Source: Acidaminococcus intestini DSM 21505 (GTDB lineage: Bacteria; Bacillota; Negativicutes; Acidaminococcales; Acidaminococcaceae). From it: a DNA stretch of 64,000 bases. This document shows positions 1 to 64,000 of the stretch, piece after piece; the first letter of the stretch is position 1; the number at the start of each line of letters is the position of its first letter. The notes beneath the pieces are model-generated. The model was not told where the DNA came from. It saw nothing but the letters and a program-made list of their open reading frames with translations, and searched no databases. The position numbers and the translations under genes are program-made. The stretch is taken from the NCBI RefSeq assembly GCF_000425045.1, contig NZ_AULA01000001.1, positions 62,001-126,000 on the forward strand. Reading direction: 5' to 3'.

Positions 1-784
1 GTGGCATTCCCATCTGGAGCACGATGGCAATGACAAAACGGTAAACGATGGATCCGAGGATAACGGAAACCAAGCTGTTCTTGAAACTCCGCGTGCCAAA
101 GAGGACTTCCCCAATGATGACAGATGCAAGGCCGATGACGATGGTGCCTACGCCCATCCCCACATCGAAAAAGCCATTGTTCATGCCAATGAAGGCGCCA
201 GCCATGGCGGTGAGGGCATTACTCAGGAAAAGCCCCAAAAGAAGCATGACATTGGTATCGATGCCTTGGGCGCGGATCATTTGCGGGTTAAAACCCGTGG
301 CCCGGATGGCGGCTCCGATTTCCGTACCAAAGAACCAGTAGATCAAGGTCCCGATGACCACCGTGGCCAAGAGCCCTACGATAAAGACGGACTGGGCATA
401 GTCAAGGCCCAAGGTTTCCATATAGGTAAACGCTGTTTCCTTTCCCAAAAGGGAAACATTGGCTTTACCCATAATACGCAGGTTGACGGAATAAAGGGCA
501 ATCATGGAAAGGATTCCTGCAAGCAGCGACGGGATGCGAAGCTTCGTGTGAAGAAGTCCCGTCACGATGCCTGCAACGCCGCCCAAAAGACCAGCGGCAA
601 GCAGGGCCAGCAAGGGATGATGGTCCCGGATCAGGAAATAGACACAAATGGCGGCACCCAAGGGAAAGGACCCTTCGACGGTCATATCGGCAAAATCAAG
701 GACCCGGAACGTGATGTAGACACCAAGAGCCAAGAGGGACCACAAAAGTCCTTGGGAGAGAGTGGGAATTATCAAATCAATCAT
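1..784 (-). CDS. ABC transporter permease, TrpY/COG4120 type (3' end cut by window)
   Basis: Inner-membrane permease that would move the ligand delivered by the lipoprotein encoded just upstream (885-1889). Read on the minus strand from an ATG at 784, preceded 8 bases away by AAAGGAGG. The frame stays open to base 1, so the C-terminus is outside the window. The start MIDLIIPTLSQGLLWSLLAL is a first hydrophobic helix, followed by an FADMTVEGSFPLG stretch typical of COG4120 permeases, then alternating hydrophobic segments. The matching ATPase is probably just beyond the left edge. Substrate is unknown: relatives are annotated for tryptophan/tyrosine or other small solutes, and nothing here decides between them. 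Confidence 0.85.
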   Translation of the reverse strand, partial: MIDLIIPTLSQGLLWSLLALGVYITFRVLDFADMTVEGSFPLGAAICVYFLIRDHHPLLALLAAGLLGGVAGIVTGLLHTKLRIPSLLAGILSMIALYSVNLRIMGKANVSLLGKETAFTYMETLGLDYAQSVFIVGLLATVVIGTLIYWFFGTEIGAAIRATGFNPQMIRAQGIDTNVMLLLGLFLSNALTAMAGAFIGMNNGFFDVGMGVGTIVIGLASVIIGEVLFGTRSFKNSLVSVILGSIVYRFVIAIVLQMGMP

Positions 785-884
785 AACGGATGCTGCCTCC
801 TTTATCGCTCATAAATCAGAACGAAGCTGCAGTGCTCTTACCAGCTGCAGCTCCGTCATGGATCTTTTTTGACCCATTTTCTTC

Positions 885-1889
885 TTATTGGACAACATCG
901 GCACCGTTACGGATGGATTCCGGGATGGTGATTCCCAGAAGTTTAGCTGCCGTATCATTGACCGTTGCCTTGACATCCTTTTGGGTTTCAATGGGCATAT
1001 CCTGGGGTTTTGCTTCCCCGCGAAGCACCTTCACGGCCATCAGTCCCGTCTGGTAACCTAGTTTGTAGTAGTCGATCCCGATGGTCGCAAGAGCGCCCTT
1101 CCGGACCTCCCCCGGTTCACCGGCAATCACAGGAATCTTGGCAGCGTTGGTCACCTTTGTAAGAACCGGTACGGCCGAAGCCATGACGTTATCTGTCGGG
1201 ATATAGATGACGTCGACCCCTTGGGCCACAAGGCCTTGGGCAGCCTGCTGGATATCATTGACGTTGGTTACCGTCGCTTCCTTGACGGTCAGTCCCTTTT
1301 CCCCGGCAATCTTCTTCATGATGGAAACTTGGAGCTGGGAATTGACTTCGCTGGAGCAGTACATGACACCGACCGTCTTGGCCTTGGGCAGGAGGGTCTT
1401 TAAGAGGTCAACCTGCTTATCAATAGGGTTCATGTCCGTCGTGCCCGAAACATTGGTCCCCGGCTTTGCGTTATCCTTGACGAGCTTGGCTTCTTTGTAA
1501 TCCGTAATGGCCGTTCCTAAAATAGGGATGGTCTTTGTTGCATTAGCTACGGTTTGGGCAGCCGGCGTTGCAATGGCACAGATCAGGTCCACTTTGTTGT
1601 TGACAAAACGCTGGGCAATGGTCTGCAGATTGGATTGGTCAGCCTGGGCATTTTGCTGGTCCACTTCAAGATTCTGCCCTTCTTTGTAGCCATTGGCTGC
1701 AAGGGCATCGATAAAGCCTTTATTGGCAGCATCAAGGGCATCGTGGGTCACGAGCTGGACAACGCCAATCTTGGCACTGTCTTTTTGGGCTGGTGCGGAC
1801 CCCTTATCGCCCCCACATCCTGCCGTAAGGCCCAAAACAGCAACGGCAAGGAGGATCAAGCCTTTTTTTGCATTGGTCAAGTTTTTCAT
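885..1889 (-). CDS. ABC transporter substrate-binding lipoprotein (TrpX/PF04392 family)
   Basis: Lipoprotein that captures a small solute and hands it to the permease at 1-784. It has a lipobox (LTAGC) after a hydrophobic leader, then a periplasmic-binding fold beginning KIGVVQLVTHDALDAANKGF, with PILGTAITDY and CSSEVNSQLQ segments usual for PF04392 proteins. About 334 residues, full length. I chose the second ATG (1889) because AGAAGG lies 9 bases before it; the ATG at 1898 directly abuts that site. A good promoter lies at 1961-1989. The gap to the permease is about 100 bases, so both are probably one operon. Ligand not determinable from sequence. Confidence 0.88.
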   Translation of the reverse strand: MKNLTNAKKGLILLAVAVLGLTAGCGGDKGSAPAQKDSAKIGVVQLVTHDALDAANKGFIDALAANGYKEGQNLEVDQQNAQADQSNLQTIAQRFVNNKVDLICAIATPAAQTVANATKTIPILGTAITDYKEAKLVKDNAKPGTNVSGTTDMNPIDKQVDLLKTLLPKAKTVGVMYCSSEVNSQLQVSIMKKIAGEKGLTVKEATVTNVNDIQQAAQGLVAQGVDVIYIPTDNVMASAVPVLTKVTNAAKIPVIAGEPGEVRKGALATIGIDYYKLGYQTGLMAVKVLRGEAKPQDMPIETQKDVKATVNDTAAKLLGITIPESIRNGADVVQ

Positions 1890-1960
1890 ACTTCCCATCC
1901 TTCTTTCCTTCTTTTCTACTGTGGTCAGTCAAGTTCCATAATGAACTGCTGTATTTGGTA

Positions 1961-1989
1961 ATCATACCATATTCCGTCTTAGGGTACAA
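1961..1989 (-). promoter_or_regulatory. Sigma70-type promoter for the binding-protein/permease operon
   Basis: On the minus strand, TTGTAC is followed 17 bases later by TATGAT, about 70 bases upstream of the lipoprotein start at 1889. Confidence 0.65.
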
Positions 1990-2045
1990 CAGAATGATTC
2001 CTTTTAGAGAAGAATATAAGAAAAACTGCTTCATTTTGTTAACTT

Positions 2046-3113
2046 TTATATAGTGCAGAAGAAATTGATTTCCCAGCACGGCACATAAGGGTGGCGGCGG
2101 AGATAGATACGATACTCCGGTACCAGCTGCCAAATGGATAGGGGCAGGCGCCACAGGTCATCATCATGATGGTAGCCAGCAATGAGCATCTTGGGATGCC
2201 ACGTATGGATGCTTTCCGCACCACCCAAAAGGGCCTCTTTTTCCGCGCCTTCCACATCCATCTTGATATAGGTGACGCGCTCCTTCCCCACGATTTCATC
2301 AAGGCTTACCCCTTCCGTGACGGTTTTTCCCGTCTGCGCAAGATAGGACATCCTGCCGCCCTTGGCAGCGAGCGGCAAAGAGGTCATCCCGCTCCAAATA
2401 GCCTTTTGATGGAGGGCGCATTTGCGAATCTGCTGGGATTCCACAAAGATCCGCAGTTTCTTAAAGTTCTTCGGGTCCGGCTCTACGGCATCCAGATGCT
2501 CATATTGACCATCCGTAAGGGCAAGGAACTCCCGCAGTGTATCGCCGTTATAGGCGCCAAGATCCACATAGCGTTCCCGGTCGGACCAGGAAAAAAGGGT
2601 CAAAAGATCGTCCCACCGCCGTGAGACCCCTTCCAGATAGGTCAGTTTCCCGCTGAGTTTATAGTCAAGGATATCGCAAAAAACACGGCGGCTCTTGCTG
2701 TCGGCAAGGCGTTCATAGACAGCTTCCAGTTCCGTTTCATGGGCAAGGAGCCAAGCCGGCGAGACCACTGATTCATCGCCAAATAAAGGCAGATGGGGTG
2801 CGTAGGTCTCATGCTGACGGCTGATGGCAAAAAAGCGGGCAAGGATCTCAGGCCGCTCGCTAGCAAAGGCAATGAGCACGATGGCGTCCGGATAGGCCGC
2901 GTGAACCTTGGCGTAGGTCAAGACGGGAAACCCCCGGAAAACCTGCCCCCGGACAAATTCATCGCTGGCAAAGACGGCATTGACGGGAATATCCAATCGG
3001 TCCAAGCGATCAAGAATGGCATCCGCCCCATTTCCCATGCCATAAAGGACGATGGGACGCGTCTGCTTTTTCAGGTACTGCCAAAGGGTTTCATGTTCTC
3101 GTAAAGGCACCAT
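2046..3113 (-). CDS. FkbM-family SAM-dependent methyltransferase
   Basis: Probable sugar or polysaccharide O-methyltransferase. Two parts: residues about 18-85 form a Rossmann-like nucleotide or sugar binding half (VLYGMGNGADAILDRL), and residues about 180-355 carry the FkbM methyltransferase with SAM motif YVDLGAYNGDT (182-192), the acidic EPDPKNF, and the family hallmark YIKMDVEGAE (about 283-292). The start at 3113 has AAGGAGG nine bases upstream. It begins 12 bases after the M48 protease stop, so the two are co-transcribed. Acceptor is unknown; cell-surface glycans are the usual targets in this family (inference). Confidence 0.85.
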   Translation of the reverse strand: MVPLREHETLWQYLKKQTRPIVLYGMGNGADAILDRLDRLDIPVNAVFASDEFVRGQVFRGFPVLTYAKVHAAYPDAIVLIAFASERPEILARFFAISRQHETYAPHLPLFGDESVVSPAWLLAHETELEAVYERLADSKSRRVFCDILDYKLSGKLTYLEGVSRRWDDLLTLFSWSDRERYVDLGAYNGDTLREFLALTDGQYEHLDAVEPDPKNFKKLRIFVESQQIRKCALHQKAIWSGMTSLPLAAKGGRMSYLAQTGKTVTEGVSLDEIVGKERVTYIKMDVEGAEKEALLGGAESIHTWHPKMLIAGYHHDDDLWRLPLSIWQLVPEYRIYLRRHPYVPCWEINFFCTI

Positions 3114-3125
3114 GGTGAGTCCTCC

Positions 3126-4226
3126 TTAGGCTGCTTTTTTAAGAGGCGGATGGATACTGACTGCTTTTTGCGCCTTTTGCCGATCAGCCGCAGCTGCCGC
3201 CCATTTCTGGAGCTGTTCCGTAATGCGCATCGCTCCATCACTGAGGCTTTCTCCCAGCGCGCGGTCACTGTCATAAAAACGCAGGATGCGGATATCCTCA
3301 TAATAGATATCACTTGAGCGGTCGCTGTCAATGGAAATGAAATGAGTCCCGTCCACAGGGCCTCTCTTTTCGACCAGATACAGGGCCCCTGCCATGAGGC
3401 GGGCCCGATAAAGGGGCTTATCATAGCCATTGGCTTTGCTGAATGTATAGGAAAACGCCCCATCAGATACAGTGGCACTGCCATCTGCATTTTCCGTTAC
3501 TTTTTCCGGCAGATGAAGGGCGTCCACCTCTTTGAGGGCAGCTTTAAGACGGGCTTCCGGTTCTGGATGGGATGAATAAAGACCATACTCGGGATTGCCA
3601 TAATCCTTGGCAAGGTCTTCGAGTTTTGCCATCGTAACGGCAGCACCATAGGGATTGAAGCCAGCTTCTTTCACAAGACGGAAGCCCTCCTGATCGGCTT
3701 CCCGCTCATCTCCCCGACTGTAGCTTGCCATGAGGGCCGAACTGACCGTGGAAGCAAGGGCCAGTCCTGCGCCAGGATCCCCGCTGGCCGCGCCAGCAAG
3801 GATGGTAAGAAGGGACAGGGCCATCTGTTTTTCAATCTGATGGACGGTATGGCGCTTTTCAATGTGGCCAATTTCATGGCCCAAGACAGCGGCAAGCTCA
3901 TCATCACTGGTCATGGTATCCACAAGGCCCTTATAGACATAGATGAAGCCGCCGGGACAAGCAAGAGCATTGACGTCCTGTGTATTGAGGACTTTGAAGG
4001 TATAGGGAATCTGCCGCGTCGAATGAGCGGCAAGGGCTTTTCCGATGCGGTCGATGCGGCTTGCCACTTCATCATCCTGATAGAGTCCATATTGGGCTTC
4101 CAGGGCTTTTCCCGCCCTTTCCCCCATTTCAATTTCCTGTTTTTCACTGATCATAGCCGCTTGGGCCGTCGGGACAAAAGAAAGTCCAAAAACAAGGCAA
4201 AAAAGAAGCAGGATCTTTTTCATCAT
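3126..4226 (-). CDS. M48-family zinc metalloprotease, exported
   Basis: Periplasmic or envelope zinc protease related to the BepA/LoiP group. A signal peptide (first about 24 residues, ending AQAA) is followed by the M48 domain with HEIGH at residues 117-121 and the downstream glutamate ligand in SRGDEREADQEGF. After about residue 240 there is an extra C-terminal domain of roughly 110 residues that I do not recognise, ending in a Lys/Gln-rich tail. AAAGGA lies 7 bases before the start. It is the first gene of an operon with the FkbM methyltransferase and has its own promoter at 4256-4284. Role in outer-membrane protein quality control is inferred from the family. Confidence 0.88.
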   Translation of the reverse strand: MMKKILLLFCLVFGLSFVPTAQAAMISEKQEIEMGERAGKALEAQYGLYQDDEVASRIDRIGKALAAHSTRQIPYTFKVLNTQDVNALACPGGFIYVYKGLVDTMTSDDELAAVLGHEIGHIEKRHTVHQIEKQMALSLLTILAGAASGDPGAGLALASTVSSALMASYSRGDEREADQEGFRLVKEAGFNPYGAAVTMAKLEDLAKDYGNPEYGLYSSHPEPEARLKAALKEVDALHLPEKVTENADGSATVSDGAFSYTFSKANGYDKPLYRARLMAGALYLVEKRGPVDGTHFISIDSDRSSDIYYEDIRILRFYDSDRALGESLSDGAMRITEQLQKWAAAAADRQKAQKAVSIHPPLKKAA

Positions 4227-4255
4227 CGAGGTGTCCTTTCCTAGGTTCTTCCCCT

Positions 4256-4284
4256 ATTATACACGACGAAAGGGCAAGCGTCAT
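4256..4284 (-). promoter_or_regulatory. Promoter for the M48 protease operon
   Basis: Minus strand ATGACG, 17-base spacer, perfect TATAAT, ending about 30 bases before the start at 4226. Confidence 0.6.
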
Positions 4285-4390
4285 GATTTGTCCTTTTTTC
4301 TTCACAAACCGGGCCGGGCCCCTTTTTTTGCCTCCCAAAGTAGGCTATACTAAGGAAAGCAGTTCCATTCCATAAAAAGAGGTCATGACC

Positions 4391-4882
4391 ATGAAATCCT
4401 TTTGTCTTACCTTATCCGCGTTTTTTGTTGCCTTGGGAACCCTTACGGCGGGTCTTTTCTATATCCCCGTCGGCGTCAGCAAATGCTTTCCCATGCAGAG
4501 CCTTATCAACTGCCTGGCTGGTGTCCTGATAGGTCCCAAGAAAGCCGCTATTGTGGCCTTTCTCATTGCCCTTTTGCGCAATCTATTGGGGACCGGCTCC
4601 CTTCTGGCTTTTCCAGGAAGCATCGTCGGGGCGTACCTTGCAGGAATGTTCTTTACCCGCACAAAAAAAGAGGGAGCTTCCCTTCTGGGTGAAATGATCG
4701 GTACGGGTCTTGTTGCCGCGCTCATCGCCTCGTTCATGAGTACCTACCTCATGGGAAAGACCGTACCCTTTTACTTTTTTGTCATTCCCTTTGGCATGAG
4801 TGCCTTAGGCGGTGCCCTGCTAGCGGGACTCATCATGAAGTCACCCCTGATGACGGCCGTAAAAAAAAGATTAGAAAAATGA
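4391..4882 (+). CDS. thiW: ThiW-type S component of an ECF vitamin transporter
   Basis: Small integral membrane protein (about 163 residues, five or so helices) that binds a thiamine precursor, by family hydroxyethylthiazole, and works with a shared ECF energizing module not encoded here. Recognised from SKCFPMQSLINCLAGVLIGP near residue 30 and FPGSIVGAYLAG near residue 80, both typical of ThiW. I chose the ATG at 4391 because GAGG lies 8 bases before it; the ATG at 4385 is too close. No thi biosynthesis gene and no recognisable TPP riboswitch lies in the 160 bases upstream. Confidence 0.82.
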   Translation: MKSFCLTLSAFFVALGTLTAGLFYIPVGVSKCFPMQSLINCLAGVLIGPKKAAIVAFLIALLRNLLGTGSLLAFPGSIVGAYLAGMFFTRTKKEGASLLGEMIGTGLVAALIASFMSTYLMGKTVPFYFFVIPFGMSALGGALLAGLIMKSPLMTAVKKRLEK

Positions 4883-5041
4883 GCTTGGGCCCTAGAATAA
4901 CGACCCGGACAAGCGGCTGCCGTTCCTTTTTATTGATGAAACCATAAAACCACAACAGACGAAGAAAGGGCTTCGAAGAGATGATTGGCTCATTTTTTCA
5001 CAGCCCTTTTCTTTTTTCCATGTACAGAAAGGATGGGTATC

Positions 5042-6181
5042 ATGCGTTTTCTCCACACATCGGACTGGCATCTGGGGCGCATCTTTCATGGCCTTCATCT
5101 CCTTGAGGACCAGATGGCGGTCCTTGGCGAGCTTATGAGCATCATCAGGGAGGAAAAGATCGATGCCCTCTTCATTGCAGGCGATATCTATGACCGCTCC
5201 GTCCCGCCCACGGAAGCCGTACGCGCCCTTGATGAAATCCTCGTCCAACTCATCCTTGGAGAAAAGATCCCGACCGTCATCATTGCAGGCAATCATGACA
5301 ACCCTGACCGGCTTAATTTTGGCAGGGCCCTGTTTGCGTCGGAAAACCTCTTTATCACAGGGCCTGCAAGTGCCAAGCCAAAACCGGTCATCCTTTCCGA
5401 CAAAACAGGTCCCATCTACGTGGCCCCGCTTCCCTACTGCGAGCCCCTTACGGCAACGGAGCTTTCGGGGGATAAAAAGACCACCCACGAAGCTGCCCTT
5501 TCCTGGCAGATTGCAGGGATTCTTTCGGAAATCCCGCAGAAGTCACGCAAGATTGCCCTGTCCCATACTTTTGTCACGGGGGCGCAAGTCACCCCTGACT
5601 CGGAGCGGCCCCTTGCTGCCGGTGGCTCCAGTTCGGTTGCCCTTTCCTTATATGACGCTTTCCACTATACAGCCCTGGGCCATCTCCATGCCCAGCAGCG
5701 CCTGTCAGACCGGGCCTTTTACTGCGGGTCCCTCATGAAATATTCCTTTTCTGAAGTAAGCCAGAAAAAAGGGGTCATCATCGTCGACATGGACGCAGCA
5801 GGAAATGTCACGACAACCCCGCTTGTACTCACGCCCCCTCATGAGCTCTCTGTCCTCAAGGGGCGCTTTGAGGACCTTTTGACTCATCCCCGTCTGGAAG
5901 AAAGGGAGAATTACCTTAAGATCGTCCTCACGGACAGTACGCCTGTCCTTGACCCCAAAAGCCGCCTGGAAGCCGTCTATCCCCATATCCTGCAGCTGGG
6001 GTATGAAGGACTTTCCAAAGAAAAGAAAGAAGATCCGGCTAGGCAGCGCAAGAACCTTACGGAAGTAGAACTTTTTGAACACTTTTTTGAAACCATTCAG
6101 AAACGGTCTATGGATGACAGGGAACAAAGCCTCCTTGCCGAGGTCCTTGACGAAACACGACGCGAAGGGAGGAACGCCTGA
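5042..6181 (+). CDS. sbcD: Exonuclease SbcCD, nuclease subunit D
   Basis: Mre11-type nuclease subunit that cuts hairpins and DNA ends together with SbcC. All metal-binding motifs are visible: TSDWHLGR (residues 6-13), GDIYDRSVPP, GNHDNPDR, SHTFV and GHLHAQQ. About 379 residues, normal length. The reading frame extends upstream to 4985, but MRFLHTSDWH at 5042 is the family's usual first segment and has AAAGGA upstream. Its stop TGA (6179-6181) overlaps the sbcC start ATG by one base, so the two are translationally coupled. SbcCD attacks long DNA palindromes, which is relevant to the many hairpin repeats in this window. Confidence 0.95.
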   Translation: MRFLHTSDWHLGRIFHGLHLLEDQMAVLGELMSIIREEKIDALFIAGDIYDRSVPPTEAVRALDEILVQLILGEKIPTVIIAGNHDNPDRLNFGRALFASENLFITGPASAKPKPVILSDKTGPIYVAPLPYCEPLTATELSGDKKTTHEAALSWQIAGILSEIPQKSRKIALSHTFVTGAQVTPDSERPLAAGGSSSVALSLYDAFHYTALGHLHAQQRLSDRAFYCGSLMKYSFSEVSQKKGVIIVDMDAAGNVTTTPLVLTPPHELSVLKGRFEDLLTHPRLEERENYLKIVLTDSTPVLDPKSRLEAVYPHILQLGYEGLSKEKKEDPARQRKNLTEVELFEHFFETIQKRSMDDREQSLLAEVLDETRREGRNA

Positions 6182-8454
6182 TGAAACCAAGACGACTCAT
6201 GATGCAGGCCTTTGGGCCCTATGCGGACAAGGAAACCATTGATTTTACAGTCCTTAAGAATCATCAGCTCTTTCTTATCACCGGTCCCACGGGAAGTGGC
6301 AAGACGACCATCCTTGATGCCATGACCTTTGCCCTTTATGGAACCGCCAGCGGCGACCTGCGGGAAAACCGCTCCTTACGGAGCGACTATGCGTCCCCCA
6401 AAGTAAAAACCGAGGTCCAGCTTGTTTTTACGAACCAGGATCGCACCTATGAGGTGACAAGGACGCCGGAACAGGAACTTGTAAAACAGCGCGGCGAAGG
6501 AACGCGGAGCGTTCCTGCCGGAGCTTGCCTTGTTGAAATCGATGATAAGGGGGAACGCACGCTCCTTGCGTCAAGCTACGGCGCCGTCACAAGGGAAGTA
6601 GAAGCCATCTTAGGCTTCAAGGCGGCCCAGTTCCGTCAGCTCATGGTCCTTCCCCAAGGTGAATTCCGCCGTTTCCTCATGGCCGATTCCAAAGAGCGCC
6701 GCATCATCTTGGAGACCCTCTTCAAGACCCAAGCCTACCGAAAACTGGAAGAAGCCCTCGACGCGCGGGCAAAGGCCCTCAAAAAAGACTACGAAGAAAC
6801 AGCCGCCCAAAAGACTCATCTGCTGGAACAGGCCCAAACCGCGTCCCTGGAAGAACTGGTCCAGGTGCTCAGCGAAAATAAGCGCCTATTGAAGGAAAAG
6901 GAAAAAGAAGCCGCAAAAGCCAATGCCGTCCTTAAAAAAGCGACAGCAGCCCTTGAAGGGGCAAAAAAGCAGCAGGTCCTCTTTGCCTCCTACGAAGCGG
7001 TCTGTGCGCGCCGCAAAGCCCTTGAAAAAAAAGAAGGGTCCATCGAAAGTCTGAAAAAGAAGCTGAAACTCCTTGATGAAGCACAAAAACTCCACGCCCC
7101 TTATGACAGGGCCTGGCAAAGCCTCAATCGGGCGCGTCAGGCGGAAGCTCTCGAAAAAGAAGCGGAAAAGGACCATGGGCGCGCCCTTTTAGAAGTCACG
7201 GCTCGTTCCCAAAAAGCAGCAGGCACCAATACGGCCCTGCTCCAAGAAGAAGTAGCCCGGGCGCGGGAAGAACTGGCCCGCATGAGGGCAGTTTCAGGCG
7301 AAATGGTCCGCCTTGCTGGAAGTCTTGAAAAGGGGAAACCATGCCCCGTCTGCGGCTCCCTCACCCATCCCCATCCAGCTACCCAGACCCAGGAAGAAAA
7401 GGCCCGTCTGCAAAAAGAGCAGCACGATCTTGAAGAAAAAATCGCGGCCCTGAAAAAAGAACAAGACGCCCTTGAAAAGGCCCAAGGTGCGCTGAAAAAA
7501 GCAGCCGGCAGCCTGGAAACGGCAAAGCGTTCCGCAAGGGAAGCCCATCAAGCGCTCAATCAGGACAAAGAGTCCTTCAAAAAGGCTCTTGAAGCCTCTT
7601 CTTTCCCCGATCAGCCCGCCTTTCTTGCCGCCCATCATGACCTTGCCCAAAAAGAGGCCATGCAAGAAGAAGTGACCCGTTTTGAAGCGCAGAAAGCCAG
7701 CACGGAAGGGGAACTGAAGATCCTTCAGAACGAAATCAGAGGGAAGGAAAAACCCCTGTTGGCGCCATTTGAAGAAAAGGAAAAGGCAGCCCGCAGCTAT
7801 TATGAAGCCCTGGCAACACAACGAGGTGCCCTTGGCGAGCGCATCGCCCGCGAGGAAAAGGAAAGGGATGCCCTGAAAAGCCTTGAAGAAAAAATTGCAA
7901 AACTCCAGGACGACTATGGTCCTATCGGCCTTCTTGCGGCCACAGCAAAGGGGCAAAACAGCGAGAACCTGTCCTTTTCTGCCTACGTTCTCCAATCCAT
8001 CCTCGACGCTGTTCTCAAGGCAGCCAACCTGCGCCTTTCGTCCATCAGTGAAGGCCGTTATACCCTCTATCGCCGGGAAGGCATATACGATGCCCGGAAG
8101 GAGCAGGGACTCGACCTGGAAATCCTTGACGCGTACACGGGACAGGCACGGTCCGTCCATACCCTGTCAGGCGGGGAAAGCTTCTTCACCTCCCTTTCCC
8201 TTGCCCTTGGTCTTTCAGATGTCCTTGAGTCCTATGCCGGGGGGCTTCATCTGGATACCATCCTGGTCGATGAAGGCTTTGGTTCCCTTGATCCGGAAAC
8301 CCTAGACAAAGCCATGAACACGCTCATGGACCTCCAGAAAGGGGGCCGCCTTGTCGGCATCATTTCCCACGTGGCAGAGCTCAAGGAACGGATTCCCGCC
8401 CAGCTCATCGTCACGGGCGGGGTTATGGGGTCCCATGCTTCATTCCGGGTCTAG
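6181..8454 (+). CDS. sbcC: Exonuclease SbcCD, ATPase subunit C (short form)
   Basis: Rad50/SMC-like ATPase partner of SbcD. Walker A GPTGSGKT lies at residues 35-42; a long coiled coil rich in Lys, Glu and Ala runs from about 190 to 590; the zinc hook CPVC is at residues 388-391; the ABC signature LSGGES is near 662, followed by Walker B LDTILVDEGFGSLD. At 757 residues it is clearly shorter than the roughly 1,000-residue SbcC of E. coli; the shortening is in the coiled-coil arms, not the ATPase head, so the protein should be active. A GC-rich hairpin with a T run follows at 8464-8499. Confidence 0.93.
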   Translation: MKPRRLMMQAFGPYADKETIDFTVLKNHQLFLITGPTGSGKTTILDAMTFALYGTASGDLRENRSLRSDYASPKVKTEVQLVFTNQDRTYEVTRTPEQELVKQRGEGTRSVPAGACLVEIDDKGERTLLASSYGAVTREVEAILGFKAAQFRQLMVLPQGEFRRFLMADSKERRIILETLFKTQAYRKLEEALDARAKALKKDYEETAAQKTHLLEQAQTASLEELVQVLSENKRLLKEKEKEAAKANAVLKKATAALEGAKKQQVLFASYEAVCARRKALEKKEGSIESLKKKLKLLDEAQKLHAPYDRAWQSLNRARQAEALEKEAEKDHGRALLEVTARSQKAAGTNTALLQEEVARAREELARMRAVSGEMVRLAGSLEKGKPCPVCGSLTHPHPATQTQEEKARLQKEQHDLEEKIAALKKEQDALEKAQGALKKAAGSLETAKRSAREAHQALNQDKESFKKALEASSFPDQPAFLAAHHDLAQKEAMQEEVTRFEAQKASTEGELKILQNEIRGKEKPLLAPFEEKEKAARSYYEALATQRGALGERIAREEKERDALKSLEEKIAKLQDDYGPIGLLAATAKGQNSENLSFSAYVLQSILDAVLKAANLRLSSISEGRYTLYRREGIYDARKEQGLDLEILDAYTGQARSVHTLSGGESFFTSLSLALGLSDVLESYAGGLHLDTILVDEGFGSLDPETLDKAMNTLMDLQKGGRLVGIISHVAELKERIPAQLIVTGGVMGSHASFRV

Positions 8455-8463
8455 CCCGTTTCA

Positions 8464-8499
8464 TGGGGGTGGGGAAAGACCCCCTCTCCCCCTTTTTTC
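8464..8499 (+). terminator. Terminator after sbcDC
   Basis: G-rich arm (GGGGGTGGGG) and C-rich arm (CCCCCTCTCCCCC) form a hairpin followed by six T. The T run touches the -35 box of the hchA promoter. Confidence 0.6.
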
Positions 8500-8528
8500 T
8501 TGACAAAAGGACAATGATTCGGTATTAT
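8500..8528 (+). promoter_or_regulatory. Consensus promoter for hchA-marR
   Basis: Perfect TTGACA, 17-base spacer, TATTAT. The leader of about 55 bases ends in AAAGGAG before the ATG at 8586. Confidence 0.8.
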
Positions 8529-8585
8529 TTATTTGCGTGTGCAAGCAATTTAAAAATTCATTCATTGTTAAAGGAGAAATTTCTT

Positions 8586-9458
8586 ATGACCACTGAACTC
8601 AGTAAGCTTCCAGTTCCTGACCGGGCAGAACGCAATGCCTTTTTCCCTTCCGAATACTCCCTGAGCGTCTATACAAGCAAGGTCACCGATTTCAAGGGAT
8701 ACGGCGGCATCACCCCCTATGAAGGGCCCACCAAAAAAATCCTTGTTGTCGCAAGTGATGAACGCTACGTCCTTACGAAAAAGGATAATTTCTTTTCCAC
8801 GGGGAACCATCCTGTTGAGACCCTGCTCCCCATGATGCATCTCGCCCATGCGGGTTTTGAAATCGAGGTAGCTACGCTCTCCGGAAATCCGGTCAAATTG
8901 GAGCAATGGGCCATGCCGACAGAAGACAAGGCTGTCATGGGCTACTATGACAGCATCCTGCCAAAGTTCAAGGAACCTAAACGCCTGTCTGACATCATTG
9001 GCGAAGTAACAAAACCTGAGAGCTGCTATGTCGGAGCCTTCTTTCCAGGCGGCCATGCAGCCCTTGTAGGACTACCGTTCAGCCTCGACGTCAAACGCGT
9101 CCTTTTGTGGGCCATGAAGGAAAACAAGGTCCTGATTTCCCTCTGCCATGGACCGGCGGCCTTTCTTGCTGCGGCCATTGATGAAAAACCGGAAGATTAT
9201 CTCTTCAAAGGGTTTGATATGGAAGTCTTCCCCGATGCCCTTGACGAAGGGGCCAACCAGGACATTGGCTACATGCCGGGGTGCCTCCGCTGGCTTCTTG
9301 CCGCAAGCCTCGAAAAGCTTGGGGTCCATCTCCTCAATTCCGACATTACAGGGGCCGTCCATGTGGACCGCAATGTAATCACCGGTGACAGTCCCCTTGC
9401 TGCCAATAAGCTCGGTCTTGTGGCAGCAAAAGAGCTGGTCATCCGCATGAAGGCATAA
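8586..9458 (+). CDS. hchA: Hsp31-type protein deglycase / glyoxalase III
   Basis: DJ-1/PfpI-superfamily cytosolic enzyme that acts on methylglyoxal-modified substrates and also works as a holdase chaperone. The nucleophile is Cys187 in SLCHGPAA, matching the position of Cys185 in E. coli Hsp31; GAFFPGGHAAL upstream carries the usual glycine-rich turn. About 290 residues, full length. The open frame runs further 5', but the ATG at 8586 has AAAGGAG about 10 bases before it and lies just after a consensus promoter. The MarR-type gene begins 4 bases after the stop, which suggests stress-responsive autoregulation (inference). Confidence 0.92.
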   Translation: MTTELSKLPVPDRAERNAFFPSEYSLSVYTSKVTDFKGYGGITPYEGPTKKILVVASDERYVLTKKDNFFSTGNHPVETLLPMMHLAHAGFEIEVATLSGNPVKLEQWAMPTEDKAVMGYYDSILPKFKEPKRLSDIIGEVTKPESCYVGAFFPGGHAALVGLPFSLDVKRVLLWAMKENKVLISLCHGPAAFLAAAIDEKPEDYLFKGFDMEVFPDALDEGANQDIGYMPGCLRWLLAASLEKLGVHLLNSDITGAVHVDRNVITGDSPLAANKLGLVAAKELVIRMKA

Positions 9459-9462
9459 AGCT

Positions 9463-9852
9463 ATGGCAACGTTAGCAGATTGGCTTAGCTTCCGCTGCCG
9501 CCATGAAGAAATCAAGAAAGCCCTTGAAAAAACCCTTCTTGAGTGTGAGCACAGTGTAAGCCTCAACGAATTCTACACCCTCTACTTTTTAAGTAAAAGT
9601 GAGGATAAGGCCCTTGCCATCCAGGACCTTTCCCAGAAAGTCGGACTCAGTCCCAGCGCCACAAGCCGCATGCTCCAGCAGTTTGAGCACTCCTGCGGCG
9701 TCATTATGCGCACCACCTGTAAGACAGATAAGCGGTCCACCTTCATCCATCTGACGCCTCTTGGGACAAAACGTCTTGCCATTTTCCTAAAGGCCATTGA
9801 CCCCGTTCTTAAGCGCTACGATGCGGACCTTACAGCCCTCAAAAAATCATGA
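9463..9852 (+). CDS. MarR-family transcriptional regulator
   Basis: Small winged-helix regulator of 129 residues. The recognition region DLSQKVGLSPSATSRMLQQF (about 50-69) and the wing region RSTFIHLTPLGTKRL are clear. It lies 4 bases downstream of hchA, so it is likely co-transcribed and may control that promoter in response to electrophiles or oxidants. Two cysteines (in ECEHS and CGVIMRTTC) could serve as a thiol sensor, as in some MarR proteins, but this is inference only. Confidence 0.85.
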   Translation: MATLADWLSFRCRHEEIKKALEKTLLECEHSVSLNEFYTLYFLSKSEDKALAIQDLSQKVGLSPSATSRMLQQFEHSCGVIMRTTCKTDKRSTFIHLTPLGTKRLAIFLKAIDPVLKRYDADLTALKKS

Positions 9853-9855
9853 TTC

Positions 9856-9896
9856 AAAGGGCCCTGCCGGGAATCATCTCTTGGCAGGGCCCTTTT
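9856..9896. terminator. Bidirectional terminator between marR and the sensor kinase
   Basis: AAAGGGCCCTGCC pairs with GGCAGGGCCCTTT, a 13-base stem with A and T runs on both sides, placed between convergent genes. Confidence 0.85.
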
Positions 9897-9900
9897 ACTG

Positions 9901-11052
9901 CTAGTTTTGAATTGTAGGGTGTGCGTTGTCAGTTGTTACGGGGAGGGTAAAGAAGAAGCTTGTCCCTTCCCCCACCTTGCTTTCGGCCCAGAGTTTTCCG
10001 CCATGGCTTTGGACTAGCTGACGGGCCAGGGCAAGGCCGATGCCGCTGCCGCCGCTCTGGCGGTTCCTCGAGGTTTCACCGCGGTAGAAATACTGGAAAA
10101 GGTGCAGCAGCTTATCGGGCGGAACGCCGTCCCCCGTATCCCGGATTTCCGTAAGGAGATAGGCGTTTTTCCCATCCATCTGGCTAACTGCGGAAATAAA
10201 GAGGGCGCGCCCCTGTGGGACATAACGCACAGCGTTGCCCAATAAGTTATAGATGACCTGGTTCATGCGGTCCCGGTCAAACAGAAGATCCGGAAGAGAA
10301 TCTTCAAGGGACAGGGTCACGGACAGCTTTTTTTCTTCAAAAAGGGGTGCCATCATGGCGACGGCTTTTTTGATGAGCACGACTAGGTCTCCTTTTTCCT
10401 TATGGAGCTCCAGTTGCCCCACTTCGGCAAGGGATAGGTCCCGCAGGTTCTGGATCAGGCGCCCCATGCGCAGGGCTTCGTCTTCCATGGAAAGAAGACG
10501 TTTCTTGTCAAGGGGAAACACATCGTCAATCATGCCTTCAAGATTGCTGCTGATGATAGCAAGGGGGGTCCGCAGTTCATGCGCCATATTTGCAAAAAGC
10601 TGCCGTCTTCCTTTTTCCGCTTCATCGAGGGCGCGGGCCATTTCATTGAAAGTCTCCGTAAGAAGCCCGACTTCGTCATAAAAATAAACCGGAACGTGCT
10701 GGTCATAGCGGCCTTTCTTGATGGATCGAGCCGCCTGCGTAAGGTCCTTAAGAGGACGCAGGGCTTCCCGCACCATGAGAAAGCAGATCAAGGCACTTAA
10801 CAGGGCCATGCCAAAGCCCAGCCAAAAAAGGCTGCTATGGACGGAAGACAGATAGACAGTTTCAGCCGGTCCATGCATCATGCCGTGCATGCCTCTTGCT
10901 TGCCCCATCATATGGGATGAATTATATAGGTATTGGGAAAAATGGGCATCCATCTGGAACTTTGTAAGAAACATCATGGCCCCAATGGTCACAAGGAGCA
11001 AGACAAGGACCATGACGGTCAAACGAAAAGCAAGGCTGTTTTTATGCTTCAT
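9901..11052 (-). CDS. Sensor histidine kinase with Met/His-rich extracytoplasmic loop
   Basis: Membrane sensor kinase of the BaeS/CpxA type. Order: TM helix about 9-30, short external loop about 31-72, TM about 73-93, HAMP, HisKA with His158 in FANMAHELRTPL, then an HATPase domain with N box, DTGDGVPP and GGSGIGLALA. The loop is unusual: between residues 47 and 60 it packs five Met and three His (HMMGQARGMHGMMH), a composition typical of copper or silver binding. I chose the ATG at 11052 (AGGGAG upstream), which overlaps the regulator stop by 11 bases. Partner of the regulator at 11042-11746. Metal sensing is inferred from composition only. Confidence 0.93.
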   Translation of the reverse strand: MKHKNSLAFRLTVMVLVLLLVTIGAMMFLTKFQMDAHFSQYLYNSSHMMGQARGMHGMMHGPAETVYLSSVHSSLFWLGFGMALLSALICFLMVREALRPLKDLTQAARSIKKGRYDQHVPVYFYDEVGLLTETFNEMARALDEAEKGRRQLFANMAHELRTPLAIISSNLEGMIDDVFPLDKKRLLSMEDEALRMGRLIQNLRDLSLAEVGQLELHKEKGDLVVLIKKAVAMMAPLFEEKKLSVTLSLEDSLPDLLFDRDRMNQVIYNLLGNAVRYVPQGRALFISAVSQMDGKNAYLLTEIRDTGDGVPPDKLLHLFQYFYRGETSRNRQSGGSGIGLALARQLVQSHGGKLWAESKVGEGTSFFFTLPVTTDNAHPTIQN

Positions 11053-11746
11053 GGTTCGCTCCCTGGAATTTATAGCCAACTCCGTAAACGGTCACAATAT
11101 AGATTGGTTGGGACGGATCCGGTTCCAGCTTCTTTCTGAGGTTCCGGATATGGGTATCAATGGTCCGTTCCGCACCTTCGTAATAGGCGCCGCCCATGGC
11201 CTTTTCCAAGAGCTGCATGCGGTTAAAGACACGATCCGGTGCAGAGGCAAGGATATCAAGCAGGCTGAATTCCGTTGGGGTAAGGGAAATCCACGCCTTT
11301 TTCCGGCGTACTTCAAAACGTTCCTTATCAATGAATAGGTCCCGGATCTCGTAGGAAACGACCTGGCTGAGGACTTCCCCGCGGCGGCGCCGGAGAAAGC
11401 TTTTTACGCGGGCAATCAGTTCCCGTACATGAAAAGGTTTTACCACATAATCATCAGCCCCCAAATGGAGCCCAACGAGCCGGTCGGCTTCATCGTCCTT
11501 GGCAGAAAGGAAAATGATAGGAATATCTGTAAATTGCCGCGCCCTGCGGCAGACTTCAAAGCCATCGATTCCGGGCATCATGATGTCAAGGACCATGATA
11601 TCGGGATGATCTTCCTTGAGGCGCTTGAGGGCTTCCCCCCCATCGCGGGCCAGATAGACAGTAAACTGCTCGTCCTTGAAATAGGAAAGAAGGACGCTGA
11701 GAAGCTTCTCATCATCATCAGCAATGAGTATGGAATTTGCAGGCAT
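11042..11746 (-). CDS. OmpR/PhoB-family response regulator
   Basis: Receiver domain (residues 1-120) with acidic pocket ADDDEK, phospho-acceptor Asp54 in VLDIMMPG and Lys in VVKPFH, followed by a winged-helix DNA-binding domain ending RTIDTHIRNLRKKL and VYGVGYKF. 234 residues. The start has AAGGAGG upstream. Translationally coupled to its kinase. The gene upstream on the same strand encodes a tiny secreted peptide with its own terminator, a plausible regulatory target. Confidence 0.94.
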   Translation of the reverse strand: MPANSILIADDDEKLLSVLLSYFKDEQFTVYLARDGGEALKRLKEDHPDIMVLDIMMPGIDGFEVCRRARQFTDIPIIFLSAKDDEADRLVGLHLGADDYVVKPFHVRELIARVKSFLRRRRGEVLSQVVSYEIRDLFIDKERFEVRRKKAWISLTPTEFSLLDILASAPDRVFNRMQLLEKAMGGAYYEGAERTIDTHIRNLRKKLEPDPSQPIYIVTVYGVGYKFQGANHEA

Positions 11747-11787
11747 CGTGCCACCTCCTTCAGTGCCTGTAATGATAGCATAGGATG

Positions 11788-11834
11788 GAAAAAAAGAAAA
11801 TGACCCTTCCCTCGTAAGCCTAGAGAGAAGGGTC
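11788..11834 (-). terminator. Terminator after the small secreted peptide gene
   Basis: Minus strand GACCCTTC pairs with GAAGGGTC and is followed by ATTTTCTTTTTTT. Confidence 0.75.
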
Positions 11835-11848
11835 GATTCCCAAAGGGA

Positions 11849-12046
11849 TCAGTTGTTATTTTGGTTCTGGTACTGCCAGCCCGGGCAGCCGCCATAGTTT
11901 CCATTGCCACCACGATACCCACCCCAACAATAGGGAGCGCGATCAGTCTGCGCCGTGTTGTTAGACGCTGGGCTTTCTGCAGCAAGGACACTGTAGGTCG
12001 GAATGGCAAATAGGGTCAAGAGGGCCAGAATCATAATTTTTTTCAT
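11849..12046 (-). CDS. Small secreted Gly/Tyr/Asn-rich peptide
   Basis: 65-residue protein. The first about 23 residues are a classic signal peptide (MKKIMILALLTLFAIPTYSV, then LAA cleavage site). The mature part of about 42 residues is rich in Gly, Tyr, Trp, Asn and Gln (YCWGGYRGGNGNYGG, then QYQNQNNN) and has two Cys, which could form a disulfide. The second ATG is used because AAGGAG lies 9 bases before it. It lies directly upstream of the two-component system on the same strand and ends in its own terminator. I do not recognise a family; an envelope-stress or metal-responsive peptide regulated by the neighbouring system is inference. Confidence 0.75.
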   Translation of the reverse strand: MKKIMILALLTLFAIPTYSVLAAESPASNNTAQTDRAPYCWGGYRGGNGNYGGCPGWQYQNQNNN

Positions 12047-12140
12047 CGCTTCCATCTCCTTTCTGCTTCTCCTATATTGTAGCAGATGTCCTTGATCAAG
12101 GGGTGGAGAAAATGTGAAGATAATGTCAAGATGGATCAAT

Positions 12141-12188
12141 CAAAAGAAAGGGCCATGAAAAAACGACGTCCTCATTTTCCCATGGCCC
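12141..12188 (-). terminator. Terminator after the P-type ATPase
   Basis: GGGCCATGGGAAAA pairs with TTTTTTCATGGCCC on the minus strand, followed by TTTCTTTT. Confidence 0.8.
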
Positions 12189-12194
12189 CCGGCC

Positions 12195-14822
12195 TTAATG
12201 ATTTTGGGCAATAACCTTAAAGAGCGTCCCCACAACGAGGATGGACAAAGAAAGAAGAAGGACAGTCCCCCACTCCCCTAAGGTAAGCGGTACGACTCGC
12301 AGTACGCGGCCGCCTACATAGGTCATGATGACCTGAATGACGATGATCATGGCATTGATTTCGATGAAGCCCCGATTCTTTGTGAGGTGATCGAAAAGAT
12401 TGACAGAATCAACACGCACATTGAACGCGTTCATGACGGCAAGGAACACATAGGTGCAGAAAAATCCCGTATAAAGGGGCAGTGCTTCTGCATGGGGCCG
12501 GAAAAGATCCTTCAAGGGCCCCCACAAGAACAGCATCAGACTGAGAAGAGTCGTGTAAGCCCCGCCCAGGATGATCTTCGTCAGCATGGACGAGCTGACA
12601 ATGGGCGCACTCCGCTCCTTTGGTGCTTCCTCCAAATACCGGTCAAGGGCAGGCTCGCCGCCAAAAGCAAGGGCTGCCAAGGTATCCATGATGAGGTTGA
12701 TCCACAGGATCTGGATGATGGTCAGCGGCTTTTCAATTCCTAAGAAAGGCGCCAGCAGGTTGATGGCTACAGCCGAGAAATTGATGCTCAGTTGGAAGAC
12801 AATGAAGCGGCAGATGGAGTTGTAAATGGTCCGTCCGTAAAGAATGGCCTGCTTGATGGATAAGAAGTTATCATCAAGGATCACAATATCGCCGGCTTCC
12901 TTGGCAACTTCCGTGCCGCTGCCCATGGCAAAGCCCACATCGGCTTTTTTAAGGGCCGGCGAATCGTTGACACCGTCTCCGGTCATCCCCACGACAAGTC
13001 CCATTTCCTGCCCAATCCGGACAAGGCGGGATTTATCCATCGGAAGAGCTCGGGCCACAACACGTAGATGGCGAAGGGATTCCCGCACCTGTTGGTCAGA
13101 AAGGCGGGAAAGATCATCACTGGTCCAGACAATATCGGTATCTTCCTTCAGAATGCCTGCATCGCGGGCAATGGCCATGGCCGTTTCCCGGCGGTCACCG
13201 GTAATCATGACAACCTGGACACCGGCGCGTTGGACTTCCTTGATGGCCTTTACGGCTTCTGGGCGGACATCATCACGGATACCGACGATGCCGACAAGAA
13301 TCAGCCCGTTTTGAGGGACCTTTTCACCGGCAATCGCCCCTTCACGGATGAAAAGTCCCAACATGCGGATGGAGTCCTTGGCATAGCCCACCATGGTTTC
13401 ATCAAGGGACTTTTTCATGTCCCCCGTAAGGACGGCTTTCTTTCCTTCTGCGTCAAGGTACTGGTCAGCGGCGGGAAGGAGTTTTTCCGGAGCCCCTTTG
13501 ACAAGGCACAGATCATAGGTCCCCGTCACATGGGCCCAGGAATATTTATTGGTACTGTTAAAAGGTACAAAATGGGTCCGTGTCACACCAAGATCCGTCT
13601 TATAGCCTTCCATATAAGCGCTCAGGGCCGTTTCCGTCATGTTCCCGCCAATGATCTTGCCCTCTTCGTTCACAGCAGCTGACGTATTGATGACACAGTT
13701 GGCATAAGTGGCCTTGCGGAGCATTTCCGGAAGAGCCGTAAATTCTGTGTAGACCGTGCCATCGCCGGCAAGAAACGTGACAACAGTCAGTTTTCCCTTG
13801 GTAATGGTTCCTGTCTTATCTGTAAAAAGCAGGTTCAGGCTGCCCGCCGTTTCGATTCCTACAAGTTTGCGGACAAGGACATTATCCCTGAGCATCTTGC
13901 GCATGTTGAGGCTCGAAACAAGGGCGACCATAAGGGGAAGCCCTTCAGGAACGGCCATGACGATGATGATGACACCGAGGATGACGGCCTGAACCAGATC
14001 CTGGACGAGGGCGCCGCCGCTTGTGAGGTACGCGCCAAGACTCGGGGCCTGCAGCATCTTATGGATCATGACGGCAAGGGCAATGAAGACCCCGCCCAGA
14101 TACCCGATGCGGCTGATGACGGCAGCCAGGATGCGCAGTTTGTGCTTGAGCGGGGTTTCCCGTTCATTGTCCTTGAGTTCCTGTGTCAGTTTTCCATAAA
14201 CGGACAGATCCCCAATGCAGTCAGCCCGCATAATGCCTTCACCCTCAAGGACGACGGAACCGCGGTAGACGGCATAGGTCTGGAGAAAATCGACTTTTTC
14301 CGGGTCAAGGATAAGGGAAGGATTCCCCGGAATCTTAGGAGCTTCTTCACTTTCCCCGTTGAGGACGGACTGGTCCACCTTGAGGGTGCCGGCGAGCATG
14401 ACCCCATCGGCAGGGACCTTATCACCCGCCTGGAGGATGATGGCGTCTCCCTTTACGATATCGGCAATGCCTACTTCCTGGGGCTCCCCATCCCGATAGA
14501 CCTTGCAGAAAATCCGAGAGGCTTCTTCCTGGAGTTTCTGAAAGGCGTTTTCGTTGGCATATTCCGAATAGGTGCTGACAAGAGTCGCCAGAAGGATGGC
14601 AAGAAAGATTCCCACCGTTTCCAGCCAGTCTCCATGTCCCGTATAGACAAAGATGATATTGATGACAAGGGCGGCCGTGAGGATCCGGATCATGGGATCT
14701 TTGAGGTTAGCGGCAAACTTTTGCCAGAATGTCTCCTTGGGAGGACGGGACAGTTCATTGCGTCCATACTGGGCACGCGAGGCTTCTGCTTCCTGAGTGG
14801 TCAGACCATACTTTTGCGACAA
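12195..14822 (-). CDS. Calcium-type P-type ATPase (P2 family)
   Basis: Cation pump, probably Ca2+ efflux. Visible: N-terminal cation-ATPase domain (LSQKYGLTTQEAEASRAQYG), actuator, the M4 motif VPEGLPLMVAL, phosphorylated Asp335 in DKTGTITKG, nucleotide-binding KGAPEKLL, hinge TGDGVNDSPALKKADVG, and C-terminal helices with NLIMDTLAALAFGGEPA. 875 residues when started at the TTG at 14822, which has AAAGGAG 10 bases upstream and matches the family N-terminus; the open frame extends through the mgtE terminator and is not used. VPEGL rather than a CPC motif argues for Ca2+ or Mn2+, not copper. Neighbours mgtE and the sensor kinase suggest a cation-homeostasis zone. Confidence 0.92.
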   Translation of the reverse strand: MSQKYGLTTQEAEASRAQYGRNELSRPPKETFWQKFAANLKDPMIRILTAALVINIIFVYTGHGDWLETVGIFLAILLATLVSTYSEYANENAFQKLQEEASRIFCKVYRDGEPQEVGIADIVKGDAIILQAGDKVPADGVMLAGTLKVDQSVLNGESEEAPKIPGNPSLILDPEKVDFLQTYAVYRGSVVLEGEGIMRADCIGDLSVYGKLTQELKDNERETPLKHKLRILAAVISRIGYLGGVFIALAVMIHKMLQAPSLGAYLTSGGALVQDLVQAVILGVIIIVMAVPEGLPLMVALVSSLNMRKMLRDNVLVRKLVGIETAGSLNLLFTDKTGTITKGKLTVVTFLAGDGTVYTEFTALPEMLRKATYANCVINTSAAVNEEGKIIGGNMTETALSAYMEGYKTDLGVTRTHFVPFNSTNKYSWAHVTGTYDLCLVKGAPEKLLPAADQYLDAEGKKAVLTGDMKKSLDETMVGYAKDSIRMLGLFIREGAIAGEKVPQNGLILVGIVGIRDDVRPEAVKAIKEVQRAGVQVVMITGDRRETAMAIARDAGILKEDTDIVWTSDDLSRLSDQQVRESLRHLRVVARALPMDKSRLVRIGQEMGLVVGMTGDGVNDSPALKKADVGFAMGSGTEVAKEAGDIVILDDNFLSIKQAILYGRTIYNSICRFIVFQLSINFSAVAINLLAPFLGIEKPLTIIQILWINLIMDTLAALAFGGEPALDRYLEEAPKERSAPIVSSSMLTKIILGGAYTTLLSLMLFLWGPLKDLFRPHAEALPLYTGFFCTYVFLAVMNAFNVRVDSVNLFDHLTKNRGFIEINAMIIVIQVIMTYVGGRVLRVVPLTLGEWGTVLLLSLSILVVGTLFKVIAQNH

Positions 14823-14917
14823 GGCAGCATCGCTCCTTTCTTTATATTGTTTGATTATATCATGTTTCAAGGAATAACGGGGAAATTCAGAAAAAGAGTT
14901 TACAAATTCTATACAAA

Positions 14918-14951
14918 AACGAAAAGGCCGATGGATAAATCGTTCCATCGG
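14918..14951 (-). terminator. Terminator after mgtE
   Basis: CCGATGGA pairs with TCCATCGG on the minus strand, followed by CCTTTTCGTTTTTG. Confidence 0.8.
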
Positions 14952-14967
14952 TCTTAGCAAAGGATTC

Positions 14968-16377
14968 CTACCGGATGAGGTAAGGCAGGGAGATCTTGGC
15001 AAGTCCCAAGAAGATGAAGAAGCCGCACACATCCGTAAAGGTCGTGATGAAAATGCTCGAGGCAACAGCGGGATCGGCATGACAGGCTTTAAGGACCACT
15101 GGGATGACAAAGCCAACAAAAGCCGCAATCATCATGTTGGCCACCATGGCCACAAGGATGATGACGCCCAAATAAGGATTGCCATACATGTAGGAAACAA
15201 CAAAGGCCGCAAGGATGCCACAGACCATACCATTCATAAAGCCCACGAAAATGCTTTTCAGGATGCGTTTTTCATTGCCATGAAGCTTGATGTCCCCAAT
15301 GGCAATGCCGCGAATGACCACAGCCAGGGTCTGGGTAGCCGCGTTTCCGCCCATACCGGCTACAATGGGCATGGAAGCGGCAAGGGCCACGACTTGAGAA
15401 ATGGTATCTTCAAACATGGAAACCGTGGCGGACGCCAAAAAGGCCGTCACGAGATTGACAAGGAGCCAGGGCAGCCGCATATGGACCGATTCCAGGGCAG
15501 AACTGTCCACATCTTCTTCCTTGTTGACACCGCCCAATTTGAGCATGTCTTCCGTATTTTCTTCTTCAATGACATCGATGATATCATCAACGGTGATGAT
15601 GCCGATGATGCCCATCCGTTTATTGACAACCGGAATGGCGTGCAGGTCGTATTTTGAGACGAGTCTGGCAACGTCTTCCTGGTCCGTTTCCGGTTCAACG
15701 GAAATGACATTGTCTTCCATGATGTCCTGCAGGGTATCATAGTTTTGGGCAACAAGCAGTTCCCGCAGTGAAACGGTTCCAACGAGCTGTTTCTTCTCGT
15801 TGGTAATATAAAGGATATTGATTTCTTCCGTTTTGGGGGCGATTTCCTTAACTTTTTCCAGCGCCTGGCTCACCGTCAGTGTATTGCGCATGGAAATGAA
15901 TTCCGTCGTCATGATCCCTCCGGCGCTCGTTTCCGAGTAACCGAGGAGGTTCCTGATGACCGTTTGGTCACCGCTTTTCATGAGCTTCAACAGTTCCTTA
16001 CGGCGGTTGACGGGCATATTGCCCAGGATATCGACGATATCGTCCTTTGACATGAACTGGAAGACAGCGAGGATGCGGTCCAGGTCAAGGAGCTTCATGA
16101 TCCGTATCTGCAGATCCTCTTCTGCCTGTTCCACGATTTCGGCCAGCTGCTCAGCCGTGACCAAACTGTTTAAAAAGAGGATGTCGCTGTCAGAGACCTC
16201 TTCAAGGGCAATGGCAACGTCTATAGGGTGGGCTTCCTCCAATAAGGTTGTTACCGCGTCACGATCCTTGCGGTCAAGGGCTGTCGTAAGGTCGTTTTCC
16301 ACTTGCTCTTCCAAAAGTTCCTGATTGGCTTCATTCTGAGCCGCGACTTCTGAACCCATTTCTTCATGCTTCTCCAT
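14968..16377 (-). CDS. mgtE: Magnesium transporter MgtE
   Basis: Mg2+ channel of 469 residues. Order: N-terminal superhelical domain (about 20-140), two CBS domains (about 145-270, with SAGGIMTTEFISM at the start), plug helix, then five membrane helices with GMGGNAATQTLAVVIRGIA and the pore helices toward the C-terminus ending FFIFLGLAKISLPYLI. AAAGGGAGG lies 10 bases before the ATG. Mg2+ binding between the N and CBS domains normally closes the channel, so control can be post-translational; no M-box fits into the short upstream gap. Confidence 0.95.
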   Translation of the reverse strand: MEKHEEMGSEVAAQNEANQELLEEQVENDLTTALDRKDRDAVTTLLEEAHPIDVAIALEEVSDSDILFLNSLVTAEQLAEIVEQAEEDLQIRIMKLLDLDRILAVFQFMSKDDIVDILGNMPVNRRKELLKLMKSGDQTVIRNLLGYSETSAGGIMTTEFISMRNTLTVSQALEKVKEIAPKTEEINILYITNEKKQLVGTVSLRELLVAQNYDTLQDIMEDNVISVEPETDQEDVARLVSKYDLHAIPVVNKRMGIIGIITVDDIIDVIEEENTEDMLKLGGVNKEEDVDSSALESVHMRLPWLLVNLVTAFLASATVSMFEDTISQVVALAASMPIVAGMGGNAATQTLAVVIRGIAIGDIKLHGNEKRILKSIFVGFMNGMVCGILAAFVVSYMYGNPYLGVIILVAMVANMMIAAFVGFVIPVVLKACHADPAVASSIFITTFTDVCGFFIFLGLAKISLPYLIR

Positions 16378-16462
16378 CCCTGAAGTGCCTCCCTTTCCTC
16401 GGTATTCTGCTGGGAAAATGTCTTTCCCTCTGCCGTCCAGTACGGCTTTCCCCTAGGGGATC

Positions 16463-16792
16463 TCAGCGTTTTCCTAGAACCACGGTATCTGACACGAGCC
16501 ACCCCACGGCCCCGTCAAAGCGAATGACAAGATTATAGGTCTTACCTTCGGTTTCATTGCGGCTCTGATTGATGGGCACAAAAAGCGTGCCTTTAGGATA
16601 ATACCCCATCACGAGGGCGTCCTTGTTAGGTTCGGCAAGGAGTACGGCATTATCCTGGGTCGTCATCATGACAATGCGGGACTGGTGGTAGCGCTGCTCC
16701 GTTGTCAGTGCCGCTGCTTCAAGCCGGGGAAGGAATGTGCTTCCCATGACGGTAAAAAGTGCAGTAAGCGCCATGATCATACGTTGTTTCAT
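16463..16792 (-). CDS. Secreted SH3-like domain protein
   Basis: 109 residues. A signal peptide (MKQRMIMALTALFTVMGSTF, cleavage near EAA) is followed by one SH3b-like module: VLLAEPNKDALVMGYYPKGTLFVP and FDGAVGWLVSDTVV fit the usual pattern of a bacterial SH3 repeat (short strands, the GW motif near the end). Such domains often bind peptidoglycan or dock enzymes. It lies between the rRNA methyltransferase and mgtE on the same strand with short gaps, likely one transcript. Function unknown. Confidence 0.7.
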   Translation of the reverse strand: MKQRMIMALTALFTVMGSTFLPRLEAAALTTEQRYHQSRIVMMTTQDNAVLLAEPNKDALVMGYYPKGTLFVPINQSRNETEGKTYNLVIRFDGAVGWLVSDTVVLGKR

Positions 16793-16810
16793 CGCGTTTT
16801 TCCTTCTTTC

Positions 16811-18037
16811 CTAGACAACCTGAAATAGGTAGAATTTAAGATAGTCCGTTTCGGGCACATTATACAAAATAGGATGATCCGGGGCCTGTTGACGGGCCTC
16901 GATTTGGCGCAGGCTCACCTGGGCATCGTGGGCCGCTTCATGAAGCATCTTCACAAAAAGGGCATCTTCCATGAAGTGAGAACACGAACAGGTTGCCAGA
17001 TACCCACCTCGAGGCAAGAGTTTCATGGCCTTGAGGTTGATTTCCTTATAACCGCGGAACGCACTGCGCACAGTGGAACTTGACTTCGTAAAGGCCGGCG
17101 GATCAAGGATGATGAAATCATAGGGAGCATGGCCCTGCGCCTTGAGTTCCGTCAATAGCTCAAAGACATTGGCTTCCCGGGTCGTTACGACATCCACCAA
17201 ATGATTCCGTAGGATATTTTGCTGGGCCGTCTTCAGGGCCTCACCGGAAATATCGACAGCCGTTACAGAAGCGGCGCCGCCGCGGGCTGCATTCAGGGCG
17301 AAAGCCCCTGTATGGGTAAAACAGTCAAGGACATGCTTACCTTTGGCAATACGGGCTACGGCCTGACGGTTATATTTTTGGTCAAGGAAAAATCCAGTTT
17401 TCTGTCCATTGACCACGTCAACCATATAGGAAAGGCCATTTTCAACAATGATGGGCATCAGGTCAGCTTCCGTCAGTTCATTTTCCGGAATCTGGGCAAT
17501 TCCCTTCTTTTCGCTCATACCTTCCAGCTCACGGATCTTGACATCATTGCGTTCATAGACACCTTTGACGCGCTCGCCCATTTCCCGCAGCACGCGCAGG
17601 AGAAGGGAAAAGATCTGGTTTTTATGGCGTTCCATCCCAAGGGACAGGACCTGGGCGACAAGGACGTCGTCAAAGCGGTCCACCGTCAACCCAGGAAAGC
17701 CATCGGCTTCGCCAAAGATCAGGCGGCAGCAGGCAAAATCCGCACCGGGCATAACGGTCTTGCGATAGTCCACGGCATACCGAACGCGGCGCTCAAAAAA
17801 GGCCTCGTCAAAGCGGTCATTGGCATTATAGGAAAGGAGGCGGACCCTGATCTTGGAATGGTCATTGTAAAAACCTGTGCCGATGTATTTGCCTTTTTCA
17901 CTGACAACATCGACAAGACTGCCATTTTCCGGTTTCTCCGATTCCTTGAGGACTTCTCCCTCAAAGACCCACGGATGACCCATACGGGCCCGATTTTCGC
18001 CTTTTTTGGTGATTGTAATCTGAATGAAATTGCGCAT
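16811..18037 (-). CDS. Class I SAM-dependent 23S rRNA methyltransferase (RlmI family)
   Basis: Cytosolic RNA m5C methyltransferase. N-terminal PUA domain (about 1-80, RMGHPWVFEGEV), linking domain, then the Rossmann methyltransferase with QKTGFFLDQKYNR, VLDCFTHTGAFALNAARGG (SAM motif), VTAVDISGEAL and ILDPPAFTKS, then SCSHFM carrying a catalytic-type cysteine. 408 residues, in the RlmI/YwbD size range. Which cytosine it modifies cannot be settled from sequence; E. coli RlmI targets C1962. Confidence 0.9.
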   Translation of the reverse strand: MRNFIQITITKKGENRARMGHPWVFEGEVLKESEKPENGSLVDVVSEKGKYIGTGFYNDHSKIRVRLLSYNANDRFDEAFFERRVRYAVDYRKTVMPGADFACCRLIFGEADGFPGLTVDRFDDVLVAQVLSLGMERHKNQIFSLLLRVLREMGERVKGVYERNDVKIRELEGMSEKKGIAQIPENELTEADLMPIIVENGLSYMVDVVNGQKTGFFLDQKYNRQAVARIAKGKHVLDCFTHTGAFALNAARGGAASVTAVDISGEALKTAQQNILRNHLVDVVTTREANVFELLTELKAQGHAPYDFIILDPPAFTKSSSTVRSAFRGYKEINLKAMKLLPRGGYLATCSCSHFMEDALFVKMLHEAAHDAQVSLRQIEARQQAPDHPILYNVPETDYLKFYLFQVV

Positions 18038-18203
18038 GGCTTTCTATCCTTCGTTTTTCTTGAATTACTTCCTTATTGTAACATATGAATCGGAGGGATT
18101 AAATAAAAATCTCGTAAAAACATGGCCCCATAAAAGAAAAGACTGTCCCTGCCCGCTTTGAAAAGTTCCCTGAATCTAAGGAAAAAAGAAAGCGTCCCTC
18201 CAT

Positions 18204-18233
18204 TTGCAGTCACGTGGACATATCAGATATAAT
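18204..18233 (+). promoter_or_regulatory. Promoter for the MATE transporter
   Basis: TTGCAG, 18-base spacer, perfect TATAAT, about 50 bases before the ATG. Confidence 0.6.
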
Positions 18234-18281
18234 AGAAGAATGATTCTGTATTTTTTACGTTAAAGGCAGGCGATTCCCGCA

Positions 18282-19631
18282 ATGGCTCAAGCAAAAACAA
18301 TGACAAAAGATATGACCCAGGGCAGCATTCCCAAACTGCTTCTTGAATTTGCCCTCCCCTTGATGGTGGGCAACATCTTTCAAATGCTCTACAATACGGT
18401 TGACTCCATTGTAGTGGGAAACTTCGTCGGGACAAACGCCCTGGCAGCCGTCAGCTCCACAACGATGGTCACAAATATGTCGGTCTTCTTCTTTAATGGA
18501 TTTTCCATCGGAGCCACCGTCATCATCGGGAAATATTTTGGTGCCGGCGACCATAAAAAGCTCCACCGTGCCGTAGAAACGACCATGGCAGCGACCTTTT
18601 TGCTCTGCCTGCTGTTTACGGCCTTCTTTCTTTCTGCCAATGATTTTATGCTCCGCTTCATGAAAACACCACCCGACATTTTTGGGGAAGCCTCCCTGTA
18701 TCTGAGAATCTACTTTGCCGGTGTGACAGGCCTGCTCCTTTATAACATGGGAAGCGGCGTTCTCCGCGCCGTGGGAGATACGAAACGACCCCTTTATTTC
18801 CTGGTCCTCACAAGCGTCCTCAACATCATCTTGGATCTTATTTTCGTGCTCCAGTTCCATATGGGCATTGCCGGCGTTGCCTATGCAACCATTCTTGCCC
18901 AATTCATTTCGGCCGCGGCGACCATGGCGGTCCTTATCCGTACGGATGACATCTACTGTTTCCGTCTTGGGGACCTCTGCCTTGATTGGGGCATTCTTAA
19001 GGAAATTTTCTGTGTAGGCCTTCCCGCCGCCATTCAAAGCGTCATCACCTCTTTTTCCAACATTTTTGTCCAGTCCTATATCAACTTTTTTGGTCCCACC
19101 ACCATGGCCGGATGGGGCTGCTACAACAAGATTGACCAGTTCGTCATGCTCCCCGTCCAGTCCATGGCCATGGCCTCCACCACCTTTGTGGCTCAAAACG
19201 TCGGTGCCCAAAAAGACAAGAGAGCCGATGAAGGCACCGTTTCTTCCATTATCCTGAGTCTTGGCATCGTTGGCGTCATAACAACTCTTCTCGTGCTCTT
19301 TGCCGATACGGCCCTGCGCCTTTTTACAAGCGACGAAGGCGTAATCCTGTCGGGAGTCGATTTTATCCACGTGAACCTCTTTTTCATGCTCTTTAACTGC
19401 GTGAACCAGGTCCTTGCCGGCGCCCTCCGCGGCCGCGGGGATTCAGTTGCGCCAATGGTCATCATGCTCTTTTCCTTTGTCCTCATCCGCCAGATTTACC
19501 TTTTTGTCATGAGCCGCTTTATCAGCAATACGCCTCTTACCATGGGTTTTGGCTACCCCGTGGGCTGGATGACCTGCTGCCTTCTTGAAGTGGCTTACTT
19601 CTATTTGTTCTGGAAACATCGGCCGCGGTAA
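18282..19631 (+). CDS. MATE-family multidrug/metabolite efflux pump
   Basis: Inner-membrane cation-coupled antiporter with twelve predicted helices in two halves. Typical starts of each half: GSIPKLLLEFALPLMVGNIF (about 11-30) and KEIFCVGLPAAIQSVITSFS (about 243-262), with MGSGVLRAVGDTKRPLYFLV at the end of the first half and AGALRGRGDSVAPMVIMLF in the second. 449 residues, full length. Monocistronic: it has its own promoter and is followed by a repeat-filled gap and a convergent operon. Substrate not predictable. Confidence 0.92.
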   Translation: MAQAKTMTKDMTQGSIPKLLLEFALPLMVGNIFQMLYNTVDSIVVGNFVGTNALAAVSSTTMVTNMSVFFFNGFSIGATVIIGKYFGAGDHKKLHRAVETTMAATFLLCLLFTAFFLSANDFMLRFMKTPPDIFGEASLYLRIYFAGVTGLLLYNMGSGVLRAVGDTKRPLYFLVLTSVLNIILDLIFVLQFHMGIAGVAYATILAQFISAAATMAVLIRTDDIYCFRLGDLCLDWGILKEIFCVGLPAAIQSVITSFSNIFVQSYINFFGPTTMAGWGCYNKIDQFVMLPVQSMAMASTTFVAQNVGAQKDKRADEGTVSSIILSLGIVGVITTLLVLFADTALRLFTSDEGVILSGVDFIHVNLFFMLFNCVNQVLAGALRGRGDSVAPMVIMLFSFVLIRQIYLFVMSRFISNTPLTMGFGYPVGWMTCCLLEVAYFYLFWKHRPR

Positions 19632-19656
19632 GGGGCCTTTTTTTTCTTTATTTTAC

Positions 19657-20180
19657 TCAGCCCAAAAAACAAGCTGATTTGATGAAGTACGTATGTCCAT
19701 TGCTTTGAGAAAGATTAATCTGAAGCAATGGGCTCATGGCCTCTCGTACAACAGTGCCCTTCACGGTTGGGGATAGCTATCGCCTGGGCGCTTTCTTTCC
19801 TAACCTTCCCTTTTTTTAGTCGCTGCAGAAATCGCGCCGAGTAAATGCAGTTACTTGCCATCCTTGCTTGAGAAATGATTCTTTTGAGAGCAAGGATGGC
19901 ATGACGATTCGCAAGAAATTACCTACCACAATCTCATATTAAAGTCGCCCGAAAGATGCCTTCGGCGAGCAAGCCACTTCTTGAAATTTTTTCGGATGAT
20001 CCAGGAAACCTTTTTCGCCTACGGCCCATATCGATCCATCTGCATTGTCAAACGCGGCAGGCTTCCTAGAAGTACCCAAATCTTGTACGACGTCATCAGC
20101 CTGCTTCGCGTTTTTCCTAGCATCCGGGCCAATCTGGAACCATATTTGAAAATGGTAAATGGAAAAAGGCAACGGCCTTG
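19657..20180 (+). repeat. Structured intergenic repeat, locus I (H-alpha' then H-alpha)
   Basis: The 620-base gap between the convergent MATE and ACT genes holds no gene. It contains a small hairpin (H, 19657-19677) with a partial alpha module (hairpin 19695-19733), then a second H (about 19819-19841) and a nearly complete alpha module (hairpin 19856-19901, conserved tail to about 20178). The tail shares long near-identical blocks with 51838-52174, for example TAGGAAAAACGCGAAGC on the minus strand near 20105-20121. Short open frames here are not conserved as protein in the other copies. Confidence 0.8.
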
Positions 20181-20195
20181 AAGGGTAAGGCCCAA

Positions 20196-20248
20196 CAAAA
20201 AGCAGGCTGGAAAGAAAGGCAGCCTCCTTTCTTTCCAACCTGCTTTTA
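20196..20248 (-). terminator. Terminator after the ACT-domain gene
   Basis: Minus strand AAAAGCAGG, one mismatch, TGGAAAGAAAGG pairs with CCTTTCTTTCCA plus CCTGCTTTTT: a stem of about 20 bases. Confidence 0.85.
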
Positions 20249-20255
20249 CTTTTAC

Positions 20256-20669
20256 TTAGAAGCGGTCTACCAGTTTATAGCCCTTCCCCATGAGGAACGT
20301 TTCCGTTTCTGCTTCATCGGTCTGCATCACCACAATAGGATTCGATGTCTTGCGGTCAAAGGAGATATAAAGATAGCGGATATTGACATTGGCCTGGTTG
20401 AGGCTGTCTAAGATCTTGTTCAAGGTTCCAGGGGCATCAGAGGCCATATCGACAGCAATGACAAAATCAATGCGGCACTGATAGCCGGCCTTGGTAAGCA
20501 GGTCCTTGGCCTTATTCGCATCATCTACGATGATGCGAACAATGCCAAATTCCGCACTGTCTGTTGCCAACATGGTATAGATATTGATCCTACCTTTTGC
20601 CAATTCGTCCGTCATCCTGCCCAAGGCACCCTTGGCATTGGCGGCAAAAATAGAGATTTGTTTCAGCAT
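20256..20669 (-). CDS. Tandem ACT-domain protein
   Basis: 137 residues made of two ACT domains (about 1-68 and 69-137) with no catalytic domain. The first half carries AKGALGRMTDELAKGRINIY and the second DAPGTLNKILDSLNQANVNI, the usual effector-binding loop pattern with Gly before the first helix. ACT pairs bind amino acids. The gene lies 17 bases after the DAHP synthase, on the same transcript, so an aromatic amino acid sensor that modulates that enzyme is a reasonable inference, though free-standing ACT proteins also occur without a known partner. Confidence 0.88.
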   Translation of the reverse strand: MLKQISIFAANAKGALGRMTDELAKGRINIYTMLATDSAEFGIVRIIVDDANKAKDLLTKAGYQCRIDFVIAVDMASDAPGTLNKILDSLNQANVNIRYLYISFDRKTSNPIVVMQTDEAETETFLMGKGYKLVDRF

Positions 20670-20686
20670 GAATATACGCTCCCCTC

Positions 20687-21727
20687 TCAGCCTTGGACGC
20701 GGCCGGCCAGTTCCTTGATGAGGGCTTCCGTCTTTTCCCAGCCCAGGCAGGGATCGGTGATGGATTTCCCGTAGACACCTTCTTCAATGGACTGACTGCC
20801 ATCTTCCAAATAGCTTTCAATCATGATTCCTTTGACCAGCTTTCGAAGATCCGGATTCATATGGCGGCTGTATAGAACATCATTTGCAATGCGAACCTGT
20901 TCCAGGTATTTTTTCCCTGAATTGGCATGGTTGGCATCGATAATGACCGCTGGATGGGAAAGGCCCCGCTTTCCATAGGATTCATGGAGACGGACCAGGT
21001 CTTCGTAATGATAGTTGGGCAGACTCCGGCCAAACTGGTCCACATAGCCGCGCAGGATAGCGTGAGCGAGCGGATTGCCCTTGGTCCGCACTTCCCAGCC
21101 TCGGAAAAGGAACTGCTGCTCATGCTGGGCCGCCGCAATGGAATTGAGCATAACGGAGATGTCTCCACTGGTAGGATTCTTCATCCCCACAGGAATGCCC
21201 ACACCGCTTGCAATCATGCGATGCAGCTGATCTTCGACAGAACGGGCCCCAATGGCAGCATAGGAAATCAGGTCCGACAGATAGCGATGATTTTCCGGGT
21301 AAAGGATTTCCTCGGCACAAGTAAAGCCCGTTTCCCGAATAACCCGTTCATGCATCTTGCGGCAGGCAAGAATCCCCTTGAGCATGTCCTCCCCACCGTG
21401 GGGATCGGGCTGATGAAGCATACCTTTATAGCCAACACCAATGGTGCGCGGTTTATTGGTATAGACGCGGGGAATGAGGAAAAGCGTCTCCTTGACTTCT
21501 TCTTGGACGCGGGCAAGGCGCGTGCAGTACTCGGTGACCGCGTCTTCGTTATCAGCAGAACAAGGTCCAATGATGAGAAGGAACCGGGCATCCTTTCCTG
21601 TCAGGATGTCCCGGATTTCCTGATCCCGACGCGTTTTGATCTGATAAAGGCCCGGATCCACAGGGTGCTCCATTTTAAGCTCCTGAGGTGACGGCAATTT
21701 ACGGATGAACTCCATTTCAAGTTCCAT
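20687..21727 (-). CDS. aroG: 3-deoxy-7-phosphoheptulonate (DAHP) synthase, class I
   Basis: First enzyme of the shikimate pathway, joining phosphoenolpyruvate and erythrose-4-phosphate. Class I-alpha hallmarks: LLIIGPCSADNEDAVTEYC, LIPRVYTNKPRTIGVGYKGM, HQPDPHGGEDMLKGI, GARSVEDQLHRMIASGVGIP, GMKNPTSGDISVMLNSI, IIDANHANSGK and the C-terminal GIMIESYLEDGSQ with metal ligands. 346 residues, like E. coli AroG/F/H. AGGGAGG lies 6 bases before the ATG. Which feedback inhibitor it responds to cannot be read safely. It is followed by an ACT-domain gene. Confidence 0.94.
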   Translation of the reverse strand: MELEMEFIRKLPSPQELKMEHPVDPGLYQIKTRRDQEIRDILTGKDARFLLIIGPCSADNEDAVTEYCTRLARVQEEVKETLFLIPRVYTNKPRTIGVGYKGMLHQPDPHGGEDMLKGILACRKMHERVIRETGFTCAEEILYPENHRYLSDLISYAAIGARSVEDQLHRMIASGVGIPVGMKNPTSGDISVMLNSIAAAQHEQQFLFRGWEVRTKGNPLAHAILRGYVDQFGRSLPNYHYEDLVRLHESYGKRGLSHPAVIIDANHANSGKKYLEQVRIANDVLYSRHMNPDLRKLVKGIMIESYLEDGSQSIEEGVYGKSITDPCLGWEKTEALIKELAGRVQG

Positions 21728-21847
21728 AGAAAGCCTCCCTGAAAAAAGTTGGACGTATTATACCATATCTATGAAAAAGATTCATGAATCTGTCCCTAAG
21801 AGGTTGTTGTCCCCCACTTTCCGACCCGAGAATGTAACCATTGTTCC

Positions 21848-21895
21848 AAAAAAGTCACCCCCACTGCGGAAAGGTTCCGCAATGAGGGTTCACTC
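21848..21895 (-). terminator. Terminator after metQ-like gene
   Basis: Minus strand AGTGAACCCTCATTGCGGAA pairs imperfectly with TTCCGCAGTGGGGGTGACT, followed by six T. Confidence 0.85.
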
Positions 21896-21923
21896 TTTTA
21901 TACGATAAGGCCTCCACTCGGTC

Positions 21924-22745
21924 TTAGAAAGCCGGGATCACAGCGCCTTTATACTTTTCTTCAATGAATTTCTTGACTTCCGGGCTCGTCAAGGCTTTTT
22001 TCAGGGCCTGAATTTCCTTGCGGTTTTCATCGCCCTTTCGAACGGCGACGATATTGGCGTAAGGTGAATCCTTCGGTTCGATGAATAGGGCATCCTTCGT
22101 CGGATTCAGCTTAGCTTCCATTGCGAAGTTGGAATTGATGACGGCAAGGTCCACATCATCCAAGGTGCGGGGCAGCATCGCAGCTTCTGCTTCGGTGATC
22201 TTGAGGTTCTTCGGATTTTCCACGATATCCCCGACCGTTGCCGAAATGCCGACGCCATCCTTTAGTTTGATGAGGCCTGCTTTAGCAAGGATATTGAGGG
22301 CACGGCCGCCGTTGGTCGGATCATTCGGGATTGCGACTTTGGCCCCGTCGGGAACGCTCTTGATGTCTTTCAGTTTCTTGGAATAGACCCCCATCGGTTC
22401 GATATGAACGGCAACAAGGTTCACCAGGTCAAGCTTACGGTCAGCAGCAAACTTCTTCAGATAGGGTTCATGCTGGAAGAAGTTGGCGTCAATTTCCTTG
22501 TCGTTCAAGCTGAGGTTCGGCTTGACGTAATCCGTAAATTCAATAATCTGGAGATCGATGCCATCCTTGGCAAGGAGCGGTTTGATCTCATTTAGGATTT
22601 CCGCGTGCGGAACCGGCGTGGCACCGACTTTCAGCACGACTTTCTTGTCACTGCTTTGGGCTGCTTCTTTCTTTTCACCGCTGCATCCGGCAACAAGTGC
22701 GCCGAGGGCGAGGAGGCCAGCGAGGGCCCAAACTGTTTTCTTCAT
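21924..22745 (-). CDS. metQ: MetQ/NlpA-family methionine-binding lipoprotein
   Basis: Substrate-binding lipoprotein for a MetNI-type importer. Signal peptide and lipobox LVAGC; LKVGATPVPHAEILNEIKPL, FTDYVKPNLSLNDKEIDANF and FFQHEPYLKKFAADRKLDLV are family landmarks. About 273 residues from the ATG at 22745 (an ATG at 22751 is also possible; AAAGGA lies before both). No metN or metI is in this window: the gene stands alone with its own promoter and terminator. It could serve a distant MetNI or have a different ligand, as NlpA paralogues do. Confidence 0.88.
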   Translation of the reverse strand: MKKTVWALAGLLALGALVAGCSGEKKEAAQSSDKKVVLKVGATPVPHAEILNEIKPLLAKDGIDLQIIEFTDYVKPNLSLNDKEIDANFFQHEPYLKKFAADRKLDLVNLVAVHIEPMGVYSKKLKDIKSVPDGAKVAIPNDPTNGGRALNILAKAGLIKLKDGVGISATVGDIVENPKNLKITEAEAAMLPRTLDDVDLAVINSNFAMEAKLNPTKDALFIEPKDSPYANIVAVRKGDENRKEIQALKKALTSPEVKKFIEEKYKGAVIPAF

Positions 22746-22802
22746 TGTCATCAACATCCTTTCAGTGGTCCCCGTCTGGGGCTTTGTCTGCATTATGATG
22801 TG

Positions 22803-22831
22803 ATTATACCGTTATGCATGAAAAGGCACAA
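22803..22831 (-). promoter_or_regulatory. Promoter for metQ
   Basis: Minus strand TTGTGC, 17-base spacer, perfect TATAAT. No S-box or T-box leader is visible in the short leader. Confidence 0.55.
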
Positions 22832-22852
22832 ATACATATAAGTTATGTCTTG

Positions 22853-24103
22853 TTATGCATTCCAGTTATGGAGAACTCGTTCAGCCGCTTCCTTCTCGAT
22901 ATCCTGCACTTCCCGTTTCAGGCGGGCAATGCCCGCACTCATGGCCACTTTTGCCACAGCGCCGGCAATAGCCGGTACAATACGGCGGTCAAACGCTCCG
23001 GGGACAACGTAGTCCTCGCGCAGTTCATCCTCAGGAATGAGGCCGGCAATGGCACGAACGGCAGCCACCTTCATCTCTTCCGTAATGGCAGAGGCGCGGA
23101 CAGCGAGGGCCCCGCGGAAAATACCAGGGAAGACGCAGACATTATTGACTTGGTTCGGAGCATCGCTGCGGCCCGTTCCCGCCACAAGTACGCCGGCAGC
23201 TTTGGCTTCTTCATAGGTCGTTTCAGGAACGGGATTTGCAAGGGCGAAGACAACCGCCTTGGGAGCCATACTTTCCATGATATCCTTCGTGAAAAGACGC
23301 GGTCCCGATACACCGATAAGGACATCCGCACCCTTGGCGGCCCCGGCAAGGTTTCCTTTATAGTGGGCCTTATTGGTGACGCTTGCCAGATACTTTGTTG
23401 CCATGTCCATGTCCCCGGGACGGCCCTCGTAGACCGCACCGTCAATATCGATCATCGTCAGGTCTGTTACGCCCAAGCGATAGAGCAGTTTGCCAATGGC
23501 AGAACCTGCGGCGCCGCAGCCGTTCACCACAACCTTGACCTTTGTAATGTCCTTTTTGGCAAAGCGCAAGGCGCCAAGGACGGCAGCGCAGGCAATGATG
23601 GCGGTTCCGTGCTGGTCATCATGGAAAACCGGGATGGAGCAGCGTTTGATGAGTTCATTTTCAATCCAGTAGCATTTTGGTGAAGCAATGTCTTCCAAGT
23701 TGATGCCGCCAAAAGAAGGCTGGAGTTTTGTGACAATGTTCACAAATTCTTCCGGATCTTTGGTATCGATACAGATGGGGATAGAATCAATATCGCCAAA
23801 TTTCTTATAAAGGACGGACTTGCCTTCCATGACAGGCATGGCCGCCTCCGGACCGATGTCCCCCAGCCCCAGGACACGGGTGCCATCACTGATGACGGCG
23901 ACCATATTGCCCCGACAGGTGTACTCAAAGGAAAGGTCAGGGTTTTCCTTGATCTTGCGGCACGGCTCGGCAACGCCCGGCGTATAGGCAAGGGCAAGGT
24001 CATGGCCATTTTCAAGGGGCGCCTTGCAGCGCACTTCCAGCTTCCCATGGAATTTCTTGTGAAGCGCCAGGGCTTCGGCATTGATTTTTTCCGTATCTGC
24101 CAT
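22853..24103 (-). CDS. Malic enzyme (oxaloacetate-decarboxylating malate dehydrogenase)
   Basis: Cytosolic NAD(P)-dependent enzyme converting malate to pyruvate and CO2. Short bacterial form of about 416 residues. Landmarks: [16 protein letters not shown], catalytic-lysine region [25 protein letters not shown], and the Rossmann segment [20 protein letters not shown]. Starts at the ATG at 24103, with AAGGAGG 8 bases upstream; the frame has an earlier TTG that is not needed. In an amino-acid fermenter it would link C4 acids to pyruvate (inference). Cofactor preference is not decidable by eye. Confidence 0.92.
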
Positions 24104-24146
24104 AAGGGATTCCTCCTTTTCCAAGAGGCCTAGGGCCTTTTACAGC

Positions 24147-24167
24147 GAAAGGACCCAAGGTCCTTTC
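24147..24167 (-). terminator. Stem-loop after yfcE-like gene
   Basis: AAAGGACC pairs perfectly with GGTCCTTT around a 3-base loop, between the phosphoesterase stop and the malic enzyme start. It lacks a strong T run, so termination may be partial. Confidence 0.4.
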
Positions 24168-24178
24168 TGGTTCAGTAG

Positions 24179-24661
24179 TTATTTGGCGAGTTCCCGCACT
24201 TCAAAGAAGGGGGCTCTGCCCTTTTCGAGGGTTAAGATACCATAGGTCGGCACATCGCCCCGCGGTTTGGCTGCACTGCCGGGGTTGATGACAAGGATTC
24301 CGTCAATCACTTCATTGACAGGTGTGTGAATATGGCCAAAGACAACAACCTGGGCGTTTTTTTCCTGTCCCCAGTAAATGAGATTGTCCCAGCGGGAACG
24401 GGATACATAGCGGTTGCCATGCACCATGGCAAGAGTCGTTCCTTCAAGTTTTGTGACAAGTTCCACAGGACCCCGGTCCTCATAGACGTCGCAGTTGCCG
24501 CAGACAGCATAGACAGGTACGCCGGTCTTTGCTTCCAGATAAGGTGCGTCCTGACTGTAATCACCGGCATGAAGCCAGAGATCGACCTTTCCCGCATCAA
24601 GGATGACGCGGTCCATGGCCTTTTTGACGCCATGGGTATCACTGATGACTCCAATCCTCAT
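24179..24661 (-). CDS. YfcE/MJ0936-family metallophosphoesterase
   Basis: Small calcineurin-like phosphodiesterase, about 160 residues. Metal ligands visible in order: GVISDTHG (4-11), HAGDYS, GNCDVY, MVHGNR and FGHIHTP. Its start ATG overlaps the rdgB stop as ATGA, so translation is coupled. This rdgB-phosphoesterase pairing is common in Firmicutes. Physiological substrate unknown; relatives hydrolyse artificial phosphodiesters. Confidence 0.9.
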   Translation of the reverse strand: MRIGVISDTHGVKKAMDRVILDAGKVDLWLHAGDYSQDAPYLEAKTGVPVYAVCGNCDVYEDRGPVELVTKLEGTTLAMVHGNRYVSRSRWDNLIYWGQEKNAQVVVFGHIHTPVNEVIDGILVINPGSAAKPRGDVPTYGILTLEKGRAPFFEVRELAK

Positions 24662-25248
24662 TTCATCTTTCTCCATTGGCTGACAAGTTTTTTTGCCGCT
24701 TTAGCGCGGTGACTGATGCCGTTTTTTTCTTCCATAGTAGCTTCTCCCAACGGTTTATGGAGCTCCGTCGACCAAAAAAGCGGATCGTAGCCAAAGCCAT
24801 TGGTGCCATGGGGCTCATGGAGCAGGATACCATCACAGATGCCGCTTGATTCAACGACAATCTTGCCTTCGGGACTTGCAACGGCAAGGGCACAGAAAAA
24901 ACGGCAGTTGCGACGAACCTGCATCTTCATGTTAGCAAGGAGGAGTTCGTTGTTTTCCTCGTCCGTGGCCTCTTCGCCTGCATACCGGGCAGAACGGACA
25001 CCGGGTGCACCCTTGAGGCTTAGGACCTCAAGTCCGGAATCATCAGCCAGGCACATCCGGCCTGTTGCTTTGGCGTAGTATGTAGCCTTCAGGCGTGCAT
25101 TGGCGGCAAAAGTCTTCCCTGTTTCTTCCGGTTCGGGGATATCCGGGAAATCATTGAGACAGCAAAAATCAAGTCCCAAGGCTTCAAGAAGAACCTTGAA
25201 TTCTTCCATCTTGCCTTGGTTATGGGTCGCAATAACGACTTGTTGCAT
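24658..25248 (-). CDS. rdgB: XTP/dITP diphosphatase (RdgB/HAM1)
   Basis: Housecleaning enzyme that hydrolyses non-canonical purine triphosphates such as dITP and XTP to monophosphates. Signature ATHNQGKMEEFK (residues 6-17), then DDSGLEVLSLKGAPGVRSAR, then GTNGFGYDPLFW and AEKNGISHRAKA-like C-terminal segment (MEEKNGISHRAKA). 197 residues from the ATG at 25248. Own promoter at 25278-25306. Confidence 0.94.
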   Translation of the reverse strand: MQQVVIATHNQGKMEEFKVLLEALGLDFCCLNDFPDIPEPEETGKTFAANARLKATYYAKATGRMCLADDSGLEVLSLKGAPGVRSARYAGEEATDEENNELLLANMKMQVRRNCRFFCALAVASPEGKIVVESSGICDGILLHEPHGTNGFGYDPLFWSTELHKPLGEATMEEKNGISHRAKAAKKLVSQWRKMK

Positions 25249-25277
25249 GTATGGTTCACCCACTTTCTATACGTTAT

Positions 25278-25306
25278 ATTGTAACTGGTTTTGGGGGGAT
25301 TGACAA
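25278..25306 (-). promoter_or_regulatory. Promoter for rdgB-yfcE
   Basis: Minus strand TTGTCA, 17-base spacer, TACAAT, 30 bases before the start. Confidence 0.65.
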
Positions 25307-25360
25307 CAAATTAAGAAGGAGGGGAAGAAAGGGTGTCCGCTGGTACGCTTTTTCAATAAT

Positions 25361-25505
25361 GTTGACTCAGCCCCAGAAAGTGGGCTGGGTTGAGGCAGTG
25401 TGTAAGGCCTTTGCGTAAAGAAAAGGCCTTGAGCAGACTCAAAGGCGCGGCGCCAAACTGCCCTCACCTTTCCCTTTTTATTTGGCGCACAAAATGCGCC
25501 GAGTC
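25361..25505 (+). repeat. Structured intergenic repeat, locus II (beta remnant and H)
   Basis: The gap between the rdgB promoter and the next operon's end has no gene. It carries two hairpins (TCAGCCC around 25367, AAGGCCTTT around 25405-25430), a beta-like GGCGCCAAACTG box near 25450, and an H hairpin TTGGCGCA/TGCGCCGA (25482-25502) preceded by a T run, as in the other copies. Confidence 0.6.
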
Positions 25506-25521
25506 AAAAGAAAGGGGCCGA

Positions 25522-25554
25522 GTAAAAAACAAAGCCCCCGCCAAAGCGGGGGCT
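25522..25554 (-). terminator. Terminator after the CofE-like operon
   Basis: AGCCCCCGC, loop TTTG, GCGGGGGCT, then TTGTTTTTT on the minus strand. Confidence 0.9.
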
Positions 25555-25559
25555 ATCCA

Positions 25560-26204
25560 TTAGCGGATGAAGTCCTTGATGATGCAGATAGGAGTCTTCT
25601 GGCTGGCGTTGCCGAAGGGGTTGTCGATGAGGATCTTTTCCACAAGACGGGGATCGACGCCTTTGGTTGCGCCCAAAACGCAGGAACGCTTGAGGTCGTT
25701 GACGTCAGCTACAGCTGCGCCAAAGCAGCCCAAACCGCGTTTGATGCTTTCCGCCACTTTGGAAGCATGTTTCGGACCCAAGACAATGTGCTTGTCATAC
25801 GGTGGCATAGTTCCTGTAATATCATCGACGAGACGGGCCTGTTCCCCGCCTAGGCGGTAGAACCAGCCAGCCTTGCCGATAAGTTTCATGAAGAAGCCGG
25901 CAACGACGGCAAAGGTGATGCGCAGCGTGCCTTCTTCATTGATAAGGCTCTGCATGGCACTCCAGTTAGAAATGCTGCCATAACCAGGAAAGAGCTGGGA
26001 AAAGACTTTGGCCGCAAAGCCAATCTTCAGCGTTTCCGGACGGATGGCCCGATTTTGGGTAATAGCCACGACACTTTCCGCCACGCAGACCACATCGCGG
26101 GGGCCAATCATGGAACCGCCAAATTCCTTGATGGCATCGACGATATTATCATGGACCGTCAGGATACGGGTCGGCACAGGAAGGATTTCATATTTCTCAG
26201 CCAT
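25560..26204 (-). CDS. F420-0:gamma-glutamyl ligase (CofE)-like protein
   Basis: About 214 residues, PF01996-like. Seen: EILPVPTRILTVHDNIVDAI at the N-terminus, VCVAESVVAITQNRAI, and GCFGAAVADVNDLKRSCVLG near 160-180. CofE adds glutamates to coenzyme F420, but members are widespread in Firmicutes not known to make F420, so the true reaction here is open. The ATG at 26204 has GGAGGTG 8 bases upstream and overlaps the previous stop by 8 bases. Third gene of a thioesterase, unknown membrane protein, CofE-like operon. Confidence 0.75.
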   Translation of the reverse strand: MAEKYEILPVPTRILTVHDNIVDAIKEFGGSMIGPRDVVCVAESVVAITQNRAIRPETLKIGFAAKVFSQLFPGYGSISNWSAMQSLINEEGTLRITFAVVAGFFMKLIGKAGWFYRLGGEQARLVDDITGTMPPYDKHIVLGPKHASKVAESIKRGLGCFGAAVADVNDLKRSCVLGATKGVDPRLVEKILIDNPFGNASQKTPICIIKDFIR

Positions 26205-26736
26205 GGTAAGCACCTCCAACCAATTTCTTGACATCTTCCGCATAGATCGTTTCAAAAGCCTTGCGGACGTAATGATCTTTGCGGCCCACACCAGTCAGGT
26301 AGATGCAAAGGTCCATGTCGACCATATGACGCAGGGTATCGCGGATATTCTTTCCATTGCGAGCTTCAAAGAAAAGGGTCACGACAAGGGTCCGTTCCAC
26401 ACCGGGGTTCATGATGACCGCTTCAAAATAGTTGTCATCGCGGCGGGCCGTATCAAGTTCCAATCGGCCCCAGCACATGGCATCGGGGAACTGTTCCCGC
26501 GGCAGATAAGGACGCACAAACGCATCCGTAATGGCTGCAATCTGGTTGCTCGTGTTCCGCATAGGTACGGTGAAACTAAAGACAGCGCGGTCTGTTTCGA
26601 TTTTCTCGAGTTTCAAGGCCGATCGTTCATCGACGCAGACGTGAGTGTCGTCCGTCGGTTTCAAAAACGCGTAGACCGTCATGACCAAAGCTCCCAGGAC
26701 GCACAGGCCCAGGATGAGATAAATAAAATTCAGCAT
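26197..26736 (-). CDS. Membrane-anchored protein of unknown function
   Basis: 179 residues. One N-terminal membrane helix (LNFIYLILGLCVLGALVMTV), then a soluble domain of about 150 residues with a strand-rich pattern (LKLEKIETDRAVFSFTVPMR, then a VVTLFFEARNGKNI segment). I do not recognise a family. It overlaps the thioesterase stop by 7 bases and the CofE-like start by 8, so all three are translationally coupled and probably act together. Confidence 0.75.
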   Translation of the reverse strand: MLNFIYLILGLCVLGALVMTVYAFLKPTDDTHVCVDERSALKLEKIETDRAVFSFTVPMRNTSNQIAAITDAFVRPYLPREQFPDAMCWGRLELDTARRDDNYFEAVIMNPGVERTLVVTLFFEARNGKNIRDTLRHMVDMDLCIYLTGVGRKDHYVRKAFETIYAEDVKKLVGGAYHG

Positions 26737-27158
26737 TCCTTTCTCGTCTCCCTTTCTTCTTCCAGCATTTTATTCAAACGTTCCATATAGGAATCACTCA
26801 GCCGCGCAACCTTTCCTTCGGCCGTCGTGATGCCGTTTGTGGTCTTTCCTTCGGCAAGGAGCACGCCATCCTTGGCACGCAGGGCTCGATAGGAAAAGCT
26901 GAGCTTTACTTTGCTGAGTTTTTCAAGGACAGTTTCAATAATGACTTCATCATCAAAACGGGCCGACTGACGATAGCGGCAATTCACATCGACAATAGGA
27001 ACCATGAACCCTTCCCCCATCATCTCATTGAGGTCAATGCCCGCCTGCCGCAAATATTCCACCCGTCCCATTTCAAACCAGCGCAGGTAATTGGCATGGT
27101 GAACAACACCCATGAGGTCGGTTTCATAGAACCGGACCTTGAGTGAGAAAGATACCAT
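26730..27158 (-). CDS. YbgC/FadM-type acyl-CoA thioesterase
   Basis: Hotdog-fold thioesterase of about 142 residues. The active-site region VRFYETDLMGVVHHANYLRW (with catalytic Asp) and FEMGRVEYLRQAGIDL helix are clear. The open frame starts further upstream, but the ATG at 27158 has AAAGGAG 9 bases before it and matches the family N-terminus. Hydrolyses a small acyl-CoA or related thioester; natural substrate unknown. First gene of the operon with the unknown membrane protein and the CofE-like protein. Confidence 0.88.
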   Translation of the reverse strand: MVSFSLKVRFYETDLMGVVHHANYLRWFEMGRVEYLRQAGIDLNEMMGEGFMVPIVDVNCRYRQSARFDDEVIIETVLEKLSKVKLSFSYRALRAKDGVLLAEGKTTNGITTAEGKVARLSDSYMERLNKMLEEERETRKEC

Positions 27159-27243
27159 CGTGTCATCTCCTTTACCCTGGAACACGTAAAACAACAGAAA
27201 TCCCCATAAAACGCTGTGGCGATTCATGGGGTCAAATCCAATA

Positions 27244-27318
27244 TGGTACGCCTGGGCGGAATCGAACCGCCGCACACGGCTCCGGAGGCCGTTGCTCTAT
27301 CCACTGAGCTACAGGCGT
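27244..27318 (-). tRNA. tRNA-Arg (anticodon CCG)
   Basis: Minus strand cloverleaf: acceptor ACGCCTG pairs with CAGGCGT, D arm TAGCTCAGTGGATAGAGCA, anticodon stem ACGGC/GCCGT with loop CTCCGGA giving CCG (reads CGG), T arm GGCGGTTCGATTCCGCC, discriminator A and an encoded CCA. Confidence 0.96.
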
Positions 27319-27424
27319 ATGTCATGTCTGACGGAGGCTATTATAGCATAAATGATGGGCTTTATCAAATTCTTTTCGCTTTAGCTCCAAAAAAGTTTTT
27401 GTAAAATAGTCTCTCTCCCGCCTC

Positions 27425-28033
27425 TTACCGTTTCATGAGGGAAAGGAAGCGCTCCACGGGAAGGAGCCGGTAAAAGACAAGACAGATTACAAGGTTTGGC
27501 AAAAGATAGGTCAGGTTGGTCACAAAGGAATAGAGATAGATCGAAGTGCCTGCCGGAGCGTAACTGCCAAAAAAGACCACGCCCGAAAGAAAATGGAAAA
27601 AAAGCCGTACCGCCACGGCGGCCGTGATGCCTGCCATGTGGTGCCGAGGGAAACAGCCTGCAAGACCCAAGGCCATAAAAGGCAGGGGATAGTCGAAAAG
27701 GACCTGAACAGGATGCAGGATATATGGTGCCATCACAAGGTTCATGAGACTGTAGGCAAAACCTGCCAGCATGCCCACTTCCGGTCCATAGGCAAAGCTT
27801 ATGAAAAAAAGGGGCAGCATGCCGCCAAGCGTAACCGATCCGCCATTCGGCATGCGGTAAAATGGAAAGGCCGTAAGGATCACAGCCATGGCAAGCATAA
27901 GGCCACTACTTGCCGCCATGGATACAGACAGCCGCACCTGTTTAATCTTTAGGAGCGCTACCAGCAGGAAAAAAAGGGCAAAAAGGCAAAGGGCTGCACT
28001 CGGCACCTTCATGAGCTGCGTCAAAAGTTCCAT
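27425..28033 (-). CDS. thiT: ThiT-type energy-coupled thiamine transporter S component
   Basis: Integral membrane vitamin-binding subunit, about 202 residues with six helices. Landmarks: MAASSGLMLAMAVILTAFPF, then MPNGGSVTLGGMLPLFFISF with the ThiT signature, YGPEVGMLAGFAYSL, and AVRLFFHFLSGVVFFGSYAP. It needs a shared EcfAA'T module not in this window. It starts just after the nfo stop, sharing that transcript, and no TPP riboswitch precedes it, so thiamine control, if any, is not by this route. Confidence 0.88.
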   Translation of the reverse strand: MELLTQLMKVPSAALCLFALFFLLVALLKIKQVRLSVSMAASSGLMLAMAVILTAFPFYRMPNGGSVTLGGMLPLFFISFAYGPEVGMLAGFAYSLMNLVMAPYILHPVQVLFDYPLPFMALGLAGCFPRHHMAGITAAVAVRLFFHFLSGVVFFGSYAPAGTSIYLYSFVTNLTYLLPNLVICLVFYRLLPVERFLSLMKR

Positions 28034-28034
28034 C

Positions 28035-28868
28035 TTACTTTGCTGCCTCCTGCCGCATCATGTCAATTTCGTGGGCATAGCCCGAAAGTTCATTCGGTGT
28101 TTCAAGGATAAAGGGCAGGCCCGCTAAGGAAGGATGGCGGACGACGCGGGAAAGGGCAACCTGTCCGATCATGCCTTCGCCGATTTTTTCATGCCGATCC
28201 TTATGGGCACCTAAGGGATTCTTGCTATCGTTCAGATGGATGGCTTTCAGCCGGGACAGGCCAATGACGCGGTCAAATTCGCGGATAACACCATCAAGGT
28301 CAGAGACAATATCATAGCCCGCATCCCAGATGTGGCAGGTATCAAGGCAAACGCCGACCTTATCCTGAAGTGCAATACGTTCCAAGATGGCGCGGATTTC
28401 CTCAAAGCTGCGCCCCACTTCCGTACCCTTGCCAGCCATGGTCTCAAGAAGCAGCGTCGTCTGCTGTTTTTCATAAAGGACGCGATTGAGGCAGGCCGCA
28501 ATGAGTTCAATACCGATTTCCGCGCCCTGTCCCAGGTGGTTTCCTGGGTGCATGTTGTAATAATTTCCCGGCAGGGCCTCCAGTTTATGAAGGTCATCGG
28601 CAATGGTTTCAAGGGCAAACTGACGCACTTCTTCCTTCGTAGAGCAGGGATTTAAGGTATAGGGTGCATGGGCCACAAGGGGAACTGTCCCATAAGGGGC
28701 CCATGCCTTTTTGAAAAGATCCGCATCCTTGGGATCAAAGGCCTTGGCCTTGCTGCCGCGCGGATTGCGAGTAAAAAAAGCAAAGGTATCTGCCTTGATA
28801 CCGCGGGCCGTCTCCCCCATGGCCGCAAAGCCTTTGGAAGAGGAAAGATGGCAGCCAATATGTAACAT
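28035..28868 (-). CDS. nfo: Deoxyribonuclease IV (endonuclease IV, AP endonuclease)
   Basis: Zinc-dependent base-excision repair enzyme that nicks at abasic sites. Starts MLHIGCHLSSSKGF, typical for the family; zinc-ligand segments include YYNMHPGNHLGQG, LLLETMAGKGTEVG, VGVCLDTCHIWDAGYD, KAIHLNDSKNPLGAHKDRHE and PFILETPNE. About 277 residues. AAAGGAG lies 10 bases before the ATG at 28868. Own promoter at 28929-28958, overlapping the upstream gene's terminator. Confidence 0.95.
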   Translation of the reverse strand: MLHIGCHLSSSKGFAAMGETARGIKADTFAFFTRNPRGSKAKAFDPKDADLFKKAWAPYGTVPLVAHAPYTLNPCSTKEEVRQFALETIADDLHKLEALPGNYYNMHPGNHLGQGAEIGIELIAACLNRVLYEKQQTTLLLETMAGKGTEVGRSFEEIRAILERIALQDKVGVCLDTCHIWDAGYDIVSDLDGVIREFDRVIGLSRLKAIHLNDSKNPLGAHKDRHEKIGEGMIGQVALSRVVRHPSLAGLPFILETPNELSGYAHEIDMMRQEAAK

Positions 28869-28928
28869 AAAGAAAGATCTCCTTTCAGTTTCTGGCATGA
28901 CAAACGGCAAAGGCCGCTCATAGGCCCC

Positions 28929-28958
28929 ATTGTACGCTAAAGCGCGGGCCCATTTCAA
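28929..28958 (-). promoter_or_regulatory. Promoter for nfo-thiT
   Basis: TTGAAA, 18-base spacer, TACAAT on the minus strand; the spacer is also the 3' arm of the preceding terminator. Confidence 0.6.
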
Positions 28959-28972
28959 TGGGGCCGCGCTCG
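28939..28972 (-). terminator. Terminator-like hairpin after the hybrid kinase gene
   Basis: GCGCGG-CCCCA pairs with TGGG-CCCGCGC around GAAA on the minus strand, followed by TTTAGCG. It shares its bases with the nfo promoter. Confidence 0.6.
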
Positions 28973-28981
28973 GCTGTGTAT

Positions 28982-30718
28982 TTACTTTTCGATGAAGGTG
29001 GTTAAGGTATGGAGCAGGTTTTCCTTTTCAAGGGGTTTCCGGATCTGACCGTTCATGCCGCTTGAAAGGGCCTCTGCCACGTCTTCGGAAAGGATGTTTT
29101 CTGTAAGAGCCAAGATAGGAATGGTCTTGGCATCCTTGTGGTCAGCCATGCGGATGAGGCTTGCCGCTTCGCAGCCATCGACACCAGGCATATCAAGGTC
29201 CATCAAAATGGCTGCATAATAGCCTTCGGGACTCTTGCCAAACATCTCACAGGCTTCCCGCCCATCGTGGGCCCGTTCCACGAGGATGCCCGTGTTGGTC
29301 AGGAGCTTTTCCAGGACTTCCATGCTCAGGTCGTTGTCATCAGCAGCAAGGAGGCGTTTTCCCGCAAGGGGCATAAGCTTTTTATCACTTTCCGGAAGCT
29401 GGTGATACGTAAAGGGCAGTTCCATGGTAAAGCGGATACCCTCGCCGCTTTGGTTGTCAGCCTTGATGAGCCCACCCAGGATGTGGACAAGGTTATGGGT
29501 CACGACGAGGCCCAGACCGCCGTGGAAGCTGGACCGTTCTTCCAGCTGGGAAACCATTTCAAAGGGCAGGAATACCTTATCCATGAGGTCCTCAGGGATA
29601 CGCTTTCCTTCACAGGTGACGACCACTTCCAGAATCACTTTGCGTTTTTTCTGTTCCCGCCGACGAATCTCACAGCGCAGCTGATGATGCTCGCCTGTAA
29701 AGAGCATGGCATTGGCCAATAGGTTCATCATGACCTGCTCGAAACGGACCCGGTCACCATCAAGGGACAGGTGCTTTACGCCGTCTGTTTCCATGGTAAA
29801 TTCAATCTGGCGGCGCTGCGCTTCCTGACTAAAGAGCGACTCAATGCGGCTGAGGACCCCATCGAGTTCAAAGGGTTCGCTTTTAAGCGACAGGGTGCCA
29901 TTTTCCATGGCGGAAAGGTCAATGACGTCGTTCAGGACCGAAAGGAGATAGCGGACCTGATCCTGACTTCCTTTCACGTAAGCCCGGCGCTGGTCCACAT
30001 TGTCTTCTTCGCCGGCAAGGGTCAGGTAGCCCATGATGGAATTGAGGGCTTCCCGCGTGTCGCGGCTGATGCGGCTCATGAACTTACCTTTTGTTTCTGC
30101 ATCATCACGGGCTTGGCTCATAGCCGAATGCAGCTGGGCACGGCGCTCCATTTCAAGGCTCTTCTGATCATCGATGCGGCGGCGCAGGAAGAGTACGTCC
30201 CGATGATGGCTGCGCCCTTTTTTCACGCCCTGAAGCAGGAAGCTGGCCCAATGATAGGTGCCATCCCCGTCCTTGACGCGGGCCATGAATTCATAAGAGG
30301 AACAGGTCTTGCGCGTCCGTTCCAGATTTGTCTGGAGCACTTCCTTCGTGTATTTCAGCTGGTCGCTGGGATGGAGCTCGCCAAAAATGGCATCCACTGA
30401 ATCAATGGGTACAGCCTTGACCGTAACTTTTTCTCCCTCATCTTCATAGCAATAAGCTGTATGATGGTTAAGATCTAGCTCGGCTACCCGGTCATAGGTT
30501 TCCACAAAATAGCCAATGAGACGACTAATCCGATAGCGTGCCTTCCGTTCCCTGCGGACCTGCCGGGTCCGAAAAAAGTAAAGGAGTGCAAAAAAGGCAA
30601 TGAGGACCACCGCGGCCACGAGAAGATGACCGGCATTACGTTCAAGGAACACAGACGCGGACGCTTCTGCAGGAAGGATGGCGGAAAGCGATTCCAGCCA
30701 AGATTTGATGAGATTCAT
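28982..30718 (-). CDS. Hybrid histidine kinase-like protein lacking the phospho-accepting His
   Basis: 578 residues: one membrane helix (about 30-48), a PAS-like region (about 70-190), a dimerisation helix pair, an HATPase-like domain and a C-terminal receiver. At the H box, where kinases have SHDIRTP, this protein has SRDTREA: the His codon is CGC (Arg). The ATP-lid DTGIGI motif is also degraded (CEGKRI), while the N box NLLANAM and GGLGLVV remain. The receiver keeps its acidic pair, Asp in LMDLDMPG, Thr and Lys (IRKPLEK). So it is probably a pseudokinase that senses and scaffolds or receives phosphate from another kinase. Encoded 18 bases after ctpA on the same strand. Confidence 0.85.
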   Translation of the reverse strand: MNLIKSWLESLSAILPAEASASVFLERNAGHLLVAAVVLIAFFALLYFFRTRQVRRERKARYRISRLIGYFVETYDRVAELDLNHHTAYCYEDEGEKVTVKAVPIDSVDAIFGELHPSDQLKYTKEVLQTNLERTRKTCSSYEFMARVKDGDGTYHWASFLLQGVKKGRSHHRDVLFLRRRIDDQKSLEMERRAQLHSAMSQARDDAETKGKFMSRISRDTREALNSIMGYLTLAGEEDNVDQRRAYVKGSQDQVRYLLSVLNDVIDLSAMENGTLSLKSEPFELDGVLSRIESLFSQEAQRRQIEFTMETDGVKHLSLDGDRVRFEQVMMNLLANAMLFTGEHHQLRCEIRRREQKKRKVILEVVVTCEGKRIPEDLMDKVFLPFEMVSQLEERSSFHGGLGLVVTHNLVHILGGLIKADNQSGEGIRFTMELPFTYHQLPESDKKLMPLAGKRLLAADDNDLSMEVLEKLLTNTGILVERAHDGREACEMFGKSPEGYYAAILMDLDMPGVDGCEAASLIRMADHKDAKTIPILALTENILSEDVAEALSSGMNGQIRKPLEKENLLHTLTTFIEK

Positions 30719-30736
30719 AACGACTCCTTTCGGCGA

Positions 30737-31885
30737 TTACTGGGAAATGACCGTTTTCAAATAGGCCTCAGCGGCTTCCAGCTGATTGGTGCCGGCAGCT
30801 CCTATTGCTTCCACGGTTTCATCAGGTTCGATGCCGACCTTATCGATGCTGCGCCCACTGGGCGTATAGTACTTTGCAATGGTAAGCTTGACAGCAGTTT
30901 TCTGGCTTAACATGAAGACATTCTGGACCACACCCTTGCCAAAGGTCTTGGTCCCAAAAAGTTTGCCTGATCCCGTATCCTGGATAGCACCGGAAACAAT
31001 TTCCGCCGCGCTTGCCGTTCCATGGTTCACCAATACGGCAATGGGGAAAGGCACCTTTTCAAGCTCTGAGGAGAAGGTTTCAGTCGCCCCCGATTTATCC
31101 GTCATGGAAACAATGGGGCCTTTGGGAACAAGGTGCTTTGCGACATTGACGCCACTTTGGAGAAGGCCCCCTGGATTGTCCCGCAGATCAAGGACCAACG
31201 CTTTCATGCCCTCCCCCTGCAACTTTCCCAGTGTGGCGGCAAAATCGCGGTCCGTTTCCTCGTTGAAATTCGTGATCCGGATATAGCCGATGCCGCCTTC
31301 TTCCATGCGTCCGTAGACGCTCTTGACCTTGATTTCGCTTCTTGTCAGCGTCACTTCGCGGGTGGATCCATCGGCAGACTTCAGTCCCACTGTCACTTGC
31401 GTCCCATCTTTGCCGCGAAGCTTTTTTACAACCTCGTTCAGGCTTTCGCCCGTCACGTCCTTCCCGTCAATGGAAAGGATGATGTCCCCTGCCTTGATGC
31501 CGGCTTTGTAAGCCGGTGTATCTTCAATGGGAGAAACAACGATAATTTCCTTTGATTCCTTCATGCCCAAGACCATGCCGACACCACCAAAATGGCCTTC
31601 AGTCATGGCATTCAAGGCTTCAAAATTCGATGTATCCAAATAGGATGAATACGGGTCACCCAGTTCCTCCACCATCCCGCGGATAGCGCCGTCATAAAGG
31701 TTCTTTTCTTCCATGTCTCCCACATAATAGCTGGAAATCAAATGCAGGGTCCGTATCAACTCGAGAAATCCCGCGGGATTGCCGACATAGCGGCCAAGGA
31801 CCGTGATACTTCCGAAGATAAAGACGCAAAAAGAAACCAAGACGGCCACGATCAGGTGGGCCCAGCCAAATCTTTTTTTACCCAT
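30737..31885 (-). CDS. ctpA: S41-family C-terminal processing protease
   Basis: Periplasmic serine protease with Ser/Lys dyad. N-terminal membrane anchor (about 8-28), helical region with LHLISSYYVGDMEEKNLYDG, PDZ domain (about 95-180, FGGVGMVLG to SIDGKDVTGESL), then the protease core with DLRDNPGGLL, catalytic Ser in NHGTASAAEIVSG and Lys in GTKTFGKG. 382 residues. Lies between the M23 peptidase and the pseudokinase in the ftsEX operon; CtpA-type proteases often trim envelope or cell-wall enzymes, so the M23 neighbour is a candidate client (inference). Confidence 0.94.
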   Translation of the reverse strand: MGKKRFGWAHLIVAVLVSFCVFIFGSITVLGRYVGNPAGFLELIRTLHLISSYYVGDMEEKNLYDGAIRGMVEELGDPYSSYLDTSNFEALNAMTEGHFGGVGMVLGMKESKEIIVVSPIEDTPAYKAGIKAGDIILSIDGKDVTGESLNEVVKKLRGKDGTQVTVGLKSADGSTREVTLTRSEIKVKSVYGRMEEGGIGYIRITNFNEETDRDFAATLGKLQGEGMKALVLDLRDNPGGLLQSGVNVAKHLVPKGPIVSMTDKSGATETFSSELEKVPFPIAVLVNHGTASAAEIVSGAIQDTGSGKLFGTKTFGKGVVQNVFMLSQKTAVKLTIAKYYTPSGRSIDKVGIEPDETVEAIGAAGTNQLEAAEAYLKTVISQ

Positions 31886-31894
31886 AGACCCTCC

Positions 31895-33028
31895 TTATGG
31901 CAAATAGTTGAGCGGGGACGTGACTTCACCATGGATACGCACTTCAAAGTGGCAGTGCGGCCCCGTCGAATTCCCCGTACTGCCTGCAAGGGCAATGGTC
32001 TGACCTTTGGAAACGTTTTCGCCAACGCCGACAGTAAGGGAACTGTTGTGTCCGTAGAGAGTCACAAGGCCGCCACCATGATCGATCATCACCGCATTGC
32101 CATAACCGCCCATCCAGCCAGCATAAATCACCGTACCGGAATCAGCGGCCACAATGGGCTGCCCATAGTCGGCACCGATATCGATTCCGGCATGGAAGAT
32201 TTCCGTACCCCAAATGGGGTGGACGCGCCAGCCAAAAGGAGACGTGATTTCCCCATAACAAGGCCAGGTAAACTGACCAGACCCGTGGGCAGAAGCCATC
32301 ATGCGGCCCTCCTGCTCCATGCGCTGGATCATGGCCGTAATTTCCTGGCTGTTGCGCTGGAGTTCTTCGTACTCTGCATCAAGACGGGATTTTTCCGCTA
32401 GAGCTTCCTGATAGAGCTGCTCCTGCTCAGCTGTTTTTTGTTCCACATAGGCCTTTTTCTGAAGCACTTCCTGGCGCTTCCCATCAAGTTCCGCATGTTC
32501 CGCGTCAAGCTCGGCCTTTTTGGCTTCAAGCTCATGCTTTTGCGCATTCAGCGTTTCAATGAGGTTCGTATCACGGCGAATGATGCGCTGCAAGAGATAC
32601 ATGCGGGAGGAAAAATCCCGGAAATCACTCGATCCCAGAAGCACGTCAAGATAGTTCACCTGTCCGTTCTCATAGATGTCGCGAAGCCGTTTTTTGTAGA
32701 TTTCCCGCGTATTGTCAAATTCCTTTTCCTTGATGACAAGGGCCCGTTCATTACTGCGGATCTTGCCTTCAAGAATGCGCTGCTGGCCTTCGACAACGGC
32801 AAGCTGCTGTTTTGCCTCGGCAAGTTCCTGCCGGGCCCTGACAAGGCGGTCCACGGCGTTTGAAATGCGAGCTTCACTTTCCTTTCGCTGGGAAGTGTTC
32901 GTGTCCATCTGCCGCTGAATCTCGTCGAGCTCTGCTTTTTTATCCTCTATGGATTCTGCCCACGAAACGGGTCCCATATAGCTCATAAGGGCCATCAGAG
33001 CCGTTGCGACGGCAACTTCTTTTTTCAT
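31895..33028 (-). CDS. M23 peptidase with coiled coil (EnvC/PcsB-like cell-division hydrolase)
   Basis: Exported protein of about 377 residues. Signal peptide ending SWA, a long coiled coil (about 25-245) and a C-terminal M23 domain with metal ligands HAGIDIGAD and HCHFEV, so the zinc site looks complete, as in an active endopeptidase rather than EnvC, which lacks it. It starts 15 bases after the ftsX stop. In E. coli and streptococci FtsEX controls such coiled-coil hydrolases, so this is its likely effector. Confidence 0.93.
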   Translation of the reverse strand: MKKEVAVATALMALMSYMGPVSWAESIEDKKAELDEIQRQMDTNTSQRKESEARISNAVDRLVRARQELAEAKQQLAVVEGQQRILEGKIRSNERALVIKEKEFDNTREIYKKRLRDIYENGQVNYLDVLLGSSDFRDFSSRMYLLQRIIRRDTNLIETLNAQKHELEAKKAELDAEHAELDGKRQEVLQKKAYVEQKTAEQEQLYQEALAEKSRLDAEYEELQRNSQEITAMIQRMEQEGRMMASAHGSGQFTWPCYGEITSPFGWRVHPIWGTEIFHAGIDIGADYGQPIVAADSGTVIYAGWMGGYGNAVMIDHGGGLVTLYGHNSSLTVGVGENVSKGQTIALAGSTGNSTGPHCHFEVRIHGEVTSPLNYLP

Positions 33029-33042
33029 GACAAGGCCCCCTA

Positions 33043-33933
33043 TCAAACATCCAGGAACTTGCGCAGGCTGATGGCACTTCCGGCAGCCCCGATAAAGGTG
33101 CCAACAGCCACAAGACCGGCACAGAGGTAGACCATAAAGGGCCAGCTTGGCAGGAGGGGAAAGAAGGCCAGGGTTGAATAGATTTTCACCTGGGCAGCGT
33201 CATACATCTTGAAAAGGGCCACAGCGGCAATGAGAGCCCCGACAAAGCCCATGAACATCCCTTCCAGCAGGAAAGGCCAGCGGATGAACCAGTTGGTGGC
33301 CCCCACATATTTCATGATGCTCACTTCCCGCCGACGGGCAAAGACCGTAATGCGGATCGTATTGGAAATAATGAAAAGGGTGGCAATGGCAAGCATGATG
33401 ATGAGGAAAATGCCTCCCAGGCGCAGGATACGTGTCAACTGGAAGAGATGTTCCACCACTTCCTGTCCAAATTTAGCCGTTTCCACTCCGGGCATCTTTT
33501 CGATTTGGGGCACGATTTCCTGGATGCGTTCCGGTTTATCCACCTGGACTTCAAAGGAATAAGGGAAGGGGTTGTCCTCTCCCAAGGCATCAAGGAGCTT
33601 TTCCTGTTCGCGGAGCCGTTTCTTGAAATTCTGCAGGGCTTCTTCCTTTGTCACGCCCTTGACTTCCATGACGCCCCGCGTCGTCTTGAGCTGCTGCTCT
33701 ACTTGACGGCGCTGCACGCTCGTTGCGGCATCCGACATATAGACCGTCACCTGGACCTGATTTTCCAGGTATTGGGCAAGGTTATTGACATTGAGAACCA
33801 TCGTCAAAAAGAGCCCCAGGACAAGGATGGAAAGGGCAACCGTCGTCACGGACGCAATACTCATAAGGGAGTTGCGTTTTAGTGACGTAAAGGTTTCCTT
33901 CAAATAATACCATTTTGTACTAAAGCTCATAAC
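33043..33933 (-). CDS. ftsX: Cell-division permease-like protein FtsX
   Basis: Membrane partner of FtsE. About 297 residues with four helices: one near 20-45, then an external domain of about 120 residues, then three helices (FLIIMLAIATLFIISNTIRI onward). Typical N-terminus with YYLKETFTSLKRNSLMSIAS. The ATG at 33933 has AAAGGAG 9 bases upstream and overlaps the ftsE stop by 14 bases. The external domain would bind the M23 coiled-coil protein encoded next. Confidence 0.94.
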   Translation of the reverse strand, partial: VMSFSTKWYYLKETFTSLKRNSLMSIASVTTVALSILVLGLFLTMVLNVNNLAQYLENQVQVTVYMSDAATSVQRRQVEQQLKTTRGVMEVKGVTKEEALQNFKKRLREQEKLLDALGEDNPFPYSFEVQVDKPERIQEIVPQIEKMPGVETAKFGQEVVEHLFQLTRILRLGGIFLIIMLAIATLFIISNTIRITVFARRREVSIMKYVGATNWFIRWPFLLEGMFMGFVGALIAAVALFKMYDAAQVKIYSTLAFFPLLPSWPFMVYLCAGLVAVGTFIGAAGSAISLRKFLDV

Positions 33934-34606
33934 CATAGACTCCTTTGATATCGTCACGGACAATGCGACCATCTTCGATGGCAATGACCCGCTTTTGCAT
34001 ATAGTCCACCATGGTCTTGTCATGGGTGGCCATGATGATGGTCGCGCCCCGCTTATTGACTTCGGAAAAGATATTCATGATTTCCATACTGGTTTCCGGG
34101 TCGAGGTTTCCCGTCGGTTCGTCGGCAATGACCAGCAGCGGGTCGTTGACAATAGCCCGGGCAATAGCCACACGCTGCTGCTCACCGCCGCTCATTTCAC
34201 TGGGATAGTTCTTTGCCCGGTCGCCAAGACCAACAAGGGTCAGGACTTCCATGACCCGTTCCTTGATTTTCTTGGAAGGGGCCTCGATGACCTGCATGGC
34301 AAAGGCCACATTTTCAAAGGCCGTCCGGTCATTCAGCAGTCGGTAGTCCTGGAATACGATACCCAGCTGACGCCGCAGGTAGGGGATCTCGTCATTGCGA
34401 AGCTTCATGACATCGACGCCGTCCACAAAGATCTGCCCGCTTGACAGTTCAATCTCACGGGAAATGGTCTTGATGAAGGTTGATTTGCCGGCCCCGCTGG
34501 GACCGACGAGAAAGACAAACTCACCTGGCTTGATATGAACATTCACGTCCTGGAGTGCAGCGGCTCCGCCAGGATAGATCTTGCTGGCATGTTTCATTAC
34601 GAGCAA
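33920..34606 (-). CDS. ftsE: Cell-division ATP-binding protein FtsE
   Basis: ABC-type ATPase of 228 residues. Walker [10 protein letters not shown] near 36-44, Q loop FQDYRLL, signature [13 protein letters not shown], Walker [14 protein letters not shown] and H-loop ATHD. I use a TTG start at 34606: AGGAG lies 9 bases before it and it yields the usual short N-terminal strand [10 protein letters not shown]; the ATG at 34597 is 18 bases away. It overlaps the csaB stop. ATP use by FtsEX drives septal hydrolase activation. Confidence 0.94.
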
Positions 34607-35718
34607 TGGGATCCACTCCTTTTTTCGTTGGATTCATGCATAAGGGCAAGGGCACGCAGGATATTGGAACGTGCTTCCTTTCTAAGAGCGGCAAGTTCCG
34701 AAGCTTCCTGGGCTCCTGAATCGGCAGGCATCGAATCGGCAAGGGAAACGATTTCACCGGCCGTGATGGCATCGATGGTATCGACAACGGTTCCTTTCAT
34801 CCCATCTACAAAACGGTCCACTTTGGGATCATAAGAAACCGCCATAAAAGGCACGCCGGCAAGGGCCGCAAAGACCAGGGCATGGAGCCGCATCCCCACC
34901 AAAAGGCGCAGGCTGGCCATGAGGTCAAGATATTCCTTTGTGGAAAGTTTTCGCGGCAGGATAAAGACGTCGCGGCTATTTTCCATTTGCCCAAGCACCG
35001 CATCGGAAACTTCCCTGTCAGACGGAAACTGAAACGGGACAAAGAGAATCTGCGCCCCAAAGGCGGCCTTGAGACCATCGGCCGCGCGGGCAAATTCAGG
35101 AATAAAGCGATCCTCTCCCTTCCAGTGCCGCAGGGCAAAGCCAATGACGGGCCGTTCAGGATCGATGCCCATGCCTCGCAGGATGACTTCTCCCACCTTG
35201 CGATTGCCGTCAGGAAGGGAAAAGACAGCATCACTTGTGACGAGGATATCCTTTCGCTCAAAGCCCATCTCACAAAGGTCATCCAAGGACCCATCGTCAC
35301 GGACCGTAATCAAATCGGCGTGGCGGCAGACGAACCGGGTCAGGAAGCGGGAAAAACAGCCCTTGATCGGACCGATTCCCTGGGCAAAGAGCATCACCTT
35401 TTTCCTCATAATGACGCCAAGAGCGATGATGGAAAGATAATAAAAGAGACTGAAATGGCTCGTTACGTTCTGGAGCAGGCTGCCGCCGCCCGATAAGAGC
35501 AGGTCCGTCCCTGCCATGGCCCGCAGGATGGCGGGAAAATCAAAGCGTCCGATGCTCTTTACGTCGTGGAGGGCACAGGTTGAGCGGGGATGGCCGCTAA
35601 TGACCGTAATGACCGTATCAGGGGCCTCCCGTTTAAGGCTGTCCACAATGGCCGTCAGCATGGCTTCGTCACCGGCATTGGAAAATCCGTAATATCCGGA
35701 TATGAGCACCTTAGCCAC
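34597..35718 (-). CDS. csaB: Polysaccharide pyruvyl transferase CsaB
   Basis: Transfers pyruvate from PEP to cell-wall-linked polysaccharide, the modification recognised by SLH domains. PF04230 enzyme of about 373 residues: VLISGYYGFSNAGDEAMLTA at the N-terminus, LLLSGGGSLLQN, and the C-terminal GMRLHALVFAALAGVPFMAV. Starts at GTG 35718 with GGGGAGGG upstream and overlaps the previous stop by 8 bases. In Negativicutes SLH-bearing outer-membrane proteins tether the outer membrane to the wall, so this enzyme may prepare their anchor (inference from the literature on the group). Confidence 0.92.
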   Translation of the reverse strand: MAKVLISGYYGFSNAGDEAMLTAIVDSLKREAPDTVITVISGHPRSTCALHDVKSIGRFDFPAILRAMAGTDLLLSGGGSLLQNVTSHFSLFYYLSIIALGVIMRKKVMLFAQGIGPIKGCFSRFLTRFVCRHADLITVRDDGSLDDLCEMGFERKDILVTSDAVFSLPDGNRKVGEVILRGMGIDPERPVIGFALRHWKGEDRFIPEFARAADGLKAAFGAQILFVPFQFPSDREVSDAVLGQMENSRDVFILPRKLSTKEYLDLMASLRLLVGMRLHALVFAALAGVPFMAVSYDPKVDRFVDGMKGTVVDTIDAITAGEIVSLADSMPADSGAQEASELAALRKEARSNILRALALMHESNEKRSGSHCS

Positions 35719-37804
35719 GGGCGTCCCTCCCCTTCTTGTAACCCCCATAGGCACGATAAAGTCCTTCAAACACAACAACGGCCAAAACGCCTAGGATCAC
35801 GCCCAGTGCATAACCATCAAGGGCCCGGACATAGCTCATGAAAATAGGGGTCCGCATATGGCAGAACGTCTGGACGAGACTTGCCTGTCCAATGGTCGCG
35901 GCTACGGCAAAAAGGCCATAGGCCCAAGTCGGAAGTTTCCGCAAGACGCACCAAGCCGTCAGGTAAAAAGCCGGATGACCAATGAGAAATTCCTTTTCCC
36001 GGGGCCGGGCGTACATGGTCTCTTCAAGGAAATAGCGAAGCTTTTCCTCAAAGGCCGGAACGGGAACCCCTGCCGTATGGCCGCTGCGGCCAATAAAGAC
36101 CCACGCCACGATGGCAAAGGCAAGGAGAACAATGAGGGTCGACAGCGTAAATGGGCGGTTAAGAAACGCCCGGATCCTTGATAAGGGAGCCGTAAGGCGT
36201 TCCCCTTCGTTCCACAGGCCATGACGTTTGACAAAGAGTAGGAACGTAAGAAGAACGGGCATCATGAAGGTGACCTTCACGCCGCGGTAGATATCAATTT
36301 CAAGGAGAAAACGTGTATCTCCAAGGACTGCCCCCAATAAAGAGGCACCAATGAGGGACAGAATCACGGCATAGCCTAGCTGGACCGTCGTCATGGCAAG
36401 AAGGCCTTTCATCGTCCTTTCTCCTTTACGGCGGTCCCACAGCGTGATCATGCGGGCCATGGAAAGGACGGGAAAGATGATGGCACTCAAAAGGGCCGTC
36501 ACCTGGCGGAACAAGAGTGCGTGGCTGCCTGTAAAGTAACCAGCAGATAGGACCAGCCCGCCCAAAAGGACCAGCTTGCCATAATGGCGTTGGGGCACGA
36601 TGCCAAGGAGAAGGAAATAAAGGCACCAAGCGGCCACGACAGAAAAAGCCATGGGCACATAGAAAAGACGGGACGAATGGTACGGGGCAAAGACGCCGGC
36701 CCGTCCGCTTATATATCCATGGGATGCCACGTCACGCGTCACATCACTTACGTATTCAAGGTTCGTTTCAAGGGCCGTGTTGCCATTAAGACCGGTAACA
36801 AAAGGACGGATGTAGTTGACGCGGATATTGCGCTCATCATCGGCAAGGGACCAGCGGCGGAACGCATCAAAGACCTTCATCTTGCGCTGCTCGTCTTCGG
36901 CAATGGTATAGACGCGGGCAGCATCATAGTCCATGACTTCCGAAAGGGGTACAAGTCCGTCCATCTTGATGAACTGGAGCTGTACATCGGCTTCGACCAT
37001 ACCCAGGGTGATATGCCGCTTTTTGAGCGCGTTCGCCACATTTTTGAGATAGCGAGGCTCGCCGAGCATGCTGCGGCCGCTGCCAATGATGAGCGAAACA
37101 TCGGCTCCCGTTTCATCAATTTCCTTAAAGAACACAGCAAGCTGCTGCTGAGCTTTTTCTTCATCCTTGGTGGTCTTTACAAAATTATTGGGACGAATGG
37201 CCACCATAAAGCCATTTTCCTTGGCGGCAAGAAGCTCGTCCGGCACAAGGATCAAGGGCGTTTCCTGGATGCCCAGCTGGTCCTGGCTGAAAGGATTCTT
37301 ATTGAGGGCCGTCGGAGCCTTGAGCATGTAGACACGGGGCGTATCGGAGACCTTCTGGAAGCGGTCCCTGTCAAAACGGGCGCCCAGTGTTTCAATGAGG
37401 GCATCAAAGGTGCGGCGGCTCGTTCCATCGGCCAGGTAGACAGCCTGATAGGTAAAATCCGGTGAGGATACAATGGCCTGCCAGCTCGGGCTCAGGCCGC
37501 CGATTTCCTTTTGACGCAGGAGCTCGCCGCCCGTATAGTAAGTAACAAGGCCTTCGCCTGCCATATCCATGATGGTGCGGTCTGAAACGGCAAGGGTCGT
37601 GACGCCGGCGTCCTTGAACTTTTTGAAGACGCTCTGCCTCGATAGACCCTCACTGTCCGCCATACGGACCAGGGCCTGATAATCCATGACCGTTTCCATA
37701 CTCCGATTGGCCTGTTCCACCTGATGCCGGCTCCAGTTAAGACAAAGGGAGGCCAAAAGGCCGAGACTGACGAGGACCACAAATAGCTGTTTGATTTTCT
37801 TCAC
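35711..37804 (-). CDS. DUF5693-family multi-pass membrane protein
   Basis: 697 residues. N-terminal helix (LFVVLVSLGLLASLCLNW), a periplasmic region of about 350 residues with AVSDRTIMDMAGEGLVTYYT and GSGRSMLGEPRYLKN, then about nine membrane helices. The family is found next to csaB in many Firmicutes and Negativicutes, as here (8-base overlap), so it may act in secondary wall polymer synthesis or export. No catalytic motif is evident and its role is unknown. Confidence 0.8.
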   Translation of the reverse strand: MKKIKQLFVVLVSLGLLASLCLNWSRHQVEQANRSMETVMDYQALVRMADSEGLSRQSVFKKFKDAGVTTLAVSDRTIMDMAGEGLVTYYTGGELLRQKEIGGLSPSWQAIVSSPDFTYQAVYLADGTSRRTFDALIETLGARFDRDRFQKVSDTPRVYMLKAPTALNKNPFSQDQLGIQETPLILVPDELLAAKENGFMVAIRPNNFVKTTKDEEKAQQQLAVFFKEIDETGADVSLIIGSGRSMLGEPRYLKNVANALKKRHITLGMVEADVQLQFIKMDGLVPLSEVMDYDAARVYTIAEDEQRKMKVFDAFRRWSLADDERNIRVNYIRPFVTGLNGNTALETNLEYVSDVTRDVASHGYISGRAGVFAPYHSSRLFYVPMAFSVVAAWCLYFLLLGIVPQRHYGKLVLLGGLVLSAGYFTGSHALLFRQVTALLSAIIFPVLSMARMITLWDRRKGERTMKGLLAMTTVQLGYAVILSLIGASLLGAVLGDTRFLLEIDIYRGVKVTFMMPVLLTFLLFVKRHGLWNEGERLTAPLSRIRAFLNRPFTLSTLIVLLAFAIVAWVFIGRSGHTAGVPVPAFEEKLRYFLEETMYARPREKEFLIGHPAFYLTAWCVLRKLPTWAYGLFAVAATIGQASLVQTFCHMRTPIFMSYVRALDGYALGVILGVLAVVVFEGLYRAYGGYKKGRDARG

Positions 37805-37824
37805 GGCTTACCCCTTTCCCCTGA

Positions 37825-38925
37825 TCAATGTTTCAGGCTGCGGAGATAGCTTTCCACAAAAAGATCCAGGTCCCCGTCCATAACGGCTTGGATATTGCCG
37901 GTTTCCGCGCCAGTCCGATGATCCTTGACCAAGGTATAGGGCTGGAAAACATAGGAGCGGATCTGGCTCCCCCACTCGATGGCCTGATAGTCTCCGGCAA
38001 GGTCGCTGATTTTTTGATCTTGGATGGCCTTTTCGTATTCAAAGAGTTTGGCACGCAGCAGCTGCAGGCAGCGTTCCTTGTTCTGCAGCTGGGACCGTTC
38101 GTTCTGGCACTGGACAACAATGCCCGTCGGCAAATGGGTCATACGGACAGCCGAAGACGTCTTGTTGACGTGCTGTCCGCCAGCACCGCTGGCGCGGTAG
38201 TAGTCAACGCGGACATCGTCCATGTTGATGTTGACTTCCACCGTATTATCGATTTCCGGCATAACGTCCACCGCCGCAAAGGAGGTGTGGCGGCGGGCAT
38301 TGGAGTCAAAAGGAGAAATACGGACAAGACGGTGCACGCCCTTCTCGCTTTTGAGGAACCCATAGGCATTATGTCCCTTGATGGCAAGGGTAGCACTCTT
38401 GGTTCCTGCTTCTTCACCGGGCAGGACATCGAGCAGTTCCACTTCAAAACCCTTTCCTTCGGCATAGCGCGTGAACATCCGCAGAAGCATGCCCGTCCAA
38501 TCCTGGGCTTCCGTTCCGCCCGCACCAGCATGAAGGTTCATGATGGCATTGTTGGCATCGTATTCATCACTGAGCAGCATGCCCAGTTCCAGTTCCGAAA
38601 GGGTATGCTTGGCCCCTTCCAGTTCCGATTCCATTTCGGAAACCAGGGTGTCGTCCTTTTCTTCCATGGCCATTTCCCAAAGGGTATCGAGGTCGTCGAC
38701 CTTCGTTTCAAGGCTCGTAAAGGTATCCACTTCTGATTTCAGGTTATTGGCTTCCTGGGCGACTTTCTGGGCCTTATCGGGATCATCCCAAAAGCCCGGT
38801 GCCGCCATCTGGTAATCAAGGTCCTGGATGCGTTCCTTCTTGGGTTCGATTTTAAGGCCCGTCTTGAGTTCGCCAAGACGGTTTCTGAGTTCGCCGATCT
38901 GCGGTCTTAATTCTTCAAGTAACAC
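37825..38925 (-). CDS. prfB: Peptide chain release factor 2, no programmed frameshift
   Basis: Recognises UGA and UAA and triggers peptide release. SPF stop-codon motif (RISPFDSNARRHTSF) and GGQ in ASGAGGQHVNK are present; about 367 residues. I chose GTG 38925, which gives the 22-residue lead found before the frameshift site in other RF2 proteins; an ATG at 38973 with AAGGGAAG upstream is a real alternative that adds 16 residues. Where many bacteria have CTT TGA C, this gene reads GGC CTT AAA in a single frame, so the autoregulatory +1 shift is absent. Confidence 0.93.
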   Translation of the reverse strand: MLLEELRPQIGELRNRLGELKTGLKIEPKKERIQDLDYQMAAPGFWDDPDKAQKVAQEANNLKSEVDTFTSLETKVDDLDTLWEMAMEEKDDTLVSEMESELEGAKHTLSELELGMLLSDEYDANNAIMNLHAGAGGTEAQDWTGMLLRMFTRYAEGKGFEVELLDVLPGEEAGTKSATLAIKGHNAYGFLKSEKGVHRLVRISPFDSNARRHTSFAAVDVMPEIDNTVEVNINMDDVRVDYYRASGAGGQHVNKTSSAVRMTHLPTGIVVQCQNERSQLQNKERCLQLLRAKLFEYEKAIQDQKISDLAGDYQAIEWGSQIRSYVFQPYTLVKDHRTGAETGNIQAVMDGDLDLFVESYLRSLKH

Positions 38926-38998
38926 GATTCGTTCAATCCCTTTCCTATTGAATGAGGAGCCACAGGGCCCCATGTTGGATTCTTCCCTTCAATGTCCG

Positions 38999-39032
38999 AA
39001 AGGGGCTGCCGCCAAGGCGGCATCCCCTTTTC
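38999..39032 (-). terminator. Hairpin between secA and prfB
   Basis: Minus strand GGGG-TGCCGCC pairs with CGGCAGCCCC around TTGG, followed by TTTC. Likely a partial terminator after secA. Confidence 0.6.
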
Positions 39033-39112
39033 TGTCATGCGCCGCACGAAAAAAGGCGCAGGCCTTTTTTCCGGACCTATGGCAAGGTCCCGTTCTTCAT
39101 GACTGTGCGGTG

Positions 39113-41647
<2,535 letters not shown>

Positions 41648-41766
41648 CTAAAATCACTCCTCATGGACGCATAGATAGCCTATTTATTCATCGTTTCATT
41701 TTATCAAATGCATATAGGAAAGTCAAAGAAAGGCACGCAAAAAGCGTGTCAAAAGAGAGAACTTTT

Positions 41767-42350
41767 TATTTTTTTGCTGGGTCTGCAAATTACGCCGAGT
41801 GGGTACATAGAAAGCCGCGTTCAAGCTGTCTATTGGCCGAATGGCTGTCCTGCATGCAAGGCTGCGGCTGTCGAGTAAAAAAAAACTAACGCTCTAGCTT
41901 TGATGCTGTGGTTCTTAAAGACCGTGAGGGAAACTAAAGGTCGAGCCGACACCAAAGCCCCCCTCCCCTTTTTACTCGGTGTGCAAATCGTGCCAATTTG
42001 ATGCAGTGACGCGCTCCCATTGCTTGAGAAAGATTCGTTCGATTGCAACGGGAGCATGCCGATTCGTAAGAAATCGCGTACTGCATTTTCATTCCTAAAT
42101 CGTCCGAAAAAGTGGAGTCCTTGGGCGAGCCCGTCTTGGTATTATTTCGTTTTCTTTAGAGGAAGCATGATTTGCCTGAGTCCCCTATTCAAAAAAAGGA
42201 ATTGAAAGAAAACGCGAAGGCTTTAACCAACCGCATTAGACAAGTAACTTACGTCGTCGATGAAAACATGAGCTCTTCGCAACGGGAACCATCTGATCGG
42301 AATTTGTAAAAAGCAAATGGAATAAAAGACCGGAAGGCAAAAACATGACA
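41767..42350 (+). repeat. Structured intergenic repeat, locus III (H, beta, H, alpha)
   Basis: The roughly 1 kb between secA and the hpf terminator has no convincing gene. It shows a weak H box (41771-41800), a beta module (GCTTTGATGCT near 41897, ACCGTGAGGGAAACT near 41920), a second H (41976-41997) and an alpha module whose main hairpin is 42013-42055 (GCTCCCATTGC/GCAACGGGAGC). A diverged tail runs to about 42350, where AAATGGAATAAAAGACCGGAAGG matches locus V. From 42350 to 42610 I see only degenerate sequence. Confidence 0.75.
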
Positions 42351-42616
42351 AAATGATTGCAAATCGTCTTGGTAAGTCGGATTGATGCCGCACATCGAGT
42401 ACAAAAGGAAAACACGAAAGCGGGACGATCTTGCCGCTATTGTGATTTCTATATTTCAAAAAGATTGTCTTCTTATAAAAGTCAAATACAATTCCAGAGC
42501 CCTAAACCGGGCATCAGCGTGGATCCAGTTTATGATTTCTCAGATTTGGCAGCGGATGTGAGGCGCCCCTTCTTCATCAATCCAGCCCGATTTTTGGGCT
42601 AGTTAAAACAGCTCCT

Positions 42617-42652
42617 AAAAAAAACATGCCGCCCGAAGGCGGCATGTTTTTT
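42617..42652 (-). terminator. Terminator after hpf
   Basis: ACATGCCGCC, loop TTCG, GGCGGCATGT, then eight T on the minus strand. Confidence 0.93.
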
Positions 42653-42654
42653 GA

Positions 42655-43197
42655 TTAGACAAGTTCCGGATTGATGAGACCATAGTCACCGGCTTTACGG
42701 CGGTACACAACGGCCATGGATTCCGTTTCGTCATTGAAGAAGACGAAGAAGTCGTGGTTCAGCATGTTCATCTGCATGATGGCTTCCTGCACATTCATGG
42801 GGCGCATCGCATAGGTCTTGGTGCGAGCGACCTTGAATTCGCCGTCAGCCGAGGCCTCTTCAACATCACCAGAAACCGGCGGAACCGCGGCATCACGGAA
42901 ATTGTTGTATTTCCGCTTCATGAGACGGGTTTTATATTTATGGATCTGGCGCTCAATCTTTTCCACACAGTTATCAATGGAAGCATACATGTTTTCGCTG
43001 CCTTCCTGGGCGCGGAGAACGATGCCGCTTGCAGGAACCGTAATTTCCACAATGTGCTTATTGCGTTCAATTCTCATGACGGCCGTGATTTCACCAACGG
43101 TCTTGAACTGCTTCGTAATGGTTTCAACCTTTTTTTCCACATAATCTTTCAATGCAGGCGTTACTTCAAGATTCTTACCACGAACTCTAACTGTCAT
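42655..43197 (-). CDS. hpf: Ribosome hibernation promoting factor, long form
   Basis: 180 residues. The N-terminal S30AE domain (about 1-100, MTVRVRGKNLEVTPALKDYV) blocks the decoding centre; the C-terminal domain (about 120-180, VARTKTYAMRPMNVQEAIMQ and FFVFFNDETESMAVVYRRK) mediates 100S dimer formation. Long forms are typical of Firmicutes. GGAGGTAATC precedes the start. Single gene with a strong terminator. Confidence 0.95.
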   Translation of the reverse strand: MTVRVRGKNLEVTPALKDYVEKKVETITKQFKTVGEITAVMRIERNKHIVEITVPASGIVLRAQEGSENMYASIDNCVEKIERQIHKYKTRLMKRKYNNFRDAAVPPVSGDVEEASADGEFKVARTKTYAMRPMNVQEAIMQMNMLNHDFFVFFNDETESMAVVYRRKAGDYGLINPELV

Positions 43198-43307
43198 AAT
43201 GATTACCTCCTAACTCACAGGATATTTCCTGTTCGTTCTTATTATCCTATTTCTACAAATGAAGCGAAATTCCTCTAAAAATCTTGAAAAATTTTCTAAA
43301 AATGTAA

Positions 43308-43340
43308 CAAAGAGGAAGCTCCGATTCCATCGGGCTTCCC
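43308..43340 (-). terminator. Terminator after the amino acid ABC operon
   Basis: Minus strand GGAAGC-CCGAT pairs with ATCGG-A-GCTTCC, then TCTTTG. Confidence 0.65.
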
Positions 43341-43390
43341 CAGTAATAACTGAAACCTTTTTTAATTGTTGGCCGGCTGGATTTGTTTCC

Positions 43391-44122
43391 TTACAGGATT
43401 TTTGACAAAAAGAGCTGCGCCCTTTCGCTTTTTGGATGGGAGAAAAATTCCTGTGGATCCGCTTCTTCCTGGATGACGCCTTGGTCAAGGAAAATCACGC
43501 GGTCCCCCACTTCCCGGGCAAAGCCCATTTCATGGGTCACAACAACCATGGTCATCCCTCCTTCAGCAAGGTCTTTCATGACGTCCAAGACTTCCTTGAT
43601 CATTTCCGGGTCAAGGGCGCTTGTCGGTTCATCAAAGAGCATGGCTTTGGGGTTCATGCAAAGTGCACGGGCAATGGCAACGCGCTGCTGCTGACCGCCG
43701 GATAGAGAATCAGGATAAGCAGCGGCCTTGTCAAGGAGCCCAACCTTTTTAAGATACATCTCGGCCTTTTCCATCGCTTCTTCCCGCGAGGCGTGGCGCA
43801 CCTTCATCGGCGCAAGGATCAAGTTTTCCATGACCGTCATATGCGGGAAAAGATTGAAGCGCTGGAAAACCATGCCGATTTCCTTGCGGACTTCGTTGAT
43901 GTTAGCCTCGCCATTAAGAGGAATGCCATCAAAGACAATTTCGCCGCCTGTAGGCACTTCCAGATAGTTGATGCAGCGCAGGAATGTACTCTTGCCGCCG
44001 CCTGAAGGGCCGATGACAACGACCACTTCCTCTTCCTTGATATTGATGTCGATGCCCTTTAGGACCTCGTTCTTGCCATAGCTTTTCCGAAGGCCGGTAA
44101 TCTTGATGAGATCATTTTTCAT
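43391..44122 (-). CDS. Polar amino acid ABC transporter, ATP-binding protein (GlnQ type)
   Basis: 243-residue ATPase: Walker [24 protein letters not shown] loop, signature [14 protein letters not shown], Walker [15 protein letters not shown] and VVTHE. It overlaps the permease stop by 11 bases and completes a binding protein, permease, ATPase operon read from 45562 leftward. The ligand is probably a polar amino acid. Confidence 0.94.
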
Positions 44123-44768
44123 TTTTCTTATACCGCCTTTCCAGAAGCCCTACGAGACGAGCCACAGCAAATGTCATAATGAGGTAGATAAACGCGACGG
44201 ACAGCCAGATTTCAAAAGAGGCATAGGTCCTGGCAATAATGAGCTGGCCGCGGCGGGTCAGTTCCTCAAAACCAATGACGGAGACCAAGGACGAATCCTT
44301 CAGCATGGCGATGAATTCATTGCCAAGGGGCGGAATGATCCGCTTAAAGGCCTGGGGCAGGATGACAAACCGCATGGTCTGCCACCAGTTCATGCCCAAA
44401 CTGCGGCCCGCTTCCATCTGCCCTCTGTCAATGGATTCAATGCCTCCGCGGAAAATTTCCGCAACATACGCCCCACTGTTGATGGAGCACGCAAAGACCG
44501 CAGCAAAAAAGGCATCCACCTGATGATGGATGAGTGCCGGCAAGGCAAAGTAAACAAGGAAGATCTGCACAAGAAGCGGCGTCCCGCGTAGGAAATCGAC
44601 ATATACATTGCCCAAGATCCGCAGGAGGCGGATACCCGTCATGCGGATGAGGGAAATGACAATTCCGATGGCCATGCCAAAACCAACGCTCAGTGCTGTA
44701 ATTTCAATGGTTACGCCCGCCCCTGCCAAAAGCAGGGGAAAGGACGACGTAATAATTTCTAGATCCAT
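44112..44768 (-). CDS. Polar amino acid ABC transporter permease (HisMQ/GlnP type)
   Basis: 218 residues, about five helices. [20 protein letters not shown] start, [19 protein letters not shown] and the EAA loop [20 protein letters not shown] are family marks. The ATG at 44768 has AAGGA 9 bases upstream. A single permease gene implies a homodimer. Confidence 0.94.
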
Positions 44769-44791
44769 ACCCACCAATCCTTACTCTGCCA

Positions 44792-45562
44792 TTATTTTTC
44801 TTTTGGCGCTTCGCCGAACCATTTCTTGTAAATCTTATCGTATTCGCCGTTTTTCTTTAGTTCGCCCAGGGCTTTATTGATTTCGCCAGCCAGTTTGCTG
44901 TCCTTCTTGACGGCAAATCCATACGGTTCAGCATCCATCGTTTCACCGACAATCTTATCCTGGCCCTTGCCTTCCTTCGTCAGGAAGTAAGCCCCAACAG
45001 GACGGTCAATGATGACCGCATCGGCATTCTTATTGTTGAGTTCAAGGAAGACTTCCGCATTCGTGTTGAAGGTCTTGACCTTGGCGCCCGGTACGGAAGC
45101 GGCCTTATCGGCCCCCGTCGTCCCAATCTGGACGGAAATCGTTTTGCCTTCAAGGTCCTTCAGGCTCTTGATGTTGTTTTCATCATTTCTGACAATGATA
45201 GCAAGACCGGACGTATAATACGGATCGGAGAAAGTCACGGCTTTTTTACGTTCTTCCGTAATGCTCATGCCAGAAGCTACAACATCGATATTGCCCGAAT
45301 TGATGGCTGGAATCAGGGCATCAAAGCCCATATTCTTAATTTCCACGTCACGGCCCATTTGCTTGCCAATGGCGCGGATCAGATCCATATCAAAGCCCGT
45401 GAAATCCTTGGAATCCTTTTCCTGGAATTCAAAAGGGGCAAAGGTCGGTTCCGTGCCTGCACGAAGGACCTTGGATTCCTTAGCTGCATCCTTACCGCCG
45501 CAGCCAGCAGCAAACATCGTCAAAGCGGCTAACATTCCAACAAGTACGGTACGTTTTTTCAT
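44792..45562 (-). CDS. Amino acid ABC transporter binding lipoprotein
   Basis: About 256 residues with lipobox FAAGC and the family-3 binding fold (FAPFEFQEKDSKDFTGFDMD, DALIPAINSGNIDVVASGMS). GGAGG lies 7 bases before the ATG at 45562. First gene of the operon with the permease and ATPase. It is related to, but clearly diverged from, the two tandem binding lipoproteins upstream (45992-47596). Confidence 0.93.
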   Translation of the reverse strand: MKKRTVLVGMLAALTMFAAGCGGKDAAKESKVLRAGTEPTFAPFEFQEKDSKDFTGFDMDLIRAIGKQMGRDVEIKNMGFDALIPAINSGNIDVVASGMSITEERKKAVTFSDPYYTSGLAIIVRNDENNIKSLKDLEGKTISVQIGTTGADKAASVPGAKVKTFNTNAEVFLELNNKNADAVIIDRPVGAYFLTKEGKGQDKIVGETMDAEPYGFAVKKDSKLAGEINKALGELKKNGEYDKIYKKWFGEAPKEK

Positions 45563-45607
45563 GGCTGTTCCTCCAGATAGACTTGATATTTTTAAGAAGC
45601 ATATGAC

Positions 45608-45636
45608 ATTATACATCTGAATGAATTTTTATACAA
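45608..45636 (-). promoter_or_regulatory. Promoter for the amino acid ABC operon
   Basis: TTGTAT, 17-base spacer, perfect TATAAT on the minus strand. Confidence 0.7.
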
Positions 45637-45645
45637 TGGGAGATT

Positions 45646-45686
45646 TTAAAAAAAGCAGCCTAAGCTAACAGCAAGGCGTAGGCTGC
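45646..45686 (-). terminator. Terminator just upstream of the ABC operon promoter
   Basis: GCAGCCTA pairs with TAGGCTGC on the minus strand and is followed by seven T. It isolates the operon from upstream read-through. Confidence 0.75.
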
Positions 45687-45734
45687 GGCGTCTATGACCG
45701 GGGGATAAGAGTCAAGGAAAAAAACGAAAGGGAA

Positions 45735-45930
45735 AAGATGACGAAGCGTTTCGAAATCACCTTGGTGAGGCGAATCGGTTTTCGCCGCCCTAAAGCAAAA
45801 AAACTGCGGCAACGGTTTGCTCATTCTGCATCAAGCCTTAATAAGAAGAGCGCACCGCTCTGAACGATTGACAGGTGTTCAGATCGGTGTTCTTTACGTT
45901 TTTCATTGATTGCCTTCCATAAGTTTTCAG
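45735..45930 (+). repeat. Structured intergenic repeat, locus IV (gamma hairpin)
   Basis: No gene lies between the terminators at 45686 and 45954. The gamma hairpin at 45848-45900 (GCACCGCTCTGAAC, loop GATTGACAG, GTTCAGATCGGTGT) matches 48741-48796 and 52358-52409, with changed but paired bases. A short stretch after it (TTTTTCATTGATTGCCTTCC) also resembles the others. Confidence 0.6.
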
Positions 45931-45953
45931 CCTGACAGCCTCCTATACACATA

Positions 45954-45987
45954 GAACGCCCCTGCCGATTATTCGGCAGGGGCGTTC
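45954..45987 (-). terminator. Hairpin after the first tandem binding lipoprotein gene
   Basis: GAACGCCCCTGCCGA, loop ATAA, TCGGCAGGGGCGTTC: a perfect 15-base stem 5 bases after the stop. Confidence 0.8.
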
Positions 45988-45991
45988 TCAC

Positions 45992-46780
45992 TTATTTCAT
46001 TTCACCAAACCATTTGGTATAGATTTTCTTGTATTCACCGGAGTCTTTCAGTTCCTTCAGGGCTTTATTCATGCCGTCCACAAGGTCTTTCTTGTCCTTC
46101 GGAGCTGCAATGCCGTAAAAGTCGCCTTTTTTCGGCGTGCCAACGGCTTTGGCATAGCTGGACCCTTTCTGTTTCAGGAAGTACTGAAGCACGGGCAGAT
46201 CACTGATGACAGCATCAACGTTGCCATTTTTGAGTTCGATGCAGGCAAGATCCGACGTATCAAAATTCGTAACTTTGGCGCCTTCAATCTTTTCAGCTTC
46301 CTGGGCGCCCGTTGTGCCTAGCTGGACACCGATGCGTTTGCCTTTCAGATCATCAAAGGACTTGATTTCATTGTTGTCTTTCTTGACGATGACCATCAGT
46401 CCCGATTCATAATAGGGATCTGTAAAAAGGACCTGTTTTTTCCGTGCGTCCGTAATAGACATACCGGAAATGATTACATCAATATTGCCGGCATTCATGG
46501 CAGGAATCAAGGCATCAAAGCCCATGCCCTTGATGGTCACTTTTTCATAGCCCATCTTCTTACCAATGGCTTCTATGAGTTCCATATCAAACCCTGTCGG
46601 TTTATCCGCTTCTTCGCTGGGGAACTCAAAGGGGGCAAAAGAAGGGGCCGTCCCGACGACAAGTTCCTTCTTTTGGGGCGCGGCTGCCTTTTTGTCATCT
46701 TTGGCCGCATTGCCGCCGCAGCCAGCCACACCCAAAATAAGCGCTGCGAGGAGGCACATCATCTTCAGACTTTTTTTCAT
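45992..46780 (-). CDS. Amino acid-binding lipoprotein, tandem copy 2
   Basis: About 262 residues, family-3 periplasmic-binding protein with lipobox GVAGC. No permease or ATPase gene accompanies it. It is a close paralogue of the next gene upstream (46805-47596): several blocks are identical, notably one of about 35 residues around GVQLGTTGAQEAEKIEGAKV. The pair likely arose by tandem duplication and may feed the GlnPQ-type transporter downstream or another one. AAGG lies 9 bases before the ATG at 46780. Confidence 0.9.
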   Translation of the reverse strand: MKKSLKMMCLLAALILGVAGCGGNAAKDDKKAAAPQKKELVVGTAPSFAPFEFPSEEADKPTGFDMELIEAIGKKMGYEKVTIKGMGFDALIPAMNAGNIDVIISGMSITDARKKQVLFTDPYYESGLMVIVKKDNNEIKSFDDLKGKRIGVQLGTTGAQEAEKIEGAKVTNFDTSDLACIELKNGNVDAVISDLPVLQYFLKQKGSSYAKAVGTPKKGDFYGIAAPKDKKDLVDGMNKALKELKDSGEYKKIYTKWFGEMK

Positions 46781-46804
46781 GGTTTTCATCCTTTCTTTCC
46801 CATC

Positions 46805-47596
46805 TTATTTTGTTTCTGCGCCAAACCATTTGTCATGGATCTTTTGATACTCGCCGGAATCCTTCAGTTCCTTGAGGGCTTTATTGAGTCCATCAATGAG
46901 CTCCTTTTTCCCCTTAGGTGCCGCGATTCCGTAAAAATCACCCTTTTTCGGGGTTCCAACGGTCTTTGCGTAGGAAGCGCCGCCCTTTTTAAGGAAATAC
47001 TCCAGTACCGGCAGGTCACTGATAACGGCGTCCACATTGCCGTTTTTAAGTTCCAGGCAAGCAAGGTCCGACGTGTCAAAATTCGTGACCTTGGCACCTT
47101 CAATCTTTTCGGCTTCCTGGGCGCCCGTAGTGCCTAGCTGGACACCAATGCGTTTACCTTTCAGATCAGCAAGGGAATGGATAACCGTATTATCCTTACG
47201 AACAATGGTCATGAGACCGGATTCATAGTAGGGATCGGTGAAGAGAAACTGTTTTTTTCGCTCTTCCGTAATGGACATACCTGCCATGGCTACATCAATC
47301 TGGCCGGCATTCATGGCCGGGAAGAGGGCATCAAAGCCCATGCCCTTAATGGTCACTTTTTCATAGCCCATCTTCTTTGCCATGGCCTTGATAAGATCCA
47401 TGTCAAAGCCCGTGATTTCCCCATCCTTCCCATCAGGGAATTCAAAAGGAGCAAAGGAAGGCTCCGTGCCTACAATGAGTTCCTTCTTTTGTTGTGCCGC
47501 ATCCTTACTGCCGGAATTTCCACACCCAGAAAGGCTGGTTACAACCACTGCAGCAAGAATGCCTGTTAAGGCCAATTTTTTCACCCAACTTTTCAT
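46805..47596 (-). CDS. Amino acid-binding lipoprotein, tandem copy 1
   Basis: About 263 residues, lipobox SLSGC, family-3 binding fold (FAPFEFPDGKDGEITGFDMD, GFDALFPAMNAGQIDVAMAG). Ends 24 bases before copy 2, so both are probably one transcript. Leader regions of the two paralogues differ while the ligand-binding core is nearly identical, so they may bind the same or closely related ligands. GAGGGG lies 9 bases before the ATG at 47596. Confidence 0.9.
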   Translation of the reverse strand: MKSWVKKLALTGILAAVVVTSLSGCGNSGSKDAAQQKKELIVGTEPSFAPFEFPDGKDGEITGFDMDLIKAMAKKMGYEKVTIKGMGFDALFPAMNAGQIDVAMAGMSITEERKKQFLFTDPYYESGLMTIVRKDNTVIHSLADLKGKRIGVQLGTTGAQEAEKIEGAKVTNFDTSDLACLELKNGNVDAVISDLPVLEYFLKKGGASYAKTVGTPKKGDFYGIAAPKGKKELIDGLNKALKELKDSGEYQKIHDKWFGAETK

Positions 47597-47622
47597 CCGT
47601 CTCAACCCCTCATCTTATTTAT

Positions 47623-47839
47623 AAATATACAATTCAGCTGACCTGGTCTTCGCCCCCACACTCGCCTGCTGGAAGGTTCGCTCCTAAGCGTTCTGGCTCC
47701 CCACTACTGCTCCTCTCGCATTTTGCGGCAGGTCTTACTTCTAAGCTGCACCGTGCTCACAGCGGATTCCGCTGCTTACGTGGATCGTTTTGCCTGCAAC
47801 TGGCATCGACTTTCAACCACAGACCTGAATTGTATATTT
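47623..47839. repeat. Untranslated 217-base segment bounded by a 15-base perfect inverted repeat
   Basis: AAATATACAATTCAG (47623-47637) and its exact complement CTGAATTGTATATTT (47825-47839) flank 187 bases with no gene, between the divergent lipoprotein and HD-GYP genes. The flanks are AT-rich and the interior is C-rich (many CTCC and CCAC runs). Could be a small inverted-repeat element, or paired operator/promoter sites facing both genes. Confidence 0.55.
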
Positions 47840-47910
47840 ATTTATTATAATGAGGAAGTTAAGGAAACGCAAGTATTTTTATTCATTTTTCACGAATTTT
47901 TTTCAGAGTG

Positions 47911-47939
47911 TTTTCAATGTCAAATTTTTATAGTATACT
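47911..47939 (+). promoter_or_regulatory. Promoter for the HD-GYP gene
   Basis: TTTTCA, 17-base spacer, TATACT, about 90 bases before the ATG. Confidence 0.5.
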
Positions 47940-48025
47940 ATAAGCCCCGAGAGGATTTTGGCAGAAAAAAAAGGTGGGGCATTTTTCCCCTATTTTTCTA
48001 TTTTATATGTAAAGGTCGTTTTACT

Positions 48026-48655
48026 ATGCTGACGATACCCCAATTTTTGGAGTTTCCAACAACTGAAGACACCAGCGCTCTCGTATCCTTCTTTTTGAAG
48101 CTTCTGGAGCATAAAAACAAAGGACTCTTCCTCCACAGCCAGCAGGTTGCCAACTACGCTGTCTGCACCGCAATCAAGATGGGGCTTCCCCTGTCGGAAG
48201 TGGCTGCTATCAAAACCGCAGCACTCCTTCACGACATCGGCATGGTTTCCGTACCGAACACCATTCTTGCCAAATATCCCTATTTCAACGTCAAAGAACG
48301 GGCTGCGTACCGGCGTCACTGCCTGGCCGGCGCCAGTATGATGGAAAATATCCCGGGCTTTGGTCACATCATGAAGATGGTCCTCCATCATCATGAACAT
48401 TGGGATGGCAGCGGTTATCCCAAACGCCTCAAAGGGGTGAACATTCCCTTGGGGGCCCGCATCATTGCCGTCTGTGACTATTATGATCGGCGCTGCAAGC
48501 CCTGCACCCATAACTGGCAGTGGCAGAGCGCTGTCACGCCAACAAGGATTCGTGACCTTTCCGGGATCTATTTTGATCCCGATGTCGTCAAAGCCTTCTT
48601 TGACGCGGTTGCGCAAAACGATCTGATTCTGGAACAAGGCTCGGCCCACGCTTAA
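48026..48655 (+). CDS. Stand-alone HD-GYP-type phosphohydrolase
   Basis: 209 residues. HD pair in ALLHDIGMVSVPNTIL, then HHHEHWDGSGYPKRLKG with the GYP motif, and ARIIAVCDYYDRR. HD-GYP proteins hydrolyse cyclic di-GMP, but here the Lys normally after HDIG is Met, and the region after DYYD (usually LTSDRPYR) is replaced by RRCKPCTHNWQWQ, so activity is doubtful. No sensor or receiver domain is attached. The ATG at 48026 has AAAGGTCG upstream; the longer open frame is not needed. Confidence 0.85.
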   Translation: MLTIPQFLEFPTTEDTSALVSFFLKLLEHKNKGLFLHSQQVANYAVCTAIKMGLPLSEVAAIKTAALLHDIGMVSVPNTILAKYPYFNVKERAAYRRHCLAGASMMENIPGFGHIMKMVLHHHEHWDGSGYPKRLKGVNIPLGARIIAVCDYYDRRCKPCTHNWQWQSAVTPTRIRDLSGIYFDPDVVKAFFDAVAQNDLILEQGSAHA

Positions 48656-48670
48656 TGGAAAGTAAAAAGG

Positions 48671-48830
48671 AAATCGGCGATGGACTTACCGCCTTACCAA
48701 AGCGAAAGATTCGAAAGCAAAAGACCTAAAAAAAGATAACGAGAGCACTGCTCCGAACAATTGACACGCGTTCGGAGAGGTGCTCCCTTTTTATTGTTTA
48801 CCATTTTTCGTTTGACAGTCTCCCGGTCTT
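48671..48830 (+). repeat. Structured intergenic repeat, locus V' (delta and gamma)
   Basis: Downstream of the HD-GYP gene: AATCGGCGATGGACTTACCGCC (delta, 48671-48692), almost identical to 57439-57460, then the gamma hairpin 48741-48796 (GCTCCGAAC, AATTGACAC, GTTCGGAG) with a following T run, matching 52358-52409. It may act as a terminator for the HD-GYP gene. Confidence 0.7.
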
Positions 48831-49279
48831 TTATCCTGCCATCGCAGATGACATCAGCCAAGGACGGCCATCTTATCGTTGCGCCTTCCACTTTACCCCT
48901 TACTGCTTGACCGCTAGAGCCGCAGACTCGCAGCCACCCTTTTCCGTCTTAACCAGCCGCCTCTGGCGTCCTTTACTTCACAATCTTTTTATCACTTCCA
49001 TGGCCAGCTTTGACCGTTCACGCTCGCTTTCCAGCATGATGATCTGGAAGCAAAGAGGGGCTTTCCTTCATTTTTCCCGAGGCATAGCTCAGGCCATTGA
49101 CGCGCTCATCAAGGAAGGGCCGGTCAATCTGATGGGGACCACCCATAAGGATTATTTTTGTTCCCCTGCCGGCACAGGTAATGATGCCTTTAGCCTGCCT
49201 GGTGTCATATTCTGTGCTAGTCGATAATGAGGCAGGTCTTTTCAAGGGTCCTGCTGCAGGTAAACCACTGGAAAAGCAG
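48831..49279. other. Gene-poor stretch between convergent genes
   Basis: I see no intact gene. Minus-strand frames around 49018-49245 look faintly protein-like in short pieces, in more than one frame, but no family could be named. It may hold an old, frameshifted remnant or plain spacer. Confidence 0.3.
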
Positions 49280-49996
49280 TTATATGTGGAGATTTGTCAC
49301 CACAAGGGCGACACCGGAAAGAAGCAGGAAGAAAATGATGACGCGTCGGACGAGCGTCCCGCCTAGACGGGATGAAAGCATGGTGCCGCCCAAAAGCCCG
49401 GCCAGCATGAAAGGAACCAAGGTAAGGGAGATATTGAAAGTTTCTGCCGTCAGGATTCCCGTCCGAATGTAGATGGCAAATCGAAAAAGATTCGTCATAA
49501 TAAAAAGGAGCGACAGATTGCCCCGAAAAGCTTCGAGGGAATTGGTCACACGGGCCATATAGATGCTGATAAGGGCACCGATGCCCAATAGGCCGCTGAT
49601 AAAACCTGCAAGGATAGCGATGAGCGCATGACTAAGAGCGCTCCCTGCCCCGCCTGCGGATTTTTTCTTAAGAAGCATTTGAAGAGCAAGGCCCATGGTA
49701 AGAAAGCCTAGGATAATCTTGATGAGAGCCGGATCACCCGCCTTGAGAAAGAATGTGCCAGGGATGATGCCAAGAATCATGAAAAAAGCCCCGGAGCCCC
49801 AGATTTTCACGGAAAGAGCCTTGTGATCATGAAAGACGAGGAGCAGGTTCGATATGAGACTAAGAGGCAGGTCAATGGGCGTAATGTAGATGTTATCCTG
49901 CCAGAAACTTAGAATGGAACTAAAGACCAGAGTGTTGGCAAATCCGCAGAGGCCTTTGACGAAGTAGGCCAAAAAGGCCGAAAAGGCATATAGCAT
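49280..49996 (-). CDS. TSUP-family (TauE/SafE) membrane transporter
   Basis: About 239 residues with eight helices in two halves. Repeated family signatures: FSAFLAYFVKGLCGFANTLV near the start and AILAGFISGLLGIGALISIY in the second half. TSUP proteins export or import sulfite, sulfoacetate or other organic anions; the ligand here is not predictable. The ATG at 49996 is preceded by a weak GAAAGAAG site. It stands alone between repeat loci. Confidence 0.88.
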   Translation of the reverse strand: MLYAFSAFLAYFVKGLCGFANTLVFSSILSFWQDNIYITPIDLPLSLISNLLLVFHDHKALSVKIWGSGAFFMILGIIPGTFFLKAGDPALIKIILGFLTMGLALQMLLKKKSAGGAGSALSHALIAILAGFISGLLGIGALISIYMARVTNSLEAFRGNLSLLFIMTNLFRFAIYIRTGILTAETFNISLTLVPFMLAGLLGGTMLSSRLGGTLVRRVIIFFLLLSGVALVVTNLHI

Positions 49997-50104
49997 GGAT
50001 GTCACTTCTTTCAAAAAGGTTGAAGCCGTAGGCTAAGGCAAGAAAAGCCATCAAGCTATCACGAGCCTTCAGCTTTTTCTATTTCACACCTATGGTGCTG
50101 GCGG

Positions 50105-50270
50105 TCAAGCGGGAAAGACGGAAAGTGCTTTGATGCTAAAAGACCGTAACGCCGGACCCAAACCGCCCCCTGACGGGGGAACGGGTCCGAAATAATTCGC
50201 CCTCAACCATGTTTCTCGGACTTTTGTTGACGCTCTCTTCTCATTATTCGGAGAAAAATCGCGCCGAACA
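50105..50270 (+). repeat. Structured intergenic repeat, locus VI (beta and H)
   Basis: Beta module with GCTTTGATGCTAAAAGACCGT, then a double hairpin 50153-50189: outer CGGACCC/GGGTCCG, inner CCCCC-TGA-CGGGGG, then AATTCGCCC. It ends in an H hairpin TTCGG/CCGAA (50247-50268) that lies inside the 3' end of the GNAT gene. Same order as at 61749-61907. Confidence 0.75.
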
Positions 50271-50771
50271 CATAAACCGCACATGCCTCATCCTCAGCCT
50301 CTTATACACCTTCACATCTTCATCCACGGGATGCATGCCGTTGCGGCGGGCAACGTTCTTGGAGGCTTCGTTGGTATCGCGGATGAGGGACGACACTTCG
50401 TCCGCTCCAAGATTATTAAAGGCATAATCCATAAAGGCCCGAGCTGCTTCCGTGGCATACCCATGATGCCAATAGAGCCGCTCAAAGAGGTAGCCCACTT
50501 CAAGGACCTCCCCACCCCGCCAAGGCTGGTAGGTGAGGCCGCACTGACCGATAAAAGCGCCCGTTTCTTTAAGGATGACGGCATAAAGGCCAAAGCCCCA
50601 TTTTTCGTACCGTGCCAACTGGCGCGTAAGCCAGGCCGTTACTTCTTCGTCCGTAAAGGCGCCTTCATAGGCGTACATGGCTTTTTCGTCCTGTAAGGTC
50701 CGTTTGAGATTTATTTCGTCCTTTTCTGTTAAGGGTCTCAAGATGAGCCTTTTTGTTTCCAGTGTAAACAA
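50244..50771 (-). CDS. GNAT-family N-acetyltransferase (RimJ/RimL type)
   Basis: About 175 residues. LETKRLILRPLTEKDE N-terminus, acetyl-CoA site region GYLFERLYWHHGYATEAARA, and VSSLIRDTNEASKNVARRNG are standard for RimJ/RimL-like enzymes. I prefer the TTG at 50771 (GAGG six bases upstream); ATGs at 50783 and 50792 are alternatives. The last about nine residues (MCSARFFSE) are encoded by an H repeat hairpin, so the natural C-terminus has probably been replaced by repeat sequence. Substrate unknown. Confidence 0.82.
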   Translation of the reverse strand: MFTLETKRLILRPLTEKDEINLKRTLQDEKAMYAYEGAFTDEEVTAWLTRQLARYEKWGFGLYAVILKETGAFIGQCGLTYQPWRGGEVLEVGYLFERLYWHHGYATEAARAFMDYAFNNLGADEVSSLIRDTNEASKNVARRNGMHPVDEDVKVYKRLRMRHVRFMCSARFFSE

Positions 50772-50795
50772 AATGCACCTCATTTTTCTCATGAA

Positions 50796-50825
50796 TTGAC
50801 AGAGATTCCCTCTGTAAGCTATGAT
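50796..50825 (+). promoter_or_regulatory. Promoter for the zinc-ribbon DUF805 gene
   Basis: TTGACA, 18-base spacer, TATGAT, about 50 bases before the ATG; GAAAGGATGG lies in front of the start. Confidence 0.7.
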
Positions 50826-50876
50826 TTAGGGCAGCGACATTGTTGATAAATTCCCTTTAAGAAAGGATGGATCCAT

Positions 50877-51491
50877 ATGGCAAACTTTTGTCCTCAGTGC
50901 GGCGCTCCCCTGACGCCGACAAGTAAATTCTGCCCCCAGTGCGGCGCAAAGATTGCTGCCGCCGTGCTCCAAGAAGCAGCGCTGAACGCGGACGCCCGTC
51001 AGGAAGCAGCCACAGCACATACGGCAGAGGAACAAGCACCTGTACAGCAGCCGGTTACGGAAACATCAAAAGAGGAATCCGTTTCTCCTCATTTTACCAC
51101 ACCGCAGTCCCCCCAGAAGCCCAAAAATGCGGAAGATTATCTGCAAATGCTGCGCGCCGACCTCACCATTGAAGGCCGCCTCAACCGCAAGCGCTATTGG
51201 GTCCGTACGGGGCTGTGCATTGTGCTCAACATCATGGCGGCCATCTTCATGGAGATTCCCGCAGAGCTTCCCATCTTTTTTGGAGCCATCCTGACCATCG
51301 CTGTTTCGATCTACCAAATCATGTTCACTGTGCGCCGTGCCCATGATCTCGGAAGATCCGGCTGGTATCTCCTTTGGAGCATCGTTCCCCTCGTCAACAT
51401 TTATATTGCAATCCGTATCTCCTTCATTGAAGGCGAAAAAGGGCCAAATCGGTTCGGGCCGGATCCGCTCACCACGCCGGGGGCGTGGTGA
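50877..51491 (+). CDS. Zinc-ribbon DUF805 membrane protein
   Basis: 204 residues. Two CPQCGA knuckles (FCPQCGAPLT and FCPQCGAKIA, residues 4-26) form a zinc ribbon, followed by a Gln/Glu/Pro-rich linker (about 30-85) and a DUF805 domain with four helices (LNRKRYWVRTGLCIVLNIMA, then VRRAHDLGRSGWYLLWSIVP). GPNRFGPDPL near the end is a common DUF805 tail. Function unknown; likely a membrane-bound protein with a cytosolic zinc ribbon. Confidence 0.87.
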   Translation: MANFCPQCGAPLTPTSKFCPQCGAKIAAAVLQEAALNADARQEAATAHTAEEQAPVQQPVTETSKEESVSPHFTTPQSPQKPKNAEDYLQMLRADLTIEGRLNRKRYWVRTGLCIVLNIMAAIFMEIPAELPIFFGAILTIAVSIYQIMFTVRRAHDLGRSGWYLLWSIVPLVNIYIAIRISFIEGEKGPNRFGPDPLTTPGAW

Positions 51492-51494
51492 GAA

Positions 51495-51526
51495 TAACAA
51501 CGCAAGCGTGAGCTTGCGTTATTTTT
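51495..51526 (+). terminator. Terminator after the DUF805 gene
   Basis: AACGCAAGC, loop GTGA, GCTTGCGTT, then ATTTTT. Confidence 0.88.
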
Positions 51527-51552
51527 GGTTTGGGAAAGACTGTCTCTCTAAT

Positions 51553-52440
51553 TTTTTACTCGAGGCAAAAAATTGCTCCGATTCATCATGGTTGTAAGTT
51601 TTGCGTTGTGAGTTTTGAGTAAAAACCCCTAAAAAGCCCCAACTCCGGCGCCAAACCGTGTCCCTGCGTGACTCGGCGCCGAACAAGTTTTTCGATAATA
51701 CAGTCCTGCAACCGAATCGCTTCAACGATGTCTTGCGATTAGCAGTTTTGGCCCATCGAAAAAATGCTCCTTGCTCCCGCTCGTTTGGAGACGTCGGGCC
51801 CCTTACTTTTTACTCGGAGCAAAAATCGCTCCGAGTCGATGCAGTTACGTGCCTTCCTTGTTTGAGAAAAGATTCTTTTGAAAATAAGGAAGGCATGACG
51901 ATTCGTAAGAAGTGGTGTACCACAATTTCATTCCTAAGACGCCCGAAAAAATACCGTCGTCGGGCGGGCCGCTCCTAGGAATTTTTTCGGATGACAGAAG
52001 AAACCTTTCTCGCCTACGGTCCCTATCGACCCATCCGCGTTGTCAAATGCGGCGAGCCTCCTAGCAGAAACCCACTTCTAGTACGGCGTCGTCGGCCCGC
52101 TTCGCGTTTTTCCTAGCATCTGGGCTAATCTGGAGCCATATTCGAAAAAGGCAAATGGGAAAAAGACCGGAAGGGAAAACGTAACGTTGCTTCCTAAATC
52201 GTCCTAGCTGGCGGCGGATTGCCGCTATGCGGCAAATGTGTTGTAGAGGCCACGTTTCTTATCGATGAAAAACATTTCAAAGGCGTTTTTAAGGCAAAAG
52301 ACCAAACGGCGACGGTTCGATGCATCCTGCATCGAGCCTAAAGAAACTGTGCGTAATGAGAACACCGCTCCGAACAATTGACACGCGTTCGGAGCGGTGC
52401 TCTTTTTTTATTGCTTTCTCTTTTTCGTGTGGCAGTCCTT
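51553..52440 (+). repeat. Structured intergenic repeat, locus V: longest composite (H, beta, H, alpha, gamma)
   Basis: The 1 kb between the convergent DUF805 gene and the autotransporter remnant has no gene. In order: H (51560-51581), beta-like GGCGCCAAACCG (near 51647), H ACTCGGAGC/GCTCCGAGT (51812-51836), alpha with main hairpin 51850-51895 and conserved tail to about 52174, a divergent stretch, then gamma 52358-52409. This is the fullest copy and the best reference for the family. Confidence 0.8.
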
Positions 52441-52486
52441 CTGTTTTTTGCACCACAGCATCAAAGCGTCATAACACCACAGCAAA

Positions 52487-52527
52487 CAAAAAACAGAGCC
52501 ACCCTACGGCTGGCTCTGTTTTTTGTT
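52487..52527 (-). terminator. Terminator after the autotransporter remnant
   Basis: ACAGAGCCA pairs with TGGCTCTGT on the minus strand, followed by six T. Confidence 0.88.
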
Positions 52528-52533
52528 TTTCTT

Positions 52534-54467
52534 TCATTTCATTTTCTGCTGCAATTCTGCAACAATCTTCATGAATTCCTGGATCTTTTGGTCCAGGAGG
52601 GTGTCGTTGCATTTCAGTTCTTCGTTTTCGGCAATGAGCTGGGCTTTGCTGACGCCTTCGTACTGACTGGTGCAGCCGAGTTTGACGGAGACGCCGAAGT
52701 TCCACATGTTTTCGCCGCCCGTCGATCCGCCGAGGCTCAGTAAGGTGCGGTTATCAGGCCGATAGAAGGCACCGATGGCAAGGGCCGTGTTGCCGCGGCA
52801 GCTGCCGGTACCAACGGCAAGGTCAAGTTTGTTGCCCCGATCAAAGTCAAGGGGATAGAAGGCTGCAAGGGCTGCGGCATGAGCGCCGACTTTATCGACG
52901 CGGTCATCAAGGCGTTCGACGCGGCTGCTGACGTCACGAACTTCTTTGGTCGCTTCATAGAGCTGACTGCCGTTGATGGCCTCTTTCGAAGTCGGGCTCA
53001 CTTCCCCATCGGTGACGTTCGTGATCTTGTTGTGATTCATATCGATGCCGGGGTTGGAAATGGTCGGTCCGCCGTTCTTGATGCTGACTTTGCTGACGCT
53101 GATGTTGCCTTTGAGGGCGACGTTGACATTGCTGTCGGGCCGTTGCAATATTTTCGCTTCTTATAATGCCAAGCTTGCCGTCTTTTTCAAGTTTCGTTTC
53201 GCCTTTGTCGTCAGCTGTGAGTTTCGTTTCAATGGCAGCGGGTATGCCGGCATCGACGGCCTTTCCCGTATCGTTGATATCCGTGCCAGTGCTGCCCGCA
53301 TCGGCATTCCCCGTATCGGTATTACCCGTTTCAGTGCCGCCTGCATCCGGTACTGCCGTATTGTCGTTCTTCTCTTCGTAGGTGACTTTGTCGGAACCGG
53401 AATCCTTATAGTTCGTGCTGATGGTCCAGTTGCCGCTGCCATCGTTTTCGAGTTTGATGCCATCACCTGCTTTGAGGCTGATGGACGTACCAGCCATTTC
53501 CGTAGCGGCTGTGAGCTGGGCCACGTTGACGGCGTCCGTATCGGCAGAACCGGCGGCGACATAGGTAATGCGGCGCGTGTTGATCTTTCCGTTGGCATCG
53601 GGGCCACCGACGAAGACGGCGGCTAAGGTCGGTTTCCAGACGTAGCTCGTGTCTGTGGCTGTGACGCGCAGAAGAGGATGATTTACTTTGGTATTGTCGC
53701 CGTCGACAGCATTTTTCACCGTATTCTTGCTGCCCAGGACATAGATGTGCTAGCCATTTGTGACCGTATTATAGAACCCGTCGACGAAGTTCATCTGTGT
53801 GGCGCTGTCATTGAGTTCATTCGTGTTCCCCGCGAGAATGTTGCCAACGCCCATGACCTACGACAGATAGCCTTTATCGACTGTATTGGCCCCACCCATG
53901 ACCATAACCTGGCCGCCGCTTTCGAGAATGGCTTTTGCAGGAGCTGGGACAATTCATCCCATTTTCCTGCTTGGGCAAGGACAGGCGCTTGTCTTAGAAT
54001 TTCATCGCTGCCCTTGACATCGCGATAGGAATTGGTGACCCTGTTCGCGGCACCGTAGATCAGGGCTAAATTGGCGTTTTCTGTATAGTTGACCTGCCCC
54101 ACAATGGAACTTCCGCGCCATCAAAGGGATTGCCCCTTAACTTGACGCCGTTGAGGCTTCCCATGATGACAACGGTGGGCGCCTTTTCTGCATTGCCATC
54201 TCCCGTAATTTGGACAGGCTGCCCATCTGGGCTAAGCAAGAAGCAAGGTCCGGCAATGGGATGTGTCAGATCCGACGTAACCAGCATCGTTGGCGTTGCT
54301 ACATAGGCCGGCAAGGCCGCCCCGCCAAGGATCATACCCAGCACGGCCGCCGTCAGGATGCGTACCAACTTTTGAGCCGCCACTTTGCCCCGCCCTTTGG
54401 CAAGTTCGAAAACAACGACATAGCCATTTTGAACGAGACTCCAGATGATTTTGCAGATTCGGTTCAT
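52534..54467 (-). pseudogene. YadA-like trimeric autotransporter adhesin, disrupted
   Basis: Surface adhesin remnant on the minus strand. An ESPR-type leader (MNRICKIIWSLVQNGYVVVF, from 54467) and signal end lead into a YadA-type head with GxxNxV repeats, a stalk with AAGSADTDAVNVAQL, the neck GSQLYEATKEV, and a C-terminal YadA anchor (SLGGSTGGENMWNFGVSVKL) with a short extra coiled coil. The frame breaks three times (near 54105, 53975 and 53155) and has in-frame TAG codons at 53858-53860 and 53750-53752. All parts are colinear, so it is one gene in decay rather than several genes. It shows that the lineage has an outer membrane. Confidence 0.88.
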
Positions 54468-54559
54468 ACCTTGTCCTCCTCTTTTGAACCTCTTCAAGGT
54501 AAAGAAAAGGCCAATCACCCCGATGATACGAAGCGTTCCCCTGGCCTTTCCCATTTTCC

Positions 54560-54901
54560 CCCGGATCCATTCCGGATATATTTTATATTTTCATCACATC
54601 ATGTTATTATCAGAAAATAAACACTTCTTTCTCTTAACAACTTGTTTTATTCTTATAAAGTCAAGGTCATCTATTTTTTTAGTTTTTACTCATTAATTTA
54701 TCCTAGATGGCGATTTTTACTTTATTTAATACTTTATGCAATAATTTCTCAATATTCTATACTGGCTAATATTTTCTTATTTTCCTACTTATCCAGCCGA
54801 TGAATCAGCAAAAATTATGGGAACTCTTACTTCACACTTTTTCCATATTCCTATGATAAAATAAGGCTATCTTGTATCATGTCAAAGAAAGGACGGTTTC
54901 C
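54560..54901. other. Very AT-rich intergenic stretch
   Basis: Between the divergent autotransporter remnant and the antiporter, base composition turns strongly AT-rich compared with both neighbours. No gene seen. A -10-like TATGAT lies near 54854 ahead of the antiporter start. Confidence 0.5.
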
Positions 54902-56509
54902 ATGACGCTCTCCCTTCTCCTTACGGGATCGGTAATTCTCTTATCCCTCCTCATCAGCAAGGCCCTGCGCCATACGCCGCTGCCATCCCTGCTTCTATTC
55001 ATTGCCTTGGGCATGCTCTTTGGCGAAAACGGGCTCTTCCACATTCCCTTCGATGATTACCAAGCCGTTGACATCATCTGCAGCAGTGCCCTTGTCATCA
55101 TCATGTTCTATGGAGGCTTTGGGACAAGCCTCAAAGCGGCACGCCCCGTTCTCAGGGCGTCGGTCCTTTTATCGACGGTCGGCGTTGTCCTTTCTGCCTT
55201 GGGGCTTGCCGCACTCGCCCATTTCATCCTAGACCTGGGGGTTGCGGAAAGTTTCCTTATTGGGGCCGTCATTTCCTCTACAGACGCCGCATCGGTCTTT
55301 TCCATCCTTCGCGGCAGCCGTCTTTCCCTCAAATACCACACAGACTCCCTTTTGGAAATTGAGTCAGGATCGAACGATCCCATGGCCTTCATGCTGACCG
55401 CGGCTGCCATTGCTCTCATGACGGGGTCGGATCTTTCCCTGCCCCTTCTCATGGGAAAACAGATGATTATCGGCGCCGCCGCAGGCCTTTGCTTCGGCTT
55501 TGGCGTAGCTCGCCTTCTTTCGCGCAATGCCTTGGATGGCAGCGAGGCCCGAACCCTATTTCTCCTTTCCGTCATGCTTTTATCCTACGCCGTTCCTACC
55601 ATACTTGGCGGCAATGGCTATCTGGGGACCTATCTTTGCGGGATTCATCTAGGAAACGCGCCCATGCCACAAAAGCGGAATCTGGTGCACTTTTTTGATG
55701 TCTTGACCCAAGTTGCCCAGGTCATGATTTTCTTTTTGCTGGGCCTTGTCGTAACGCCCGTGACGCTTCCCAGCGTCTTTGTGCCCGCCCTAGTGCTGAC
55801 TGTATGTCTCACCTTCATTGTGCGGCCCGCTGTTGTGACGCTTCTCCTGCGGCCCTTTGGAGCTCCACTTTCCCAAATACTTCTTACGAGCTGGGCAGGC
55901 CTGCGCGGCGCCGCGTCCATTGTATTTGCCATATCAGCCATTTTGGCCGGTGCGGAAACGACACTGAACCTCTTTAACCTCATTTTCTGCATGGTTCTCC
56001 TTTCCATCACCTTTCAAGGAACGCTGCTTCCCTGGGCGGCGAAAAAGTTTGCCATGATTGATCCAGCGGCGGACGTAGAAAAGACCTTTACCGATTACGA
56101 AGAAGACACGGATATCACCTTTGGTCACGTCCATGTCGACGAGCGCAGCGGTTGGAACGGGCGCACCTTGGCAGAGCTCAATGTCCCCGGTGACCTCATC
56201 GTCGCCATGATTGTCCGTGACGGAAAGGGCATCATCCCCACGGGGGCAGTCAGACTCGCTGCCGGCGACACGCTGATTTTGGGAACCCACGGCTTTACAA
56301 GCCGCGAATGGGCCCTTGAAGAAGAACGGGTTCCCGCCGGATCGCGCCTCATTGGCATACCCCTGGAGTCGCTTCCCCTTTCAAGCCGCCAGCGCATCCT
56401 GCTGATTCGGCGGGGTCTCAAGACCCTCATTCCGACAGGATCAAGTGTCATCAAAGAAGGGGACCATCTGGTTCACCTAAAAGACGCGGAACACTTCAAA
56501 AAAGGATGA
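54902..56509 (+). CDS. Potassium/proton antiporter with C-terminal TrkA-C domain (NhaP2/CvrA type)
   Basis: About 535 residues. Twelve or so helices (1-395) of the CPA1 fold, with GMLFGENGLFHIPF, the ion-binding region GAVISSTDAASVFSILRG and LEIESGSNDPMAFML; a cytosolic tail follows with a TrkA-C-like domain (about 440-535, SRLIGIPLESLPLSSRQRIL and VIKEGDHLVHL). This organisation fits KefB/CvrA-type K+/H+ antiporters that limit cytosolic K+. The ATG at 54902 has AAAGGA upstream. Ligand for the regulatory domain unknown. Confidence 0.9.
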   Translation: MTLSLLLTGSVILLSLLISKALRHTPLPSLLLFIALGMLFGENGLFHIPFDDYQAVDIICSSALVIIMFYGGFGTSLKAARPVLRASVLLSTVGVVLSALGLAALAHFILDLGVAESFLIGAVISSTDAASVFSILRGSRLSLKYHTDSLLEIESGSNDPMAFMLTAAAIALMTGSDLSLPLLMGKQMIIGAAAGLCFGFGVARLLSRNALDGSEARTLFLLSVMLLSYAVPTILGGNGYLGTYLCGIHLGNAPMPQKRNLVHFFDVLTQVAQVMIFFLLGLVVTPVTLPSVFVPALVLTVCLTFIVRPAVVTLLLRPFGAPLSQILLTSWAGLRGAASIVFAISAILAGAETTLNLFNLIFCMVLLSITFQGTLLPWAAKKFAMIDPAADVEKTFTDYEEDTDITFGHVHVDERSGWNGRTLAELNVPGDLIVAMIVRDGKGIIPTGAVRLAAGDTLILGTHGFTSREWALEEERVPAGSRLIGIPLESLPLSSRQRILLIRRGLKTLIPTGSSVIKEGDHLVHLKDAEHFKKG

Positions 56510-56567
56510 AAGAAGGGGAAGTGCCGTGATATACTGGTAAAGAGTATCCAAAAAGGAGATGGTTCCC

Positions 56568-57044
56568 GTGATTCGATCCATGCGCCGCTTCAAACAGGCT
56601 CTCCCCCTTGATGCCTGTAAGGAAGTCCTCAAAAACGGCAGACGAGGCGTCCTTTCTGTCATCGGTGATGACGGCTATCCCTATGGCGTTCCCATCAACT
56701 ACGTCTATGATGAAAAAGAAAATGCCCTCTATTTCCATGGTGCCAAAGAAGGTCATAAGATTGACGCCATAAAAAAGAGCGGCAAAGTATGCTTTACTGT
56801 TTTTGACGAAGACTATAAAGAAGATGGCGACTGGGCGTACTACGTCAAGAGCGTCATCGTCTTTGGCCGCGCAAAGGTTGTCGAGGACGAAAAAGAAACC
56901 CTGCGCATGACTCGCCTCATTGGCCTCAAGTACTACCCTACCGTCAAAGAAGTGGACGCCATCTTGGAACGCACCCGCGGCCGCGTGCAGGGCGTGCGGG
57001 TTGACGTAGAAAAGATGACGGGAAAGCTGGTACATGAGAAGTAA
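56568..57044 (+). CDS. Pyridoxamine 5'-phosphate oxidase-like flavoprotein (NimA-related)
   Basis: About 158 residues, split-barrel FMN-binding protein: GRRGVLSVIGDDGYPYGVPI, then ALYFHGAKEGHKIDAIKKSG and VCFTVFDEDY are usual for the Nim/PNPOx-like group. Some members reduce 5-nitroimidazoles, but most have unknown roles, so I do not claim resistance. I chose GTG 56568: AAGGAG lies 9 bases upstream, whereas the ATG at 56559 abuts it. Confidence 0.87.
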   Translation: MIRSMRRFKQALPLDACKEVLKNGRRGVLSVIGDDGYPYGVPINYVYDEKENALYFHGAKEGHKIDAIKKSGKVCFTVFDEDYKEDGDWAYYVKSVIVFGRAKVVEDEKETLRMTRLIGLKYYPTVKEVDAILERTRGRVQGVRVDVEKMTGKLVHEK

Positions 57045-57045
57045 T

Positions 57046-57590
57046 TTTTAGCCAGCGCAAAATTTACGCTGGCTAAAAGAATGGAAAGGCTGTCTCGCGC
57101 CTTCGGTGCATGTCATCAAGCGAGAAAGACGAAAACGCTTTGATGCTAAACCGTGAGGGAAAAACTGTGAGACCGGGCGCCAAACCGGTCTCCTCATCCA
57201 CCACCTACTCCTACAAACAAGTTTGCTAGTTACACCCCTACTAAGAAAGTCTATTCGAAACTTCGTCGTACACGAACACGTATCCGCTGCTTTTAGCATC
57301 TGCCTGATACTACGTTAGGCGGATGTAAGAGATAAAAGAGCTCTGTGTTCCGCAGTCTTACATTGGAGCGTTCCCTGGATAAGTCCTCTGCACGATTTCT
57401 CGCTTCGCCGTTTTAGTACATTTTACGGCTTGCAAATCAATCGGCGATAGACTTACCGCCTTGGCAATATGGGACGGCTTTCGCCGTTTCCAAGTCAGAA
57501 TATTGTAAGGTAAAAAACCAAGAGCCCAAAACCGAACGTAGACAGAGGTTCGGTTTTGGGCTCTTGGTTTTTATTTGGATTTTGTAAGAG
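57046..57590 (+). repeat. Structured intergenic repeat, locus VII (H, beta, delta, gamma-like)
   Basis: Right after the NimA-like stop: H hairpin TTAGCCAGCG/CGCTGGCTAA (57048-57076), beta (GCTTTGATGCTAAACCGTGAGGG near 57140 and hairpin GAGACCGG/CCGGTCTC near 57160-57185), a stretch of unrecognised sequence, delta (57439-57462), and a perfect 20-base hairpin with T run (57516-57572) in the gamma position. No gene. Confidence 0.7.
57512..57572. terminator. Strong hairpin terminator in repeat locus VII
   Basis: CCAAGAGCCCAAAACCGAAC pairs perfectly with GTTCGGTTTTGGGCTCTTGG, loop GTAGACAGAG; A and T runs flank both sides, so it may work in both directions. Confidence 0.85.
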
Positions 57591-57797
57591 GCGGGTTCTT
57601 TGAAATGGAAAGATCACGACAGCATCTGGTAGACCTGCGTTCACATTTTTCCTCTGAGTTCAACTCGTAGAGTCGATCCGCCTTTGCCAAGGCGGGGAAC
57701 CGAAAGGGTAGATGAAGATGCGCAGCAACGTTTCCTTGCAAACGTGAGGACCGCCCGAATCCCAAGCCCGCTTTGCAGCGCCAGCGGGAGGACGATG

Positions 57798-57882
57798 GAA
57801 TACGTCTCCGGGCGAATCATTTGTCCCCTTCCCCCGTTAGGGGGGCGGTTTGGGTCCGCGCCTTCCGGTCTTTATGCTGACC
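57798..57882 (-). repeat. Inverted beta module
   Basis: On the minus strand this reads GCATAAAGACCGG, GCGGACCCAAACCG, CCCCCTAACGGGGG and ATTCGCCCGGA, matching the plus-strand beta copies near 50150 and 61795. It is the only clear copy in opposite orientation. Confidence 0.75.
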
Positions 57883-57976
57883 TTTTCATCACCGCACTCT
57901 ATTCATTTTTTTAAGACCGTTATATTTTACTCATAACTCACAGCCATCGAATGAGGTCAGCCCAAATTGGCTGATC

Positions 57977-58858
57977 TCATTCATCCATCATCTCCCTGCA
58001 CCATCCCCGATAAGTCTCGCCAAAAAGGCTGCCTTTTTCCCAAATGAAGGTGAAGTCATGGGTGACGGAAAAGTCCACAAGGTCGATGCGCATGAGCCGA
58101 CCTTCACGGATAGGGCCTTCAGCGGCCGATTCGTACAAAAAAGACACACCCATATCTTCTTCGAGAAGCTGCAATATGGCGTGCATGCCGCCAATTTCAA
58201 TGCGCCGCGAAAAGTCGCTGATTTGCCGCCCCATGAGGGCGAGTTGGTTTTCCAAAAGACGTCTGGTGCCGCTTCCCGGTTCGCGGAGGATGAGACGCTC
58301 TGTGAGAAGGTCCTCCAGCTTTTCCGGAACTTTTGGGAACTCATGCCGTGCGCTTGTAACGGGCACAAAGGCCACCGTATCGTAGCGCAGGGCTTCAAAT
58401 TCCTCGGAATCGAAATAACCTTCCACAAGGGCAAACTGGATATCCCCTTCTTCAAGGCCGCGGATGAGCTCTTCCGTATTGGCAATCTTCATGGTCATGG
58501 CCGCGTCAGGATGGCGGCGGATGAAACGGGAAAGGGGCGGCGCTACGACATATTCGCCGATGGTCTTGGTCACGCCAAAATGGATGGGCTGCGACGTCGC
58601 GCGAGCATGGTGCAGGCGTTGACGGAGCTCCCGATCATCATTTCGCATGGCTAGGCCTGCCTTATATAAGAGGGCCCCTTCAGGCGTCAACATAAGCTTC
58701 CTTTCCTTATAGTGGAAAAGAGGTATGTCATAGGCCGCTTCCAAATAGCGGATATGCTGCGACACAGCAGGCTGCGTAATATGAAGCTTTGCCGCGGCCT
58801 TAGTGAAGTTCATGGTCTCGCAGACCGTAAGAAAAGTTTCCATTCGGTGGTCTAACAT
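57977..58858 (-). CDS. LysR-family regulator divergent from yeiH-type gene
   Basis: 293 residues. N-terminal winged helix (MLDHRMETFLTVCETMNFTK, AAAKLHITQPAVSQHIRYLE) and a C-terminal type-2 binding domain. Close in organisation to YeiE/CysL-type regulators that stand divergent from yeiH. A palindromic TTATCGATTAATAATAA lies just ahead of its start (58879-58895) and could be its operator. Confidence 0.92.
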   Translation of the reverse strand: MLDHRMETFLTVCETMNFTKAAAKLHITQPAVSQHIRYLEAAYDIPLFHYKERKLMLTPEGALLYKAGLAMRNDDRELRQRLHHARATSQPIHFGVTKTIGEYVVAPPLSRFIRRHPDAAMTMKIANTEELIRGLEEGDIQFALVEGYFDSEEFEALRYDTVAFVPVTSARHEFPKVPEKLEDLLTERLILREPGSGTRRLLENQLALMGRQISDFSRRIEIGGMHAILQLLEEDMGVSFLYESAAEGPIREGRLMRIDLVDFSVTHDFTFIWEKGSLFGETYRGWCREMMDE

Positions 58859-58878
58859 GAGTCCTCCATAAAGTTTTC

Positions 58879-58895
58879 TTATCGATTAATAATAA
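58879..58895. promoter_or_regulatory. Candidate LysR operator between divergent genes
   Basis: TTAT-N9-ATAA dyad fitting the T-N11-A rule for LysR proteins, in the 130-base divergent region. Confidence 0.4.
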
Positions 58896-58988
58896 AAGAT
58901 AATTTTATTTTATCATAAAATCTGTGTAGAATGATACCGAATTCAATCGGAGCGGCGCTTATTGCCGCAATATGAGGAGGCAATCATC

Positions 58989-60011
58989 ATGAATCCATCG
59001 AAACTTCCAGGCATCGCACTCTGCCTTGTCATTGCCCTGCCGTCCTGGTTTTTGGGGAAAACCTTTCCCATCATTGGCGGGCCTATCATCTCCATCCTTC
59101 TCGGCATGGTCGCCGGCCAGTTCCTCAAGGACCGGACAAAGGTCAAAAGCGGGATTTCCTTTACATCCAAATACATCCTGCAGACGGCTGTGGTCTTTTT
59201 GGGTTTTGGCCTGAATCTCTCTGTCATCCTCGCAACAGGCTGGCAGAGCCTTCCTATCATCATCTGCACCATTGCAACGTCGCTTATCATCGCTTACGGA
59301 CTGCAAAAGGCCATGAACATTGACGTCAACAAGGCCACCCTTATCGGCGTCGGTTCATCCATCTGCGGCGGGTCCGCCATTGCAGCGACAGCGCCAGTCA
59401 TCGAGGCAACGGATGATGAAGTGGCCCAAGCCATTTCGACGATTTTCTTCTTTAACGTCCTTGCCGCGATTTTGTTTCCTCTCCTTGGAACGGCGCTCCA
59501 TATGGATACCTTGAGCGGCGAAGCTTTCGGCATCTTTGCCGGTACGGCGGTCAACGACACGTCGTCTGTAACGGCAACGGCCGCAACCTGGGACAGCATG
59601 TGGAACCTAGGAACCCAGACCCTTGATAAGGCCGTCACGGTGAAACTCACCCGGACCCTTGCCATCATCCCCATTACGCTCTTTTTGGCCTGGAACCGTT
59701 CCCGTTGTGGGGCGGGCGAAGGCCGCACCGTAAGCGCCAAAAGCGTATTTCCTATGTTCATCCTTTACTTTGTCCTTGCTTCTGTCGTCACGACCGTAAG
59801 CATTCATTTGGGCATTTCGGGAGCTGTCTTTGGACCTATGAAGACCCTTAGCAAGTTTCTCATCGTTCTTGCCATGGCTGCCATTGGGCTCAACACAAAC
59901 CTTGTGGACCTCGTCAAGAAAGGCGGTAAGCCGATTTTCCTCGGTGCCTGCTGCTGGATTGGCATCACCCTTGTCAGTCTCCTCCTGCAGCATGTTATGG
60001 GACTCCTGTGA
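58989..60011 (+). CDS. YeiH-family membrane protein (putative sulfate exporter family)
   Basis: 340 residues and about ten helices. [56 protein letters not shown] and [19 protein letters not shown] are strong family marks. GAGGAGG precedes the ATG at 58989. Transport role in this family is not firmly established. Divergent LysR regulation is a conserved arrangement. Confidence 0.92.
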
Positions 60012-60329
60012 ACTTGAGGGGCCCTATTTCTTTCTCTAGTCGGAATGATTGGGAAAAGGTTCTTAAGGAAGCCCGTTCCAACCTTTTTTCAAAGCATAGG
60101 CCAAGGGCACTCCATAGATAGTCCCCTCCCTTCACAAGGCATGCCATCCCGTTACGGTTTCTTGACACGGACCCTTTCCCATCGGGCAAAAAAACTGTCA
60201 AAACATGCACCCCACCGTTTACGGGGCCAAGGGCCCTGAAACGGTGGGGTTTTTTCGTGGAAGGTCCTTATGACGAAAACAGGGCGAACTCCTTATACAA
60301 AGATCACTCGTGAAGAGGAAGGCCCTTTG
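60012..60329. other. Gap between convergent genes
   Basis: No gene and, unlike most convergent gaps here, no recognisable beta, H, alpha or gamma module; only the terminator at 60210-60255. Confidence 0.5.
60210..60255 (+). terminator. Terminator after the yeiH-type gene
   Basis: CCCCACCGTTT pairs with AAACGGTGGGG and is followed by six T. About 200 bases after the stop. Confidence 0.85.
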
Positions 60330-60713
60330 TCAACCGGTCCACTTTATTTTTTTGCCACGCAGGCCAATACCAACAAGATTGAGCTCCTGTGCCTGATACC
60401 CCGCAACCGAAGCCCGGTTAGCTTCATCGTCAAAGGTCTCAAATAACTCTTCTGTATAAATGGATACGGCAAGGCCCTCTGAAAACAGACCTTTTTGAAG
60501 CAGTTCCTGCAGCTGCTCTTTTGACGCGCCATGAATCATGATGGGCTGCTGGGACATGGGCAAGTACTGATGACCCTCAGCATCGACGTAGGGCTTACCG
60601 ATGATTTCCTGCGTCCCGGCAATCCCGCTCATGAGAAAAGCGGTTACATTGAGTGCTTGCCAAGGTTTAAGGCCCTCCCACAAAACAATCTTGATTTTAG
60701 TGTCAAATTTCAT
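60330..60713 (-). CDS. DUF2000-family protein
   Basis: 127 residues. KIVLWEGLKPWQALNVTAFL, SGIAGTQEIIGKPYVDAEGH and LNLVGIGLRGKKIKW fit DUF2000, a small family related to peptidyl-tRNA hydrolase folds, with no assigned reaction. GAGGGGG precedes the start. Transcribed divergently from a LysR regulator across an AT-rich gap, so probably under its control. Confidence 0.85.
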   Translation of the reverse strand: MKFDTKIKIVLWEGLKPWQALNVTAFLMSGIAGTQEIIGKPYVDAEGHQYLPMSQQPIMIHGASKEQLQELLQKGLFSEGLAVSIYTEELFETFDDEANRASVAGYQAQELNLVGIGLRGKKIKWTG

Positions 60714-60831
60714 GCAGGTTTCCCCCTCTTGTCACGTGATGTTTCATAGGGTATTATAAAAAATCATGATAATTCAATCAAACTGAATTTATAAAATATA
60801 AAATTTAATATTTTTGAATTAAGAGGTTTTT

Positions 60832-61716
60832 ATGGATATCAAACAGCTACACACTTTTGAAACCATCATCCAGACAGGCAGCTTTCAAAAGGCAGCACAA
60901 GTCCTGTCCTACGCCCCATCCACGATTACCTTCCAAATGAAACAACTGGAAAAAGAGCTGGGCGTTTCCCTTTTTGAGCGCCGCGGCCACGAACAGCGCC
61001 TGACGTCTGCTGGGATTTCCCTAAAGCCCTACGTAGATCAGGTCCTCCATTCTGCCGACCAGCTCGTCGCCCATGCCGGGAGCCAGCGCCTGGAAGGACA
61101 GTTGACCGTGCTCCTTCCCGAATCCCTTCTAACCTACCACTTACAGCCCGTACTGGAACGCTTTCGAAAAAAAGCGCCCCAGGTTCGGCTCTCCCTCCAT
61201 GTCAAAAACTGCTTTGCCATTTATGACAGCATGAGGCATGGGGAAGCTGATCTTGCCCTTCATTACGATGTCGCCGCCTATCCCTCACCCTTTGAGACAA
61301 CGCCCCTTATCACTTATCCTCTGGTCCTTGTTGCTTCCCCGCTTCTTTCCCCGCAAGACAGTGATTTTATGACGAAGGGACAAACAAAAGAGCAATGTTT
61401 GCTGATCAATGACAAACAGGCCCTCTACTTAACCTATTTTCGGGAATACCTACGCGAAAAAGGCATTGCGCTCTCCCAAGAAATGGATGTATGGAGTCTG
61501 GAAGCCATCAAGCAATGTATTTTAAGCAACCTCGGGGTCGCCTTTCTCCCCGAATTTGTGGTTCATGAGGAACTGCAAAAAGGCCTTATGAAAAAAATTT
61601 CCCTTGAACTCGATCATCCCTCTATGACGGCCCTTTTGGTTCATCGTAAGACAGCAAATCCATTGGTCCATTGTTTTAAAGAACTTGTGACTGCCCACTT
61701 TAAGAAAACGGAATAG
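60832..61716 (+). CDS. LysR-family regulator divergent from DUF2000 gene
   Basis: 294 residues. HTH at MDIKQLHTFETIIQTGSFQK to AAQVLSYAPSTITFQMKQLE, then a substrate-binding domain (GQLTVLLPESLLTYHLQPVL). AAGAGG precedes the ATG. The intergenic region to the DUF2000 gene is AT-rich and about 120 bases long. Ligand unknown. Confidence 0.92.
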   Translation: MDIKQLHTFETIIQTGSFQKAAQVLSYAPSTITFQMKQLEKELGVSLFERRGHEQRLTSAGISLKPYVDQVLHSADQLVAHAGSQRLEGQLTVLLPESLLTYHLQPVLERFRKKAPQVRLSLHVKNCFAIYDSMRHGEADLALHYDVAAYPSPFETTPLITYPLVLVASPLLSPQDSDFMTKGQTKEQCLLINDKQALYLTYFREYLREKGIALSQEMDVWSLEAIKQCILSNLGVAFLPEFVVHEELQKGLMKKISLELDHPSMTALLVHRKTANPLVHCFKELVTAHFKKTE

Positions 61717-61748
61717 GCCCATATGGCGAGAAATCATACAGCATAAGA

Positions 61749-61907
61749 CCGGGTCTTTGATCTTTCAAGACCTTGGGAAGCGGCTGGAGGATGCGGACCC
61801 AAACCGACCCTGACGGGAGAACGGGTCTGAAAAGATTTGCCCGGAAACATGTTCTTCGGCTTTCTGCGGGTGCGCCCTTCTTATCATCGGAGCAATCTTT
61901 GCTCCGA
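61749..61907 (+). repeat. Structured intergenic repeat, locus VIII (beta and H)
   Basis: GGTCTTTGAT box, then CGGACCC (61794-61800), inner CCC-TGA-CGGG, CGGGTCTG (61822-61829), GATTTGCCCGGAAACATGTTCTTCGG, and an H hairpin TCGGAGCAA/TTGCTCCGA (61887-61907). It abuts the stop of the convergent reductase gene. Order and spacing match locus VI. Confidence 0.75.
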
Positions 61908-61908
61908 C

Positions 61909-62352
61909 TTATTTAAATAGCGCCCGCGCTTCCCCCTCCGTCGTCGCCATACCGCCCCAGGAAAGGCCATAGAGCTTAGCAAAGCGCTGCATGGTGAATT
62001 TGCCTGCGTCGAGCATCCATTGTTCCGGCGCCGCACCCTGGAAGAGGAAGTACAGGGTCTTGCCACGCAGGCTGCCGCTTGCAGCGGGGCCGTAGAAGCG
62101 ATCCAAGAGGGTGCGCACGCTGCCGCAGATGTTATGCCAATAAAGCGGCGAACCGATGACAATGGTATCGGCGGCTTTGATCTTTGCCATGACTTCATCA
62201 AATTGATCGCCGGCAAGGCGCTGGCCATAGACGTTGATGCGATAATCCGTCAGGTTCAGGGTTTCATAGTCACGGCTCCCCAGCAGGGCCGCTGCAAGGC
62301 GTGCCGTGTTGCCTTTTTTGTTAGGACTGCCGTTAATAAATAAAATGCTCAT
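61909..62352 (-). CDS. Flavodoxin-like NAD(P)H-dependent oxidoreductase
   Basis: 147 residues. MSILFINGSPNKKGNTARLA is the FMN phosphate-binding loop; IVIGSPLYWHNICGSVRTLL and LDRFYG are common to NADPH-dependent FMN reductases. The stop codon directly abuts an H repeat hairpin. It begins 5 bases after the SDR stop at 62358, so it is co-transcribed with that gene. Confidence 0.9.
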   Translation of the reverse strand: MSILFINGSPNKKGNTARLAAALLGSRDYETLNLTDYRINVYGQRLAGDQFDEVMAKIKAADTIVIGSPLYWHNICGSVRTLLDRFYGPAASGSLRGKTLYFLFQGAAPEQWMLDAGKFTMQRFAKLYGLSWGGMATTEGEARALFK

Positions 62353-62357
62353 GGTGA

Positions 62358-63188
62358 TTACTCCTTAAAGTCTGTTCTGTTGCTGGTTACTTCCCATGCC
62401 TTATATTCATCAAGGCGAGCTGTAAGCCGCGATTTGCCGTAAGCCTGGGCATCGCTTCCGAGGAGGAGGCGCAGGGGCATCTTCCCGCTGTGCACAAGGT
62501 CCACAAGGACGCGGCCCGCTTCATCAGGATCGCCCTGCTGCGTGCCATCAGTATGGTCGTTGCGGATGCGGCGCGTACCGGCCGTCTTTTCGTAGTCCCC
62601 CAGTTCCACGCTCGATTCCTTAAGGGACGTGCCGGCAAAATTCGTACGGAAGGCACCGGGTTCAATGATCATGACATGGATTCCCAAGTCCTTCGTTTCC
62701 CCGTAAAGGGCTTCCGAGATGGATTCCAAGGCGCTTTTTGTGGCGGCATAGTAGCCGGATCCCAAGGCTGCGCCCAAAGCGGCGATGGACGAAACGTTCG
62801 CAATGGTGCCGCGATGGTTCTTCCGCATGATGGGAAGGACGGCTTTTATGAGGGCAATGGGTCCGAAAAGATTCGTCTGGAAGAGCTGGTCCACTTCTTT
62901 TGGAACGCCTTCTTCCACGGCAGCGCGGTAGCCATAGCCGGCGTTATTGATGAGGACGTCGATGGTGCCAAAGCGCTCCAAGCCTTTTTCTACGGCATTT
63001 TTGATGTCTTCTTCCTTCGTAACGTCAAGGGACAGGGCAAGGGCTTGCTCTGGATAGGCATCCACCAAGTCTTTCAAGGTTTCGACGCGGCGCGCCGTCA
63101 CAATCACCTGGTCCCCACTTTTAAGGACGGCTTTCGCAAAGCCCCGTCCAAGGCCGGAGGAACAGCCTGTAATAAGCCAAGTCTGCAT
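62358..63188 (-). CDS. SDR-family NAD(P)-dependent oxidoreductase
   Basis: 276 residues. Cofactor motif TGCSSGLGRG (8-17), NNAG (about 86-89), catalytic Ser in ANVSSIAAL and YYAATK with Tyr and Lys. Belongs to the classical SDR group close to YbbO/retinol-dehydrogenase-like enzymes. AAAGGAGACGATACC precedes the ATG. Followed by the flavodoxin-like gene, preceded by a second SDR gene. Substrate unknown. Confidence 0.92.
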   Translation of the reverse strand: MQTWLITGCSSGLGRGFAKAVLKSGDQVIVTARRVETLKDLVDAYPEQALALSLDVTKEEDIKNAVEKGLERFGTIDVLINNAGYGYRAAVEEGVPKEVDQLFQTNLFGPIALIKAVLPIMRKNHRGTIANVSSIAALGAALGSGYYAATKSALESISEALYGETKDLGIHVMIIEPGAFRTNFAGTSLKESSVELGDYEKTAGTRRIRNDHTDGTQQGDPDEAGRVLVDLVHSGKMPLRLLLGSDAQAYGKSRLTARLDEYKAWEVTSNRTDFKE

Positions 63189-63212
63189 AGTGGTATCGTC
63201 TCCTTTTCATGC

Positions 63213-63247
63213 AAAAGGCAGCAGAGCAACTGCTCTCACTGCCTTTT
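63213..63247 (-). terminator. Hairpin between the two SDR genes
   Basis: AAAAGGCAG-GAGAGCAG pairs with CTCT-GCTGCCTTTT on the minus strand, followed by TTTTGCAT. Possibly a partial terminator. Confidence 0.65.
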
Positions 63248-63259
63248 CATTTCATTCAA

Positions 63260-64000
63260 TTATTCTTCAAAATCCGTCTTCGACGCAGCCGCTTCATAAG
63301 ACGCAATGTCTTTTAGTTCCGCCTCATAGCGTGCTTTCATAGCCCGGCAGCAGGCAGCACCAATGAGGATACGCGGCGGCAGGTTCCCCTTTTCCACCAT
63401 ATCTAGGAGGAACTGGGCGGCCTTTTGCGGATTGCCTGTCTGGGTGTAGGTATTTTCCGCAAGGAACTTTGCGGCTTTATGGGCGCTGCTGTCCTTGTAG
63501 GCATCAAGCCTTGCAGAAGGATTCCTAAAGGAATGCTTGCTTCTGAAATCGGTCCGGAAAGAACCTGGGCAAACAGCAGACACAGCAATGCCAAATTCGC
63601 CAAGCTCTGCCCGCAAGACATCGGACAGACCGACGACGGCGAATTTTGCGGCGCAATACGCGCTGCTCCCGCTAAAGCCCATGAGCCCGCCTTGGCTTGA
63701 AACGTTCAGGATGACGCCCTTCCCCGCCTTTCTCATGAGGGGAATGACGCGGCGCGTAACGTTTACGACGCCAAAGTAATCCGTTTCAAAAAGGTTCCGC
63801 AGGTCTTCGTCCGTCGTTTCTTCAAAAGCCCCGCTGAAGCCAAAGCCTGCGTTATTGATGAGGACATCGATGCGGCCAAAACGATCCATCCCATCCTTGA
63901 TGGCCTTTTCCACTTCGTCCGTCTTCGTCACGTCCATGACCACGGTGAGGACGGAAGGATGTTTGAAAATGTCATCATGGGGAACGCGGCGCACGGTGGC
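63260..64000 (-). CDS. SDR-family oxidoreductase (5' end cut by window)
   Basis: At least 247 residues; the open frame continues to the right edge and lacks the glycine-rich cofactor motif, so the N-terminus is outside. Visible: VVMDVTKTDEVEKA, NNAGFGFSGAFEE, LNVSSQGGL with catalytic Ser, and YCAAKFAVVGLS. It resembles the next SDR gene in layout and has a similar C-terminal tail (SKTDFEE against NRTDFKE), so the two may be old tandem duplicates. Substrate unknown. Confidence 0.9.
   Translation of the reverse strand, partial: ATVRRVPHDDIFKHPSVLTVVMDVTKTDEVEKAIKDGMDRFGRIDVLINNAGFGFSGAFEETTDEDLRNLFETDYFGVVNVTRRVIPLMRKAGKGVILNVSSQGGLMGFSGSSAYCAAKFAVVGLSDVLRAELGEFGIAVSAVCPGSFRTDFRSKHSFRNPSARLDAYKDSSAHKAAKFLAENTYTQTGNPQKAAQFLLDMVEKGNLPPRILIGAACCRAMKARYEAELKDIASYEAAASKTDFEE

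Follow-up and report, generated by a model that had tools for sequence, protein, structure and literature searches.

Results

The window, a 64-kb stretch of contig C1 from an Acidaminococcus genome of 2.28 Mb in 55 contigs (the home genome), carries four hairpins, each of which is one part, called P2 here, of a non-coding unit of ∼155 nt that can extend to ∼365 nt. The genome is placed in Acidaminococcus by relatives of its ACT-domain protein, which share 76-80% identity with it. Two of the units stand in tandem behind a MATE gene. The first, a type B unit with a CAGCCC P1, occupies 19650..19801 (+; nhmmer and covariance model, 98 bits) and begins 18 nt past the MATE stop codon, with its P2 at 19692-19736; the second, at 19813..20169 (+; model match of 125 bits), is near full length with P1, P2, P3, and extension, and its P2 at 19856-19901 is the hairpin singled out by the first-pass annotation. 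A third unit (41969..42338, +; P2 at 42012-42056), recognized by sequence similarity as well as by profile and covariance model matches, lies between secA and a hibernation factor gene, in an intergenic gap that measures 1007 nt in the home genome vs ∼315 nt in the sister species. A unit fragment comprising the P1 end only is found at 42564..42608 on the minus strand (nhmmer E 9.5e-4, weak). The best copy in the window is the full-length unit at 51807..52175 (+; 141 bits), in which P1 at 51815-51833 and P2 at 51850-51895 are followed by P3 and the extension. Nearby lie a P1-like fragment, TTTTTTACTCGAGGCAAAAAATTGCTCCGATTC (51553..51585, +), which resembles the P1 of other units and gives a weak model match (E 0.0045), and module X (51631..51799, +), another repeat, frequently found before or after units, whose BLAST copies span query 92-260 at about a dozen genome sites. 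The P2 bounds are taken from the family alignment.

From 5′ to 3′, the unit consists of TTTTTACTC, P1 (GGAGC-AAAAATC-GCTCC), GATTCGATG, P2, CGTAAGAAG, GTACCACAATCTC, and P3 (GCCCGA..TCGGGC), often followed by an extension of ∼200 nt. Profile searches return a basic unit of ∼155 nt, tandems with a ∼160-nt period, and extension to ∼367 nt. The stretches 19808-20167 and 51800-52163 share 80% identity across 364 nt, and 41968-42149 matches the second of them at 73%; because the match continues well around the hairpins, P2 is one element of a longer repeat. With the 51.5-52.5 kb region as query, BLAST gives 60 matches in the home genome, which form a mosaic of modules.

The window holds other repeats and features. 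A different long-stem repeat, GAGCACCGCTCCGAACAATTGACACGCGTTCGGAGCGGTGCTC with a T tract, is terminator-like and occupies several intergenic regions (48737-48820, 52354-52437, and 45807-45895), and a further interspersed repeat occurs in both orientations at 50139-50256, 57798-57873, and 61793-61895. A clear raiA RNA (RF03072, 198 bits) lies at 47629-47833 (−) and precedes a gene for the binding protein of an amino-acid transporter. Three adjacent paralogous genes at 44792-47605 (−), by eye periplasmic binding proteins, share 68-77% DNA identity, and the YadA-type stalk and anchor encoded in two overlapping frames at 52534-53719 (−) suggest a broken trimeric autotransporter gene.

Folding and the P2 Loop

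All four hairpins called in the first-pass annotation proved to be real and to lie where it had placed them. The predicted RNA folds of the P2 elements at 19692, 19856, 42012, and 51850 have energies of -18.9, -27.0, -18.1, and -22.0 kcal/mol, with z scores of -5.4, -7.2, -3.2, and -5.8, respectively, and none of 200 shuffles was as stable; the stem at 42012 contains an A.C mismatch. The P2 hairpin folds on both strands. The full-length unit at 51807..52175 is likewise more stable than each of 100 shuffled sequences (z -3.5). Over whole units, z reaches -9.8 and -4.5 for units of the sister species (G007) and of a third species (G005), compared to -3.5 and -3.0 for home copies, so that the units of the other species fold more strongly, in keeping with decay of the home copies. 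The extension of the unit at L076 1676-1850 in the sister species is one long imperfect hairpin of ∼160 nt; the home counterpart differs.

The annotation had also described a fixed loop. Within the window this description stands, as TTGAGAAA-GATT is exact in all four copies, and the genome contains 11 matches to the pattern TTGAGAAA(N0-2)GATT, 7 of them inside units, vs 0 for a reversed-pattern control. It does not extend to the family, however: many home-genome copies carry the TTTAAAAAGAT-like loop that is the usual form of the wider family, and the loops in the sister and third species are different, gone, or shrunk to a few nucleotides. Moreover, the flanks GATGCAGTTACG, CGTAAGAA, and GTACCACAAT on both sides are conserved too, because the copies are dispersed repeats with 70-80% identity over 160-360 nt. 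The TTGAGAAA-GATT loop is a mark of shared ancestry inside a subgroup and not an invariant.

Covariation

That the stems differ between copies and stay complementary was the central observation of the first-pass annotation, and it holds in larger alignments, where two-sided changes pervade both P1 and P2 and covarying pairs are found. In a 31-unit MAFFT alignment, to which no structure was fitted, standard pairs occupy 89.1% of stem cells, vs 75.0% (sd 0.9) for shuffled and 34-48% for slid partners, and two-sided changes are seen in 105 cells vs 35 in the control. In an alignment of 89 copies fitted to the covariance model, and thus to the structure, 87.9% of cells are paired (68.4% shuffled, 35-46% slid), and 22 of the 23 pairs show two-sided changes. 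RNAalifold recovers the P2 stem unaided. The outer extension of P2 (TTACG/CGTAA) is weaker, with 77% of cells paired and many A.C cells.

Significance was assessed using a custom G-test with a tree-aware null over all column pairs, of which there are several thousand. The top four column pairs are all P2 pairs; the first has an E of 0.025 and is the only one below 0.05, while the next three range from 0.23 to 0.85. If the test is restricted to the 23 proposed pairs, E becomes a few hundred times smaller and ∼5 pairs drop below 0.05, the scaling being an estimate.

The clearest evidence comes from inspection of the stems between species. The sister species carries unrelated but complementary stems between the conserved flanks (CAGCCCGCTTC../..GAAGCGGGCTG, CAACCTGCTTC../..GAAGCAGGTTG, and GCCGCCCAC../..GTGGGCGG), and a stem of the third species reads CGACCCCATTGC../..GCAATGGGGTCG. 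When taken with the pervasive two-sided changes, the replacement of P2 by unrelated complementary stems in the sister species indicates that something kept the hairpin paired.

Distribution across Genomes

A covariance model built from 31 units matches at least 69 sites in the home genome, at least 20 in the sister species, which is the nearest relative by its hibernation factor (92% identity), and at least 3 in the third species; these copy numbers are lower bounds, as the searches score limited candidates per genome. DNA BLAST alone missed the family in the two other species except for 30 nt, whereas the structure model found both. The model found no unit in six other Acidaminococcus, nor, with stricter filters, in 50 genomes from 17 other genera of the family. 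Phage and plasmid collections and a pattern scan of IMG/VR gave no phage, plasmid, or viral contig match. Rfam searches of the window at the gathering cutoff and of four loci at E up to 1 returned no relevant family; matches to mir, Rev72, and PK-BYV fell below the family cutoffs and were taken as chance. We note that contigs C37, C85, C109, C120, C52, and C23 are among many in the sister species that end inside these repeats. The assembly evidently breaks there, and its copies are therefore undercounted. Three of its units lie within a few hundred bases of a SAM riboswitch (L078 694-793, +).

Placement behind Stop Codons

Genes were called from open reading frames and codon usage, and neighbor distances were determined for 67 home units. 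Of these, 24 have a gene no more than 12 nt from their 5′ end, and every one follows a same-strand stop codon, at distances clustered between -7 and +7 nt; no gene-abutting unit stands against an opposite-strand start. Among the 49 units with both neighbors known and no overlap, 19 are stop-proximal vs 1.22 expected from random position and orientation within the same gaps, and 200,000 such draws never gave more than 8. Gaps between divergent genes hold 1 of 50 units, so promoter regions are avoided. The same stop-proximal placement is seen in the sister and third species, and more than half of the copies are not adjacent to a stop codon. The genes upstream of units are ordinary chromosomal ones, such as those for a β-lactamase, peptidase T, and an HtpX-like protease (assigned by eye from sequence).

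At alignable orthologous sites in one or both of the other species, the gene is intact up to the shared stop codon and has no unit behind it; an ordinary hairpin with a T tract is often present a short way downstream. Exact insertion boundaries are not readable, since comparable loci are few and orthologues are only 72-90% identical. Several home arrays have a terminator at the far end, adjoining the next gene, and an array between stop codon and terminator would be transcribed as 3′ UTR. From this arrangement, many copies are predicted to be 3′ UTR sequence.

G.U and A.C Cells in the Stems

Where selection acts on a transcribed RNA strand, G.U should be tolerated in helices and A.C should not. 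Counted as cells and not as independent events, the G.U:A.C ratio in the home genome is 38:39 in P2 and 28:21 in P1; it is 25:18 in stop-proximal copies and 41:42 elsewhere. The P2 stems of the sister species are almost perfect, with 11 G.U and 0 A.C, although 8 of the 11 G.U fall in one pair and may represent one inherited state. As G.U and A.C are equally common in home stems, the counts do not single out constraint on one RNA strand. The first-pass annotation had proposed selection on a folded RNA or DNA cruciform; the maintenance of pairing bears this out in part, but selection on RNA goes unsupported by the balanced P2 count. A DNA hairpin, or pairing kept solely in spreading source copies, explains the data equally well. 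Most simply, spreading copies would maintain their pairing and settled ones would lose it; a DNA hairpin at mobilization, or hairpin-templated correction, is possible.

Discussion

We consider it rather probable that a few Acidaminococcus species carry the unit as a dispersed hairpin repeat of the non-autonomous type, with pairing preserved chiefly in copies that spread and with many copies located in 3′ UTRs. Behaving as a mobile but non-autonomous repeat, such a unit would have reached dozens of intergenic positions, in some places as tandem copies. It would settle preferentially on the coding strand just past a stop codon, so that P1 starts no more than ∼16 nt from the stop and the whole unit joins the 3′ UTR. 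Copies competent to spread would need the hairpin and so keep their base pairing, whereas settled copies would decay, as expected from the near-equal G.U and A.C counts in home P1 and P2 stems. Stop-proximal copies may alter the mRNA 3′ end, much like REP elements. Mobility is what we infer here, since no transposase, ends, or target duplication was identified: target-site duplications and a partner transposase were not found, no terminal inverted repeats are shared by all copies, and the only Y1_Tnp match in the genome has an internal TAG and is separated from the closest unit by almost 10 kb. Of the terminal inverted repeats expected of a MITE, here in the form TTTTTACTC...GAGTAAAAA, TTTTTACTC stands at the unit 5′ end, and GAGTAAAAA appears at the far end in a few cases only (C30:15862 and window positions 41872 and 51616), not in general. 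Within-species identity of 70-87% gives no sign of recent movement.

The strict same-strand placement behind stop codons in three species, together with the strong covariation, could instead reflect a host-maintained 3′ UTR RNA element, in which P1 and P2 are selected in each copy for ribosome release, mRNA decay, or 3′ end formation. P1 does lie in or near the zone within 15 nt of the stop codon where REP-dependent ribosome stalling is reported in E. coli (PMC12306157), and the nearly perfect sister-species stems (G.U without A.C) point the same way. We nevertheless regard this explanation as rather unlikely: the home G.U and A.C counts are balanced, with a slight G.U excess in stop-proximal copies, most of the sister-species G.U cells may be a single inherited state, over half of the copies sit away from stop codons, and six further Acidaminococcus species lack the unit. 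The absence of a strand bias between G.U and A.C would suit a DNA process (hairpin-templated correction, template switching at inverted repeats, or gene conversion between copies) that made the compensatory changes with no selection on structure, as would the capacity to fold on both strands and the swapping of entire stems between species with flanks retained. However, ∼10% of P2 cells in the home genome are uncorrected mismatches in settled copies, so many that hairpin correction cannot be efficient, and two-sided changes at single pairs are common; such a process is in our judgment unlikely to account for the family.

Ordinary intrinsic terminators whose stems drift freely while remaining paired find support in the third species, in which a U tract follows P2 in 3 of 3 copies (TTTTTTCGC twice and ATTTTGTAT), and the unit-free orthologous sites often have a plain terminator behind the stop. 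Elsewhere the fit is poor, as a U tract (≥6 T in 9 nt) is absent from 67 of 68 home copies, the remaining one having 7 T in 9 nt, and from 18 of 18 sister-species copies. Conservation of P1 and flank sequence is also unexpected for terminators, and several arrays have a separate terminator downstream of the unit, beside the following gene; we hold this account to be very improbable. It is also distinctly unlikely, though conceivable, that the family originated as a mobile 3′ end cassette of stop codon, P1, and terminator, the state seen in the third species, which would have spread by replacing or displacing native terminators of unrelated genes. In that case P1 would recruit some factor as translation or transcription ends, and P2 would be free to turn over provided that it pairs. 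An integron attC array was rejected, as the units follow ordinary chromosomal genes on scattered contigs, in both orientations, and form gene-free tandems.

The dispersed, non-autonomous repeat that we favor is best read as resembling in kind the bcr1, REP, and BOX hairpin repeats. The bcr1-bcr18 repeats of the B. cereus group are interspersed and non-coding, with tens of copies per genome, a narrow host group, and features of mobile elements (PMC6542083, PMC2267715), and a shared secondary structure is predicted for bcr1 (PMC2267715). The present unit is likewise a dispersed, taxon-restricted, structured non-coding repeat in the 100-400 bp range, here confined to Acidaminococcus; it differs in taxon and sequence, in the clustering of its 5′ ends at stop codons, and in having the boundary TTTAT at just 9 of 67 unit 5′ ends. 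Like REP/BIME elements, the units are intergenic palindromes, some of them close behind stop codons; some REP copies sit no more than 15 nt from a stop codon, where they may influence translation (PMC12306157). Unlike the 20-40 nt palindrome given for REP in PMC3733652, the unit spans 155-365 nt with several hairpins, and alignment A1 shows no conserved GTAG/CGTC-type tag column at the foot of P2. The REP/RAYT pairing was rejected too, as no RAYT-like partner lies near the units and the lone Y1_Tnp gene is interrupted and distant. BOX, RUP, ERIC, and NEMIS share the stem-loop, and many such families have been described (PMC2267715). An intrinsic terminator likewise places a hairpin behind the stop, and the U tract in the third species is alike, but nearly all home and sister-species copies are without one. 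Because the unit departs from REP in size and RAYT, from bcr in TTTAT, and from terminators in the U tract, we class it as a new family within a known type of element.

The stem turnover between sister species probably exceeds that of BOX, RUP, ERIC, and NEMIS. The open-access literature yielded no description of Acidaminococcus repeats and no report of such a repeat family for Negativicutes. The family adds a well-supported, covarying, stop-codon-anchored repeat from Negativicutes of the human and animal gut. Since its three species present three states of P2 (terminator-like, turned over, and decayed), it offers a tractable case for how hairpin repeats reach 3′ UTRs and for the way in which stem sequences shift while pairing persists. 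It also illustrates that a dispersed repeat can show strong covariation without this implying a host RNA gene.

Follow-up and report, generated by a model that had tools for sequence, protein, structure and literature searches.

The attC sites of integron cassettes are hairpins that are conserved in structure and lie directly after stop codons, and PATEs and IS200-IS605 derivatives are non-autonomous elements that end in hairpins. Published REPs are tagged sequences of 20–40 bp that lie downstream of genes and can supply their stop codons; REPs of the GTAG kind have RAYTs, and the stop that they supply is often TAG (PMC3733652). The MIRU elements of mycobacteria insert at start codons (PMC12548453). 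The repeats described here would resemble MIRUs as mobile repeats that sit at a codon boundary and do little harm, although MIRUs carry a small coupled ORF, whereas the repeats are non-coding hairpins at stop codons. We analyzed a window of 64,000 nt, which is the whole stretch of DNA under study, from an Acidaminococcus genome (G000; 2.28 Mb in 55 contigs). The repeats are a real, mosaic, non-coding and dispersed family, the hairpin core of which is found across the Negativicutes and is docked at stop codons. An earlier note on this DNA had described the repeats but missed that their blocks abut stop codons and that one block, the delta hairpin, extends beyond the source genome.

Self-comparison of the window confirmed the claim of that note that a series of gene-free gaps share blocks of sequence, and the similarity was far beyond chance. 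The best pair, 51800–52163 and 19808–20167, matched over 364 bp (80%, E 3.6e-90), and 51806–51989 matched 41968–42149 (73%, E 2.5e-23). The gamma hairpin was matched by 48737–48820 (86%, E 3e-23) and 45807–45895 (72%, E 2e-9), and a beta-like block was common to 50139–50224, 57810–57873 and 61794–61863 (78–85%, E down to 6e-13). The gap at 25.4–25.5 kb, which the note had included, is a weak member of the series, carrying just a degenerate H1 hairpin (25475–25506, plus strand; H1 profile E 6e-4 in the fetched set). The note had also proposed that 51553–52440 be run against its own genome, and a query of 51540–52440 gave 60 dispersed matches on many contigs, that is, at least 60 copies in G000. 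Profiles of the individual modules gave 39 matches for beta, 56 for H-alpha, 39 for delta, 24 for mid and 10 for gamma at the sampled G000 loci, counts that exceed the number of copies since the palindromic gamma and H2 hairpins cause profile matches on both strands at some loci. No reading frame was conserved between copies, which supports the description of the unit as non-coding and rejects a coding origin of the repeats.

A search of Rfam with the window and its relatives returned only unrelated or sub-threshold matches and none of relevance to the repeats, in line with the suggestion that they belong to no known family. Neither membership of a known Rfam family nor chance-level similarity between the loci, two of the outcomes that the earlier note had set against itself, was found. 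The phage and plasmid collections gave no match by blastn. In viral contigs, patterns of 14–17 nt gave only chance-level matches, and a check of 80 loci with the delta model (R2) revealed no hairpin. An exact pattern had no match in named genomes, a set from which records close to the window may be missing. A literature search, which was not exhaustive, found no description of the family. The window also holds a known structured RNA that is unrelated to the repeats, the raiA RNA at 47629–47833 on the minus strand (Rfam RF03072, 198 bits).

The locus at 51553–52440 follows a DUF805 gene (50877–51491; Pfam), which has its own ordinary intrinsic terminator, an inverted repeat with a T run, at 51493–51526 on the plus strand. 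The mosaic lies on the same strand and has a degenerate H1 hairpin at its left end (51552–51584; H1 profile E 6e-4). The beta module (51642–51796; profile) contains hairpins around GGCGCCAAACCG...GGCGCCGAATT. The H unit (51807–51925; model R1 126 bits, E 5e-33; covariation) consists of the H1 hairpin (ACTCGGAGC-GCTCCGAGT) and the H2 hairpin, and the alpha segment (51926–52000; profile and alignment) joins it to delta (52011–52144; R2 71 bits, E 2e-18; covariation), a long, imperfect hairpin whose CATCTGC...GCATCTG internal loops are conserved, and the module that is found Negativicutes-wide. The mid module (52210–52345; profile), which usually adjoins beta, is here parted from it by H-alpha-delta. 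The gamma hairpin (52356–52416), which carries a T run and resembles an intrinsic terminator, has profile matches at 48739, at 45846 and in L054. The locus is best read as an H-alpha-delta string located between beta and mid, which would be the two halves of another module. Nearby, two overlapping ORFs on the minus strand (52534–53148 and 52955–53719) both match trimeric autotransporter (YadA) domains, which suggests that one YadA-type gene has been split by a frameshift.

The constant order beta-H-alpha-delta-gamma given in the earlier note did not hold in general, and the module maps showed a shuffled mosaic instead. Two strings are common, H-alpha-delta and beta-mid, and they occur in both orientations and also in tandem. 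Beta lies 3′ of delta in L034, L042 and L050 and is often on the strand opposite to delta, and H units are also found alone or in tandem. Within the window, an H unit of the CAGCCC type lies 18 nt past the stop of a MATE-like gene (18282–19631) at 19650–19766 (R1 84 bits), followed by a second, tandem H unit (19813–19931; R1 110 bits) and a delta hairpin (20016–20148; R2 82 bits, E 2e-21), all on the plus strand. Further along are an H unit (41969–42086, plus; R1 93 bits), the 3′ half of a delta (42250–42340, plus; profile 57 bits) and an inverted H unit (42530–42609, minus; R1 30 bits), the last of these 45 nt past the stop of a ribosome-hibernation-factor gene (42655–43197). Profile matches on the plus strand comprise gamma hairpins at 45846–45904 and 48739–48799 and beta-like blocks at 50148–50222 (29 bits) and 61794–61884 (27 bits), and a beta module on the minus strand (57728–57863; profile) is accompanied by mid at 57646–57705. 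A weak H unit is located at the stop codon of gene 56580–57044 (57045–57118, plus; R1 17 bits, E 0.03), and another overlaps the stop of gene 61909–62352 (61850–61914, minus; H1 E 0.002, R1 E 0.03). The orthologue of the latter gene in the sister species G007 (L239) also has an H unit.

The repeats, which the earlier note had called structured, showed strong compensatory covariation in two modules, the H unit and delta. The H unit is 118 nt long and forms two hairpins, the first of which, H1, is about 35 bp by itself and is preceded by TTTTTAC or TTTTTAG. In 37 units from G000 and G007, 91.6% of the pairs over the two helices were standard, and the covariation score was 0.501, compared with 0.165 for shuffled and at most 0.131 for slid alignments. 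Delta is an imperfect hairpin of 110–170 nt. Its core was 87.6% paired with a score of 0.523 versus 0.207 in 20 copies from G000 and a further genome, G005, and 37 diverse copies from other species and genera, in an alignment that had been fitted to the model, were 91.0% paired with a score of 0.344 versus 0.119. Single delta copies fold as long hairpins in which the internal loops ATA/TCT and CATCTGCTTTGTC/TTCGCGCATCTG recur; the folding energies of the most stable ones are about −70 to −99 kcal/mol. In some deltas of G005 (L267, L306) the 5′ part contains another conserved segment, GTGCCAGTTACGCTGTGTCGACAATTCC..., possibly a nested insertion.

To locate the repeats relative to genes, we measured the distance of H-unit starts from genes that a simple script had predicted by codon usage and compared the counts with those expected from uniform placement of H units within gaps. 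In G000, 41 first H units had an upstream gene on the same strand, and 24 of them started at −30 to +18 nt from its stop codon, where 3.2 were expected and the maximum in 20,000 draws was 12. The H units of G007 were at a stop codon in 16 of 19 cases (1.6 expected), as were those of G005 (3/3). Near gene starts, the corresponding counts were 1 of 20 and 0 of 8. Outside G000, 46 of the 61 sampled deltas had a long ORF on their 5′ side whose stop lay no more than 25 nt from the start of the hairpin; on the 3′ side this was so for 13 of 48. The arrangement in Acidaminococcus includes an additional H unit between the stop codon and delta, and the elements of G000 also contain shuffled beta, mid and gamma modules. 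The copies sometimes supply the stop codon of the gene: in L255, L249, L057 and L262 the frame of the gene enters H1 and ends there (e.g. ...KNRSDLM*). The host genes are unrelated. In G001, G003, G004 and G008, which we take to be the A. fermentans group, with G001 probably A. fermentans itself, deltas cluster within about 20 kb (L354–L358) and often follow GCTRACGCATAA, a sequence through which host proteins can acquire ANA* or ADA* as their C-terminal tail. Several elements of G005 and G007 (L171, L175, L313, L226) lie 3′ of autotransporter-like genes ending in F*, including neighboring paralogues.

The two structured modules differ in breadth. The H-unit model gave at least 61 matches in G000, 29 in G007, 3 in G005 and a marginal one in G003, and no match in the rest of the 59 Acidaminococcaceae genomes. 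The delta model, the E-values of which are rough because its calibration was short, matched 23 of these 59 genomes in 7 genera, with 55 matches in G005; within Acidaminococcus, these searches gave no delta in G002 and G006. Among 380 Negativicutes genomes it matched 87, which represent 38 genera, with at most 9 matches scored per genome, and delta is present in several copies in many Negativicutes. In a sample of the phylum it matched 19 of 398 genomes, with one further genus accounting for about a third of these. Similar hairpins may also occur in Desulfobacterota. The conserved loops were visible in most of the distant delta matches shown. Many of the fetched contigs of G007 end a few hundred bases from an H unit (L224–L243), which suggests that the repeats probably break the G007 assembly and that copy numbers in that genome are underestimated.

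Comparison of host genes showed that the element sits after different genes in different species. In the main set, the 29 host genes of G000 and the 18 of G007 had no orthologue in common; one additional common host gene, 61909–62352, enters by way of its weak H unit. The comparison covered about 40% of the G005 genome, which contained orthologues of 22 host genes (17 of G000 and 5 of G007). Of these, 21 were without an element after the stop, and in several of them an ordinary terminator, or else the neighboring gene, comes next. The single occupied orthologue corresponds to the L224 gene and has the G005 version of the element. Empty sites were found only in other species, in which the sequence outside the gene is too diverged for a target-site duplication to be recognized. 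Within the A. fermentans group, two to four species carry the element after the same host gene in four cases, one of them guaA. At these common sites the hairpins are 68–98% identical, the next 200 nt 45–61% (global alignment) and the fourfold sites of the genes 59–97%. An insertion can therefore persist for a long time in well-preserved form, and the elements may serve a function in place and bring some benefit.

On balance, we favor the reading that the repeats are non-autonomous, dispersed DNA-hairpin elements, REP/BIME-like, with gene 3′ ends as their docking sites. A recombinase of the host, or one acting in trans, would recognize the hairpin as folded DNA, either single-stranded or cruciform, and insert it beside a stop codon, where it would be harmless and still be transcribed to a terminator. 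In quasi-palindrome correction, one arm of a hairpin is copied from the other. Such arm-to-arm copying, together with selection on transposing copies, could keep the arms matched. Against this reading, no mobilizing enzyme was found: neither Y1 transposase nor reverse transcriptase tracks the element, the latter being absent from the element-bearing G001, G003 and G007, and no integron integrase scored above the cut-off. Nor was a target-site duplication, or an insertion that differs between strains of one species, observed. Also against it are the sites common to two to four species, at which the hairpins are much more conserved than the sequence 3′ of them, as a function in place could explain, and the slightly better folding of the H unit on the sense strand.

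Alternatively, the repeats could form structured RNAs on the sense strand, within 3′ untranslated regions, where they would stabilize or terminate mRNA and be kept by selection on the RNA, a reading to which we assign a rather low probability. The docked copies always lie on the strand of the gene directly 3′ of the stop codon, the first hairpin in G005 has a T run like that of an intrinsic terminator, and the strong covariation and the survival of the hairpins beyond the downstream DNA at common sites would also agree with it. However, covariation alone is no proof of RNA, and the stems showed no tolerance of G-U over A-C such as a sense RNA would have. Among non-Watson-Crick cells, G-U and A-C numbered 29 versus 30 in A1 (one consensus G-U pair left out) and 17 versus 18 in A4 (one consensus A-C position left out); in A3 the numbers were 14 versus 34 (p 0.006), which favors the opposite strand. 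In a larger set of H units there were 126 G-U, 58 of them at the single consensus G-U pair, versus 55 A-C. Delta was more stable on the strand opposite the gene, by 7.0 ± 1.3 kcal/mol and in 59 of 76 copies, and the module therefore looks like a DNA-level hairpin. The H unit was more stable on the sense strand, by 3.1, and so could act as a terminator-like RNA. Because G-U is not more common than A-C and the opposite strand folds better, selection on sense RNA is not supported, and the difference in host genes between species argues in the same direction. The structured RNA offered in the earlier note is thus not favored; the G-U test points to DNA.

We consider it unlikely that the repeats are attC-like recombination sites, that is, single-stranded hairpins folded 3′ of stop codons and used by a tyrosine recombinase. 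Conservation of structure over sequence, the position directly 3′ of the stop and the better folding of the opposite strand are what such sites would show, but none of 59 genomes had an integron integrase (TIGR02249) above the cut-off, with scores at the XerC/D level only, the attC end motif was not recognized by eye, and the elements, scattered 3′ of guaA and other housekeeping genes, form no cassette arrays. It is similarly improbable that the repeats are MITEs that an insertion sequence left behind, in which H1 would be the terminal inverted repeat. Inverted H1 occurs at both ends in L053, L058 and 41.97–42.61 kb, and these few copies are the only hint of the MITE-like character mentioned in the earlier note; most copies lack the second end, and no full-length partner with H1 ends was found. 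An IS200/IS605 origin was rejected: G000 has one broken copy, the ends of which, like those of its relatives in the genus, do not match H1, and the elements differ in this from PATEs and IS200-IS605 derivatives. The transposase of this copy (L086, C6:46046–46315) is interrupted by an in-frame stop and lies within a decayed mobile region. Movement of the repeats by a RAYT transposase, as REPs or REPINs, is very improbable and largely refuted: as extragenic palindromes near stop codons, some of which they supply (GTAG REPs often give TAG; PMC3733652), they resemble REPs, but H1 and the base of delta carry no GTAG or CGTC tag, the units are 110–170 nt instead of 20–40, no RAYT was found, and the sole Y1 gene of G000 is the broken IS200-like one. 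The REP/BIME-like character proposed in the earlier note did find support in the organization of the repeats, which, like BIMEs, are an extragenic, dispersed mosaic of palindromic modules, clustered and mostly 3′ of genes, although they differ in having no G-U excess and in being Negativicutes-wide.

If the repeats are mobile DNA hairpins, as we favor, they may, more tentatively, represent a Negativicutes-wide class of single-strand-foldable hairpins for which the stop codon is the insertion address, moved by a recombinase that would read the folded strand opposite the gene, and distinct from REP/RAYT systems, IS200 derivatives and integrons. The intergenic "junk" of one Acidaminococcus genome holds a hairpin family that is spread over at least 38 genera of Negativicutes. 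Mobility of the family would require an enzyme that recognizes either the end of the gene or the hairpin; if the family is functional in place, it would constitute a large unrecognized class of gene-end structures.
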